A DNA stretch of 64,000 nt from Tetrahymena thermophila SB210 (taxonomy: Eukaryota; Ciliophora; Oligohymenophorea; Hymenostomatida; Tetrahymenidae). This document shows positions 1-64,000 of the stretch, one piece after another. The translations under genes were made by a program, and so were the position numbers. The stretch is from the NCBI RefSeq assembly GCF_000189635.1, contig NW_002476507.1, positions 62,001 to 126,000 on the forward strand. The letters run 5' to 3'. The notes beneath the pieces were generated by a model that made no database searches, was not told where the DNA came from, and saw only the letters and a program-made list of their open reading frames with translations. The number at the start of each line of letters is the position of its first letter. The stretch's first letter is position 1.

Positions 1-63
1 AAATTAATAAATTTAACTTTTATAAAATTTCTATATTAATTTTCTTTAAATCTATTAAAATAG

Positions 64-1077
64 CAAGCTGATATAAACTTTAACTTCTCATAAGGAAATG
101 ACTTAAGCAAATTTAGCAAAAAAAATGAACAACAATAACCACAATTAGGTTCTTAAGTAATATAAAAAAATAATTAGCAATAAGCGAGTAATGTTAACTT
201 GATAGATGAGATAGATGTTTCAAATGGAATAGATTTACTTGGTGATTAATCAGTCTCTGCATCATAATCTAAACCTAAGTCTCTTTTCAATAATTTGAAC
301 AAAAAGAAAACTAATGAAAACCAAGCTCCAGTTTAATAAAATCAAACCTAAAATTCTCAAATATAGTAACCTTAATAGCAGTCATAGCCTTCTTAAAATA
401 CAAATGGTGAATCTAAAATAAAATAATTCATGAAGTTCAAAGGAAAATAAAACAACGAGAACAATTAAAATAATTTAAATAAAGATGGTGATCTTTTAAA
501 TTTAATAGATGAATAAACAAACAATAATGGTAAAACTAATACTGCTAATAATCATCAAGGATTATAGGATCAATTCTCTCTCTTAAATTTATACACTCAT
601 GAAAATAAAGAAAGTTAAAACTATAATTAAAATTATAACAACTTCTAATATCAAAATTCAAATAATAATAATAGTGCAACTTAATTTAATTAGTTTAATC
701 CTCCTCATATTTAATAAACTGGATTATATCAACCATAATTCCCTCAACCTGGTTTTAATGGATAGCACGTTCCTGGATATCCTTACTAAAATAATGGATA
801 TCCTCAATATCCCTAACAAGGATACTAACCTTATGGTTAATAAATGCAACCAAATATTTATGGTTACAATAACCCTGGTACATAAAATGCTCAAGCTTTT
901 AAAACAATTCACATGGACTTTAGCGGATAAAATAATCACCTTTAAGAAAAATAAATATTAGACCTCAATAATTTCAAAATTGATGAAAACACTCCTAATC
1001 AAAAAAATAGCCAATAGCAAGCATAGAAAAGTAGATAGTAAATAAATGAAGGAGCCTTCGATTTTATTTCTCTCTGA
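64..1077 (+). CDS. 3' part of a Q/N-rich protein, possible clathrin-adaptor tail
   Basis: Open frame running from an apparent splice acceptor (...aaaatag, ending at 63) to TGA at 1075-1077, with TAA/TAG read as Gln. About 337 residues are visible; the upstream exons lie outside the window. The sequence is low complexity (Gln, Asn, Pro, Tyr) with short acidic-hydrophobic pieces such as NLIDEID, GIDLLGD and DLLNLIDE, a PGYPYQNNGYPQYPQQGY-type segment near 770-850, and the C-terminus GAFDFISL. DLL/LID pieces in a disordered tail are typical of epsin and AP180-type endocytic adaptors, whose ENTH/ANTH domain would lie upstream. That role is inference only; no folded domain is visible here. An ATG at 125 is in another frame and meets TGA quickly, so it is not the start. 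Confidence 0.7.
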
Positions 1078-2210
1078 TCGAATGAGTGAATAATTTTAAA
1101 TCATCCAAAATAATTAATTTATTTATAGTTAGTTAGTTATATTTCTTTGTATTTATAATAAAAGTTTATTTTAGTTAAAGAATGAATTAAATCTATCCCT
1201 TTTTATGATTATTAAAATATAAACATATAAATATTTCAAGTTAAATTTGCAACAATTTAATAAAATATTAATAAATAAATGCTTTTTATTTACTTTGAAA
1301 CACAAATTATTATCATAAAAAATTAATCTTAAAAAGCATTATTATATTTATATTTTTGTAAAAAGCTATTTTGCTATTTTCTTTTGTTTGTAAATAAATA
1401 TTCCTCTTTTTTTTACTATCATAAATATTTCACAACTCTATTTTTTCTAATCAAAATTATTCTATTCAAATTAGTTTATTTTACTAAATTAATATTGTCA
1501 TTCATTAATTTAAAAAAATAAATAAAATTTAACAAATATATTTTTCAAATATTTTATTTATTAATTAAGATGAAAAAAGTAAAAAATTATTAACAAATTT
1601 TATTTGTTTATATTTTGAATTATTTATTTATCTTACTAATAAAGGGGTTTGAGAAATATAGATTATATTTAAACCAACTAATACAAATATTAAAAATAAT
1701 TTCAATATTTATTACTTATTCTAGAACTAATGTGGTAACTCCGTTAAAAATAAATTATTTTAATAGCACTAAATTTTTCATTAAAATAACTTAGTAGAAT
1801 CAAAGAACAGTAAGATCTTCATTAGTTATTTTGGTGTGATATCATCAATTCTTTCTTTTCAACAATCAATCATTACTTAGGATCGAAATCTTATTTCTTT
1901 CTATTTAAATATAAAGGTTGTTTAATAATAGAGAGGAAAAATTGAAATAAATGTTTTCAAGAGGGGGGTGTTAGTTTATGATCAGAAATTTTGTGATAAA
2001 TTATCTGTATTATTAATATTCTTACCCCGCCTATATACATTCATAAACATTTCAAAAGAAACACTAAGTCTTCATCATTTAGAAATTATAAATTGAGGTA
2101 TCGAACTAAGTCAATATATAAAAAAATTTATTTTTACTAAAATAGTAAATATTAAAAAACACTTGCTTAGTGCAAAAAATATTAAATTTCTAAACAAATC
2201 ATTTTGAAAA
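1078..2210. other. intergenic, A/T-rich
   Basis: Holds the 3' flank of the first gene and the promoter of the next. I see no coding-like frame, tRNA or repeat of note. A G-rich run (gagggggg) sits near 1960. Confidence 0.6.
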
Positions 2211-3254
2211 ATGTAGTCCTCTAACCCTAATGATAAAATAAACATTGATTTTGTTACTCAATTTTTACAAATTGCTGAGATAGAGTTTGCAAAATTAAAA
2301 GTTCAAGAATCTTCCCAACAATAATCGAATAATATTCAGCCTGAGACAGTAAGCTTCTCTAAAGAGCAAACGCAGCAATAAAACATATTAAAACTTTCAA
2401 ATGATGTGTAATAAGTTAAATAAGAGGATATTGAAGACTAATAGAAAGTTGCAAATTTGAATAATAAGACCTCGGAAGTCAAAAAGAAAAGGATAAAAGT
2501 TTCCTAAAATACCTAAGAAAAAACAAAAAAAGTCTCAAATATATTAAAGAAAAAAATAACAAAAATCGAAAAACCTTAAATAACAAACGATGCTAATTAA
2601 CCTGAAAAATAGACTAGAAGATCCTACAGAAATGTAAAAAAGTCTCAACAAAACAATCCTCGTTAAAAATAACAAAAAAAGAAGACTAATAAACTATCAG
2701 AAAGCCAACTATAATAATTTTAAATGATGTATGAGACAAATACAAATAGCTTTTTAATGAAAAAATTTAAAATATCTAGGCACTAACTTTTCAGATATAA
2801 AGATAAATACAATCTCGTCAAAAATCTTACATTCATTTAAAAAATGATATAAAACAGAGATAAGAGTTAAAATATTTCAAGTAAAAAAGTGACATAACCT
2901 GAATAACCTGATGAAACTGCTGAGGATATTGAAATTAAAGATTCTGAAGATATTATTAATGAAGAAGATGATGGTGATAATGAAAACAATTATGAAGATG
3001 ATGATGACGATGATGATGATGATATAGATATTTAAATTTAACCTGAGATTGAAGATGATGCTCAAGAAAAAAATTTAAATCAAGATTAAGTTATAAAGAG
3101 CACATTACTTTAATCGAAAAATCATTTTAACCCATCAAACGAAGAATTAGATAATTAAAACAAAATAATAAGTGAAGAAAGCAACAGTACATAAACTTAA
3201 ATCAACCAAAACCAATTGAATTCTCTCAAATAAGCAAGATATAAATATATTTGA
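2211..3254 (+). CDS. unknown Lys-rich protein with acidic Asp run
   Basis: Single exon of 347 residues from ATG 2211 to TGA 3252-3254, in phase throughout (1044 nt). I do not recognise a family. The N-terminal quarter is Gln/Ser-rich. A Lys-rich segment follows (about residues 85-165, with KKKRIKVSQ and KQTRRSYRNVKKSQ). Next comes a short, more ordered piece around FQMMYETNTNSFLMKKFKIS, then an acidic tail with nine Asp in a row near 3000-3025. Basic stretches beside an acidic run suggest a nuclear or nucleolar protein, but this is a guess from composition. The minus-strand ORF over the Asp run is a mirror of the repeat and not a gene. Confidence 0.75.
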
Positions 3255-4917
3255 AAAATTTAAATTAAATTTTCAAATTAAACTTATAATTATAATAAAA
3301 ATAAAATATTTGCTATTTATTGTCTCTTTTAATCTTGTGATCTATCTATATTATTATATATTAATTTATTTTATTATTAGATTTTATTTATATAATTCAT
3401 TAAAATAAAATACTTTTCTATATAATTTCTATAAAAAAAAATTTATTAAACATTTTCAAAATTAATTAAAAATATTTAAACTAACTTTTTCAAACTTTTT
3501 AATTAATTTTTTATTAAAATTAACAGATTTTGTTGACAAAAAAATGATTTAATTGAAAAGTTTTCTTAAAAAGTTAATGAAAATATTATTCAATAAATAT
3601 TTTTCGCTAAAATGTATGAATTATTTCTAATTCTCACAAGTTAGTTTAGTTTGACTTAGGAAAAAAATTTAAATTTAGATTAAAAATATGAATGCATTTT
3701 TATTTAAATTAATTGAATTTTTCTTTGAGTAATCAAATTTAATATATTCATTTTAAATTATTTTAATAAAAATCAAATGAGAGCATTTTAGTTATTGCAA
3801 ATCCAAGCTGAAGATTTTAGCTTATTTATTGAAGTATAATATAACTTGATTATTGAATAGATATAGTTAGTTTTTGGATATCTAAAATATGTTAATAAGA
3901 AAATTATATTTTATAAAAGAATTAATATCATTCTCTCTAATTACTTATGTAGTAAAATAAAAAATTCAATACTTTTGTATTAGATACATAATTTTATCAC
4001 TTAATTTAATAAACTAAATTCGAAATATTATCATGGTTTTTCTTTAATTTAAGTTTCAAATTACATAAAGAAAATATTTTTATATTTATATATTGTGCTT
4101 AGTTATCCAATTTATGAGAGAATTTAAAGCAGAAATGACGATGGATTTGAGTTTGAATCACTTAATCACATATGCCTGTTTATTATAAAAGAATTAATTT
4201 TTTTTAGAAAGAGAGGTTTCTGTGTGAGAAGGAGAGAAAGAAACAAGCAACTAATTAAAGAAAATGTTAATTTTGCAGATTGAATACAAAAAATTAAAAG
4301 ATTTGTTAAATTATTTATAATTGGATTAATTATTAAGGAATCAAGCTGCACTTTTTGATAATTTAATGCAACTATAAAAGAAAATAAGCAGAGTGTGGAA
4401 ATCAATTTGTAAAGCAAACAATCAATAAATAAATATTTATATTAATATATAAAGAAGAGGTGGGGTATTCCTAATTCATAAATACATTCCTTAAGCTATT
4501 TTTTTATTTGTTTTGTGCTTGATTAACAAACAAATATTTTTTTATGCATATTTAAAAACAAATGAATCAATAAATGTATGTATTTTCAATTTCGCTAACA
4601 AATTATTTATAGTACATGATTGCAACAAAGGGGGACATTAATCAAATGCATGCAACATATTGAGTATCTTTTCCATAAACAATGTAAATCTCCAATGTGT
4701 TAAGAATGAATTAGCTTATTAATTTGTGTGAATTGATCAGTCCTTTATTATTTTCTTTCTTTATTAGATCCTTATTTGAGAGGTAGAGAGAAAAAATCAA
4801 GCAAAAAAAGGTAATAAAAGGAAAGCAAAATTGAATATATATCAATAATAATTAATCTTATTATAAGAAATCCAATCAATTTAATATAAGAAGAAGGATA
4901 TAAAATTGAAGTAATAA
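3255..4917. other. intergenic with one candidate ORF
   Basis: Mostly A/T noise. The part from about 4210 to 4440 is purine-rich and reads like a coding exon (see the separate entry at 4264). The last 180 bases are the promoter and leader of the patatin gene. Confidence 0.5.
4264..4731 (+). CDS. candidate small gene, amphipathic N-terminal half
   Basis: ATG 4264 opens 155 codons to TGA 4729-4731. The first 55 residues have the look of real coding sequence: Leu/Lys/Gln heptads such as IEYKKLKDLLNYLQL and QAALFDNLMQLQKKIS. After about 4430 the frame becomes A/T filler, so an unseen intron or a truncated gene is likely. In-frame codons also continue upstream of the ATG (EGEKETSNQLKK), back to a TGA near 4217, so the true start may lie in another exon. 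There is no family match. A hydrophobic minus-strand ORF over the same bases (4166-4417) is probably its mirror. Confidence 0.3.
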
Positions 4918-6916
4918 ATGTAAAAATTATTCGCAATCTTCTGTATCGGTCTTTTGGCTTGCTCCATGACCACAGTTTCTGCCAGATCATGCAAGGCTTT
5001 GGTTATTGCTGGTGGTGCTGACTTAGGCTCTTACGAAGCCGGTGTTATTTAAGGATTAGTTTAAGCCTATAATGAACTTGGTTAAGTCAGCGAAGTCTAT
5101 TGGGATGTCATTTCAGGTACGTTTTTTTTATATTTACTCAAAGCTAATAAAATGCAATGCACCCAGTATTATTTTCTATTCTTATAAAATTTTTGACCTT
5201 CGCTATCCTATTCTCTTCTATGATTGTGCCTTTCTATTTTAAGCTTTATTATTTTGACAATTAATGCTCCTTTTTAAAATGAATTATACATTCAAATAAG
5301 CTTGTATAACTTAAGTATCTTAAAATAAAATAAAAAATTTAAAATATTAAATATAATTACCAAATCACTATAAATTGGATCTAAAGATAGGAAGAATTAA
5401 ATGTAGAATGGTTGAAAAGTTGACTTTATATTGAAATCTTCAAGGAAGCTCTAGTGTGAAAATTCTTTGTTAAAAGAAGCATCTTTTTTTAGCTTATCAG
5501 AATACTTAAAATTCAAGATTTTAGATTCTCAATTTTAAATAGAATTTAAGATTTACTTGTTGGATAAACCTTTAATAAAGCTTATTGTAATTTAATAGTT
5601 CAAGTCTAAATAATTATAAATTAAATCGAACTAAAATTAGTTGTAATTAAATCGAGCATATAAAGATTTTATAAAAGTTAAAATGGACAATTCTAAGTAG
5701 AAAATTTTAAAAAAGAATTATTAAAAATATTTACTGGGTGTGTGGTGTTGTGTAGAATTAAATTGAAGCAATTTAATAAAATTTTTTATCAACATTTGTT
5801 TTAAATATATATAGGTGTCTCTGTTGGAGCTATCACTGCTGTTGGCTTAGGTTAATTCCCCAAGGAATAAACTGTTGAAATGGCTAACTGGGTTGTTAAT
5901 TTATGGGAAAATATTTCAAAGTCTGATGTTTATAGCAATTACCTCGGTGGTGTCGTTCAAGGTTTCCTCTTTGAAGAATCTCTCTTCAAGACTGATCCTT
6001 TGAGAGCTTTCTTAAAAAAGAATGTAACCAGAAAATAAACCAGAAAACTTGTTATTGGTGTTACCAATGCCAATACTGGTGAATATGAAAGATATAACGA
6101 ATCCTTATCTGATGCTGACCTTATTGAAGCCGTTATGTGCTCTTCTGCTGTTCCAGCTTTCTTCCCCTATCAAATCTTCAAGGGTAACACCTACTTCGAT
6201 GGTGGTGTCGTAAGATATTTAAAATTTTTAATTAAAATATTCTAAAAACTATTTAATTTGAAAGGTCCGTGCTGCTGATGTTTTTGGTGCTATTGACAGA
6301 TGCAAAGAACTTGTTGACGATGTTAGCCAAATCACTGTTGATGTTATATTAGTAACTTCAAAGACATTCGAACAAGATGTTCCTGATGATTTGAAGCCTA
6401 TTAAAGTTGGTACCCTCTCTGTAATAATAAATAATTTATTATCTATATATACCACTAATTAATTAATTTGCACTTTGGTCTGAAGCACATTTTATTAATT
6501 TATTCTTTATTTCTTAAACAGCAAAAAGTAAAGGACCACCACAATGCCAGAAGATCTTTACTTGAAGCTTACGAAGCCTTCCCCACTATTAACTGGAGAC
6601 ACATTATCAATCCTCAAACTAAATTACCAGATGCTGATTTCCCTTTCGTAATTTTAAAATATAATATTTAAGTTAGTTTAACGATATTTATATTAAAAAA
6701 TAGAATTTCAACCACAAATAATTACTCTAAATGATCGATTAAGGTAGAAATGAAGGACGTGCTGCCGTTTAATAACATACTTCATACGAATCCTCTAGAA
6801 ATGGTAACGACGAAACTAGTAACTTATCTCTCTCTGCTAAGTTAGCTTTTATGGATGCTTACGAAGCTGTTTTCGACAGATACAACATTTCTTATAACAA
6901 AACTACTTCTGCTTGA
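4918..6916 (+). CDS. secreted patatin-like phospholipase
   Basis: Acyl hydrolase of the patatin family, expected to cleave fatty acids from phospholipids. Five exons, phase-checked: 4918-5116, 5815-6209, 6265-6420, 6522-6647, 6704-6916; 362 residues. Residues 1-22 form a signal peptide (KLFAIFCIGLLACSM), so the protein should enter the secretory pathway. The oxyanion loop GGADLGSYEAG lies near residue 35. The nucleophile elbow GVSVG (GxSxG) spans the first splice junction, and the catalytic Asp is in DGG at the end of exon 2. All parts of the Ser-Asp dyad are therefore present and the enzyme looks active. The C-terminal third (HHNARRSLLEAYEAFP, HKQLLQMIDQGRNEGRAAV) resembles lipase tails in related ciliate proteins. 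The first intron is about 700 nt, the others 55-101 nt. Confidence in the fold and exon structure is high; substrate unknown. Confidence 0.93.
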
Positions 6917-8457
6917 AATATAAAATGACCAACCAGATTTTTCTCTAATAGAAATAAAAAGATATTTAATTAGAGATTGAAAAAACTTCAATATAAATAT
7001 TATTAAAAAGATAATAAAAATAAGAAGGATTTATTAAATAAAAAATATCATATTTTATAATATATATTCTCGTTCTATTTCATATACTTTTAGGTATGAA
7101 AATTTTAATAAAGAGATTTAACAAATGTCTAATCCATTTATTTTTTTTTATCTTTTCAAAATATTATGTTTTTTTTATTTTCAATTGCAAAACCTCAAGG
7201 AAATCATTTTCATAATCAAAGGATATTTTATTGTTAACAACATTTTTTTTTGATTAAATAATTGTAATCGATTGGTTTTTTTTTAATTTCGAATAATAAT
7301 CAATCAGATATAATTTGTTTTACTAATTGTTAAAATTTAAATTAGATTTTAGAGCTAATTTATAACCTATTTATCAATACTTCATATATTTCAAAATAAA
7401 ATTTCAACATTATTTAAACATTTTATTTTGTTATATTTTTAATATGATATTTAATTTTTAATTCTCAACAAAACAAAAGAAATTTACTATATCTAAATAT
7501 GTACAATAATATTAAGTAAATCCTCTTTTTTTTGCTTACTCTTATTTTATTTTTTTATTTGAGCAATAAATTATTAAAGACAATTTTAACAAATAAAAAT
7601 TTATATTTTAACAACATACTTTTTAAATATTTATTTTATTTAAAAATCAAACTATTATTTATCTATAAATTTTTGAGTGCTTCTTTAAGTATTTAAATAT
7701 ATTTATTAATATTGAAATACATTTACAAATGTTTTATATTGAAATTTTATTACCTTAAAATTTAAGTTAAAAATATATATTTATCCTTAAATTTTATTAT
7801 TAATTTATTATATTATATATATTAATATCAAATTATAAAAATTAAATTTAAACTCATTTTTATTTTAAGTTAAACTTTTTAATATTATTTAAATATTATT
7901 AAAAATAAGTAATTTTTTAATATTCATAAATTTAAAAATTATCAATCATCTAATTAAAAAATAAATTAATTTAGAATTAATTAAAGGCATAAAAAATATA
8001 TTTTCTTTTATTCATAAAATATTTCTATTTCTTCTTAGTTTTTTATTAAATAATCATTTTTTAATTTAAAAAAACTTTTTCACATAAAAAAAAATATATT
8101 TATATAAAAAATAAATATTTTTATTACTCAATTTTTCAAGAAAAATACAGAATTTATTTATATCTTTGTTTTTCATGTAAGTTGCTCATTATTTTTTATA
8201 TTGAGAATATTTAATTTCAATATCTTATTTTTAATTTAATAAATGATAATAGCCATTCGATTAATTGATTAACTTATATATCTTATAACCTATGAGATAA
8301 AAGTTTAACTCTGTATTTACATTAAATATTAATTAAGATTGATTTGTATTATTTTTTAGCGTAATATTAAAAAAAATTATTTATAAACAATATCAATATC
8401 TTTTTCTTTTTCATTAGATTATCTACTGGCCTTCATTTTAATTTCATAGCTTTAAAT
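6917..8457. other. intergenic, very A/T-rich
   Basis: About 1.5 kb of nearly pure A/T between a gene end and the next start. I see no coding frame, RNA gene or organised repeat. Confidence 0.6.
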
Positions 8458-10129
8458 ATGGAAGGAGTCTAAACTTCTTAATAGGATAATTATTAATACG
8501 CTATATAAGATGATCAAGGAAATGAATAAAAGATGTAAAGAGAAGCAGATTTTAAACATAATCAAAACTAAAAGAATCGATTTAATAATCATCTCTAATA
8601 CACATAAAATTAAAGTACAGTACACAATAATTAATTGCCTTGTTTAGGAAAGAAAACAAATAGTTATGATAGGTTAAATACAATTAAAGTGATTTAAAAA
8701 GTAAATCAACCAGGATTTAAACATTCAAAATAGACAGAATCCCTAATGTATTGATTTATAAATATATTTTAGATTTGTTTATAAAATATTTATACGACAT
8801 TTAATATACAAGTAAGTAGGCAGCAATAGAGCATAAATTAAATAAAAAGGGAACCAAAAATGATTAATAAGTATTTTAGAGCAAATAAGTTTTGATGCAA
8901 ACTGAGCCTGATGAAAGAGATGAGTTTTAAGATACCCAAAAAAAAGAAAGAGCCAACAATGTAAAAATAAATCCCTTCTTCAGATAAAGCAAACCTTAGT
9001 AATAGCAACAATAAATATCAAATGATGGACTTTAGAGAACATAACGATTACCTAGGTCGTATTCACAAGCTAAAATGATTGAGAAATATCATACTCTGCC
9101 TAATGAGGATTACGATGAAAGTAGTTTTTAAGATTAAGATAATGCCTTTTAAACATAAAAGTCTTTTTCAAAGAAAAAAGTTAATAATAATGTTGCTAAT
9201 AATTCTTCAAATATTCCTACTCGTTCTCGCGTTTTCTCCTCAGTAGATTATAGGAGCACATATTATTCAGAATAAAATAAAAGTCAGTCTGCTTTTAAGG
9301 CAAGCAACGGACATGATTTAAATTCTCCTGAAAAAGGATAAACTAAATATTCTAAAGTAATCTAGTTCTTTATAGATAAATATAACATAGAATTAGAAGA
9401 GAAAAAATTTTTGGAAGATAGAATTCAAGATCTAAAAAGAAAAGTTATGTAAGAGAATTAAAAATTAAAATTAGCAAACTATGAAGCTTAATAGCTTAAT
9501 GATAGTAACATCGCTGAGGTACAGTAAATACAAGTACTTTCTGTTAAATACGTTATTAATCAAAGTTTTAAATTGAAAATTAATATTAATAGAGATTAGA
9601 ATCGGAGTTAATAGATATCCACAGGAAAAAATAGTATGAGCAAGAGAGAATAGCTCATGTAACTTATTTAATTTAGCTTTACATTTAAGATGTATTTATG
9701 GTAGTAAATTAATAAAATTTTTTAAAAGTATGAGTAGATCATTTAGTAAATTTAAGTGTAAAATGAACTTATTCTAATCCAGATAGAAAACGAAAAAAAG
9801 TTAATATAAGAAGCTGAGCACTAATGCAAAGTACTAAAAAGAAGATCAGACTCTTAGTTTGTATTTTAAATAATTGCGATAGCATTTTTTTATGTAAAAT
9901 AATTTTTTAAAAAGAAATAAAAGATTCATGTCAAAAAGCAGAGAAACTTTTCCCTAAAATAAATATCTCACAGAGAATTCAGAGTTAAAAATCTTGTAAC
10001 TAAAATTTATTTATTTATTTACTTTAAAAATTAATAAAAAATACTTAAAATTCTTATTAAAATACATAGACAAATTCAACATAGACGTTCTAAAAAGATT
10101 TAAAAGAAATAATGGAAAAATACGAGTGA
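8458..10129 (+). CDS. unknown coiled-coil protein (intron boundaries partly unresolved)
   Basis: ATG 8458 starts a clear frame (EGVQTSQQDNYQYA...). A different frame takes over by about 8690-8750 (LIYKYILDLFIKYLYD, then QYTSKQAAIEHKLNKK) and runs on with high Gln/Lys/Glu, so a short intron must lie between about 8590 and 8750. A coiled coil follows near 9360-9540 (DKYNIELEEKKFLEDRIQDL). A phase-consistent intron at 9996-10069 leads to a last exon reading TNSTQTFQKDLKEIMEKYE and TGA 10127-10129. Further introns are possible around 9525-9600 and 9855-9935, where two frames both look plausible. I recognise no family; a structural or cytoskeletal role would be a guess. Confidence 0.6.
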
Positions 10130-11211
10130 ATTATAATATTAATATTTAAGTAAAAATCAGTAATAACCATAAATAGAACTAATAAATTTTATAATTAAAT
10201 AAGAAACTTCAATCAATCAAACAAACAAATAAATACTTCAAATATATATATAAATAAATAAATAAATATATGGCACTCATCAAATTTTGTAAACTAAATA
10301 AGCTACAGCTAATCATTTTTCCTCATATCTGTAAATATTTAAATTGCCTCTACAAAAATATTTTTTTAATAAGATTAAGTAAATACTTAAATGTAAAATA
10401 ATCTATACATATATCTTTATTGTATTTTACTACCATTAAAAAAATAAATCTCCAAAGTCAGTTTTAATTTATAAATTATTTGGTTGATTAATTAATTGAT
10501 TATTTTCAAGCTTCTCAGTTTAAGATATCATGCATATCCGAGCGAGATATGGTGGGTTTAGCAATTACAAATAGTACATTTTTCTTGTTAAATTATTTTA
10601 GTTAGTAGTTTATTATGATGGAATAAAATCATTCTATATAAATTGAATACTCCATCTTAGTAGTTGGTACATATTTATAAATAAAAAATAGGATATAACA
10701 AATTAGAATATTTTAAAATTAAATAATTGATCCCAGCTTATCAATAATGTTTAAACTGAAAAGAATTATTTGAGCTCAGTGAAAATAATTGAAAAAGAAA
10801 AAGATTAGAGAGACACTTTTACTATAGGATTATACCTTTCCTCTTAAGAATTATTATTAAATTTTTTATAAAAATTCTTGTAGTCTAATAAATAACACAA
10901 TCAATCGATTGATTTTAGAAATTTTTCCTTAATAATCAATATTAACTTCTTTGTTCTTCTATCTTCCTTAATTCTTTATCATTGAACATAGTAAATTTTA
11001 TCTGTTTGCGGAAAAAAAATTAATAGCTAAGAAAAGAAATAGAAAGAAAATTTAAATAAGCTCTTTTCTGCTTCTACTCGATTCATTCTCTTTTCAAATA
11101 CACCAAAAGATAAGATGCTCAAAAAAATTATAAAAAAAATTAAAAAATTAAATTAAAGGAAAAAACTCTTGTTTGAAAAAAAATATTATATCAAAGCAAA
11201 TAAATAAAAAA
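10130..11211. other. intergenic
   Basis: No coding-like frame. A small G+C island near 10528-10555 contains the inverted repeat catatc/gatatg with a 7-base loop; its significance is unknown. Confidence 0.5.
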
Positions 11212-11817
11212 ATGGAACACCAAAACTGGGATTATACCTATATTGAAAAGAGAAGTAACTTTCAAATTAAAAATATTTGCAATAAAACTAATCATTTATA
11301 AATTAATCAAATTATTAGCCAACAATAAAGGTGAAAAGGCTACTAAGCAAGCTCTCCACCAAGGCCTAGCTGTAGAACATGTTAAAAAGAGTAATTATTA
11401 ATCATACCTTTAAATAGAAAAATTATAAAAAATAAATTAATTTTCCTAAATCTAATTTTGTTTTTTTGAAAAAAAGATGTCACCAATAACCCTTCCAATT
11501 TAGATGGTCGTTACGTCGCCAAGGTCCTTAATGAAGATGAATATAAAGGTAAATAAAATAAAAGTTAATTATTGCTAATAGTTTAAAAATACATTTATAT
11601 AATAGTCGATACAGTTAGCCACGATTTTAGAATTGCTTTGCAACAAGCCAGATAAGCTAAAGGTTGGACTCAAGAATAATTAGCTAAAGCTTGCTGCGAA
11701 AAGAAATCTGTTATCAGTGATTACGAAAGTGGTCGTGCTATTCCCCACCCTTCTACAATTACTAAATTTGAATCAGCTCTTGGCTGCAAATTACCTAGAG
11801 ACAAGAAGAAAAAATGA
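11212..11817 (+). CDS. MBF1: multiprotein bridging factor 1 (MBF1) transcriptional co-activator
   Basis: MBF1 links gene-specific activators to TBP and also acts in translation surveillance at collided ribosomes. Four exons, phase-checked: 11212-11254, 11319-11390, 11477-11548, 11606-11817; 132 residues, a little shorter than the usual 140-150. The N-terminal MBF1 part starts MEHQNWDYTYIEKR, followed by ATKQALHQGLAVEHVKKN and the Asp-Thr-Val boundary VDTVSHDF. The C-terminal helix-turn-helix is well conserved: IALQQARQAKGWTQEQLA, KKSVISDYESGRAIP and a lysine tail. Three introns of 57-86 nt interrupt the first half. Coding bases here are richer in G+C than the neighbours, as expected for a highly expressed housekeeping gene. 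Confidence 0.95.
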
Positions 11818-13164
11818 ACTAACTGATAATTAAGGCAAGTATATTAGTATAAAATTGATAGCAAGCTAGCATATTTTTTAAATTGTATAAAGTAAAAATG
11901 AAATATTTATTTGAATACAAATTTTTAATTGATAAGTTAGTTTGTTATAAATCTGAAAAATCTACTCTATCTTCCTTAACTAATATACCCAACAAACACA
12001 AAAACAATTTAAATAAAACTAAATGAAAAAATCTCTATTATAACATAATAAATCGTTCATCGCTTCAAATAAACAGCTTTGATTTAAGAAATAATTAATT
12101 CAAATAGATATTTAAACTATTAAATATATCAATTAACTATGTATACTTTATATAGCAAAACATATAGTTTACATTTATATCAATTTATTGTTAAGTTTTT
12201 TCTTTACTAAAATCATAACTCTTCATCATATTTTTTCTGCTTTCCTTGTAAATACAAACTATTATTAGATACAAATTTCTATTGATTATTTGATACAATT
12301 AATGTTGATATATAAATTAATTTATAATTTTGATAAAATATTGAAAGTCACCTTAAATTATTTACTACTAATCGTTGCCATTTAGCTCAAAAAAAATTAA
12401 ATATTTAATTAATTAACTATATTTATTCACATACGCCTTCCTAAAGTCAAATCAATAATTATTTTTATCATTATATATTCAATTTAAACCTTTTCTATAT
12501 TTTTCTATATGGTTTTTAAAAATAATGTTAAAATCTTTAAATTTTAGATTATTCTATTATGTTAGATTAAAAATTAAACATATGAGCTAAAGTAAAATAC
12601 TTACAATATTTTATTTATTTTAGATTTTAAAAAATAAAAACAATTGTATAAAACTTTATTATTTGTTTCTTTACTCAATTATTTATTGGTTCATTATTTG
12701 AGTTTATAAAATTAAAAAATAAATAAGAAAAAAAATATTTTAAAATAAATTTAAAAAATAATTTTTTATAAGAAGATGATGAATCTTGTTTTGTAATTAA
12801 TTTATACGTCTGCTGTATATTTACTATCAGCTAAAAGCTGGAAATAGTAAATAAAAAACCTTTTTTGAATTATGATTTGGAAATAAGATAAAGAGCAGTT
12901 AGAAAACGAGTATTTATAGTTTTAATTTATAGATATTAGCTTAATAAGCAATCTAAATCATGCAAAAATCAAATCGATAAATATTTAATTGATAAAATAA
13001 AATTAATTATTATTCGTTGATTAAAAATACAAATTTTAACTTACATAACTATTTATTTATATATTGCTGTAAATTAATTTGATTTTTTGACTAGCATTAT
13101 TAATAAATTAATCTGAAATCAAAGCTATAAGTGTGTTTAATAAATAGGAAACCTAAAACTCTAT
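11818..13164. other. intergenic with a hairpin
   Basis: A/T-rich, without a coding frame. The one organised element is an inverted repeat at 12820-12851, listed separately. Confidence 0.5.
12820..12851. repeat. 32-base hairpin
   Basis: tttactat-cagct-aaa-agctg-gaa-atagtaaa: two perfect stem segments (8 and 5 bp), a 3-base loop and a 3-base bulge. It lies in mid-intergenic sequence, so it is not an obvious terminator for either neighbour. It could be part of a small RNA; nothing else supports that. Confidence 0.4.
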
Positions 13165-15939
13165 ATGAGTAGGAGTAGTTCAGTCTTAAATTTCAGAGAA
13201 ATAATAATTAGTGGGATTCAAGATTTAGAATAGGGTGTTAAGTAAAGAAATTAAGATAGAAGCAGCTCTTAAAAGAAAGCGAGTCAACATCAAATTGAAT
13301 CTCCTATACCATGCTTTTAATCTAGCTACTAAGATAATTCTCCTAGCAATATAAAAGATTTAGACCTAAGTTATTCTCCTAAGAATGTTAGTTAGTATGA
13401 AATGTCAAATAAATTAGAATATGGACTTAAAGATTACAATAAAATATAATTATAGTCATTTAAAATACCTTCTTTTACCAATCCAGTTCAAAAAAACTAA
13501 AAGAATAGAGAAACTGAAAAACAATCATATAAATTAAACTTAAACAATGTACCAAATCAAAGTGGATTTGACTATTAATAGAAGGAGAACTCAGCTTTGG
13601 CTGGAGGTGAATGCACATTTCGCGAAAAAAATAGTACTTATTACTTTAAAGATGTTAATACCAACAAAAATATTCCTTAGTATAATGTATCGCAATACAG
13701 TATTATTAGACAGAGTGAAAAAAATGAAATTAAAAGTAATTAAGTGACATCTTATTAAGACAGGAGTAATAATGAAAAATAACTTGCATTTAAACATAAC
13801 GATATGTCAAATGATATATATTCTCCTCTAGCTAGTAGAATGGAATGGGAGAACGATTCGAGTATATTTTAAATCAAAAATAGCAGCAAATACGAATCAA
13901 ATAAAAATTTTAATAAACAAATTTAAGAGAATGAAAGAAATGTGGATTATTTTAGTATTTATGATAACCCTTATTAAGATAGGTAGAATATATTTAAAAC
14001 ATTAAAGATAAGTGAACCTTAAACTATTCCAACATAAATTAGCTCAAATATTGAAAGTCCTAAATTTGATTAAGTAAATTAAAATAAAAATGTTGTAAAA
14101 AATAAATTTAAAAGAGCGAAAAGCAGCTACAATTTAAAAGAAAGTAATTCTTTTTCTAATAATAAAAATGGCTAACAGCAAAAGCAAGAAAGAATTGATA
14201 GATCATTAAGCTTTAAAAAAGGTATAAATCTATCACCTCCTAGAAAAACTACAATATCATCATAAATGAAAACCGAAAGAATCCCAACTCAAATTTCCTT
14301 TGAAGATAGCTTAAGATCTTACTAAATGATTGATTAAAATATCAAATAGCCTATAACATAATATGCAGTTTAAAAAGAAAATCTTAAAAGAATGATATTA
14401 AATTTTGAATCTGACTAACTAAGAGGAATATACAATTTATCTGCATTTATCAAATTTTTTAGGGAATTAGGACTCATGCAAGTGGCATAGTAATAAGAAA
14501 ATAATTTATAATAAGAGATATAAGTAGTAGAAGAGCTTTGGAGATTACTTAAATTTGCTTCTTATTCTGCTGAATGTGTCAACACAAGCTTTATTTATCA
14601 AATAGTATTAATCATCATTGATTGTTAAACTTATAAAGCAATTTAAGCTTCCTAGCTAATTGATACTTTATGCCAAAAAGAATACTAAAAATATTCTAAC
14701 TTTTTTTAACAAGAAAGAGAAAACAGTTCAATTTGGATATCTTCTGAAATTGTTAATGGAATTAGAGATGCTCTGTCAGTTTCTGTAAGCTATTTTTTTT
14801 ATTTAAGCAAATTATTAATTAATTTATTTAATTTAATTTGTCATTTGGTTAATAAAATAATCAATCAAAAAAGCCATTTTGATATTTTTTTATCTTTGAG
14901 GCAGCAGCGTTTGCCATTCAATTTTCGAGTTTAATAAAATAATTAATTTGCTTTTTTTTTATAAAATAAGAAAAAAAATGAGAAGATATTTGTGAAAAAC
15001 GAAATAATGAATAAAAATAACTAAAAGGCTAAGATAGCACAGCTCTTTTAGCATACGAACTACTTGAAGACTGATGGTGAATAACACAAAACTAAAAGAA
15101 GCTATTCAAATAACTAATTAACAAATAATTCAGATGAGGATTTTATATATGAAGTGTAAAAATCTAACTAAAATTAATTCAACAAATAACAACATAATGA
15201 AAATAGCACAGATTCTTTACATAGCTTAAAACAATCTAGTTAATTAAACTAGAAAGGAGATAAATCTAACAGAAAATCTGATAGAGATTAATATAAAAAT
15301 TAAAAGAATGTTCATTAGAGATTATTTAACAATTCACAAAGCAAAACTAGAATAATTAAAGATCATTTACAAGCAAAAGAGTAAAAAGAATAAAATGAGA
15401 TCAATTAATGCACATTTAAACCATAAATTAATAAAAACACTCAAAAAATTTTATAAAAATCGCTTTCAAATCTGTAGTTGTAAAAAAATAAAGAACCCAT
15501 AGAATAAGAAGAGTAATCAATAAGAGAAACAATAAAAGGAGTAAAGCAAAATCTTTAGAGAATGGAATAGGCTAGATAGCAAAGAAATCATGAGGAGAAG
15601 TATTGGGAAAATTAACGCTTAAAATATTAAAATTATTTAAATCGTAGTCCTTTAACTAAGAATTCTAAATAGCAATAAAAATTAGTAAATTTAAGTCCAA
15701 GCCCATAAAAACTGAGAACTGAAAAAATAATGAGAGAAAAACCTATGCTTTATGTCGATATTAATATAACAAAAGGAAAAACAGGTAAAATAGCCATATA
15801 TTAAGGTGACATTCCAGAAGATGTTGCTAATAACTTTGCTAAAATTTATAAATTAAATACTGTAGCTACTCAAAAATTAACTAATAAACTAAAGGATATC
15901 ATATAAGCCTATTACTCATAGCTGTATGACTAGTTTTGA
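13165..15939 (+). CDS. unknown 862-residue protein with conserved C-terminal module
   Basis: Two exons, phase-checked: 13165-14784 and 14971-15939, split by a 186-nt intron. Residues 1 to about 400 are Ser/Asn/Lys-rich and probably disordered. An ordered helical stretch follows (about residues 410-540: LKRMILNFESDQLRGIYNLS, LWRLLKFASYSAECVNTSF, IWISSEIVNGIRDAL). Exon 2 begins with another disordered part containing a basic coil (EEYW-type, Arg/Lys/Glu) near 15540-15610. The last 65 residues form a compact module, MLYVDINITKGKTGKIAIYQ then GDIPEDVANNFAKIYKLN, resembling C-terminal modules I know from other protist proteins, where it has no assigned function. The minus- and plus-strand ORFs near 13.6 kb are shadows. 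No enzyme motif is visible. Confidence 0.85.
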
Positions 15940-16599
15940 AATTAAAAAATCAAAATCAAAAAAAATTTTAATTTAAAAAAAAATATAAAAACTAACTTCT
16001 AAATTAACTGTCTGTCTTAAATTGGAATATAAAATTAAAAAATCTAATTTAAAATAACAAAATCTTTCTATCTATGTAAATATATTTATTTTTTATTAAT
16101 AAAGTGTTGTTAATTTATTTTATTTTTATTAAAAATTATATCAATTTAATGTGAGTAATTATATTCTATGGATTTATGCCTCTGTTTAATTAACTTAATA
16201 TAATTATAATGATCTTATTAAAATCAAATAATCTATTAAATATGTAAAGAGAAACAAAAGGAAATTCAGGAGAAGATTGCCAGAAATTTATTACATGCCT
16301 TCTAAAAGCCTACTAAAAGAATGCACAAGATCTTTTATAGTGAAATTGCGTAATAATTATAGCATATGACATGCAAGTTTTGTCATTAATTAATAAATAT
16401 TTAGTGTGTTCATCAGAAAATGAGTTTTGGATCTTAAAGAATAATTGATTTTTTACATAAATTAATTAAAATTTGAATTATATCAGGAGAAACAAGATAT
16501 AAATAGCAAATATAAACGATGATGCTACTTAATAATAAATATAAATTAATATAAAATTAGATCTTAAGATTAATAAAAAATAACAGAATAAATTATCTT
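15940..16599. other. intergenic
   Basis: 3' flank of the previous gene and promoter of the aminotransferase. I see no supported feature. Confidence 0.5.
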
Positions 16600-18972
16600 A
16601 TGAGCACTTCGTCTTAATAGCAAGTAAACTAATTAGCTAAACTACGCATTTTAAATTAAAATAAACGCATTTGTTTTCTACTTTTTTCCAACTTTTTTCT
16701 ACTAGCTTTTACTAATCTAATTTCTCTTCTACTAAAAAAATAAAAAAGATTCAAAGAGGAGCTGAAAGATTAAATGGATTCGATAAACCAACTGTCTGGT
16801 CTATTTTCTCACCCCTTTCTGTTGAATACAAGTCTGTCAATTTGGTAATAAAACTATAATTGCCTTTCTATTATAAAAATATAAACTGTAATTTTCTTAA
16901 CACCTTTAGAGTAATAGAGCATATAAATTAATTCAAAAATGAACTATCATTTTCACCTATTTTAATCGCTTTTAAGGTTCTAATAACATTTCATATGTTA
17001 TTAAATATAGAGATTAAATGGATATATTTTATCATTTGCAAGTTATTGGTGGTTATTAAAAAAAAAAAAAAAATTAAGCAATAACTCAAGCCATATCCCA
17101 CTACAATAGTTTTGAGATAGTAATAATGGATTATATCGAGTCAATTTGTTTAAATCATCCACAATAAACACAATAAAGACAGTAGAAGAAATATAAACAT
17201 ATTAAATTAATTAAATCCTTTTAAAATTATAGGGATAAGGTTTTCCTAACTGGAATCCTCCTGACTTTTTCATGGACAGTTTATTAAAATTGACCAAGGA
17301 GGGACCCCATCAATATACCCGTGCATTCGGATCTCCTAAACTTGTTAAAGCTATTGCCGATTTCTACTCTCCTATTTTCAATCGCTAATTAGATGCAAAT
17401 ACAAATGTATGTGTTAGTGCTGGTGGTGTCAGTTGCCTTAACTCTATTTTCTTAGGTAACTTTACATTTTTAGCGTATGGATAATTAATTGTTGAAAAAA
17501 AATATTGATAGCTAATAAAAAATATCTTTGAAGATAAGATTTGTTAAAAAATTTAAGAAATTTATTAAAAAATTTAACAAATTCATTAAAAATCTATTTT
17601 TAAAGTTTAAATATTAAATAGAAAAAAATAGCTCTTCAATTAAAACAATTTTTAAATAGTTTTAAACTATATTAAGACTCATTTTTAAAAACGAACATGA
17701 ATTTAAATTATTTTTTAATGTTCTAAAAGATAAATTTTAGCTTTTTTGCAAATAATGAATAAATTTTTAAAAAGCATTTGTCCTTTAAATTTAGTTGCAA
17801 ATATCTCAACAAATATATTTAAATTTTTTATTTAATTGATATATATTTATAATTATAGGGCTTGTAAATCCTGGGGAAGAAGTCATATTACTTGATCCAA
17901 GCTATGATTGCTATCGTGCTTAAATTCAAATGGCTGGAGGTATTTCTAAAAGTGTTCCTTTGAGACCAAGATAATTAAACTCACAAACCGATATTAAACA
18001 AAGAGGACCTGTATATACAGTAAGTGCATCAGATGCTTGGGATGTAGATTTTGAATTACTTGAAAAAACTATCAATGATAACACTAAGATTTTGTTAATT
18101 AATACACCTCATAATCCTACTGGTAAGGTTTTCAACCGCCAAGAATTAGAACGTATTCACGAGATAGTTAAAAAATATCCTAAATGTATCGTTGTTGAAG
18201 ATGGTGTATATGAACATCTATGCTTTGATAACTATGAACCCTTGAAGCTCCCTCGTTTCGCCTAATTAGAAGGTGCTTGGGATAGAACTGTATCTGTTTA
18301 CTCTGCTGGTAAGCTTTACTCAGCAACAGGTATCCGTATGGGTTGGGCAGTTGGTCCTCAAAGTATCATAAAATATGTACAATCTTTCCACTAATACTCC
18401 GTTTTTTGCCAGTAAAAAAATAAAAATATTGATATGAAATAAAACTAAAAATTATTTTTGATTTCATTTCTAAAACTAAATCTAAATGAATTAGCAAAAA
18501 AGAAAATTATTTTTTTAGATTAAATTGAAATAAATTAAATTTAAATTTAAAAAATAGACATGGACCTATGCAAGATGCTACTGCTGAAGCTTTGGAATTA
18601 TCAAGCAAGTCTTCTTATTTTACTGACACTGCTTAAAAATTGAAAAATCACCGTGATTTATTAATTAACTAGTTGGTTAACTCTAAAATACCATTTAATA
18701 TTTGGGTTCCAGAAGGAGGTTTCTTTGTAATTTGTGATATTAGTTAAGTTGAAGTTGATCCAAAATACTTTGTAGATGAAAAGACTGGTGAAAAATACAC
18801 CAAAGATTATGCATTCTCTATATGGCTATGCAAAGAAAAAGGTGTTACTGCTATACCTTGTTCTGTCTTCTATCCACCAGAATATTAACATCTTGGTCAA
18901 AACCTCGTCCGTTTTGCTTTCTGCAAAACAGAAGATACTATTTTGGAGGCTGGAAAGCGTTTTAATAACTGA
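16600..18972 (+). CDS. kynurenine/glutamine-type aminotransferase (PLP, class I/II)
   Basis: PLP-dependent transaminase of the kynurenine-oxoglutarate aminotransferase / cysteine-conjugate beta-lyase group. Exons: 16600-16623 (start, inferred), 16749-16844, 17233-17455, 17859-18411, 18558-18972; 436 residues, normal for the family, all phases consistent. Hallmarks: NGFDKPTVWSIFSPLS and NLGQGFPNWNPPDF at the N-terminus, INTPHNPTGKVF, VVEDGVYEHLCFD, and the PLP-binding lysine in YSAGKLYSATGIRMGW (about residue 266), then VRFAFCKTEDTI near the end. The start is the weak point: no in-frame ATG precedes RGAERLNG in its own exon. The best solution is MSTSSQQQ spliced across a pyrimidine-rich 125-nt intron. 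An alternative is unspliced upstream sequence resembling a mitochondrial presequence (HLFSTFFQLFSTSFYQS) with its ATG in an earlier exon. Confidence 0.92.
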
Positions 18973-21900
18973 TAAAAATTGTATAAATTAGCAATAATAG
19001 TATAATTAATATTTAGTAGTTATATTTTCTTGCATTTAACTTATCAAAAATTATTAATTTTAGCAATAATATCAAGCATTTACATATATGTATTAAGTTT
19101 ACTTAGCAATTACTTTCTTTTTCCTTTTAGTTTGTTGTTTTTTTATTATAAATTTTTATATAAATATTAAAACTAAAGATGGATAAAGAAATTGTAAAAA
19201 TAAACAATTGTAATATTTATAATTTATTTAATTTCAAATTAAGTATTTAATAAATATTTTAGTTTTTATCAAAGGAATGATAAAATAAATAAGATATGCA
19301 TTGTTAAACAACTACAAAATTTTTCTGCTATAAAAATTATGAAATTATTCCTCAATAAACTCTTAATTTTTAAAAATCTTGGTTAGACAATTTCTGTTAA
19401 GTGTGCTTTAAAAGAATTTAAATATTAAATTAAAGATATTATTTTTTAAATCTCTAAATAATAAGTAAAAAGAATTATATAAATGGGCTTACTTTTCAAA
19501 TGATATTAAATATCATCATCATACCAATAGATTGAAACTTTGATAAGGTTTTTTAATACAACTCATAAATAAAATAAGAAGAAGTTTCAAAAATTTAAAA
19601 ACAATAGCTTTTAAAAGTAAATATCTCATTTTTAGTTTTTAAAAAAACATGAAGAATTTTATATAATTATCATTAAATAAGTTAAAATTAATATTTTATA
19701 ATAGTGGATTCCAATAATAGTAATCAAATAAATAAATATGCTGGAGTAAGGTTTGTTTTATCACACCTATATTTTTGAATAATTTAATTTTTATTTTTAT
19801 ATTATTCTAATAAATATATTTTAATTGATTAATTTTACCCTCCCTAACATATTTTTTGAAAGATTTAATTATAAAAATTTTTAAAACTCTTGATAAATAA
19901 CTAAATAGCAAATTCCTTGATAATATGGAGAAAATAAGTGATAAAAATATAATTAAAAATATTTCATCTTATTAGATCAAATAATTACATTTCTGATAGC
20001 TCTTTAGAATCTTATTTATCTAGCTTTATAAAAAAATTAGGTAAATTAAATTACAATTAAATTTACTTAAAATTGTATTATTAAAAAGTTATTCACTTAA
20101 CTTACTCACTTTGAGAAAAAATGAAATAGATAGATAGATTTGTAAATTGACGATATTAAAATTAACAAATATAGTAAATTATAAATTCAGCGTTGATTTT
20201 ATTTGTAATATTTTTTTTAATTAGTTTGATTGATAGTAAAACAAATTTATATTACTAAATTTTGCTAATAAAATTTAATTTATTTAGCAAAAAACGAGAT
20301 ATAAAAATATCTACGATAAAATAAAGCTTGAAACAAAAGTACTTTTTCAGACAAATTGATTTTAAAGTTAAAAAATTTTAAAACCATTTTTGTTTCAATT
20401 AAAAACAAAAATAATGATTAAATTAATAAAAATATTAAATTAATTTTTACACCAAAAGGTTATATTAAAAATAAAGATATTTTGTAAGTCATTGATAATT
20501 AAAAAAATAAAGTTGAGGGGCTTCTCTTTTTCACTTATCGAAAGTTAAACTTGCAACTAAAATTAATTATAATCACATACTAGCTCATATTATTTAATCA
20601 TAAATCATAATATCTAATAAAAGAATTAAAATTTATTACCTACGACTTATTGAAATATTAATTTGATCACTTTATATACATAAATACAGTAAGACCTGTC
20701 AAAATGGGCATTATTATAAACTGAGCGTTCTTCAAAGATAAACAAAACTTTTTATCCCAAATATAAATTTTTCACTATAAAATCCATCTTTAAACTGGTC
20801 ACTTAAATAATTTATGGTTCTGAGAGAGCCGAGCTTAGACAAATTTCACTTTTATTACCTTTACTTCACTAAATAATCTTATAAAATTCAAACCAGATTT
20901 ACTAAATATTAAATTCCTCTTTTAAGTTAAACAAATTGTAACTAAAATTCTCACTTCTCATAAATTCTTTTCATAACTACTTTCTATTAGTTATTTGAAA
21001 ACAATAAATAACAAAAGATTAAAGCTGATTATATAAAAGATAGTAGTATAAAATCTATCATATTTAATCTTGCCTCTAAGAAAATCTTTCTTTATTTGCT
21101 AACTAATTTAGATAAAAAAAATAAAATTGTAAGCAATAAAGCTATCTATAAAATTTATCTACTAAAATAAAATACCAAGAAATTTACATTTACTTATTAA
21201 ATAGAAAAAATGTTTTAATTTTATTATTAGATAGTGTATGTTGGTAATGATTAAAAGCAAATAAACATTATGCAAATATATATATATTAGTTTTTATTGG
21301 CAAAAAATGGAACCTAGTACTTGATTTGTGATTTTATAAATTTTGAGTTACTCTGAAACCTTGTAGTATTGAATTTTTTATTGATAAAAATATGTAATCT
21401 TCAAAATATTTAGGAAGTAAGTCTATAGGCAACTGTATGAAAAACTAAAGCGAATTTAATCATTTCCTTTACAAATGAAAGAATCTATGAAAATGATTCT
21501 TGCAAATAAATAAATAATTTATTAAAAAAAAATTAATTAATTAATCAATTAATTTTACTGCAATAACCAAAGTAAAGACATAAAAAGGCTAACTTCCAAA
21601 ATTTAATTAAAAGAAAGTGATTAACAAAATATTCAACACATATTTAAAATATTGATGAACACGAGCAGCCACATCTAGATAGATTCAATAGAATAACCTT
21701 AATAAAAAAGATTATCTTTTAATTAAAAATGCTGTTTTCTGTTGGTGCTTGTTATTTATGCTGTTTTAGTAATCTCTACTTTAACACTAATTTGACGAAA
21801 ATTATTTAAAATATCAATTGACTGACTGAATGAAAGATTGAACCGCTTAATATTTTTTTTGTTTTATAGTCTATAGAAATTAAAATAAAGTAGCTTTTTT

Positions 21901-23100
21901 CGACTCATATCTTAATTATAATTAAGGCATATGGAGCGGCTACTTTGAATTTGGCTATACCTTTAAAACTTCTAGTTTTTAAACCATTTTTCCAATTAAC
22001 ATAATAAACCAACATTAAGTTAAAATCAAAAAAAAACAATTAATATTTACTATTTATTATTTATCAATCTACTAACTTTTGTTGACTTTATTTTAAATAC
22101 AATTTATGTAAAATATTAGTATGTCAATAAAATTTTTGGCTTATAAAACAATTTGTTTCCTTCAACAGCATTAATTATTCATGAATCAAATCTTGGAATA
22201 AAACATAGAAAATCTATATATTCAAAAATAAAAAACTACATTTTTATTGTTAAACTAAATTTAATAATTTAATTTTCTAATTGATTACTCAATTTTATAA
22301 TAAAGATTGATCATTAAAAATTATTATTTATGAGTTAAATCCAGACTTTTTAAATTTTAAAACTAATAGGAACTAGATTTATAATTAAATAAAAGCTAGG
22401 CTGTTTTTATACGTTTTATTAATTACCATTTATTTTATTAACTCAAAACAAACAGCTTAAATTCTAATATTTTGAAAATGACTTAAAACATATCTTAATT
22501 AAAAACTAAAATCTTAATTTATAAATTCAAGAATATTATAATCCTTAAATTTTTATTTTTTTTATTAAAATGTAAGTTGATAATTATAAAATAGGTTAAA
22601 AGTATAATAAATTCATTATTATACTATATTATATTGTATCTTTCTTATTGTTAGATACAAATTTAACATAAAAATAAATTCATTTATTCTAATTAAATTT
22701 TTTTCAGATGAAGTTAAAGGTATTTATTTAGAAATGAATTTGGCTTTTAATAGATTAGTGATTTTAAAATTTAAGTGTTATGTTTTTTTTAATGATAAAA
22801 ATTTTAATTTTATAAAATAGATTAATTAATGTTTATTTATTATTATAAAAAAATCTTAAAGATATTTGAATAAAGCAGAACATTTAATTAATTAGTTAAT
22901 AAAATATGTAGGATCTTTTGATGGATAAGTTAGGATTTATAATATTCAATTTATTTGTTTATTTATTTTTTGCCATAAGCAAATTGAAAACAGAAATAAA
23001 AAGAGTATCTTTATTTAATTTTTGGATATATTTTAATAGATTTTAGAAATATTAAGAATATTTTTGAAGAAAGTAATTATTAGAGTAAAGTTCAAGCAAA
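18973..23100. other. 4.1-kb gene-poor region
   Basis: The longest stretch without a recognisable gene. One frame stays open from about 20690 to 21354 (TGA), but its product is poor in Glu/Asp and has no family likeness, so I do not call it. A transposon-end-like motif lies at 20689 and a perfect 16-base palindrome (cttaattataattaag) near 21911. No tRNA or rRNA seen. Confidence 0.5.
20689..20714 (+). repeat. possible Tc1/pogo-type terminal repeat remnant
   Basis: After a TA dinucleotide the sequence reads cagtaagacctgtcaaaat followed by gggc. CAGT..RACCT.T is the usual outer end of pogo/Fot-type DNA transposons, which insert at TA. No matching inverted end or transposase was found downstream, so this may be chance. 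Confidence 0.2.
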
Positions 23101-24484
23101 ATGTCGATTGTTTCTATTGCTAAAAAATATATTTTTGGTTCTTACATTCCTGTTATCGTTATTAACACAGGAATTGATGCTAAGGCGTAATGACTAGTTT
23201 TATCATAGAATTTGGGATTATTTTAGTTATAAAATATATATTTTTACAAAAATACTGATCTATTTGATTATTAAAAATGAGAAGAATTAGTTACAAAATT
23301 AATTTATATTATATTTTATAGTACCTAAGACGTAAGAAATTCTATAGCTAAGATTGATGCAGATAGAGCTAAAGCTGTTGCCTTACTTATTAACTCACCA
23401 GGTTATTAGTTTATAATATTAAATATGCACACATTAATGATTATTTAATTGGTTATCTTAAAAGATAAATTGACAAAATTAAAAATAAAAATGCAATAAT
23501 TTATAAAAAAATATGAGATCCATCATATTTATTTAGTTCATATTTTAGGCAAAAATGAAGAATATTCATTTAAAATAGGAAACATCTAAAAATTTTTTAT
23601 TTTACCTGATAAAAACAGGTGGATCTCCTGTATAGTGTGACATAATTACTGAAATGGTAAAAGGATTTAGCAAAAAGCATCACTTACCACTTTACACATT
23701 TGCTAATGATATAGCTGCAAGTGGCGGATAATTCCTTCTTTCTATTGGTAAACAGCATAAAATATTATTTTTTTAAATTAAACTTTTTGTAATATCAAAC
23801 AGGAGATAAATCTTTTGCTTAGGAAACTTCATTAGTTGGTAGTGTTGGTGTTGTAGGCATGTGGTTTGGTTTAGGAAATCTTGCTAAGGAATATAAGCTA
23901 AAGCCAGAAATTTTTTCATCTAATTAGTATATTTTTAAATTAGCATTAAAGAAAATTGTTATTTTAGTTAAAAGCATGGTGCATGCATAACCTATTATAA
24001 TAAATTATTTTTTAATTTTAGGGAATAAGAATTAGCTTACATGAATTTTTTTGAAGATTTGACTCCTGAAAAGAAAGAGAAGATTATCAGAACATTGAAA
24101 ACTCACCACAAAATATTCATTGAGCATATTGAAAAACATAGCAATTATAAAATTTCCCCTGAAGAAAGGGAAAAAAAAATATATGATGCTTCAATTGTTT
24201 TAGGAAAAGATGCAGTAAAATATGGGTAATTAATTAATTATTTATTTAATATATAATTTAAATTCATTTTACTAAAGGAAATTAATTGTTTTATGATAAA
24301 TTTTAATAGATTGGTTGATGAGATAGGATAATATTAATCCGTTCTTAATAGAGATTTTCCAGGAGTTTAAATAGAAATTATTTCATCTGAAAGTTGGAGA
24401 TAGAAAATATTAGGAAGCATTTTCGCTAAAATGGGAGTAAGCACATAAGAGAGTATATTAGATAGAAATCTTTTACTTATGTGA
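23101..24484 (+). CDS. peptidase S49 family protein (SppA/SohB-like)
   Basis: Homologue of bacterial signal-peptide peptidase SppA/SohB, membrane-associated serine proteases of the ClpP/crotonase fold. Six exons, phase-checked: 23101-23186, 23322-23401, 23619-23747, 23803-23926, 24022-24225, 24310-24484; 265 residues. Family marks: VALLINSPGGSPVQCDIITE, the nucleophile Ser (about residue 90) in NDIAASGGQFLLSIG, SLVGSVGVVGMW and KYGLVDEIGQYQSVL. Where SohB/SppA proteins carry the dyad lysine (AGK-K-MLDPF region), this protein reads FSSNQEQELAYMNFFEDLTP, with no lysine. It may therefore be inactive, or use another residue. No clear signal peptide; the N-terminus (MSIVSIAKKYIFGSYIPVIV) is weakly hydrophobic. 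A mitochondrial or organellar location is possible but not shown. Confidence 0.88.
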
Positions 24485-24986
24485 ATAAACTTACTCCAAA
24501 ATTAAATTGATAATATTTTATTTAAATTATGAACTACTACGTATTTATTGCATACTTATTTGGTTTCATAATTAATAAAAAATTACAAAAATAAAATACT
24601 AACTAACTGATATATTTTACAATAAACTTTTCATTTGGCAAAAATGTTTAAATAATTTTACAATAAAATAAATCATTATTTTATTTTTGATATAAAAATG
24701 AAAGAGATTAAAGTGAATAATAAATAATTAAGAGTTGAAAATAATGGGAAAATAATTTATTTCTCCTAATCCTTCAAAAATTCTTAAATTCTTTTAATAG
24801 TTGATTTTTAGGCAAGAGTTTACAAATATAATTAATACAATTTTTTCTTTTGAACTTAAAATTTTAAGTAGTTTATACTCGATAATCATAGGAAAATAAA
24901 TATTTAATTAAATTATTGAGCCAACTATGATAAATTCTGACATATTTTAGAAAAAACGATTATTTGTTTACTGCAAATAATCTTCT
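24485..24986. other. short convergent intergenic region
   Basis: Shared 3' flank of two convergent genes. No feature seen. Confidence 0.5.
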
Positions 24987-27858
24987 TCACTATTACTTTT
25001 TGCTTTACACTTCTTCTTTTTGAGGAGGCTCAAATATGGACATATCTAACTAGTCATTTCTAAAAATACTCTTGAGCAGGCTATTTTAAATTTATTAAAT
25101 TTAGTAAGCTTGATTAAACATTTTATTAAATTATTTAACCTGATGCCTTTTTCTTTGTTTTCAGATGGTATATTGTAAAGTGTTGTTTTGCTGTTATGTT
25201 CAATATTAGGGAAAAGAGTATCAGTAACTTTTTTTACACAATCAAATATTCTCTCTGTTTCTTACTTGGTTTGTTAAGCAATTTCACTAATATGTTATTA
25301 ATTTTGGTGTTATTTAACAATTTTGCAAATAATATATTTACTATTTAGCCTTTTTCATAATTTCTTGTTATTCTTTGATGTAAGCTATTTTATCAGAATG
25401 AGCCTTTTCTTTTTCCATTAGCTTTTATAGCCTATAATCATCTCTTCTTTTCTAACGTTCATAATTTTCCTATTTATCTTGCTCTTTTAATTGACGTAGC
25501 TCTTACTTAAGTTTAATCCTTTCTTATTCTTCTCTCTTTTAAATTAAATTTAGTAATTAAATTAATATTATATTTATTTGTATCAAATATATGTATGTAC
25601 TCTTTTTTTCTCCAAATTTTCTTCAATTTTTTCAAATTTCTATTTTAATTCAGAGATTTTAGAATTTTATTCATTTTTCACTTTTTGTTTTGCATTCTGA
25701 GTCATTTCTGCTTTCATTTTTAACAGTTTCTTTTTCTCCATTTCACTCTTTATCTCGCTTTCTTGAAGTGCTAAAATATTATTAGTAATTAATTTTTTTT
25801 TATTAAATATTTTGTTAATTTTTCATACATTTGTAATGCTCTTCCTTTTCTATGAGTTTTTGAACCAAGCGAGAGACTTACATTTTTTCATTTGATACTC
25901 TCAAATCAACACATTGTTAAATTTTGTACTATTCACTTTCTAACTTATCTCTAAGTTTATTAATCCTGCTTTATTGCATAAGTTTTTATTGTTCTTGAGC
26001 TTAGGTTAGCTATTACTTAATCAATTCAAACTATTAATCGCATTATTTGACTAAATCTTCCTTATTTTGAATACGAATTTACTCCATTTTTTGTCTTTTT
26101 TCTCTTGCCTTATCATCTTTAATTTTTTTATTAAAAAATCATATTAATGCTCTAAATTTTCATTTTGAACTGTTTATAAGTGTTCAATTAATCTTAATTG
26201 CTACCTTAATCTTTTTTAAGCCTTTCTCTTTCTTCTGATTCTCTCTATTATCTTAACTTAATAATTTCTAATTTTTTCTTAATCTTTTCCCTTTCTTCTC
26301 TTTTCATCTGGTTGTATTTCTATTCTTATTCTTTTACCTTTTAGAGCTTTTCTTCTGCTTTAGCTTTTTGCTATTGTTTTTTTAACTCCTTTTCTTTCTT
26401 TTGTTTAAGTGTCTATTCAAGAAGTCTTAGCTCCTTTTCTCTCATTCTTTCTATCGTCTTAAGTCTCTCAATGTCCTCTTCATATAAGATTTTAGCTTCT
26501 TTCTGAAATTGAAAAAATAAAATGAAATTAATTTAGAATCTCTCTTTATACTTGATTTAAATTTAAGTTTGTTTTGTCAGATATATCTTACTTGCTTTTA
26601 TTCTTTTAACCTATTATACTTATCGATTTCACCCATCAACTAATATTCTAGTACAGAGCCTTCTGCTTCCTCTAATCCTATGACTTCTTCTCCTGGCAGA
26701 GTTGAAGGAGAAAGGTGAGAGCTTTTTAAATACCCAACTGTTCTATTATATAATGATTTCATTTATCTAGGATTCCTATATTATTTTTAAAAGTGTCATT
26801 TATCCTCTAAAATAAAATATTAAAAAAATAAAATTCTATTACTAATTATTGATATTATTAGTAAAACTTTTCAACATTAAAATGCTTGTTAATTAATTAA
26901 TAATTAATGCGTTTGTAAACATATTTTTATAAGTAATGTGTTTGAAAAATTTTATTTGTAAAAGCATAAAAAGTAAGAAAGTCAGTAGATTAATTAATTA
27001 GTTTTGAAAAAAATAAAACTTATATTAGGCTATTTGATATTTTAGTGTGCATTTAAATGCGAATTTTAAGCTTAATTCAAGAAATTCATTTTTATTTTTA
27101 AATTATTTTAATTATTCAATTTTAATTTAATATTTATGCATACATTCTTGACTCACTCATACTCTTAGACATGTTAAATGGGTTAACATTTTATTATTAG
27201 CCTAAGTTAATTGTTGACTTTCTTTAATTACTATCAGTAATTGGTTGCTAATTAGGTACTCCTATTATACTTCTTCTCACATTCCCATAATCATTTTGAT
27301 TGATCAATTCTGGGGGAAGGTTCATCATTCTAATTCTATTTAGCTTTATTATTTATGCTCTTTTCTCCTATATGTCCTTCACATCCTCTTTTAATAAAAT
27401 ATGTCATTAATTTTTTTTATGATATCGTTTTATTTGCTATCTATGTTTTTAAACTAATTTTATGTTCCTATAAAATATTTTTTAAGCATTTCAATTGAAA
27501 AGGTCTTTTACGTTGTAATCTGTCAAGATAATGTTCATATCTAATTTTCTAAATATCTTAAGAGCATCCATCTCTACCGAAATCTTCTAAATTTCTAATT
27601 GATAAATTAATATTTATCAAATATTGTGATATGAATTAAATAATAATTATACTTGAGAGTAAATTCGCTAATATCTATACCAAGTTCGAGCATCGCTTCT
27701 TTTGTTCTAGGAGATTCTGGTCTAATACTCAACTACTTAGAGTTTCCTTTCACATTAGGTAAATTAATCGTGTTTCTCTTTGTGAATCCTCTTGTCTACG
27801 GAGAGGTTAAAGCCTGAGTTGGAGTAGCATTATTTGGGTTTGCGCTAATATTACTCAT
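24987..27858 (-). CDS. ten-exon coiled-coil protein with N-terminal SPRT motif
   Basis: Start at 27858, TGA at 24989-24987, 635 residues. Exons on the minus strand, phase-checked: 27858-27653, 27594-27512, 27387-27144, 26775-26592, 26502-26205, 26116-25829, 25770-25601, 25535-25342, 25286-25140, 25080-24987. The N-terminal part carries LSIRPESPRTKEAMLELGID followed by EDFGRDGCSQDIQKIRYEHY, a pattern I associate with coiled-coil proteins of cilia and basal bodies (an SPRT...LGI start before a helical region). Roughly residues 220-560 form a nearly continuous Glu/Lys/Arg/Gln coiled coil. The last 80 residues (IFDCVKKVTDTLFPNIEH, SIFRNDQLDMSIFEPPQKE) are more globular. A cytoskeletal or ciliary role is inference from coil and context. 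Nine short introns make this the most intron-dense gene here. Confidence 0.85.
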
Positions 27859-30465
27859 TCTATCTCAGTTTTGTTATTATCAAAAATATTAAAAAATTAT
27901 TTGTACAAAGAAATTTAATTGAACTCTTTTTATCAATCTTTTGTGCATAAATACCTATTCTTTATTTCTTTCTTTCTTTCATTCATTCATTATTAAAAAA
28001 TTATAATTATCTCTAGCTTCTAATAATGATTGATAAATAGATAAATAAATAAATTAACATATTGTTAAGGCATATCTATTTATTTTCTACTTATATAAAT
28101 GATAGCTAAAATATATATTATAAGCATCAATCAATCAATACCCTGTTTTTTTTACAAACAAAAACAAATCACTACTTATATCTAAAAATAATATATTTTC
28201 AAAATTATTTATCTTAATTTTAACAAGCAACTAGTTTTCTTCTAATTTAACTTTGTGTTTTATTTTTTTATAAATATAAATTTATTAAATATTTATGTTT
28301 ATTTACTTTGTTAAATAAGAATTAACATATTTCTTTTTATAAATATAAGTAAGTGACTAAATAAATAAAGAAATAAATAAGCTAGCTTTTTCTAAAAAAA
28401 AATATTTTATAAAAATATAAATTTGTGAAAAAATAAAATTAATTGCTTAAATTATTCCTAATAAATATGAATAAATTAAATTATGCACTCTATAAGAAAT
28501 AAGCCATTTATTTTCTACTAAAAAATTAATGTAATAGAATTTTCCATAAAAAAATATATTCTTAATTTCATTTTAAAGCTAAAATAATAATTTTGTTGTT
28601 TTATGAATTAAATTATATTTTTTATTTTTGTATATTTAAATAAGCATAGTTTAATTTAAACATGATAAATAAATATATTTATATTTTTTTGAAAGTCTTA
28701 TCTATTTAAATAAAAGATATTACTCTAAAATAATTTAAGTTTATTCATCTTTTTGAAAATCTTGTATTGGTATTTTTTTATGCATTATTTTTCTCTGATT
28801 AGATTAAGATTGAATACCTATGTTTTATTTTATTCTAAATTTTTAAGTTGGTTTTTCCTATTTCTTAATAAAATAGTAAAAAAAATAATTGAAAGATAAA
28901 AATAATTTATTTTACACAACAGTAGCAAAGCTAATACTATAAATTGAGGAAGTTTATTTTAATCAACAATATAATGCTATGAAAATATTTTATAAATAAT
29001 TTAGTACTATAGAATTTTTCCACTTCACAAATATTTTAAAATAATAAGCATTGAAAAAAAATTAATAAAAATTTTATTATTCATTTATTTTTACATCTTA
29101 TATTTAGTTTACTAAATGTTTTAAAATATTTTTTTATCACTCTATTTTTTAAAGATGGTCATTTGAATTTATTTTAGCTAAAATTTAAATAATCTAAACT
29201 ATAAAAGTATAAAGCAATAATTAATTATAGTTAAAGCATATTTATCATGCAAATATAAAAATTAATCGTTCAATAGTATAAAAGACAATTTTGAATGTCT
29301 ATTTGATTCATGTGTAATACAAGTAAAAACATTTTATATTAATTTCATGAGTCATAACCTGGTTTTCTTAAATTACCATTTTAATTATAACTCAGCATGA
29401 TGCATTAATTATTAAACATATATTATAAAAGTAAATATGAAAGATGATTAACCAAATCATCTTTTAAAAATAGTATACTGTTTTAAAACAAAAATGAGTT
29501 AAAACACAAATAGTTTGATATTTTTGATTTTAAGTTCTCTTTTTACTCATCAGAGCACTCAATGGTTACCTCAAAGCTATTACTAATATATTTATTTCTA
29601 GCTATTTTTTTAAATATTATTTTACCTAATCATATAAGCTTAGGATATATTATTTTTAAAATTAGCAAAGTTTCATAGTAAAATCATTATGAAAAAATTT
29701 ATTTTTGTTTTGAAATACATAAGTATGCAAATAAAGGATTTTATGTATGAAAAACTAGACTTCTTTATATAAAAAGAAAATTTTGTGTTATTTTCATTTT
29801 TTTGTTCAATCAAAAAATAAAATTTTTGCATTTGTAAATTGATTAGTTTATTTTTGAAATAATGAATGAATTAATCTAGTCATTTTTCATCAAAATATAT
29901 TTAAAATTTAAATAATTCAATGGAAAAGAAAGTAAATATATATTTGGTATTGAATAAGAAGTAAAAAGTAAGTTTGGTTAAAAGAAAAAAAGAATGAGTT
30001 TTGTCTATCAGGCAGACTGATTGATTAATTGATTGATATGATATAAAAAGTTTTTTTAAAATAAACATGAAAAATAAAATAAGTGCAAATTATATATTTT
30101 TATTGTAATATTTTTTATAAACATCTAGTTTTAATAAACTTTATAATAATAAAAATGAGTAGTCATAGTTACTAATTTATTTAGCAGAGGAAAGATATTA
30201 TATTAATAGCAGCTTATCCTATATCCTGTAAATTATTAAAGAAATTAAATTTTTATTAGGTTAAGTAGATGAATAATATATTTTGAGAAGAATAATCAAT
30301 CTAATACTTTTTTTGAACTTTAAAATTTTTAAATAATTTGCTCTTTTCTTTGTTTCTTTCGTTTTGTGATTATTTTTTTAATAAATTAGACAGAAAATCA
30401 AATGCTTTAAATAAAACAAAGATTTTATATTTTTTCCTCAAATTCAACATAATTTTTTTTACATA
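27859..30465. other. intergenic, about 2.6 kb
   Basis: Promoter side of the coiled-coil gene and 3' side of the next minus-strand gene. Very A/T-rich, with runs of taaataaa. I see no gene; an apparent plus-strand ORF at 30338-30577 mirrors the last exon of the gene to its right. Confidence 0.5.
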
Positions 30466-32268
30466 TCAGATACTTCCAAAGATCATTTCACTATCTAATT
30501 TAAATGTTACTTTATTCATATCTTCAATTTCTAAAGAGGATAAATTGAATATATTAAAAATACTTTTTTTTTGCTAATTTGCCATAAAATGAAGAGCTGT
30601 AAAGTAAAAAAACACAATCTAATCATTAAATCAAAATCTTAGCACTTAAATTCCTTAGGATAGGTATGCAATACTTTTTTAAACTCTTTTCAAGTATTTT
30701 TTTCGGATATTTAAATTTGAATGCTTTACTTCTCCACTATCGTGAATTAAAGAAGCCTATTTTTAAAACTGCAACTCTTTATTAAGAATGTTTGTTTAAT
30801 TAAAGCAAGAACCCTAGGTACTTATTGGCTGGGTGATTGAAAGAGTTGAGTACTTTCTATGAATTTATTCAAGCTAATTAGTTTTGTTTAATTGCTAATC
30901 ATAATTTTAATTTTCCTTTATTAAAGATTGTTCTTTCGTGTAATAGCTGCGGCTACCTTAAAATTCAAGCAAAGAAGATTAAAAAATCATATATGAATAA
31001 GCTTTTAGTATATTTATATAAGCCAATTAATTTTAATCAAGTAATATATTTGAAATATCAATTCCAAAAACGAATTTATGAATTTAAACATCTTTGAAGG
31101 AGTTACGCATTTACCGAATTGATGTAGGATTTAAAATTAAAAATAAAGCATTATAATGTGAATGATTATAAAAATCTGTCTTTGTAATTTTGCCTTTTTC
31201 GTTTTAAACCCGAATAGCTAAGTCTTCGCTGTTTTTTTTAATTGAAAATTTCCCACTTTTTTTAAGTCTCTTGACTAACTGAATGAGCGCTGTTTATATT
31301 TCTTAAGGAATTTAAAGTATAGTCATATTAGCTGGTTTAAATAGATCTAAAATTGAATACAGTAAAAGTCTGCTTAAACCATGATACTTCGATTTACGGG
31401 ATTGCTTTTTTTATGAATTTAATTTTTCTATTTTATTTATTTCTTCTATTTCATTTATGTCATCTTAATTGTTGTCATTGTTTTCATTTAAGCTAGTATT
31501 CTTAAGATGCCGTCTCTCTAATCCTAAGCTCTACGAAATAATATTGCCAGCACTCTTTCTTTAGAAATCCTGTACAAACTTTATTTGTTAGCAATTCGGC
31601 TAAATAGATTATTTTTTAGCGATTTGACTTAAATGATTCTGAAATTATTCTAATTTTCCCTATGCAGAGTTATGTGTTACGATTTCACATAATTTTGCGA
31701 GCAGCTATTTGTCTTTGATAAAACGATCCCAACATTAAAATGGATGTTGGCTCATTTATGTCAAAGGAAACATCTAAAGCAGTTAGGCTTTGATTAGAGT
31801 TTCATAATTTATGGGAGAAAATGTATTTAAGATTTCAAGTTTATCATATGTTAGATTGGTAGAAGCCAATTCAAAAGGTACACCCAATTAATTTTTCCAT
31901 ATCTCCTTGAATTAAAGATTATTGCTTTAATTTACATATATCTGAAGATTCAATGAGTTTTGTATGATATATTCTATATTTTCTTTATTATTTTCTAATT
32001 TTTAATATTAATCCTAACTATTCTCTCCATCACTTACCTATATGTCGCTTTCCTAAAATGTCCTAAGGAGTTCTTTCTGTTGTTTTTAAGTTATTTTTCT
32101 AAATGAACATCTCTTAATATCATTACTATCATGACTAATATTATCTAATATAACATATTTTTCATATTCATTTGATATATCGAAAACTTCTTTGTATCTA
32201 AAATTCGCCCTCTTCTATAACACAAGTGGCTCCTCTTCATGTTTTATTTCACTTTTTATTGTAAGCAT
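30466..32268 (-). CDS. unknown protein of about 550-580 residues
   Basis: ATG at 32268 (MLTIKSEIKHEEEPLVLQ) opens a 545-codon frame to TGA at 30633-30631, with no TGA in between. Just past this, another frame reads NLSSLEIEDMNKVTFKLD and ends at TGA 30468-30466. It can be joined by a GT...AG intron starting in the codon run LSQGIQ, so I extend the gene there; if that join is wrong the end is 30631. An alternative upstream start at 32360 (MSNKKKRL) can be spliced in phase to KKYQGIACMLT. I recognise no family. Ordered parts include KYHGLSRLLLYSILDLFKP, IQTALIQLVKRLKKSGKFSI and HYNALFLILNPTSIRQMRNS; the middle is an Asn/Glu-rich linker. No membrane segments. Confidence 0.75.
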
Positions 32269-33308
32269 ACACGCTATTCCTTGATATTTTTTAACTGAGG
32301 CTTGTTACTTGATTATTATTTTTATTTTATTTTTCACAGTCTTTTTTTTTTATTAGACATAAAATTTTAGTGTAAATATTGTTTCTTTATATATTTTTAC
32401 CTGTTATCTTTGTTATAATTATTTAAATTTTAGATGCATAATAATACTTTAATAAGATTGCATTAAATAATTTGAACTTTTAAGCTAATAAGCGATGTAT
32501 TCAAATGTAAAAAAATTAAACCAAAATGCATAAAGTATGAATTAACTTCTTTTTTGTAGTTAAATATTTTTAAGTTTTACTGACATACATTAAATCTTTA
32601 AAATAATTTAACAAAATATAAGATAATAAAAACTATCAACTTTTAAAACCAAGATAAAACACCATCAAAATCAATAACTAATGTATTGATTATTAATTAA
32701 TTTTAAGTGGTTAATTTACTTATAACTAAACAACCAAATCTTTGAAACTCATAATAGTATGTCGCAAATAAACAATTTTCAATTTTAGAAATTATTTAGA
32801 TTACTTTAAAAAAGCTTGCAAAGATTTAAATGTTGTAGCTTTTTGCAAATATCAAATTTTCTTTTCAAATAAATAGCGTTGATTTTATTGGAAATTTAAA
32901 TAATTGATATTTTTTCTTTTTGCTATTTTTAATTGACTCTACTTAATAAAATAAAATAAATGATAAGCTATTTCTAATTTTACAAATTATGAAAAATAAT
33001 TATATTTTTTATTTTTTAAATGCAATTTCTTTTGAAATAGGTAAAAATAATTTAATATTTAAATATTATGTATAATTAATTCATCATGGTTAAATTGCAC
33101 TAAAATAAATGATTTCTCTGAATGCAATTAATATATTTTGTATATCATTTAGTTATTTATTACATAAAGAAGTTAAAACAAAAGAAAGATCTAAATAATA
33201 TCTTAGTCTGTTTGCTAATCGATTTGATTTATTTATTTATAGTTCCTTAAGATAATTGTATAAAAAAAGAAAACAAAGAAAATTTTAGGTGAATTAATAA
33301 GTGCAAAA
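32269..33308. other. intergenic, divergent promoters
   Basis: Lies between two divergently transcribed genes and should hold both promoters. A short imperfect repeat aaaagcttgcaaag / gtagctttttgcaaa lies near 32812-32850. Nothing else seen. Confidence 0.5.
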
Positions 33309-34777
33309 ATGTTTTCCTTGATTAAATAGATTGTAGCTCCTGTCAAATTAGGAAATCTCATCCAAAGAAATTTTTCTATTGCTAAACAAGAATAGCTTTT
33401 CTAAAATTTTAATTAGAAGGATATTCTCAACCCTCATTTAGTCAATAGCGTTTTAGAAAGAAATATTCAAAAGCGTACAGAAAGATCTTAAAAAGGTCTA
33501 TTCCATGGCAAATAGCCAAAAACTGGTTTGCAAACATGCTTTTCTGAAAAAAAGTACTGATTTATTATCCTGATAGAATATTTTAGCTCTTATTTTAGCA
33601 TAAGCAAATAAAATTATTTAAGCTTTATAACAAATTTATTAGTTTTTGTATTCAATTCCAAAAATTTCATACTTGATGAGCGCTAACATGCAAATATGCT
33701 GTTATTGGAGTTACTAATAAAGTCTAATTTTTTTTAAATCATTTGAAAAATAGATCTATAAGATGGTGGAAGGTTAATGTTCATGAAAAATATTTATGGA
33801 GCGATATCTTACAAAAAAAAATTAGAATATAAATGAGTTCTAAGACTCTCAGAACTATCGATAAGTACGGTGGATTCGATAACTATGTTCTCCTTACCAA
33901 ACCCAAGAACATGGATTCTTTATATGGTGAATATCTTAGAAAATTAATGATGTTTAAACTTAAAGATCCTTCTTTTAAAATTCCTTACATTCAAAAAAGT
34001 ACTCCTGTTAAGCACGAAGTCTAGAGAAGAAGAAAAGTTTTCTTGTAATTATTTCATTTTATAAGCAAACATTTTTGTTATTTTAACCTCCTAAATAGTG
34101 CAACAAAAAAATAAATCTACTACATATACAATTCTGAGAAATTAAATAAATACTATTTTTAATTTTACTAATTTATTCTGGTTAAATAATATTTCAATAA
34201 TAATGTATTTTTAAAATTTATCTTTAATTTTAAAATATTTAAGAAGAATCCAAATTAGAATATTCTTTTTGAAATTTTAATATATTTATTATCTACTATT
34301 AATTAAAATAAATTAATATCTTTAAATTTAATATTGCAATTAAAGCAAACAGTAATTTGAGTATTTTATTCAAGTTCATTTAATTTAGATAAAAAGAATC
34401 ACTTTATTTTAAAATATTAATTCTTTATTTGTAACATTAATAGAAAGAGACCCATTGTTTGGTATCCTAAGGAAATTAGAAATACTGATTTGACATAATT
34501 AAGAATGAAATTACCTCATAATATGTCTAGAAAGGAATTAGAAGATTTCAAAGTTATGGAAGACTTAAATGAACATCCTGAAAGAATTACAATGGATCAT
34601 CCTATTGTCAAAAGAGAATACGAAAAGTAAATGCAAGAATTAAAAGCTTTAGAACCTGAACGTTAGAAAATTATGGAACGTTTAGAAAGATACAGATCCA
34701 AGAAAACTCTTGAAAAGATTAAAGAAGTTTGCAAATAAGGTTTAGATGAATGGGAAAATGTCTAAAATGTTAAATGA
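33309..34777 (+). CDS. MRPL28: mitochondrial large-subunit ribosomal protein bL28m
   Basis: Component of the mitochondrial 54S/39S-type large ribosomal subunit. Exons, phase-checked: 33309-33553, 33754-34044, 34444-34777; 289 residues. The bL28 signature is split by intron 1: ERSQKGLFHGKQPKTGLQTC FSEKK, then SIRWWKVNVHEKYLW, then SKTLRTIDKYGGFDNYVLLT, which matches the T-R-A-L-R-T-I-D-K-x-G-G core of bL28 proteins. The first 40 residues (MFSLIKQIVAPVKLGNLIQ, RNFSIAKQ) look like a mitochondrial import sequence ending near RNFS. The C-terminal 130 residues (RPIVWYPKEIRNTDLTQLRM and a Glu/Lys helical tail) are a eukaryotic mitochondrial extension. A standard-code ORF covering only 33833-34024 is an internal fragment of this gene. 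Confidence 0.92.
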
Positions 34778-36175
34778 TTTTAGTCCAATCTTTCATTCTT
34801 TTTATAATAAGTTATTCAAGGAGAAGTTAGCATTAACAAAATATTTAAAATATTATTTAGTTCTTATTCTTGTTACTAAGTTTATAACAGCAATTTGCAA
34901 CTAATTTTAATGTATGCTAAATAGAATATTGTGTATTTTTCAAATTAATCGATTAATCGAATTGTAATATTAAATACCAACCAATCAACAAATTTTAAGA
35001 AAAAATTAGAGTACTGAATTACTTTGTGGTTTTTATAATTTATTAAAATAATCTATTTATGTATTTTAAAATTAAATGTTCTAATTTCTATGGCTTAACT
35101 AAAAATAAAAAATTATTTTGAGATAATCGATATAATACTCCAAAATTAAGGGTTACCGTCAATCCTCATTAATTAAGGCCTACCCATTTTCTACTCAGTT
35201 TAAGCCCTTAATTGATTGTATAATCAATCTCCAGAAATTAGTCCTTAATATATGAAATCTTAATTAATGAGAATTGATGGTATATCAATTATCAATCATT
35301 TAAAATAAGTAGATAATAAATATTTATTCTTATCTTTTTTTAGAAGATTTTAATTCTTTTAAACCTTTTTTAAGAACTTTTTATATTTAATTCTTTATTT
35401 CACTCAAAAGTTTTTGTTTACTAAAAAAATACTACTAAAAACAAGGGTAAAAAGTAAAATATTTAATTTTTATAGTGTATTATTTTATAAAATGTGTTTT
35501 TAACCTAGCCTTCAATATAACATAATTTACTCTTTAACTTATCAAAGCTCAATAAGAGCTTTATTTAATAATTATGCTTAACTAAATTAAAATGATACTA
35601 GCAAGAAAGAACACACAATTTTATCTAAATCTAAATATTTTGAAATTCTTAATATAAATATTTATTTAATAAATTTTTGAAAATAAGAGAGATAATATAT
35701 ATGGTATACAGTTTAATTAATTATAAAGAGCTGACTTTATTGATCTATTTTCTTCATTTAAAAATTTCAAGCATGTAAATTAATTTTTGTAAAAAGTTAT
35801 TTTGAGTTAATTTATAAATTTATTGTTTATTATTTTAGTCAATGAAGCAAATTTTTGTTTTTGTATAGTATATGCCAAATTAGTGATGGTATTAAATGAT
35901 AAGAAATATGAATGAATAGTAATAGTACTTTAGCAAATGAGCTCGTTCATCTCCTCAGTTTATTTGATAAATGTAAAAAAGAAGCATTCTTAAATATCAA
36001 TTTCTGCCTTAAGTTTCTTTATAATAATAATAAATAAATAAATAAAATATATCAGTTTTTGAATCAGAATAAATTTTTATATCAAAAGAAAGAATAGCCT
36101 AAACTTAATTATTCCATTTTATCTAGCTAATTAGTATTAATTTCAACAAGATATTTAAAAGACAATCAAATAAAT
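34778..36175. other. intergenic with inverted-repeat element
   Basis: Contains the imperfect inverted repeat at 35122-35293 (separate entry). The rest is A/T-rich without coding signal. Confidence 0.5.
35122..35293. repeat. 172-bp inverted-repeat element (MITE-like or structured RNA)
   Basis: The left arm has gataatcgatata (35122-35134) and, after about 20 bases, accgtcaatcctcattaatt (from 35155). The right arm, ending at 35293, is the reverse complement of both blocks with few mismatches (cttaattaatgagaattgat at 35259, tatatcaattatc at 35281). Inside is a further attgat/atcaat hairpin near 35212-35227. The spacer is G+C-richer than its surroundings. It could be a small non-autonomous transposon remnant or a folded transcript. 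Confidence 0.55.
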
Positions 36176-38968
36176 ATGAAAAGCAGATTTGCTAGCACTA
36201 AACCAGAAGTTGATTCTGATCACTCAGATGGAGAAAGATAATTGTTAGAAAAATAATAAGAATAGCTTATGAATCAAATTCCTTCAAAAAAAAAGAGGCC
36301 TCTTATTGCTAAAGAGAAAAAGCAATTCGATTCGGCAGATTTTTTCATGAAAGGTGATGAAAACGGCTCTAATACAACTAGTGATGAAATGCAAGATATC
36401 TAATAAGATGGGACAGATGACACTCAATCAAAATCTTCATCAAATAATCCCCATAAATCCAAAATGAGTTCTAATTTTAAAAAAGATACTCAAAACGGTA
36501 GCTATGAGAATGGCAAATAAAGTGATGATGACGAAGAAAACGAAAACAAAAGCAATAAATTTACAAGTTAGCAAAATAAAAATGCAATCTTAGCTGAAGA
36601 GGAGAGAGCAAGGTAGGCAAAATAAAAGCTTGAGCAAGAAGAAAAAGAAGCAGCAGATAGAATTAAAAAACAAAAGGAAGAAGAGGAGCTAGAAAGGAAA
36701 AGAAAAATGTTAGAAGAAGAAGAATAAAGAAAAAAAAAGTAGAAAGAGGAGTTAGAATTAAGGTAAAAAAAATAAAAAGAGGAAGAGGAAGAACGCCTGA
36801 GATAAAAAAAAGAATAAGAAAAGTTAGAAAAATAAAAGGAACAGTAAAGGTTACAAAAAGAAAAGGAAGAAAGGGAATAACAGGAGGCTAAGAGGTTAGA
36901 AATGGAGAAGAAGTTATAGTAACAAATTCAAAGTAGTCCCTCTAAAAAGTACTCTATTGATGATGATGAAGAAGAAGACTAAGATTAATTGCTTGCATAG
37001 CAATAGCAATAAATGTTAATGAAAAAAACTACCACAAAAAAACCTCTTATTACAAAGTAGAAGAAGGTTTTTGACTCAGCAGATTACTACATGAAAGATG
37101 AACATAATGAAGATGATGAAGATAAGGATGCTAATGGCTCTGACTAAAAAAAATAAGATGACAACAGAAAAGTCATTGAAGTAAAAACAAATTATTCGAA
37201 GTCTTCATTCGTTAATTCACCTTAGACATCAAATAATAATTAAGAGAATTAGACTCAAAATATTTCTGAAAGTAATTAATCATAAATAGCATTTCAATCT
37301 GATCCAATTAAACCTGAGCCTATTTAATTCGCTGATCCAAGCTAAAATAGCAATAAATTAAAGATTATTGGACTTTAAGACTCAGATGAAGATGACGATG
37401 ATGATGATTTATAATTCAATACAATTATCATTACAAATTCATCACCAAAAAATCAACTCTCAGATGGATAATCTCCTAGAAGCAATATATTAAAAAACAA
37501 ACCTGGAGAGTCAAGAGATAGGTCAAGAGAGAAGGAGAGAAAAAGAGTTTCATTTTCTTTACCATCTGATAAATTCAATAAGTAAGAAAATAATTAAGAT
37601 AGTACTAGTACTTAGAAAGATGAGAAAGAGGAAGATTAGCAAGTAAAAATCAATAATGTCCATAGTTTAAAAGGAAGTAGATTTTTAAAATAACCACACG
37701 GAAGCGTTATAGATAGCGAATAAGAAGATCAAGAAAATAGTAAGAAAGAAACAGAAAAAACTATCAATTAACCTCCTAAACCCGCAAATGAGCAAGAAGC
37801 ATAGAAAACTCTTTAAGACTAAATTAATTAAGCCACTTAAAAGCTAAAGTAATAAGGAGGTGCTAAAAAATTACCTCTACTTGTCAAAGATAAAAAGAAA
37901 TTAGATTTTGATTCAGCAGACTATTTCTTAGAGGAAGAAGAAAAAAAAAGAAAATAGTGCACCATCAGTATGCCTGATTTGCAAATGCACGATGATGATG
38001 AAGAAAATGATGAAAAAGAGGAATAAATTTATTACATGAAAATAAATATAAATAGAAATCCAAAGCACAAAAAATCAATACTATCTAATTGTAATAAAAA
38101 ATCAAGATCCATGCCTGAATTAAATATTGCAGGATTAGCATAAAATGATGATGAAGAAAATGATGATAAAAAAAATCTAAAGAATTAAGATAAGCTTCAA
38201 AATTTGATTTAAAATGAAGACCTTGCTTAAGATAAGATTAAAGAAGATACTAGTGAAGATGATGACATAGAATTTGATGATAAAAAATAAGAAGACGAAA
38301 AAAGATCTCAGCCAACTAACAGCAGTATTGAAGATGAAGATGATTTCCTACCTAAAATAATTCATAGTAAAATTACTAACTCTAAGTTCTAAAAGTATAG
38401 AAATCAAGTACATTAAAGTGATGATGACGAGGAGGAGGAAGATGAAGAGGATAAGGCTCAGAAAGATAAATCATCAGAAAATAACTTAATTTTATAACAT
38501 TAATCAGAAAAAATAAATGAAGATAAATAAAATAATGCTGTAAATAATAATAATATTTATGGAAATGATCAATAAAATGAGCAAAAATAAGAAGAAGAAA
38601 ACGATGACTATGAAGAGGAAGAAGAAGAATAAAACTAGTATTACAGACTTAAAGAGACAACTTCTAATCCTAGAAGATCAGTATTTGCTTCATCAAAAAA
38701 TAGTAATGGTCTTGAAAAATGTGAACCAGAAAATAGAGAAAGCTAAGATGAAGATAGTTAAATCTAAAATAATACAAATAAAATAATTTCTCATCAAGAA
38801 TCTGAGTAATTAATGGAGGACCAGTCAAAGAATGTATCATAGTAAGCAAAAAGTGAACATGATTCGTATTAAATTCAACTTCCTATTGCTAAAAAGAAAA
38901 AAAATCTTTTAAATAAGGAGAAAAAGAAAGAATTTGATTCTGCTGATTTCTTCATGAAAGATAAATGA
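36176..38968 (+). CDS. acidic protein with four endosulfine-like FDSAD motifs
   Basis: Single exon, 930 residues, ATG 36176 to TGA 38966-38968. Long acidic (Asp/Glu) and Gln/Ser-rich segments alternate with a Lys/Glu/Gln charged helix at about residues 135-245. Four copies of a short conserved block stand out: KEKKQFDSADFFMK (F51-M58), KQKKVFDSADYYMKDE (F299-M306), KKKLDFDSADYFLEE (F578-L585) and KEKKKEFDSADFFMKDK (F920-M927, at the very C-terminus). Each is preceded by a PLI/LPL-[AIV]-K stretch. FDS[GA]DY is the Greatwall-kinase site and PP2A-B55-binding core of endosulfine/ARPP19/Igo proteins. The natural guess is a multivalent B55-PP2A regulator, but the rest of the ENSA domain is reduced to the basic lead-in. 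The minus-strand promoter side and intron-free structure give no further clue. Confidence 0.85.
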
Positions 38969-39790
38969 TAAAATAAGATAGGCACTAAATAAAAAATTGT
39001 AGCAAAAAGAAAGATAAATAAATAATAAATTAGAATAAAAAAGAATATGGTAAAAATAAAATTTTATCTATTTATAAGATTAAAAAATTACTTACTTATT
39101 ATCAAAATATTAATTAAATTCAAACATAAAATTATTAGTTTAACTTATATTTCAATCAAATATTATTTCGTTCATTCATTTGTTAGAACATTAACATTAT
39201 GTATTCTTTGCAAAAAATTAATGAATTAATTAATTATTTACTATTTCTGTAATTTTTCAAGTAAAATTTTGCATAATTCATATTAATAAAAAAACTAATT
39301 AAAATTATAGAAAAACTTTTGTTGATTATTTAATTATCTCACTTTCTACTATAAATAAGCAATTTTCTTTTATTTATTTTAGTAGCAAAGCATATTTTAA
39401 AGATTGGTTTGAAATATTTCTGATTTTTTTTGAATGCAAAAATAATATTTTGTTTTGGAAAAACACTAAAAATAAATCGCAAATTTATCAATAAAATAGA
39501 TACTAAATTTATTTTATTCAACTCCTAAAAAGATTATTACTAATGTTTATTTATAACCTTTAAAATAAATAACACTTCTTATTTCTTCCTTAAAAAACTA
39601 TTATCAAATAGTTATTATAATTTATTTTGATCAATTATATAAATAAAAAGTTATTTAATTCAATAAAAAATTAAGATTTAATAAATTGCTGAATTTGCGA
39701 TTTAATTTAAGAAAATTTGGTCTACTATCATAACTAATAAACAAAAGTTGCCAAAAATTTTACAATAGATATAGGCACATTTATAGCACC
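38969..39790. other. intergenic
   Basis: 3' flank of the FDSAD protein and promoter of the kinase gene. Apparent short ORFs here lack coding character. Confidence 0.5.
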
Positions 39791-41437
39791 ATGGAAAGAT
39801 ATAAAATTATAGAAACTATCAGTGATTAAGAGTATGGCACGATTGCTAAAGCGATTAACATTTAGAATAAATAGAAGTATATAGTCAAAATTCTTCGAAA
39901 AAAGTTTTATACTTGGCAAGAATGTATATAAGTGAGAGAAGTAAAAGCTCTAAGACTTTTTTCGCATCCCAACATTATAAAGATAAAAGAGCTTATTAAA
40001 TAGAGAGATGAATTGATATGTGTATATGAGTATTATGAGAAAAGTTTATTTGATTATTATTAAGAGATGCGTGATTTGTGTGATGAATTCTCAGAAAGAT
40101 AAATAAAAGAAATTATGTTTCAAATTATATCAGCAATAACCTATATGCATGATTAAAAATTCTTTCATCGCGATCTATGCCCAGAAACTATTTCAGTGAA
40201 TACTTATAATTCAGATTTGTTAAATTCTTCTAATATTTCTGTCAAAATATCCTCTTTTACTGTAACTAGAGAAATTTCACAAAGATTTGCTCCATACACA
40301 GATTATATAACAACTAGATGGTATAGAGCTCCAGAATAATTAGTACATTCTAATACCTACACTCATAAAGTAGATATTTGGGCAATAGGTTGCATATTTG
40401 CTGAACTCTAGTAATTCTTTAAATTTTTTTTATTTATTTATAATTTTATTTAAACTTCTGTTGTCATTAAGTAAGTTCTCCTTTTTTATATAGAATTAAT
40501 TTCTTTGTTTAAGAATATAAAAATAAATTTTACTATTCGCCACTAGTTATTTAATCTATTTCTAACTTTACAGTAATCTTTTTAATGGATAAATATGAAA
40601 GTTTATCATTTAAAATAAATTATTATTTAGTATTTCTGCCAACTTAAGAAACAAATTCTAATTTAAATATTTATAATTTTGTTTGTTTTTTTAAATTAGC
40701 TTAATGGGACCTCTCTTTAATGGAATAAGTGAACAAGATTAACTTTTAAGAATTATGAAAGTTTTTGGAACTCCAAGTTAATAAGATTGTCCTGAATTAT
40801 TTACATATGCAAGTCATATGAAATTCTAACTTCCTTAGTTGAATCCTACTAATTTAAGTTAGATTTTCCCTAACGCATCTACGGAAGCGTTGGATTTAAT
40901 GTAATTGATTTTTGATTAGATTACACAATAACTTAAATACTGTATAAAATAAATAGGAAATAAATATTCAGGTACAACCCATTACATAGGCCTTCATGCG
41001 ATTAATTACTTAAACATCCATTCTTTTCTGAATTAAATATATAAAATATTCCTATGTATAATACACCATCGAATATTATATAAAAAATGTAAAAAAAGTA
41101 AGACTTCGAAGAATATTTTGAAAGCATTAAAGAATAAGCAGATTCTGAAAAAAATTCAGCAGATAAAGAAAATTCGCCAGAATTATAAAATTCATAAAAA
41201 AAATCCAAATTTTCATAAAACTTAATTAATCCTAAATAAGAAAATGATGAATTCACTCCTACCAATTGCAATGGGGAGGATAATTAGTAACAATTTAGTC
41301 ATTTCTTTTAAAAACACATTGAATAAAATAAAGATTTAGGAGAACATGATTTAGATAGCAAATCAAATTATTAGGTATCTGATATTAATAGTATAGATAA
41401 CACTGGAAAAAACTAAGATTTTACTCCATCGTCATGA
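39791..41437 (+). CDS. RCK/MOK-like pseudokinase
   Basis: Protein-kinase fold of the CMGC group, closest in appearance to the RCK branch (MOK/MAK/ICK) linked to cilia. Exons, phase-checked: 39791-40410, 40700-40900, 40972-41437; 428 residues. The VAIK-type lysine is K33 (YIVKILRKK). The glycine loop is absent ([12 protein letters not shown]). The catalytic loop is HRDLCPET (H126-T133): the Asp remains but the catalytic-loop Lys is Cys and Asn is Thr. The DFG site reads ISSFT (S155 for the Mg-binding Asp). The activation loop keeps [18 protein letters not shown] with a T-D-Y phosphosite, and the C-lobe is well conserved ([41 protein letters not shown]). The last 130 residues are a Ser/Asn/Gln tail. 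Loss of DFG Asp and loop Lys predicts weak or no catalysis with a retained regulatory or scaffold role. Confidence 0.9.
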
Positions 41438-41967
41438 GGAGATATTTTAAAATTGCTTTTTAATTAATAAATAATGTTTTTAGCTTAAATTCATCAATTT
41501 ATTATTTGAATGTTAATTATGTTTTTTAAATTATATAATTTTATATAAGTGTGAAAGAGTTATTAAAAATATTATAATATAATTGAACAATTTAAAGACA
41601 TCAATTAATTTATCTATTTTTGTGTATATTTTTAAATTAAAGCTCCTATTTTAATTTAGTTAGGGTAAATTTTTGCAAACTGGCCTTATATTATGAGATA
41701 ATAATGTATATAAAAAATTATATTTGACAACTTTCAAATTAATATTTTTGACTTTAAACAGGTAATAAAACTAGAGTTAATAGAAAATAACCTTGTAAAA
41801 GAATATATTTTAAGGAATTATAATTTATTTTATTTAGTAAAAATGTAGACAATGAAATAAAGTTTTTATTGAATTTAATTTAATTTAATAATAATATATA
41901 TATTTATATTACAAATTATTTACATACTCTAATTAAATTTTATTATATTATAATCAATCTAAGAATT
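41438..41967. other. convergent intergenic region
   Basis: Between the 3' ends of two convergent genes; A/T-rich, no feature seen. Confidence 0.5.
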
Positions 41968-44481
41968 TCAAAAATGCTTTAATAATGAACCTACTTGAGA
42001 ACTGCCAATTTTACTAGACCTTGGACTCTTGCTCATTTCTCTTTGTTTTTTGACCGTTTATGAAGCAAATTAAACATTTTCTTTATCTTAGTTTTAATTT
42101 ATTATTTTTTTGTTTTAAGTTGTTATTTAGCTAACCTAGCTTTTATTTAATTTTGATATGTGAGATATGACTGAAGAATCTTCATAAAATAAAATTCCTT
42201 CATTTAAACAAGATTTATTTCCATATTTTTTTATGGGAGATTGCTATTCCTTAGAGCATCCTCCAATTTAACTCACACTGTAAGAAAGGATAGAAAAATT
42301 GTCATTATTATCTTTCTGAGTTCTATTTTATTGGTTTTGGTAATTAGACTTTTCTTAGAATAAATTCTAGACTATGCTTTTAATAGAAGTATTATCATCA
42401 TTTTATTGATTTTACTATCTTGGTCTGTTTTAATATATTTGTTTATTCGAGTTGTTATTTACTTAGGATAGAGGTGCTCTTTAACTAACTTAAGAAGGTG
42501 ATTTTGAATTTTGTCTTGCGTTTTATTACTCGTTGTTAATCCTCTAATTTTTTTACTAGTTGTTGGAGTTATTAGACGAATATATTTTACTATAAGTATT
42601 ATTAGATTGATATCTAGAAGGAGATTTAGATTAAAGTTTAGGATATTCTTGATTAGTTATTATTCTTGCACTTGGAGATTTAGAAAGCTATGAAACCTAT
42701 TTATTATGCTAATTTTATTTGTATAAATTTAAGTTTGAGTGAGTTTCACTTCTTGTTAAGAATGAGTTTCTTGCAGGGGATTTTGAATAAGTTAAATTTT
42801 CTTTTATGCTGTTTCTCAAGACATTTGTATTAAATTTTGAGCTAGGAGATTTAGAATATTCGCTTTATAATTTATAATTTAAGGATTGTTTTTATTAATT
42901 ATTATCACATGTCCTATAGGATAAAACTGAATGAATTTCACTTTTTTCTTTTTAAGAATTCTTGAATGGGGATTTCGAATTAACACGATTTTCGACTATT
43001 AAATCTTTTTGAGAGTAATTAGCTGAAGATGTATTAGTTAATATATTATCTTAAAACTTATTTTGAGGACTCTTAGAGCATGCAGGTCTCTATTGAGTAG
43101 TTTTAACAGTATTTTATTTTTTTCTTTGCAAGTCAGTTTTCAAATTAGTTTCAGAAATAAAGTCTAAATAAGATTGAGCGGAACCTTCTTTAAACATGGG
43201 ATTCTCTTACAAAATATACTCTCTTGTACAGTTTCTTCCATACTTAAATTCATTTCGAAGTTAAATTTCTTCTTTCCAAACATCATTTTAAGTCATGTCT
43301 TTCCAAAAATCTTTGCTTTCTTCATTAATTTTGTGCTTTAGCTATTTATTTACATACTTTTTACTGATTTTTTCAACACTGCATGTGTTATGAGTGTTAT
43401 TAGTATTATTACTTATTATAGATGAGTTGTCTGTTAAAAGATATTTTATTTAACCTCCTTATTATTTTTAACTTTTACTTCTATTAATTCTTTGCATTTC
43501 ATTCCTCTCTTCAGTTGGGATTAGACCAGATTTTAAGTGAGTTTTTTAATACTATTAAATTTAACACAACAAATTAATAACATTTTTAATATATTAAAAA
43601 AATAAATCAATTTAAAGCAAGAAATATTTAATTTTAAATTAGTTTATATGAAAGCAAATAAATTTTATTTAATATTTTTAAAATTAATTTATTAGCTTAA
43701 TCAATTTATAATAATTATTATGTAATTTTATTATTTTTATATTTACCAAACAACGATCAGGAGTTAAAGATTTACTGATTTTAGAATCATCACAAATGTT
43801 ATTCAAAGATTTATCAACTAAGATCTATGATATTTATTCTCTATTACTGAACTCTGTCCTACCTAAGCGACTAAAATCTCTTTTTTCTCTGCCTTCTGTG
43901 TTTGGAATGACAAATTCATTTGGAATATATTAATCAATATTTTTTTAATGTTTAAATTCAATAGCTTTTTCATGACCATCTTGTCTTCTTTTTTACCAGT
44001 TGTCGTTAATTTGGTTTTTGTAAACCTTAATGCCTTCAAATTTTGGAGTTCCAAGTAAATTTGGATTCAAAACTCTTTACGAGGATTAATATGTGTTTGA
44101 ATTAGGAGTAATACACCTCCTAGAAACTCTTTCTAAAATTTTAATCATATAAAAAGAGTTTAAAATTTAATTTGTTTTTAATTATATTGAATTGCTTTGA
44201 TAAGATAAAAAAATACCATTTTCTGTTTTCATTATCAACTTATTCCATTTTCCTTGAGTGTCTTATTCTTACTATTAAGCAGGCTTCTTGTTGGTATTTA
44301 AATCCAACATTGCATTATTTTTTTACCAATCAAATCTATCTGTTCGGCAGCTTGGAAAAAATCCTCTTTCCCTATCTTTATCTGTCAAATAAGGGCTAAT
44401 ATTATTTTTTTGAGGCTTTTATTGTTGAATAACATCTTCGATATATACTGTCTTTTCTTGGTTGCCTAAAAATGTAGACAT
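41968..44481 (-). CDS. Ser/Asn-rich protein with SKSP repeats
   Basis: Start at 44481 (MSTFLGNQEKTVYIEDVIQQ), TGA at 41970-41968. Exons on the minus strand, phase-checked: 44481-44217, 44132-43747, 43551-41968; 744 residues. I recognise no family. Exon 3 is largely disordered and carries repeated S-K-S-P sites: NSKSPFKNS, SKSPSSKFN, SKSPARNS, SKSPSARI, SKSPSRYQ, SKSPSQVS, and the C-terminal MSKSPRSSKIGSSQVGS. These are classic proline-directed (CDK/MAPK) phosphorylation sites and also resemble microtubule-binding KSP-type tails. The N-terminal 220 residues (DKDRERGFFPSCRTDRFDW, VYKNQINDNWQKRRQDG) look more ordered. A cytoskeleton-associated, phospho-regulated role is inference. The gene is followed by a convergent kinase-like gene. 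Confidence 0.82.
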
Positions 44482-44977
44482 GAATTTTTAATATTTTGCA
44501 AATTACTTTTGTTTAATATATTTAATATGCTTTTTTCTTAAGTTTATAATTAATAAATTAAAGATCTATTTTTCTATGCAATTTTTATAATTATTAATTC
44601 TTCAAATAGGTTTTTTAACGAATATTTTTTTTTTTCAAAATAGACAATTGCATTTATGAATGAAAAAAAGCTAAAAATTAATTCTTATTAATGATAAGTA
44701 TTTGTTTTCTAAATTTTACATAAAAAATTAATATTAAAATTAAATATTGCTGATTTTAAATTAATTAAGAAATAATTTTATGTTAAATTAAATTAAAATT
44801 TAAGAGTTTTTTTTATTAAAAAAATCTTTATTTTTTAGACAATAAATAATCAAAAAATAAATACGTTAAACAAAATATATTATTTAAATAATTTCTTTAT
44901 TTTAATGTTAAATAAATGGAAATTTATCCAAAAAATTTTTTAATTAAATTTCATATTAATATTTTAATTCCTTTTTA
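44482..44977. other. short intergenic region
   Basis: Between two minus-strand genes; promoter of the SKSP gene. No feature seen. Confidence 0.5.
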
Positions 44978-46209
44978 TCAATCATCGTCATCATCACATT
45001 TAAATACTTTATGGATAGCATACTCCATAAATGGAATTCTTATAGGCACAATTTTAGAATAATCAATGTATTATTATCCAAAAAATTTAACTAAGTAATG
45101 CTCTTCTTGCCTATTTCATAAAAAAAAAAGCTTAAATAAACACAGTTTTAAAATTTTTCTTTTACACGATACGATAAAGAAAGAATTTATAAAGGACAAA
45201 TGCATAAGCAAAAAAGCAAAATAAATTTCCTAATATAATTTAACCTCCCAAGCTATAAGAAAAGAATCCGAGATAGCTTGGATGCCTGGAGAAAGAATAA
45301 ACTCCATGTGTTACTAAAACATGATCATCACTTTTTTAATTCTAAACGAGGTGATTGAAATTGCTTTTGGCTGTCTATTAAGCTGAAATTCTCATGAAAT
45401 GACCAAATATGCTAAAGAAAACTCCAATCATTATAATGAAAAACTTATCCTATTTAATTGAAAATATTAGATATAAATAATGAATGCATTTTAAACTAAA
45501 TTAAAATATTTTATTTACATGGAAATAAAATATTATAAAATTAGGAAAGAAGACTCCTAAGATATATTCTAGTAAAGCTACAACAAAAGCTATATTATAT
45601 GCAGGTGAATGATTAATCAAAAAACCTATAGAGAATATTGAAAAAATTATTTAGTTAGTTAATCTATTTATTGTAATTGATTATAAACATATATTAGATA
45701 ATAAATATTTGTGTGTGTATAATTTACTTTTCCAAGCCAAATCTTTAGGGTGGCTCAAGCAAACAAAATAAAATTCTCCCAAGTGAAATACAATGTTGTT
45801 TAATAAGAAAAATTTTAATGACAGTAGAAAATAATCTTTCTAAAGAATGATTGTACAAAAAGCCCACTAAGTAATCTAGCCAAAAATGAAAGAAGTTAGG
45901 TAGAAATGAAAATATCTTGTTTGAGAATACATTCTACTAAACTTTTAGTATATAATAGAATAAATATAAATCAGTGTTTTTTTAATTTTGGGCAATTAAG
46001 TATTTTACAGAGTTTTCAAACAAATAAAAGAAACAGTAGAATAATATAATTCCTATTATAGTAGATATTGCATAATTAATTATTGATAGCTAGAATTGAT
46101 TGATAAAGTTGGGTAAAACTAAACCAATAAAATAAGCTATTATAACTACGCAAGATGCTGTTTAAGATGCCTAATTCAATACTTTTTTAGTCTCTTTATT
46201 AACTTCCAT
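44978..46209 (-). CDS. ICMT: protein-S-isoprenylcysteine O-methyltransferase
   Basis: Methylates the prenylated C-terminal cysteine of CaaX proteins such as Ras, Rho and Rab relatives, using S-adenosylmethionine, in the ER membrane. Exons on the minus strand, phase-checked: 46209-46009, 45941-45728, 45625-45519, 45449-45166, 45110-44978; 312 residues, normal for the family (239-300). Membrane segments are evident at residues 20-37, 45-64, about 78-130 and in LEYILGVFFPNFIIFYF and KFFIMIGVFFSIFGHFM. Hallmarks: NIVFHLGEFYFVCLSHPKDL, the catalytic LVTHGVYSFSRHPSYLGFFS, and EEHYLVKFFGQQYIDYSKIV with the paired Glu. The C-terminus ends in KCDDDD. The second exon join (TTT after ...actaaaag) is the least certain. 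Diverges from the large Q-rich gene at 47177 across a 970-bp shared upstream region. Confidence 0.92.
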
Positions 46210-47176
46210 TTTTTATTTTTCTTTCTTATTTTGGTTTCCTCTAAAGATACTTAAGTTGCTTATTATATTTTATTCAATTTCTATTAGAGATTCTTTTTAG
46301 AACAAAAGATCTATGAAATATATCGAAAAATTATATTGAAGGTAATTTCAATATAAATAATCATCTTGATGGTATTAATCAAAATTTATTTTCTCTAATT
46401 AACACTTAATTAGAGAAACAATTCAAGAGACTAAATACATATTTAATATATCATTTTTTTATTATTTTTATATAATTTTTATGACCTTTATATTTTTAAA
46501 ATATTTACTATCCACACTAGAAAATTTAAGAAGAAATTAATTGAGAGAAATATAATTTTATAATATAAAATGAATTTTTACTATTTGAGAAGTGTTTTGC
46601 TATTTTTATTATCTTTGATTCAAGAATTATTTTTTTTGGATGAAGAGGTCTTTATATTTTGAAAATATTAACTTTGCACATTAGAAAATTTAATAGGAAT
46701 TTAAAAAAATAAAATAAAATTAATAGAGTGAAATATAATTTTATTATATATTTGAAGTGTTTTGTTATTTTTATTATCTTAGATTTTTCAAGAATTATTT
46801 TTTTAGGAAGAGATGATGCACACACTATGTATTAGATATTATTCGAGCTATTAAACATTCATTACTTTTCAACTATAAAATTATTTTTTATTTAAATAGC
46901 TATTCATAAGATCTTCAATTTTTTTATTTTTTTAAATAGTAATTGTTATTTAATTTTATATTTTATTATAAAGTACATAAAAATATTTTTTCTTATTTCA
47001 TTATATCGTATTTAACATAAAAATTTTAATTTTAAAATTAAAATTTTTGATGGTATTTATGAAGAAAGACAAAAAAAATTCTCTAAATATTAAATAATCG
47101 AATTAGAGAACTATTTACAACAAAAATAATTAAAAAAAAAAAATAATAATTTAAAAGTACTTTAAAGAGAGAGAAA
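46210..47176. promoter_or_regulatory. bidirectional upstream region with duplicated segment
   Basis: Lies between the divergent ICMT and Q-rich genes, so it must serve both. It contains an imperfect tandem duplication at 46485-46812 (separate entry). No defined core promoter elements can be named. Confidence 0.5.
46485..46812. repeat. imperfect tandem duplication, unit about 164 bp
   Basis: Copy 1 (about 46485-46648) and copy 2 (about 46649-46812) share in the same order: ctttatatttt, cac.ctagaaaatttaa, gaaatataattttat, tttgaagtgttttg, tatttttattatctt and caagaattatttttt. Differences are substitutions and small indels, so the duplication is not recent. Confidence 0.65.
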
Positions 47177-50100
47177 ATGGATGATTTAAATAAATAGTAT
47201 GTAAAAAGACTTTCGAAGTACTTCATAAAGGAAAAAAATAGATAATTATAAAATAGTTTAATGCTTTTCATGATTATGTAGAATTCTCCAGAATGCCAAG
47301 AGCAAGTTCTCACTCCATAATCTTCAGCATACGAAATAGATCAATATTTTAATTCTAAATCATAAATGACAGAATTAATTAAAAAGATTGATTTAACATT
47401 GCAAGATTAGTACTTTTAAAAGAATTACCCTTAAAGCTTCTCCTCTTAATCTAGTATTTCTAGCGATTTTAAGAGTGAAAGTAATCCAATATCAAAAGTT
47501 AAAAAACTAGGACAGAAAGAGGAAAAATAAATTTTATAGGTAGAAAATCTCATACAAAAGAATGAAAAACCGGACTCAAATAATGAACAAAAAAAAATTG
47601 ATTTAGAATAATCGAATGATAAAAGAAAATTTATTGAGATCTGTGATCAAGAAAATATTGAAGAGATAATTTATAAAAAAGTAAAGTCAGATTGGATGAA
47701 TCCCTAAAATAATTCAGAAATGCTTTAATAATTGAGTAATAATGATGGTGATATATGTAAATCAAACTAAGAAAGTATCAGCTCTTTATAATAAGAAAAT
47801 TTAGATTGCAAATAATTATAAAATGAATCCTAACCTATTTAAAAATAAGGGGAAGGATCAATAATCTTAAGCTTAGCTAAAGTAAAGGAAAAAGAGCAAG
47901 AAGAAAATTAAAAAGAAAGTGTAATTAATTTATAATTAGATATTATTAAATAAACGGGGGCATTATAAAATTTTGGAAAAAAAATTTAATCAAAAGCAGC
48001 TCGAGCAAAAGAGTTGTTGTTTATTTGATCAAAATTTTTAATAATCTTTCAAAAATTTTTTACATTAAATTTATAATTTTCTTTTATAAAATGATAGACT
48101 GTAGACGCACTCTAGGCAATTAATAATGAATAAAATTTTAGTTTAAAAAGTAGTTAGGAAAAGATAAACTAAAAGTTTGTTGATACTCATTAAGGATAAA
48201 ATATTTAAGAATAAGTAAAGCCATAAGAAGATAAAGCAGATGTTACTGATAGTTAAAAGGACTATGTTGAAAATAAAAAGGATGAACTAGATAGTAAAAA
48301 TGTTGAAATTGACAGTAAAAAAGATGAGATGGAAACTGAAAGAGATGATGTTAAAATTAAGCAAGATAATATTGAAAGTAAAAATGATCAGACTAATGCA
48401 AGTAATCTTTCAAAAGAAATATGCACAGTATAGGATTAAAATAATGATGACAATATTTCTCTAAGATAATAAGCATAAGAAATAAATTAAATAATAATTT
48501 TAAATAGTGATTAGAAAGATTTAGAAAATAATGTTGAATAAAGCTAAATAGTAAATGAGAAATTTGATACTTGTTAATTAGTAGAAAATAAATAAGTAAA
48601 TGAAGAATAGGAATAGGCAGCTATTCAAAGTCAAGTAAAATAATATACTTTATTATATTATTTTAACATTTATAATATTATTTTTAGGTGATAGAATAGG
48701 AAGAAAAAGAAGAAAACATATAAAAGAATGAAATAGAAATTCAATGCGATAAAGGCTAGACAGAAGATAAAATAAATATTCAAAGCATTAATTAGGTTGA
48801 AAATTAAATGAATTCAAGTATTGAGAAAAATAATGAGGGATTTGACAAGAACCTAGCTTAGTAAGAATAGGATAATTTAAAAGATTTATTAATTGAAGAC
48901 TCTTAAACAAATATTGAATTTGTAAAATAATTGAAGAATGATAGAGAAGAGGAGAGTTAAACAATCGTTTTAAAAAATGATTTCCAAAGAGATGATCAAA
49001 ATAGCACTGATTAAATAAAATAAGATAAAGATTTGATTCCAAATTAAATTGATAGCTTAAAAAATAATTGTGATAGCAAATAGTTAGAGAATAGTGAAAT
49101 GTAGGTCGAAAATTAAGAAAATTAAAGCAATAGTGTAAAAAATAGAGCTATTTAAGGTGAAGAAGAATAAATGGAAATTGAACAAGAAAATTGTAATAAC
49201 AAAGATATGAACTAGAATGAAAAGAAGTAGGTTTGTATTGAAATATCTGATGGAGCTAATGAAGATGAGTGTGCTAATACAAATCAAATACTAAATGATC
49301 AAAATGGTTAGCACTTGCCTGAAAAATAGGAAGTAGAAATTTAAGAAAATAAACAAAATGTTTAATAACTAAAAGAATTTGAAGTTTAGGAAAAAAGTTA
49401 AAAACCAAAGGATATTATTTAATTAGAAGATGATGATAATGATGAAAATACTAAAAATAGCACCATTCAACTAGCATAAGGAAATAAATAAGAAAATAAA
49501 ACATCATAAATTATTAATGAAGCTGAAGAAATAGATTCTACCGAAATAGATCCTTAAGAAATAATAAACTTATACTCTTTAGAATTTTTTACAAGGAAGT
49601 AGAAATATTTATAAGATATTTTAGAGAAGAAGTAAGAAGATTAAAAAAATTAGCAAGATACTCAATCCTATCAAAACACTTATTTGAAATAAAATAATCA
49701 TGCAACTTACAAGCAAGGTGATCAAAAGTCGTAAGCATTACGTAAATAAAAGGAAGATATTAAGTGGGGTATTGAAACTAAAAGTGCAAATATAAAAAAT
49801 GATGATATCTAAAAGGTATATATTTTTTTTTTCTTCAACTTTTATATATAAACCACTTCATCAAATAATTTTATTTTTTTATTAGTATATATAGCCAAGC
49901 CAAAACTCTAATATTGCTTAGACTAGCTAATAGCCTTCAGAGTCAGCAAAAAGTTCTATCCAAAAAAGTAAATTAGTTCAAAGTGAGATAAATTCTGCTT
50001 AAAAAGACCAAGCCTTTCCAACAAACAGATAAAATAGTAAGAGTCTTTCATTACAATAAAATAGTTAGCAAGATAAATTATCCAAGCCAAATACTTAACA

Positions 50101-51691
50101 GAAGTAGGAGTAAAAGATTAAAGAAAGCAAAACAAAAAACAACAGCAACTAGAAAAAAGCTTAACCTATCGAAAATAAGTAAAGTGTAGAATAATAAAAA
50201 TAAGAGTAAGCTAAATAATAATAATAATAATTAGAGCAGCAAATATAAAATTAAAAAATGATGGAATAAAGGGTCAAATAATTTTCATAAAACGTTTCAC
50301 TGATAAATATTTAAGATTCACGTAAAAATGTACCTAAAAATGCTCCATAATAGTAAAAATAAGTGGACATAATTGACTTAGAAAGCAGTGATGATGAGCA
50401 GAAATAGAAAGGAGGTAAAGATCCTTATATTACTATTGATTCGGATGGTAAGCTACCTCAATAAAAGCACTAAGAAATAGAAATCAGGAAAATGGATAAA
50501 ACTAATAATAATAATAATCAGAATAGCTCAAGTATTGAAATAACATAAAATCCACAGAATAAATTTAAATAAGGAAGTGACATATAATAAGAGAAAAATA
50601 TAATTATGAAGTAACAAACAATAGACTTAGAAGATGACTCTGACGTATAAGAAACATCAAACAGATAATAGTTCCTTATTCAATAATAAAATTAAAGTAA
50701 AAGGCAATAATAACACATAGATTTGCAATATTAGCATCCATAGCTTCTCATTTAGCAATAAATTAATAACTAACAGTAATAGAAATATAAAAAGTAACAG
50801 ACTCCTCAGTAGATTTAGCAGGTAAGTATCTCAGACGATGAAGATTCTAATAATAGATAATTCAATTAGCAAAAGTAACCTAGAGTTCCATATAACATGC
50901 ATCACTAATCTCACTTATTTCCTGAGGGATCTATCATATCTTATTAATTTTAACCCCTCCCTCAAAGCGGCCTTTAAGGTACTATCTCTCAAGGCATTCC
51001 TCCCCATTTGCCTCAATATATACACTAATATCCCTAGCCCCCTCTACCGCATTAACCCTATTATGCTCCCTATTTTCCATATTAGTCAGTTTAACCACAT
51101 TTAGCTAACTAATTACAAGGAATTCCATAGTAAGAGGAGCTATCATTCCATGGAAAGGATAGTAATGAAGAATATTATATGTTAAACCAGCAATAGTAGT
51201 ATAGATCTAAAGATATTGGTAAAAGAGATAATGGCTAGTAAAAAGATAGGAACAATTCTAGCGCAAATAAAAATATTAGTACAAATAATAATGCTTGTGA
51301 TATTAGTTCAAGTGAATCACTTTAACCTCCTAATGTAAATAGTAAAATTTAAAGTAGTAATTAACAAATGTTGCAATAGAATCAGAAAAAGTAATAACCC
51401 ATACAATAAGCTCCTATTTAATACAAGTAATTTATTAATTAAGGGCCAATTTAATTATAACCACCAAATAGTTCTCAATTTCATTAACAAAACCAATTTT
51501 CTATGGGTTACGATATGGCAAACTATATGAATTAATAAGGATATGCACTTCAAATGGCATAAAGAGGATACCCGTATGTACCTTAAACTATACAAACTGC
51601 TAATGGACCTTGTTTAATTTATGGAAATTAATTTCCAGAAAACTAACTTTCAACAGAAAAAGACACAAAACTTGGAGGTAGACATAAATGA
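47177..51691 (+). CDS. giant Q-rich protein with multiple SUMO-interacting-type motifs
   Basis: ATG 47177, TGA 51689-51691, roughly 1,400 residues. Phase-consistent introns at about 48635-48688 and 49817-49885; one more lies between about 48015 and 48135, where the frame must change at a TGA and the exact join is unresolved. The N-terminus (MDDLNKQYVKRLSKYFIKEK, SLMLFMIMQNSPECQEQV) may be a small helical domain; I recognise no family. The rest is disordered, Gln/Asn/Glu-rich, with poly-Q near 50215-50235. Acidic hydrophobic motifs recur: VCIEISDGANEDE (49231), DIIQLEDDDNDE (49411), VDIIDLESSDDE (50363), YITIDSDG (50426), TIDLEDDSD (50618) and VSISDDEDS (50818). The C-terminal third has a Pro/Tyr/His/Gln-rich block with unusually high C content (50870-51120: QGIPPHLPQYIHQYPQPPLP). 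Probably a nuclear SUMO-binding scaffold; this is inference. Confidence 0.75.
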
Positions 51692-53331
51692 AAATTATAA
51701 AGTTAATATTTAAAAAACTGTGTAACTTTTGTTAATTAATTGATTAATGATTAAATCACCAAAACAATAAAATCTTTTGTAAATAAATAAAATGCATTAG
51801 TTTAGTAAAAATTACTTACTTACTTACTTACCTACTTTAATCTCAAAATTCTTAATTCATTTTTCATATGATCTAATAGAAACAACTATCTAATTAAAAA
51901 AGAAAAATTAAGCATTAAAATTGAAATAATCTTGTTTATCAATTTATCTATTTTTTATACATATTCATTTATTTTAATAAATCAATCAAATTTCCATATT
52001 AGATTGAGGAGGGATACAATACCATTTGCACTTGCGCTTAAATAAGCGAACAAATGAAAATTTATACAAAAATAGCAAATAATCACACTTTTCAAATTTA
52101 AGTTTTTATTAGAAAAAAAGGTAGATTAATAAGCAAGTGAGAGCAATTAATATTATATTGATCCCTTCGATAAAGCAGCTTTCTTTAATAGTGCATTAAT
52201 TTGGAGATACTATCTTTATAGATATAATTAATATATTAATTAATATTATTAAGTACTCTCTAAGTTTCTTATTTTAAAATCAGATAGTTAGCTTATTAGT
52301 TAGTTAGTTATTTAATTTACATTAGATTTTGATTTTTTGTATGGTGAAATTTAATCTAATTTTGAAAATAAATAAATCAAAAATCAAAAAAGATTAGACA
52401 AGTCAAAATTAATTAATTAATTGATTAATTAATATTTATTTTTTGAAAACATGAGAATTTATTTATTTATCTATCTTTATATTTTATATTTTTGTAAATT
52501 TATTAACCATTCTAAAAAAAATAATTAAAAGGATTAGAATATTCATCTTTAAGCGGAGGGTTAGACTAGCAAAATGCTGCATAAGAGTAAAATTAATTAA
52601 TTTTTATTTTCTTATTTTCTCGTATAAATTTAACTCATTTCTTATTTTCTCGTATTAATTAATTTTTATTAAGAATTTGATTGGAAAAATTTATAAGTAA
52701 TTATTGATACCAGATTTAAGTTTAATATAAATAAAGTAAAGTCGATATTTATTGAAATCTTGGTAAATATTTTGATCACTTCTTTACTTAGTTACCTTAA
52801 AATAGATGAGTTTCTTCTATTTTATCTATAATTAAAAATTTTGAAAATAAAGAATTATTTGAAAAATAAACCATTAAAAATATCGTCACTCAATTGAAAT
52901 TAACAGAATTTATCAGTTTGTTTTAAAGTCTACAAAATTTTATAAAGCTTTTCCAAGATAAAAGTATAGCAAATATTTTACAAGATTATTATCAAACAGT
53001 TTCTATTGAATATATATGATGTTATTTCAAAAAATAGCTAGGAAAAGTTAAAATATTTTTAAAATTTAACTTTAAAAATACAAAAATATTGAATAATTTA
53101 AGCTAACTAGTTTCAATCAAAAGACTTTTTATTTATTTTAAAATCAAATTCCTCTCAAAAAAAATAATAATAATTAATTAATTTTCTAAATTTAATGAAT
53201 AGTGATTAAAAAATGAACAAAAAATTTTTTTAAAAATCTTGATTTTATATTTAGCTTTTATAAGCATTATTTTTATTTTTATTTTCTTAAGAAACAAAAT
53301 ATCCAAAGCTTAAGAAATTCTTTTGTATGCT
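51692..53331. other. intergenic
   Basis: A/T-rich. A 15-base direct repeat, cttattttctcgtat, occurs near 52611 and 52642. Between 53206 and 53331 the frame of the next gene is open and encodes a hydrophobic segment without an ATG (see that gene). No RNA gene recognised. Confidence 0.5.
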
Positions 53332-54153
53332 ATGCAAGTTGGGCAAACAGAAAACTTTGATAAAATTATGCAAGTAAATGAATAAAAGGAGAAACATAAA
53401 AAACCTGATACAAGCAAACCCACAGACGTTGAGTGCACAAAAAATTTGTTGAGAAACTTAAACTAAACAATGCTAAGATTCCTTTAACGTAGCAAAATCT
53501 CTAAAAATATGATGGCATAGTATTTTTAAGATTATGAAAACGGAGATGAAGAAATCGAAAAATTTAAGAAATGGGCTCTAGGCTAAAAAATGGATAACTT
53601 TTAATAGTGTAGGAATCTGTGGATTTACAATGAATCAACTCCAAATTATGAGTATTTGAAGCTTTTTAGAGAAATTCAATTTGAATTTTTCAGCAATTCC
53701 TCTTGCCCTGCTATATTTTATTCAAAAGTTCGCAATCAAGAAAGTAAAAGAACTCATCTTAAATATATTAGCTCTTTCTTAGAAGGAATAGTATATCCAA
53801 ATAGTTTTACTTGCTTTAAAAAATCAAGTAAACTTAAAGAGTAAGAAAAAGAAATTCAGCTACGAAAATAAAATAATTTTTCAGATCAAATGTCTTCTCC
53901 TATGGAAAAAAGTAATTTGTAACACGAAAACAGAGCCATTAAGTATAATCAAACAAATGAAATTGAAAAGGAGGAGTACATAGAAAGTTTACCAGAGGTA
54001 GAAGAAGATGAAAAATTATTAAGCGGTGAAGGTGAAAAAGAAATTGAAAAAACTATTGAAATCTAAAGCTTAAAGTAATACACTATAAAAGACAAATCTT
54101 TTCAAGAAAATATTGGTTAATATGACAAAACAATAGAAATCAAATAGCCTTGA
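53332..54153 (+). CDS. unknown protein, possibly with upstream membrane anchor
   Basis: ATG 53332 to TGA 54151-54153, 273 codons in one exon. I recognise no family. Residues 1 to about 175 look globular with conserved-looking aromatic and Cys positions (KKWALGQKMDNFQQCRNLWI, EYLKLFREIQFEFFSNSSC, FLEGIVYPNSFTCF); the last 90 are acidic (KEEYIESLPEVEEDEKLL, GEGEKEIEKTIEIQ). In-frame codons upstream of the ATG, back to a TGA near 53203, encode a strongly hydrophobic stretch (ILYLAFISIIFIFIFL) directly before KISKAQEILLYAM. If an earlier exon supplies the true start, the protein would have an N-terminal transmembrane anchor. Confidence 0.7.
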
Positions 54154-55885
54154 TGAAGACCGTTTAAAATATAATAAATATCTTTATATAAAATTTATAA
54201 TTCTATTAAATTAACTAAATCAATTTAGTGAATAAATATTGGATTAGATTTACAATGCAATTATTTGTTTTCTAAATAGAGCTTGATGATTGATTGCATA
54301 AAAAACTTTTTGGATATTTAAAAAAACATTAATTTATAGTCAAAGCAAATATAATAAAATAAGATTAATCAATAACAAATTAATTAAAAAATAAATAAAT
54401 AAGTCAAGTCAATCTACTTCGCAATAAAATCTACAATAAAAAATTTAAATTCTCATATTAATTTAGCAATAAATTATTTTATTCTTTTAAAGCTTGATTA
54501 GATTATCTATAAAATTTATTTATTCTCACTTTTTTGTGGGATTTTAGCTAGAATAATTTAGCAATATCAACATCATATACAAAGCAATAAAATAATCAAT
54601 GCTATATAAAATTAAATTAATAAAATCCTCATTAATATGACTGAAAACAGTTATCTAATATGTTACTTATTACTTTTACTACCTAAAAATCATAAGCCTT
54701 CTAATGGTGATAATAAAAATTTACAAAACCTATTTAAAATTAACAAATCACTTTTTCAATTAATGAAGTAGATGAAAGTCCTACTTCAGACACATCCTAT
54801 TTAAAAACAATCCTAATAACAAAATAATTAATATAATTTAATACCATTCTTATCTCATGTCTCACACTCTTTATTTCTATGTTTAAAAGTACCTTTCTTT
54901 AACTAATTAACTTAATTTCACTTTTATTCTACTTTTTTATTTCATATTTATTTTTTATTTAGCTTTTGTCTAATAAGAGTAAATTACTTTTCTTATTTTA
55001 TATTTTTTATAATTCTTATGAAAAAAGAATCAAATTCTTTTTATAGGAGCTTCTATTTCTACTTTAAATCAATATCAATCTTAATTAACAAAAATAAACT
55101 TTTTATTACATTTAAGGAAATTTCAAAAATCTACTCTCTTATTAGATTTTCAATGAAAATCCTGGTTTAAGTTCTACATACATAAAGGTATTAATTGTTA
55201 ACATAAATAAATAAATTAGTTATATTAAATAATTGGAATTTAATTATACTTATATTTACATAATTAATTTACCTATTGAATTAATTATTAAATTTGGTAT
55301 TTTGAAATTTCATTTGATACATTTTTTAGAATAAATTATATATGAGTAATTTACACATAAGAAAACTTTGGCTAGAAAAAAAATTAATATTGAATTCAAC
55401 CAAAAAAAAAAATATCATAATTAAATTTCATTTCTCATATTAAATGAGATGAAAAACTTGAATAGATTTTAAGGCTTCATTCAAAAATGAATGATTACAT
55501 TACTTATTGATTTGATTAATTAGTAAAAAAAACAATTTGTTAAAAACGGATTAAAAAATAATAGAAAAATAGATCTTCAAAAAAATTAGAAAATTAAGAA
55601 GGTCAATTTTTTACAATTATTGATTGATAAGCAAAATAGTATTTCAAACTAATAGATTAATTAACATAGTCATTTATTAATAAGAAATAGTGGTATAATT
55701 TACATAGAATTAAAATAAAATAATTAGAACATGGTTATAAACAGGAATATCATTTTAACAGTTTCAGTATGATTTTAAGTTCTAAATAAATTAATTTATA
55801 TAAATAAAATGTTTTTTATTTATTAAAATATAAGCTAGTTGTACTGTTTATTTCCCAAATTTTGTGCGCTAAATCTAAAATATAA
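54154..55885. other. intergenic
   Basis: 1.7 kb of A/T-rich sequence without coding frame, repeat or RNA gene that I can support. Confidence 0.5.
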
Positions 55886-58465
55886 ATGACTACTGACGAA
55901 GCTCCTATCAAATGGACTGGATTTTGCATAGATGCTTCTGCTATGCAGAGTCCTATTAATATTAATGGACCTTTTAGCTTTATGAGTAGACATTTATTAT
56001 TTAATTTTTAGATTCATAATTTCAAAGATATTGTTTAGAAATTTGTTTTATTCATTTTATTTAACTCATCAAAAAAATATCATAAAAGGCATGGATTTAG
56101 ATATTATTTTTAGATAAATTGATAGCGGATAGAGTTATCTATAAAACGTTAACAATGAGCTTGTAATAAAGGGAGACTTTGGTTATATATCTTAAGATTC
56201 TACCATATTTTCAAGCTATGAAATAGCCTTTAAAAGTCCTTCTGAGCATTCAGTAATAATCTAATATACTACTATGCTATTTAAAATAATTTTTCTGAAT
56301 TTTTTATAATTAATTTAATATCAAACAAAAAGGTAGGAAACTCACAAACTTTCTTTCCTCTTGAAATGCAAGTTAAATTTGTATCAGCATCTCAATCAAA
56401 ACTAAATATGGCTTTCCTTTTCAGCTATGGAGAAGAAAGTGACTTTCTCAATAGACTTGGTTTTGGTATAATTCTTTTCAACATAAATATAAAAATAATT
56501 TTATTTTAACATTTAGGCAGAGGAGTTTTAAGAAATCTATAACAAAATTAGAACTTTGAAATACCTTAAGCGTTTAATTTGTAGCATGTTCTACCATCTA
56601 AAAATAAATTCTTCATATACAAAGGTAATAAATAATATAACAATCTTTTTCAATTTGATATGACCTTTAAAAACGTTTAAATTGTAATTTCTTCAAATTG
56701 AATATAGGTTCTGATACTATGCCTCCTTGCGAGCCTACTATTTGGTTAATAGGATATGATACTTTGAAGCTTACTTAAGCTTAACTAAGTGACTTTCCTA
56801 CATCTCTATCATACCAGGGTCGTGACACATAAAAAAAGAAACAGGAGATTTTTATAAACTTCAATATTGAGAAAGAAGAAGAAAAAAAAGATGAATAAGA
56901 ACAGCAAGAAGATTAGTTGGAAGAATTGAATTCAACTGACTAAAATTTACATGATTAGTATAATCAGCAATAAGTTAATTTGCTAAATAAAATAAAAGAC
57001 AGCTTTATACTTTTAGGGGATAGTACTATTTATGATCCGTTTGTATATGGTCATGATTCAGAGCCTTCAGCTAAATTTATTAAGGACACAGATTATATAG
57101 TTATTTAGAAAGAAAAACCTGATCTAAATAAGATGAAAGAATAAGTAGAAATTGAAGAGATCATCTTTGAAAAACTTAGAGATGATTAAAAAGCTAGATA
57201 AGATAAAATTGATGAAACTAATAATAAATAAGAATATGTACCTGATAAAAATAATGAATAGAGCTAGCCAGATAAAGATGAAAAAGTAGAAAAGAATGAA
57301 GAGTAATCATAATAATAATCTACTAATTCTGCTATTTTAGTACATAAAAAGACAGTAAAAGGTCGTTAAGACAAGAAAGAAACTGTAAAAGCTGCTAGTG
57401 ATAATTAAACAAGTTAAAAAAAAGAAGAAGTTGTTGAAAAAATAAAATAAAAAAATGAAGGACCAGAACATTATGCTTACAATAAAGATGGAGAATGGGA
57501 CTAAATTCCTATTTTTTCTATAGATTCTTGGCCATAATTATGCTAAGAAGGAAAATAGCAGAGTCCAATAAATATCGATCCTCAATCTCTCATGGTTTTA
57601 GAGGACGGAGAAATTAATGTATACTACAACTAGCTTAACTAAGATCCATGGCTCTTCAATGATAACATTAAACTAACTCTAGGAGGTTTGTTTGGTACCA
57701 TTGAGTTTTAAGAGCACCTTTACGATGCTAACTTTATTCACTTCCACTTCCCTTCTGAACACACAGTAAATAAATAGGCATTTAAAAAATTAACAACAAA
57801 ATTTTAAAAGCTTCAATAATATAAAATTAGTTCACAAAGCACTGATAAAGAAGTTTTAAAATTATATAATTTAAATACATAAAGCTTCTAAATAAATAAT
57901 ATGGTTGATTTGAATAAAATCTAAATATGTTTTTATATAAATTATATATTTTAAAAATGATTTATTTAATTTAAATAATAAATAGTTTGGTGCAGACAAC
58001 AAAAGAGCTGATATAGAATTCTAGATTGAACATGTAAGTTTATATGGATAAAAGCTGATAGTTAGTATTTTGGGAGATCTCTCAGATACTCAAACTAACC
58101 CTTTCTTGGAAGCTATGGGTATTTCAGGACTTGAATTTTCAAAATTCTAAAAGATAGATGAAAAGGTTTAATTATAGCCTAGGTTGGTTTCATTAGATAT
58201 TGTAATCTTTTTATTTATTTTATTCATACAATATTTATATGATTTTTTACATCAATAAAAGTTGACAGATTCGTTAGAAAGCTTTTATAGATACGAAGGA
58301 TCATTTACTCATCCTCCTTGCACAGAAGGTGTAACTTGGATTATAAGCAGAGATCACGTATAGATAAATAAAATATAGTTAGATAATTTAAGATCGTTAC
58401 TAGGTTTAAAACATAATGTTAGAGGAACTCACGATATTAATGGAAGAGAAATATTTGTTAAATGA
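55886..58465 (+). CDS. tandem carbonic-anhydrase-like protein, zinc sites degenerate
   Basis: Two alpha-carbonic-anhydrase-like domains in one chain. Exons, phase-checked: 55886-55985, 56089-56252, 56333-56465, 56517-56624, 56708-57765, 57986-58201, 58262-58465; 660 residues. Domain 1 (about 5-195) has QSPINING, SPSEHS and YKGSDTMPPCEPTIWLIG, but the zinc histidines are replaced: A80 and K82 where HxH is expected, and Q101 for the third. Domain 2 (about 430-660) has QSPINID (from residue 453), FIHFHFPSEHT with H513 and H515, Q534 in EFQIEHVS where the third ligand should be, and YRYEGSFTHPPCTEGVTWII. A highly charged Lys/Glu/Gln linker of about 230 residues joins them. With incomplete zinc sites neither domain is expected to hydrate CO2 efficiently. 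No signal peptide is visible, so the protein is probably intracellular. Compare vertebrate CA-related proteins, which lost ligands independently. Confidence 0.9.
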
Positions 58466-59102
58466 AAATAATATGTCATTTCTATTTTAAAATTTTAATA
58501 ATTCTAAATTAAAATATGTGTGTATGGATATTTTTAAAATAAAGCGAATCAATTTTATTTTATTTTACTACATGTGCAGATTCAAAATATTGTCAGTAAA
58601 ATATTAATGAATAAATTTAATCGTGATATTGAAGTTTAGTATATTAGATTTAGTTGCTTAGAATATTTAAATATAATTAAATAAATCTTTCAAAACATTG
58701 AGTTGCACAATTGTATTTTTTTTTATATAAATTGTATTTTTTATACAACCTTAATAAAGGAAATTAGAGATATATATCACCAATTTATTGATTTCATCTA
58801 AATTAATAAATAATAAAGTAATTATTAGTTTTAAAGCAGACATCTTTAAGTAACTTATTTATTATAAAACTTTATATTCTTAAATTGAAAGATTGTTTAA
58901 AAATAAACAAATAAATCTACGAAATTTATAAAAAAATGTAGATACATAAACACATAATTAGATATAAAATAGATATTGAGTCTTTATTTTATCAATTAAA
59001 ATAGTTTCTAGAGTACTGATATAAGATATAAAATCATAAAAATTCTCATTTTCTAATAAGAAAGCTGAAGAGGAAAACAAATAAGGAATAATAAAAGGGT
59101 TT
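58466..59102. other. intergenic
   Basis: A/T-rich; the last 70 bases are open in the frame of the macrodomain gene but have no ATG. Confidence 0.5.
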
Positions 59103-59828
59103 ATGGGAAACTGCTGCTAAAAAAGAAAAGATAAACCACAATAAAATGAGTTGGTTATCCAAAAAAATGTAAAAGATATAGAAATTATTATTTTAAAAGG
59201 TAATATTTGCAATGAAAACATAGACTGTATTGTGAATTGGGTGGATTGCTTTTTAATGAATGAACGAACTTATATTTTAAAATAAGCCCTCAACGATAAG
59301 CTAAAAAAGGAGCTGGATAGCGTTAAACATTCTAAAGGGATACTAACACTGAATGATTGCTTTATTACTAGCCCTGGAAAGCTCCAAAATACAAAAAAAA
59401 TAATACATTCTACTCTGCCTTTGTGGAGAGGAGGCCATGAAAAAGAACTTTAGTATTTTGAAGAGTCTATAACATAATGTATTTAGCTAGCAATCAATTA
59501 AAACATGTCTAGCATTGGTTTCACATAAGATAGTAGTGATATATTTGGAATTCCCCTTTAGGATTGTGCTGAAATTCTTATTTAGTCTTTTTACCGTTTT
59601 GCTACATTTAAAGATACTTCTATAAAAAGAGTTTACTTTATACACTAAGATTCATCTGCAATACAAGTTTATAAAAATAAGTTACTAAAAGTTATAGGGG
59701 AGCCTGTGGAAGACATAAAATCAGTTTATAGTGATAAGCTTAAAGAATTTTACTTTTCAAATTACTCAGAGGGTTGCGATGAAGAAACTAGTAAAATAAC
59801 CTTAGATTAGTCTAATTTTAATTTTTGA
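59103..59828 (+). CDS. divergent macrodomain protein with MGNCC N-terminus
   Basis: Single exon, 241 residues, ATG 59103 to TGA 59826-59828. The start is supported by MGNCC, a textbook N-myristoylation (Gly2) plus palmitoylation (Cys4/5) signal, so the protein should sit on the cytosolic face of a membrane. The body follows the macrodomain order: ILKGNICNENIDCIVNWVD (family: GDI...DAIVNAAN), GILTLNDCFITSPGKL (G.a..T.gy.L), KKIIHSTLPLWRGG (IH.VGP.w), and FTQDSSDIFGIPLQDCAEIL (STG.fg.P...A). The ADP-ribose contacts NAAN and the GGGVA loop are not conserved (NWVD; no Gly triad), so binding may be lost or altered. Identification rests on motif order, not close identity. Confidence 0.72.
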
Positions 59829-61505
59829 ATTTTTTGTTTATTAAATTAAAAACGATAAAGTAGATTAGGAATAATTCATTAAAAATATGGTAAAAATAGG
59901 GAAAAGTAATGGAAGAATGGAGGATTTTGATGATTTGGAAGCAAATAATAGTTCTCATAACTTGGTTTGCAAATGAAATAAGCTTTTAATTATTAGCTAA
60001 TTAGTTTAAAAAATTATATTAATTAAGATTTTATCTCCTCTTTATCTTTAAGTATAGATCGATAGGCGTTTTTCTATTCTATTAATTGAAATAATAAATG
60101 GTTATTGAAAAACAAAATATTTTATGGGACAGCTTTTAAATAAGTTTATGTTTTTTGTCTCAAAAAAACTAAGTTTTTCACTATATTAATCTTTTTTACA
60201 AATTTTGTAAAATTAAAAAAATAAATAAACATTTTAGTTATTAGTTTTTAATTTTTTTATAATTTTGAATTGTAAATTATTATTTTCATTTCACATTAAA
60301 ATAAATTTTATTTCACCCTAAATAGGAATATAATAATAGTATTAAATACAGTTGATTGTTTTTATAATAAATAATATAAATTTATTTTCTTCAAAATCAA
60401 AAAGAAATTTGTGAAAATTTTTTAAAAAGAATATTGACTAATAAATTTAGTGGTGTTGATTGATCATAAGTTATAAAAAAATATAGTAATTATTAAATTT
60501 ATGGCTATATTACTAAATTTTATATAAAATATCCAAACTATTTATACATGTATAAATACTTATATATTTAGTTAAACTTAAAAGCTCATTAAATACTTTT
60601 ACCAATTAACATAAATCCCACTTTAAGTTAGTTATTTAAGTTAATTAGCTTTTCTTTATTTGATATAGTTTCAATTATTATAAATTTTTATTTTCACCTT
60701 TTCATATTGTATTCTTTTTCATTAATGAAATAAGAATTTATAAATTATATCAAGTAAAATGTATGCTTAAGCTATGATTTCAAAAAATCTAATCAAAATA
60801 ATTCATATAAAATATTCTAAAATTAATATATTTAATGTTTCATTGAAAATTTTATTGATACTATACTAGTTTATATTTGATAATACTAATATTAGCTTTT
60901 TACAATTTAAGGTAGCCAAAATATATTTAATTTATTAATTTAAATCATAAACTGATTAATTATTTACAGTATATGAAAATAATTTTAATTAAATAAATTA
61001 AAATATACAGCTTTTATCAATATCTAAATTAGTTAATCATTAATTTAATAAAAATAACTTATTAAATTTAAAAAATATTTTTTATTAAAAACGTAATTTT
61101 ATTATTTCTTTTTTATATTTTGTTATTCGCCTATTTAATAAAATGATAATTTATTAGTAATAAGAAATATTATGGATTAGTAAGCAATAATTATATCAGA
61201 CAACATTTAAAAAATCGAAATTAAAAATAGTTCTTCGATTTTTCTAAAATATGAACACTCACATGCAATTGTTACTAAATATCAATTTAAAATTTTAATT
61301 GTGAGTATCTTAGGTAAGTAAGGTTAATAGAATTTAAATCAATATCAAAAATAACCAAAGATTTGTATGCAATAAATAAAAATTTTGAAAAAATATAATT
61401 TAATTAACTTTTAAGTAATTATTACATTTTATACTATCATTTGATCTCTATAATCATTTGAATATTCAGAAAAAAAAATAAATAAGTAAGGGTATTTTAC
61501 TTAAA
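59829..61505. other. intergenic with an orphan possible exon
   Basis: Mostly A/T. At 61172-61313 an ATG opens 47 codons (MDQQAIIISDNIQKIEIKNS...) ending at a good donor (ttag/gtaagt). Its phase does not fit the start region of the lipase gene downstream, so it may be a 5' exon joined in a way I cannot resolve, or noise. Confidence 0.4.
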
Positions 61506-63207
61506 ATGGAAAAATTAAAAGTTTAAAAGTAATTTAGAAGAAAGGTTTATCCTTTCGAGTTTCTGATTAGCATGTTCTTAGTGGTAAACACATTGAGAGA
61601 TCTATATCTAGTTTAAAAATTAGGCAATGAATAGGTTGAAAGCTCATTGATGGATAGCAACAATATTAGAACATTGATTATTTGGTTCATACTTTTTGGT
61701 TTAAAAATAAAATAAGAAGGTACATAAATCAGTTTAGTTTTCTCATTATTAGCTTCTGCTAACCTTGCTCTTCTTAAAGTGTATTAATATTAGAGTAAAA
61801 TCTTGGTTTTTACAGAAGTTCTGTTTTTAATTTTGCATATGTTGATTGTAATTAAACTGCCAGTTTATTAGATTCCAGATCCTTAAGGATAAAACAAAGT
61901 AGGTATCAAGTAAATGAGAATTTAAGATGAATTCAAAACTGAGGTATCTGTTTACTATCCTTGCTTAGATAAAAATTAGAAACATCGCTACACTAAATGG
62001 TCTCATGGAAAAGAATATTGGAGAAGTATGTATGAAAGTATGAAATTTGGTAATGTAATTATACCTAAGTTCTTTTTCAGTTTTTTTATGAATTATGTTG
62101 ATAAAATCCTTATAAATTGCTTTCCAAATGCTGAAATAATTAAACAAGATTCATATAGAGTTATTATATTTAGTCATGGTTTAGCAGCACACAGATAATC
62201 ATACACCTGCTTTTTAAATGATTTAGCATCTAAAGGGTAAAAAATTATGTTAGTGAATTATTTTATATAAGAAATCACATAAAAATTAACTAATTTAATT
62301 TAAAACTAATAAATTTTATTAATTGATATTTAAAAAAAAAATAAACATAAATTAGTTTAAATTTAGAATAATAATATTATTTTTATAAAAAAAATTAACA
62401 TAGTTACATTATATTTTCATTGGAGCACTATGAATAGATTTGTCCTTTCGAAATTATGCAAGCAATTAAGACTGGAGACGATACATAAGCTAAAAAGATT
62501 CGTGGGTCATAACTCAATCACAGATAGATGTAAGTAGAAAATTTACTAAAGGTAGTAAGCAATAAAGATATGATGGCTAAGTTATTTGAATAAGAAGTCA
62601 ATTTAGATACAAATAATATAGTACTTATGGGTCACTCTTTTGGAGGTGTGACTGCTGTATAAGCTGGAATGGAAAATAAAAAATTTAAGGCGATAATAGG
62701 TTTAGATCCCTGGTTGTATCCATAGAAAGATTCAGTATTAACAAAGAAATATAATAACCCAATTTTAATTATAAATACTGAAACATTTGCGTAATTTATA
62801 TCAATAAAAAGTTTTTTATTTTATATTAATTTTATACAAATAAAAATAGAGAAAAAAATTCATATTATCGTCTTAACGAAAAATGCTAAGAAATTTATGA
62901 CTCATCAGGAGATAAAAAAGACAATAAATTAATAGGCAAATATATAGGCACTGATCACATCACACAAGGTGACATCTGTTTTATTATACCTACAGAAAGT
63001 AAATTGCTAAATATGGTGAGAAACAACAATAATTTACTTGAAGTTACCTAAGGATAAAGATTCTTAATTTCAGAATTTTTAGAAAAAATGGTTTTTTCAT
63101 CTCCATCTAACTAAAAGTAAGCTAAACAAGAAATCCTAGAATCACACAACAAGTTTACTTTATAATACTTTAATAAAGAAGGAAATTACAAAATTTAATT
63201 TGAATGA
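61506..63207 (+). CDS. membrane-anchored PAF-acetylhydrolase-like phospholipase
   Basis: Lipase of the plasma PAF-acetylhydrolase / Lp-PLA2 family, which removes short or oxidised acyl chains from phospholipids. Exons, phase-checked: 61506-62236, 62404-62790, 62850-63207; 491 residues. Residues 1 to about 130 hold four hydrophobic segments (FEFLISMFLVVNTL, LIIWFILFGL, SLVFSLLASANLALL, ILVFTEVLFLILHMLIVI), so the enzyme is membrane-embedded at its N-terminus, unlike the secreted animal enzyme. The catalytic part has VIIFSHGLAAHRQSYTCFLN, ASKGYIIFSLEHYE, the nucleophile in VLMGHSFGGVTAVQAG, Asp in GLDPWLYP, and His in GTDHITQGD, giving a complete triad. ATG 61506 is preceded by open in-frame codons, so an extra 5' exon (61172-61313) is possible. 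Confidence 0.88.
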
Positions 63208-64000
63208 GTTATTTAAATCTTAATAAGTTAAGTAATAAATATGCTTTCTATTTTATTATTTTTTCTTATAAAGTGTTTATATCAAACATTCTTTGATTTT
63301 AGTTATAAAATTATCATCTTTACTTAAATTTCAATCTAACTTAAAATAATAATTTTTAAAACAATAGTAAATTTTAATTTAGAGAAATAATTCGAATAGT
63401 TTTAATTTAAGTTTGATAATATTAAATTAATCAATTTTTCAAATTTAATTTATTTATTTAAATTGTTATTTTTTATCTACAAGAATAATAAAATTAAACT
63501 ATATAAAAAAGTAATTTATTCTTTTGTTGGATATAATTATTTATAAATGATCCTATTATTTGATATCTAGGAATGGTAAAATTAATTTCTTTTAATCAAA
63601 AGAATTTTATATATAAAATACTATTTAAATAGATTTTAATCCATTTTATGTTAAAGAAATTTAATTTAATTTTTATGATGTTTTTTCAATTTTTTCTTAA
63701 AAATAAGTTTATAAATAATTTAACATTACATTTTATGATAATAAAATAAAATTATTATAATCCTGGTAAAATAATTGTAAGATTTTGTTATGTTAGCTAA
63801 CTTATCTATAAATAATCAAATATTTTGATGTTAATTAGATATAGAATTAATATCTTTTAATAAATAAGATTTTAAAATTTAAAATCTATAAAAAAATTAT
63901 ATATTTACAATCTTAAATCATATAACAAAAATTTATTTTAAACTTTATTTAAATTTAATTAAATTTACTTTAAAATTAATAAATAATAAATAAAATTCCA
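63208..64000. other. 3' flank, A/T-rich
   Basis: No coding frame or other feature recognised to the end of the window. Confidence 0.5.

Follow-up and report, generated by a model that had tools for sequence, protein, structure and literature searches.

The window analysed is a stretch of 64,000 nucleotides of the genome of Tetrahymena thermophila SB210 (C65:62001-126000 of the assembly searched), and coordinates given without a locus name are positions in it. On its plus strand an unbroken open reading frame, read with the ciliate code (table 6), in which TAA and TAG encode glutamine and TGA is the stop, encodes a protein with four copies of a short block around the core FDSAD. The following features were recognized at the locus:

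36176..38968, plus strand: four-block gene, encoding a protein of 930 amino acids (P0001), unbroken frame from ATG 36176 to TGA 38968
36287..36349, plus strand: block 1, residues 38-58, KKKRPLIAKEKKQFDSADFFM, S53
36551..36931, plus strand: residues 126-252, predicted to form one long charged alpha-helix between blocks 1 and 2
37031..37093, plus strand: block 2, residues 286-306, S301
37865..37930, plus strand: block 3, residues 564-585, S580, with one extra residue before FDSAD and Leu in place of Met
37967..38125, plus strand: stretch of the four-block protein with SMPDLQ (598-603) and SMPELN (645-650)
38891..38956, plus strand: block 4, residues 906-927, S922, with the stop three residues later
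39791..40429, plus strand: kinase-like gene 3' of the four-block gene, P0002 residues 120-332 matching Pkinase of Pfam at 139.6 bits

The GC content of the coding region is 0.285 versus 0.205 in the in-frame extension upstream (35912-36175), and the start at ATG 36176 is therefore likelier.

The first-pass annotation of this DNA described four FDSAD[YF] blocks within 930 residues, with the serines S53, S301, S580 and S922, and these positions were confirmed. The phenylalanines of the cores are F51, F299, F578 and F920, and the sites are spaced by 248, 279 and 342 residues. The pattern [KE]KK-x-FDSAD-[YF]-[FY]-M proposed for all copies holds literally for blocks 1 and 4, but not for block 2 (QKKV) and block 3 (KKKLD, ending in YFL); the looser FDSAD[YF][FY][ML] matches all four. 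Similarly, PL[IL], said to precede each copy, was found ahead of blocks 1-3, but block 4 has NLL.

The four-block protein is of low complexity, K, E, Q and D making up 49% of it, and the net charge from the F of one core to the F of the next is -6, -10 and -37. Structure prediction by AlphaFold2 from the single sequence, covering residues 1-325, gave an unbroken helix at residues 126-252, with pLDDT of 92-96 at residues 141-240 and lower values at the ends, as well as short low-confidence helices ahead of block 1 (18-33) and block 2 (267-283). The long helix would measure about 19 nm if wholly helical (0.15 nm per residue). Its heptad a/d positions are hydrophobic in at most 27% of cases in every register, and opposite charges at i/i+4 are many; the scaffold, previously called coiled, is better described in this part as one long charged helix. 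A match of the whole protein to CAF-1 subunit A (phmmer, E 1.6e-4, residues 84-293), lying mostly in the charged helix, was regarded as compositional. An antisense gene across 36176-38968 was rejected, the one minus frame read containing many stops; minus-strand open reading frames of 189-294 amino acids are present within this stretch.

Statistics of the core and the lead-in

From the composition of the four-block protein, FDSAD[YF] is expected 2.6e-5 times per protein, and 70 of 100,000 shuffles contained at least one FDSAD. The sequence [LI][IL]xK occurs five times, four of them 8-10 residues ahead of an FDSAD, and the lead-in consensus is [PN]L[IL]xK. When lead-ins were placed at random, one of 200,000 placements equalled the observed four-site arrangement; in this test M was also allowed, with seven sites, and distances of 4-13 residues upstream of FDSAD were accepted.

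A degenerate DNA pattern for FDS[GA]D[YF], which also admits a few other codons, gave 22 matches in the assembly (101 Mb, 445 contigs) versus six for the reversed control. Reading by eye showed a true FDS[GA]D[YF] in 15 of the 22 matches and Thr in three, while four, encoding Trp, Arg or a stop at the position of Ser, were set aside. Four matches belong to the four-block gene, five to a locus at C60, and three together to single-block genes at C243, C259 and C341. The matches at C129:219992, C182, C214, C176, C199 and C426 (FDS or FDT) have no such lead-in and were assigned to chance.

Among the FDSAD codons of the four-block gene, summed over pairs of blocks that were picked for having FDSAD in common, synonymous differences amount to 17.0 of 18.0 sites and nonsynonymous ones to 0 of 72.0. 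For the nine cores of the four-block and C60 genes, the values are 87.8 of 105.3 and 17.2 of 434.7, and the latter can only reflect the route taken from one class of serine codons to the other, since all nine cores are FDSAD. Purely synonymous divergence indicates that the copies in the four-block gene are old and maintained at the protein level, and a recent tandem duplication inside the gene was rejected, because the cores differ at almost all synonymous sites. Chance or low complexity as the source of the blocks is rejected on the composition, the shuffles, the genome-wide pattern counts and the codon count; the cores show selection.

Related genes and the endosulfine family

A second multi-block gene with five FDSAD cores was found on the minus strand of C60 in the same genome. 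Its exons were modelled by hand:

C60, 1296891-1297028, minus strand: exon 1, manual splice model
C60, 1296476-1296670, minus strand: exon 2, manual splice model
C60, 1294481-1295422, minus strand: exon 3, manual splice model, ending in the stop

The modelled introns of 220 and 1053 bases are of the GT..AG type and of phase 0, and the cores are located at residues 51, 115, 177, 327 and 403. The joins are supported, since each of them rebuilds a lead-in (PTLINK-RKKVFDSAD and KLSMIQKE-KKKFDSAD), and four of the five cores share one open frame regardless of the joins. Similar to the four-block gene, the C60 gene is multi-block, with cores of the form FDSADYF[MY], and is followed by a related kinase-like gene; it differs in the length of the modelled protein (424 amino acids), in its five blocks, lying 62-150 residues apart, and in two introns at blocks. 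On the Pfam profile Endosulfine (PF04667, gathering cut-off 29.8 bits), the joined model scored 43.2 bits (E 4.2e-11, four stretches), and a piece of 316 amino acids of the last exon alone scored 40.2 bits.

Single-block endosulfine-like genes were found at C341, C259 and C243, with FDSADY, and at C110, with FNSADY; the last was recovered with the C243 domain as protein query and not with the DNA pattern. The lead-in and the core are common to these genes and the four-block gene. Scores on PF04667 were 24.1 bits for C341, 21 for C243 and 17.2 for C259, all under the cut-off. The core FDSADYYKE is located at the C-terminus, with Lys where most multi-block copies have Met. The proteins of C243, C259, C341 and C110 end 10-12 residues past FDSADY or FNSADY, barring a missed further intron, and thus have no room for a C-terminal cassette of the ARPP19 type. 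Introns at the block are present in C341 and C259, while C243 and C110 are uninterrupted:

L031, 2413-2790, minus strand: C243, uninterrupted open reading frame with a signal-peptide-like start MNKKLSLLILFAFLLATTFAQ
L034, 1837-2211: C110, uninterrupted open reading frame with a signal-peptide-like start and FNSADY

These two genes may be retrocopies with an acquired secretory start.

A phase-0 GT..AG intron three residues before the F of the core was found in C60 block 2, in C259 (64 bases) and in C341 (394 bases); at C60 block 1 a phase-0 intron lies four residues before F, i.e. one codon off. The gene C243 has no intron at that point and reads through, DGDKKVFDSADYY, and in the unbroken frame of the four-block gene no block contains an intron. 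The intron position common to the single-block genes is evidence of the putative descent of the C60 gene from endosulfine genes.

The whole four-block protein gave no Endosulfine match in Pfam. Each of its blocks matched the profile when taken singly, at 14.3-20.7 bits, all under the cut-off: block 1 at 18.1 bits (E 0.0029) as a piece of 54 amino acids and at 15.5 bits (E 0.018) as a piece of 100; block 2 at 20.7 bits (E 4.5e-4, 46 amino acids); block 3 at 14.5 bits (E 0.038, 55 amino acids); and block 4 at 14.3 bits (E 0.044, 44 amino acids), with no match within a piece of 122 amino acids. Comparison with the C60 model by blastp, with the low-complexity filter off, aligned pairs of blocks with a best E of 1.7e-6 and weaker values for others; the pairs are alignable over about 18-41 positions, the lead-in included, and the blocks of both proteins align as one family. 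The likeness to endosulfines suggested in the first-pass annotation is thus borne out chiefly through the five-block gene, while the four-block protein alone stays below the cut-off. The latter is placed provisionally in the endosulfine family through its likeness to the C60 model, not through its Pfam score, and we infer that its blocks probably descend via C60-like blocks. No relatives of the four-block gene were confirmed among 23 pattern stretches in genome_contigs and nine in viral_contigs, neither of which is ciliate-oriented. A profile search of PDB with the blocks returned no ENSA or ARPP19 chain at E up to 10; the matches obtained, nine TFAM sequences with E of 2.4-4.4, were regarded as noise.

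ENSA and ARPP19, of the animal alpha-endosulfine family, are small proteins of about 110 amino acids; to our knowledge, ENSA, ARPP19 and Igo have one such phosphosite each and titrate PP2A-B55. Similar to ENSA and ARPP19, each of the four blocks has the core FDS[GA]DY, in which Asp flanks the serine at -1 and +2 and F replaces Y in blocks 1 and 4, and is preceded by a basic [LI]xK lead-in. The four-block protein differs in having four blocks in 930 amino acids versus one, Ala in place of Gly in the core, blocks scoring below the cut-off of PF04667 and no TP-containing cassette; TP, which was searched for as the mark of the C-terminal cassette (HIPTPQDL region), was not found in the four-block or the C60 protein. 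Of the ARPP19 helix motif F-L-R-x-R-L-x-K, only the [LI]xK half is present, spaced as in ARPP19 in blocks 1 and 2 and shifted in blocks 3-4 and in C60 blocks 4-5; the N-terminal half (F-L-R) is not evident ahead of the four-block or C60 cores. Counted from F, five of the nine blocks (four-block 1-2 and C60 1-3) have a hydrophobic residue at -7 and Lys at both -5 and -2, the Lys at -2 presumably being the counterpart of K58 of ARPP19. The counterparts of the hydrophobic residue and of Lys -5 are L53 and K55 in the numbering of PMC10765524, and Met at +5 of the serine, present in three of the four blocks, resembles M67 of ARPP19 in the same source.

Candidate partners and neighbouring kinase-like genes

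A gene for B55 was found at C200, with human B55 alpha chains as the best matches of its two pieces (E 3.9e-40 and 6.7e-54). Ten B55 residues holding ARPP19 or FAM122A are named from cryo-EM structures in PMC10765524; by a hand count on the alignments, nine of them are identical in the C200 protein (Y178, D197, L198, E223, L225, V228, I284, Y337 and F343), and D340 is replaced by E. Accordingly, similar to the setting of ENSA and ARPP19, most residues of the B55 platform are encoded in the same genome.

A scan for one HRD-type kinase signature, covering 12 of 20 excised loci with the best 150 of 568 candidates scored, revealed at least four kinase loci, C97, C129, C322 and C284, each of which has DFGLS. 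In C97 and C129 the sequence is DFGLSEVG...VGTPDYI[AP]PE with a long segment from DFG to PE, of 76 amino acids in C129 and, by hand count, 85 in C97; an intermediate-length activation segment is described for protist MAST kinases in PMC12024977, and C97 and C129 are similar in this respect. In PDB the C97 piece matched ROCK1 (E 1.8e-35) ahead of Greatwall 5loh (E 4.3e-33), and a search of PDB with a kinase piece of 46 amino acids did not single out MAST. Since PDB ranks ROCK1 above Greatwall, the label rests on DFGLS and the long activation segment, and C97 and C129 are regarded as MAST-like, that is, putative AGC kinases of the MAST/Greatwall type, an assignment that is not exclusive. The proposed partners are available, since B55 and MAST-like kinases are encoded in the same genome.

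A kinase-like gene is also present downstream of the C60 gene, on the same strand and about 890 bases on. The two kinase-like neighbours, which we take to be RCK/CDK-like, are identical at 86 of 213 positions (40%, E 1e-51). In both, the Asp of DFG is absent as read by eye, with SSF in the gene at 39791-40429 and GQF in the C60 neighbour, and in the latter the ATP-binding lysine is also seemingly absent by eye; judged by these residues, both look like pseudokinases. A genome-wide comparison with the 39791-40429 kinase, in which the best 150 of 290 candidates were scored, gave 128 matches and put the C60 neighbour in sixth place, counting the query itself; within the same scored set seven places, again with the query, have E below 1e-30. 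By these comparisons, the C60 neighbour belongs to a small subfamily, and other members are closer to the 39791-40429 kinase. Duplication of a two-gene unit, composed of a multi-block gene and a kinase-like gene, is the simplest reading, though not a proven one.

Proposed function and alternative explanations

In the structure of PMC10765524, helix alpha3 of ARPP19 (46-55) contacts B55, residues F60, D61, pS62 and D64 are located at the PP2A active site, both Asp flanking the phosphoserine hold it, and a C-terminal stretch crosses back over these four residues. Phosphorylated endosulfine inhibits by being a substrate that binds tightly and is turned over slowly (PMC3949306). Loss of the C-terminal cassette leads to rapid dephosphorylation of ARPP19 and abolishes inhibition, though most such mutants are rescued by thiophosphorylation; ARPP19 cut at residue 75 is dephosphorylated in less than 1 min, again with loss of inhibition (PMC8196004). 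The PP2A-B55 inhibitor FAM122A also places a short helix on the B55 platform proposed here for the blocks (PMC10765524). It differs in having no phospho-dependent FDSGDY core.

With a probability of roughly 0.58, the four-block gene encodes a poly-endosulfine, phosphorylated by a MAST-type kinase and acting as a multivalent binder, probably an inhibitor, of PP2A-B55. In this mechanism, the acidic low-complexity scaffold would carry four diverged endosulfine cores, each composed of the basic [PN]L[IL]xK lead-in, a basic stretch and FDSAD[YF][FY][ML], and the gene would have arisen inside the ciliate endosulfine family alongside its five-block C60 paralogue. A MAST/Greatwall-type kinase would most likely phosphorylate the serine of every FDSAD, the [LI]xK lead-in would dock on the B55 platform like the C-terminal half of helix alpha3 of ARPP19, and the phosphoserine would occupy the catalytic site of PP2A. 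Four spaced sites, one pair of which is parted by the predicted rigid helix, could bind several PP2A-B55 holoenzymes, or one holoenzyme rebinding from site to site, and the outcome would be localised, avidity-based, steep inhibition or a timing device; for an inhibitor, avidity would substitute for the absent TP cassette. We infer that the protein is phosphorylated, binds B55, inhibits and is multivalent and localised, and the interpretation of the first-pass annotation, a multivalent B55 regulator, is to this extent partly supported. A multivalent ligand of B55, probably inhibiting through avidity, is favoured because the core and half of the helix motif are kept and the TP cassette is absent.

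The absence of TP from both multi-block proteins and the end of block 4 three residues before the stop speak against a simple inhibitor. The former, together with the rapid dephosphorylation and lost inhibition of ARPP19 truncated at residue 75 (PMC8196004) and the ends of the single-block ciliate proteins 10-12 residues past the core, barring a further intron, favours the main rival of the avidity-based inhibitor, namely a multi-site substrate or tether of PP2A-B55, the blocks of which would bind and be quickly dephosphorylated, concentrating PP2A-B55 at a structure or reporting its activity. However, the cores are constant letter for letter, both Asp included, which is stronger than docking alone needs, and the persistence of several single-block genes without room for the cassette suggests that the lineage may inhibit without it; we regard a substrate or tether as possible, although rather unlikely.

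The weak matches of the four blocks to Pfam Endosulfine, the absence of the first half of the helix motif known from ARPP19 and the kinase-like genes with a degenerate active site adjoining both multi-block genes are also consistent with blocks that derive from endosulfine and now serve another partner, such as a docked kinase or another phosphatase subunit, with no role at B55. Such a change of partner is improbable, as the B55 residues holding ARPP19 are largely conserved in the same genome and the FDSAD core and [LI]xK belong to the surface of ARPP19 that meets B55 and PP2Ac (PMC10765524). Repeated origin of a short linear motif in a low-complexity protein, without endosulfine descent, could be seen in the 49% of K, E, Q and D and in the absence of introns at the blocks of the four-block gene, but the likeness to the C60 blocks runs through the lead-in over about 18-41 aligned positions, the C60 model exceeds the family cut-off and has an intron position common to single-block genes, and related kinase-like genes adjoin both multi-block genes. 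Convergence is already largely refuted by these observations and keeps a very small residual chance.

Among the titles and abstract beginnings listed for open-licence PMC papers, no study of a multi-block endosulfine or of a ciliate endosulfine was found, and the string FDSADY was not found in open-licence PMC papers, where FDSGDY is. In the same collection, papers mentioning endosulfine and Tetrahymena together are unrelated by title, endosulfine and Paramecium occur together in a set of meeting abstracts, and in one paper checked among those with Greatwall and Tetrahymena, Greatwall occurs in a reference only. Protist terms were not found in the C. elegans KIN-4 paper. The work of Labandera et al. 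2015 reportedly treats ENSA across eukaryotes and may mention ciliate sequences.

Ciliates divide two different nuclei per cell. If the four-block protein is a poly-endosulfine of the kind proposed, the stoichiometry and valency of the PP2A-B55 switch can evolve, four or five units being strung together; it would also provide a natural experiment on avidity as a substitute for the cassette that slows the inhibitor, and a handle on local or graded inhibition of one phosphatase in two-nucleus ciliate cells. The idea is directly testable, since Tetrahymena is genetically tractable. A wider and only tentative proposal, for which we would claim a minor share of the probability, is that the ciliate Greatwall-PP2A-B55 switch runs on poly-endosulfines: avidity and fixed spacing, in place of a C-terminal cassette, would give slow, potent inhibition, the four to five phosphates would act as a counter or timer, the helix would set the distance between two phosphatases on one structure, perhaps at either of the two nuclei or a basal body, and the multi-block gene with its kinase-like gene would be an inherited two-gene unit.

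A further short motif, SMP[DE][LI], was found in both multi-block proteins. It occurs twice in the four-block protein (37967-37984 and 38108-38125) and once in the C60 protein, as SMPDIS between C60 blocks 3 and 4, and may serve as a site for a kinase or for 14-3-3.
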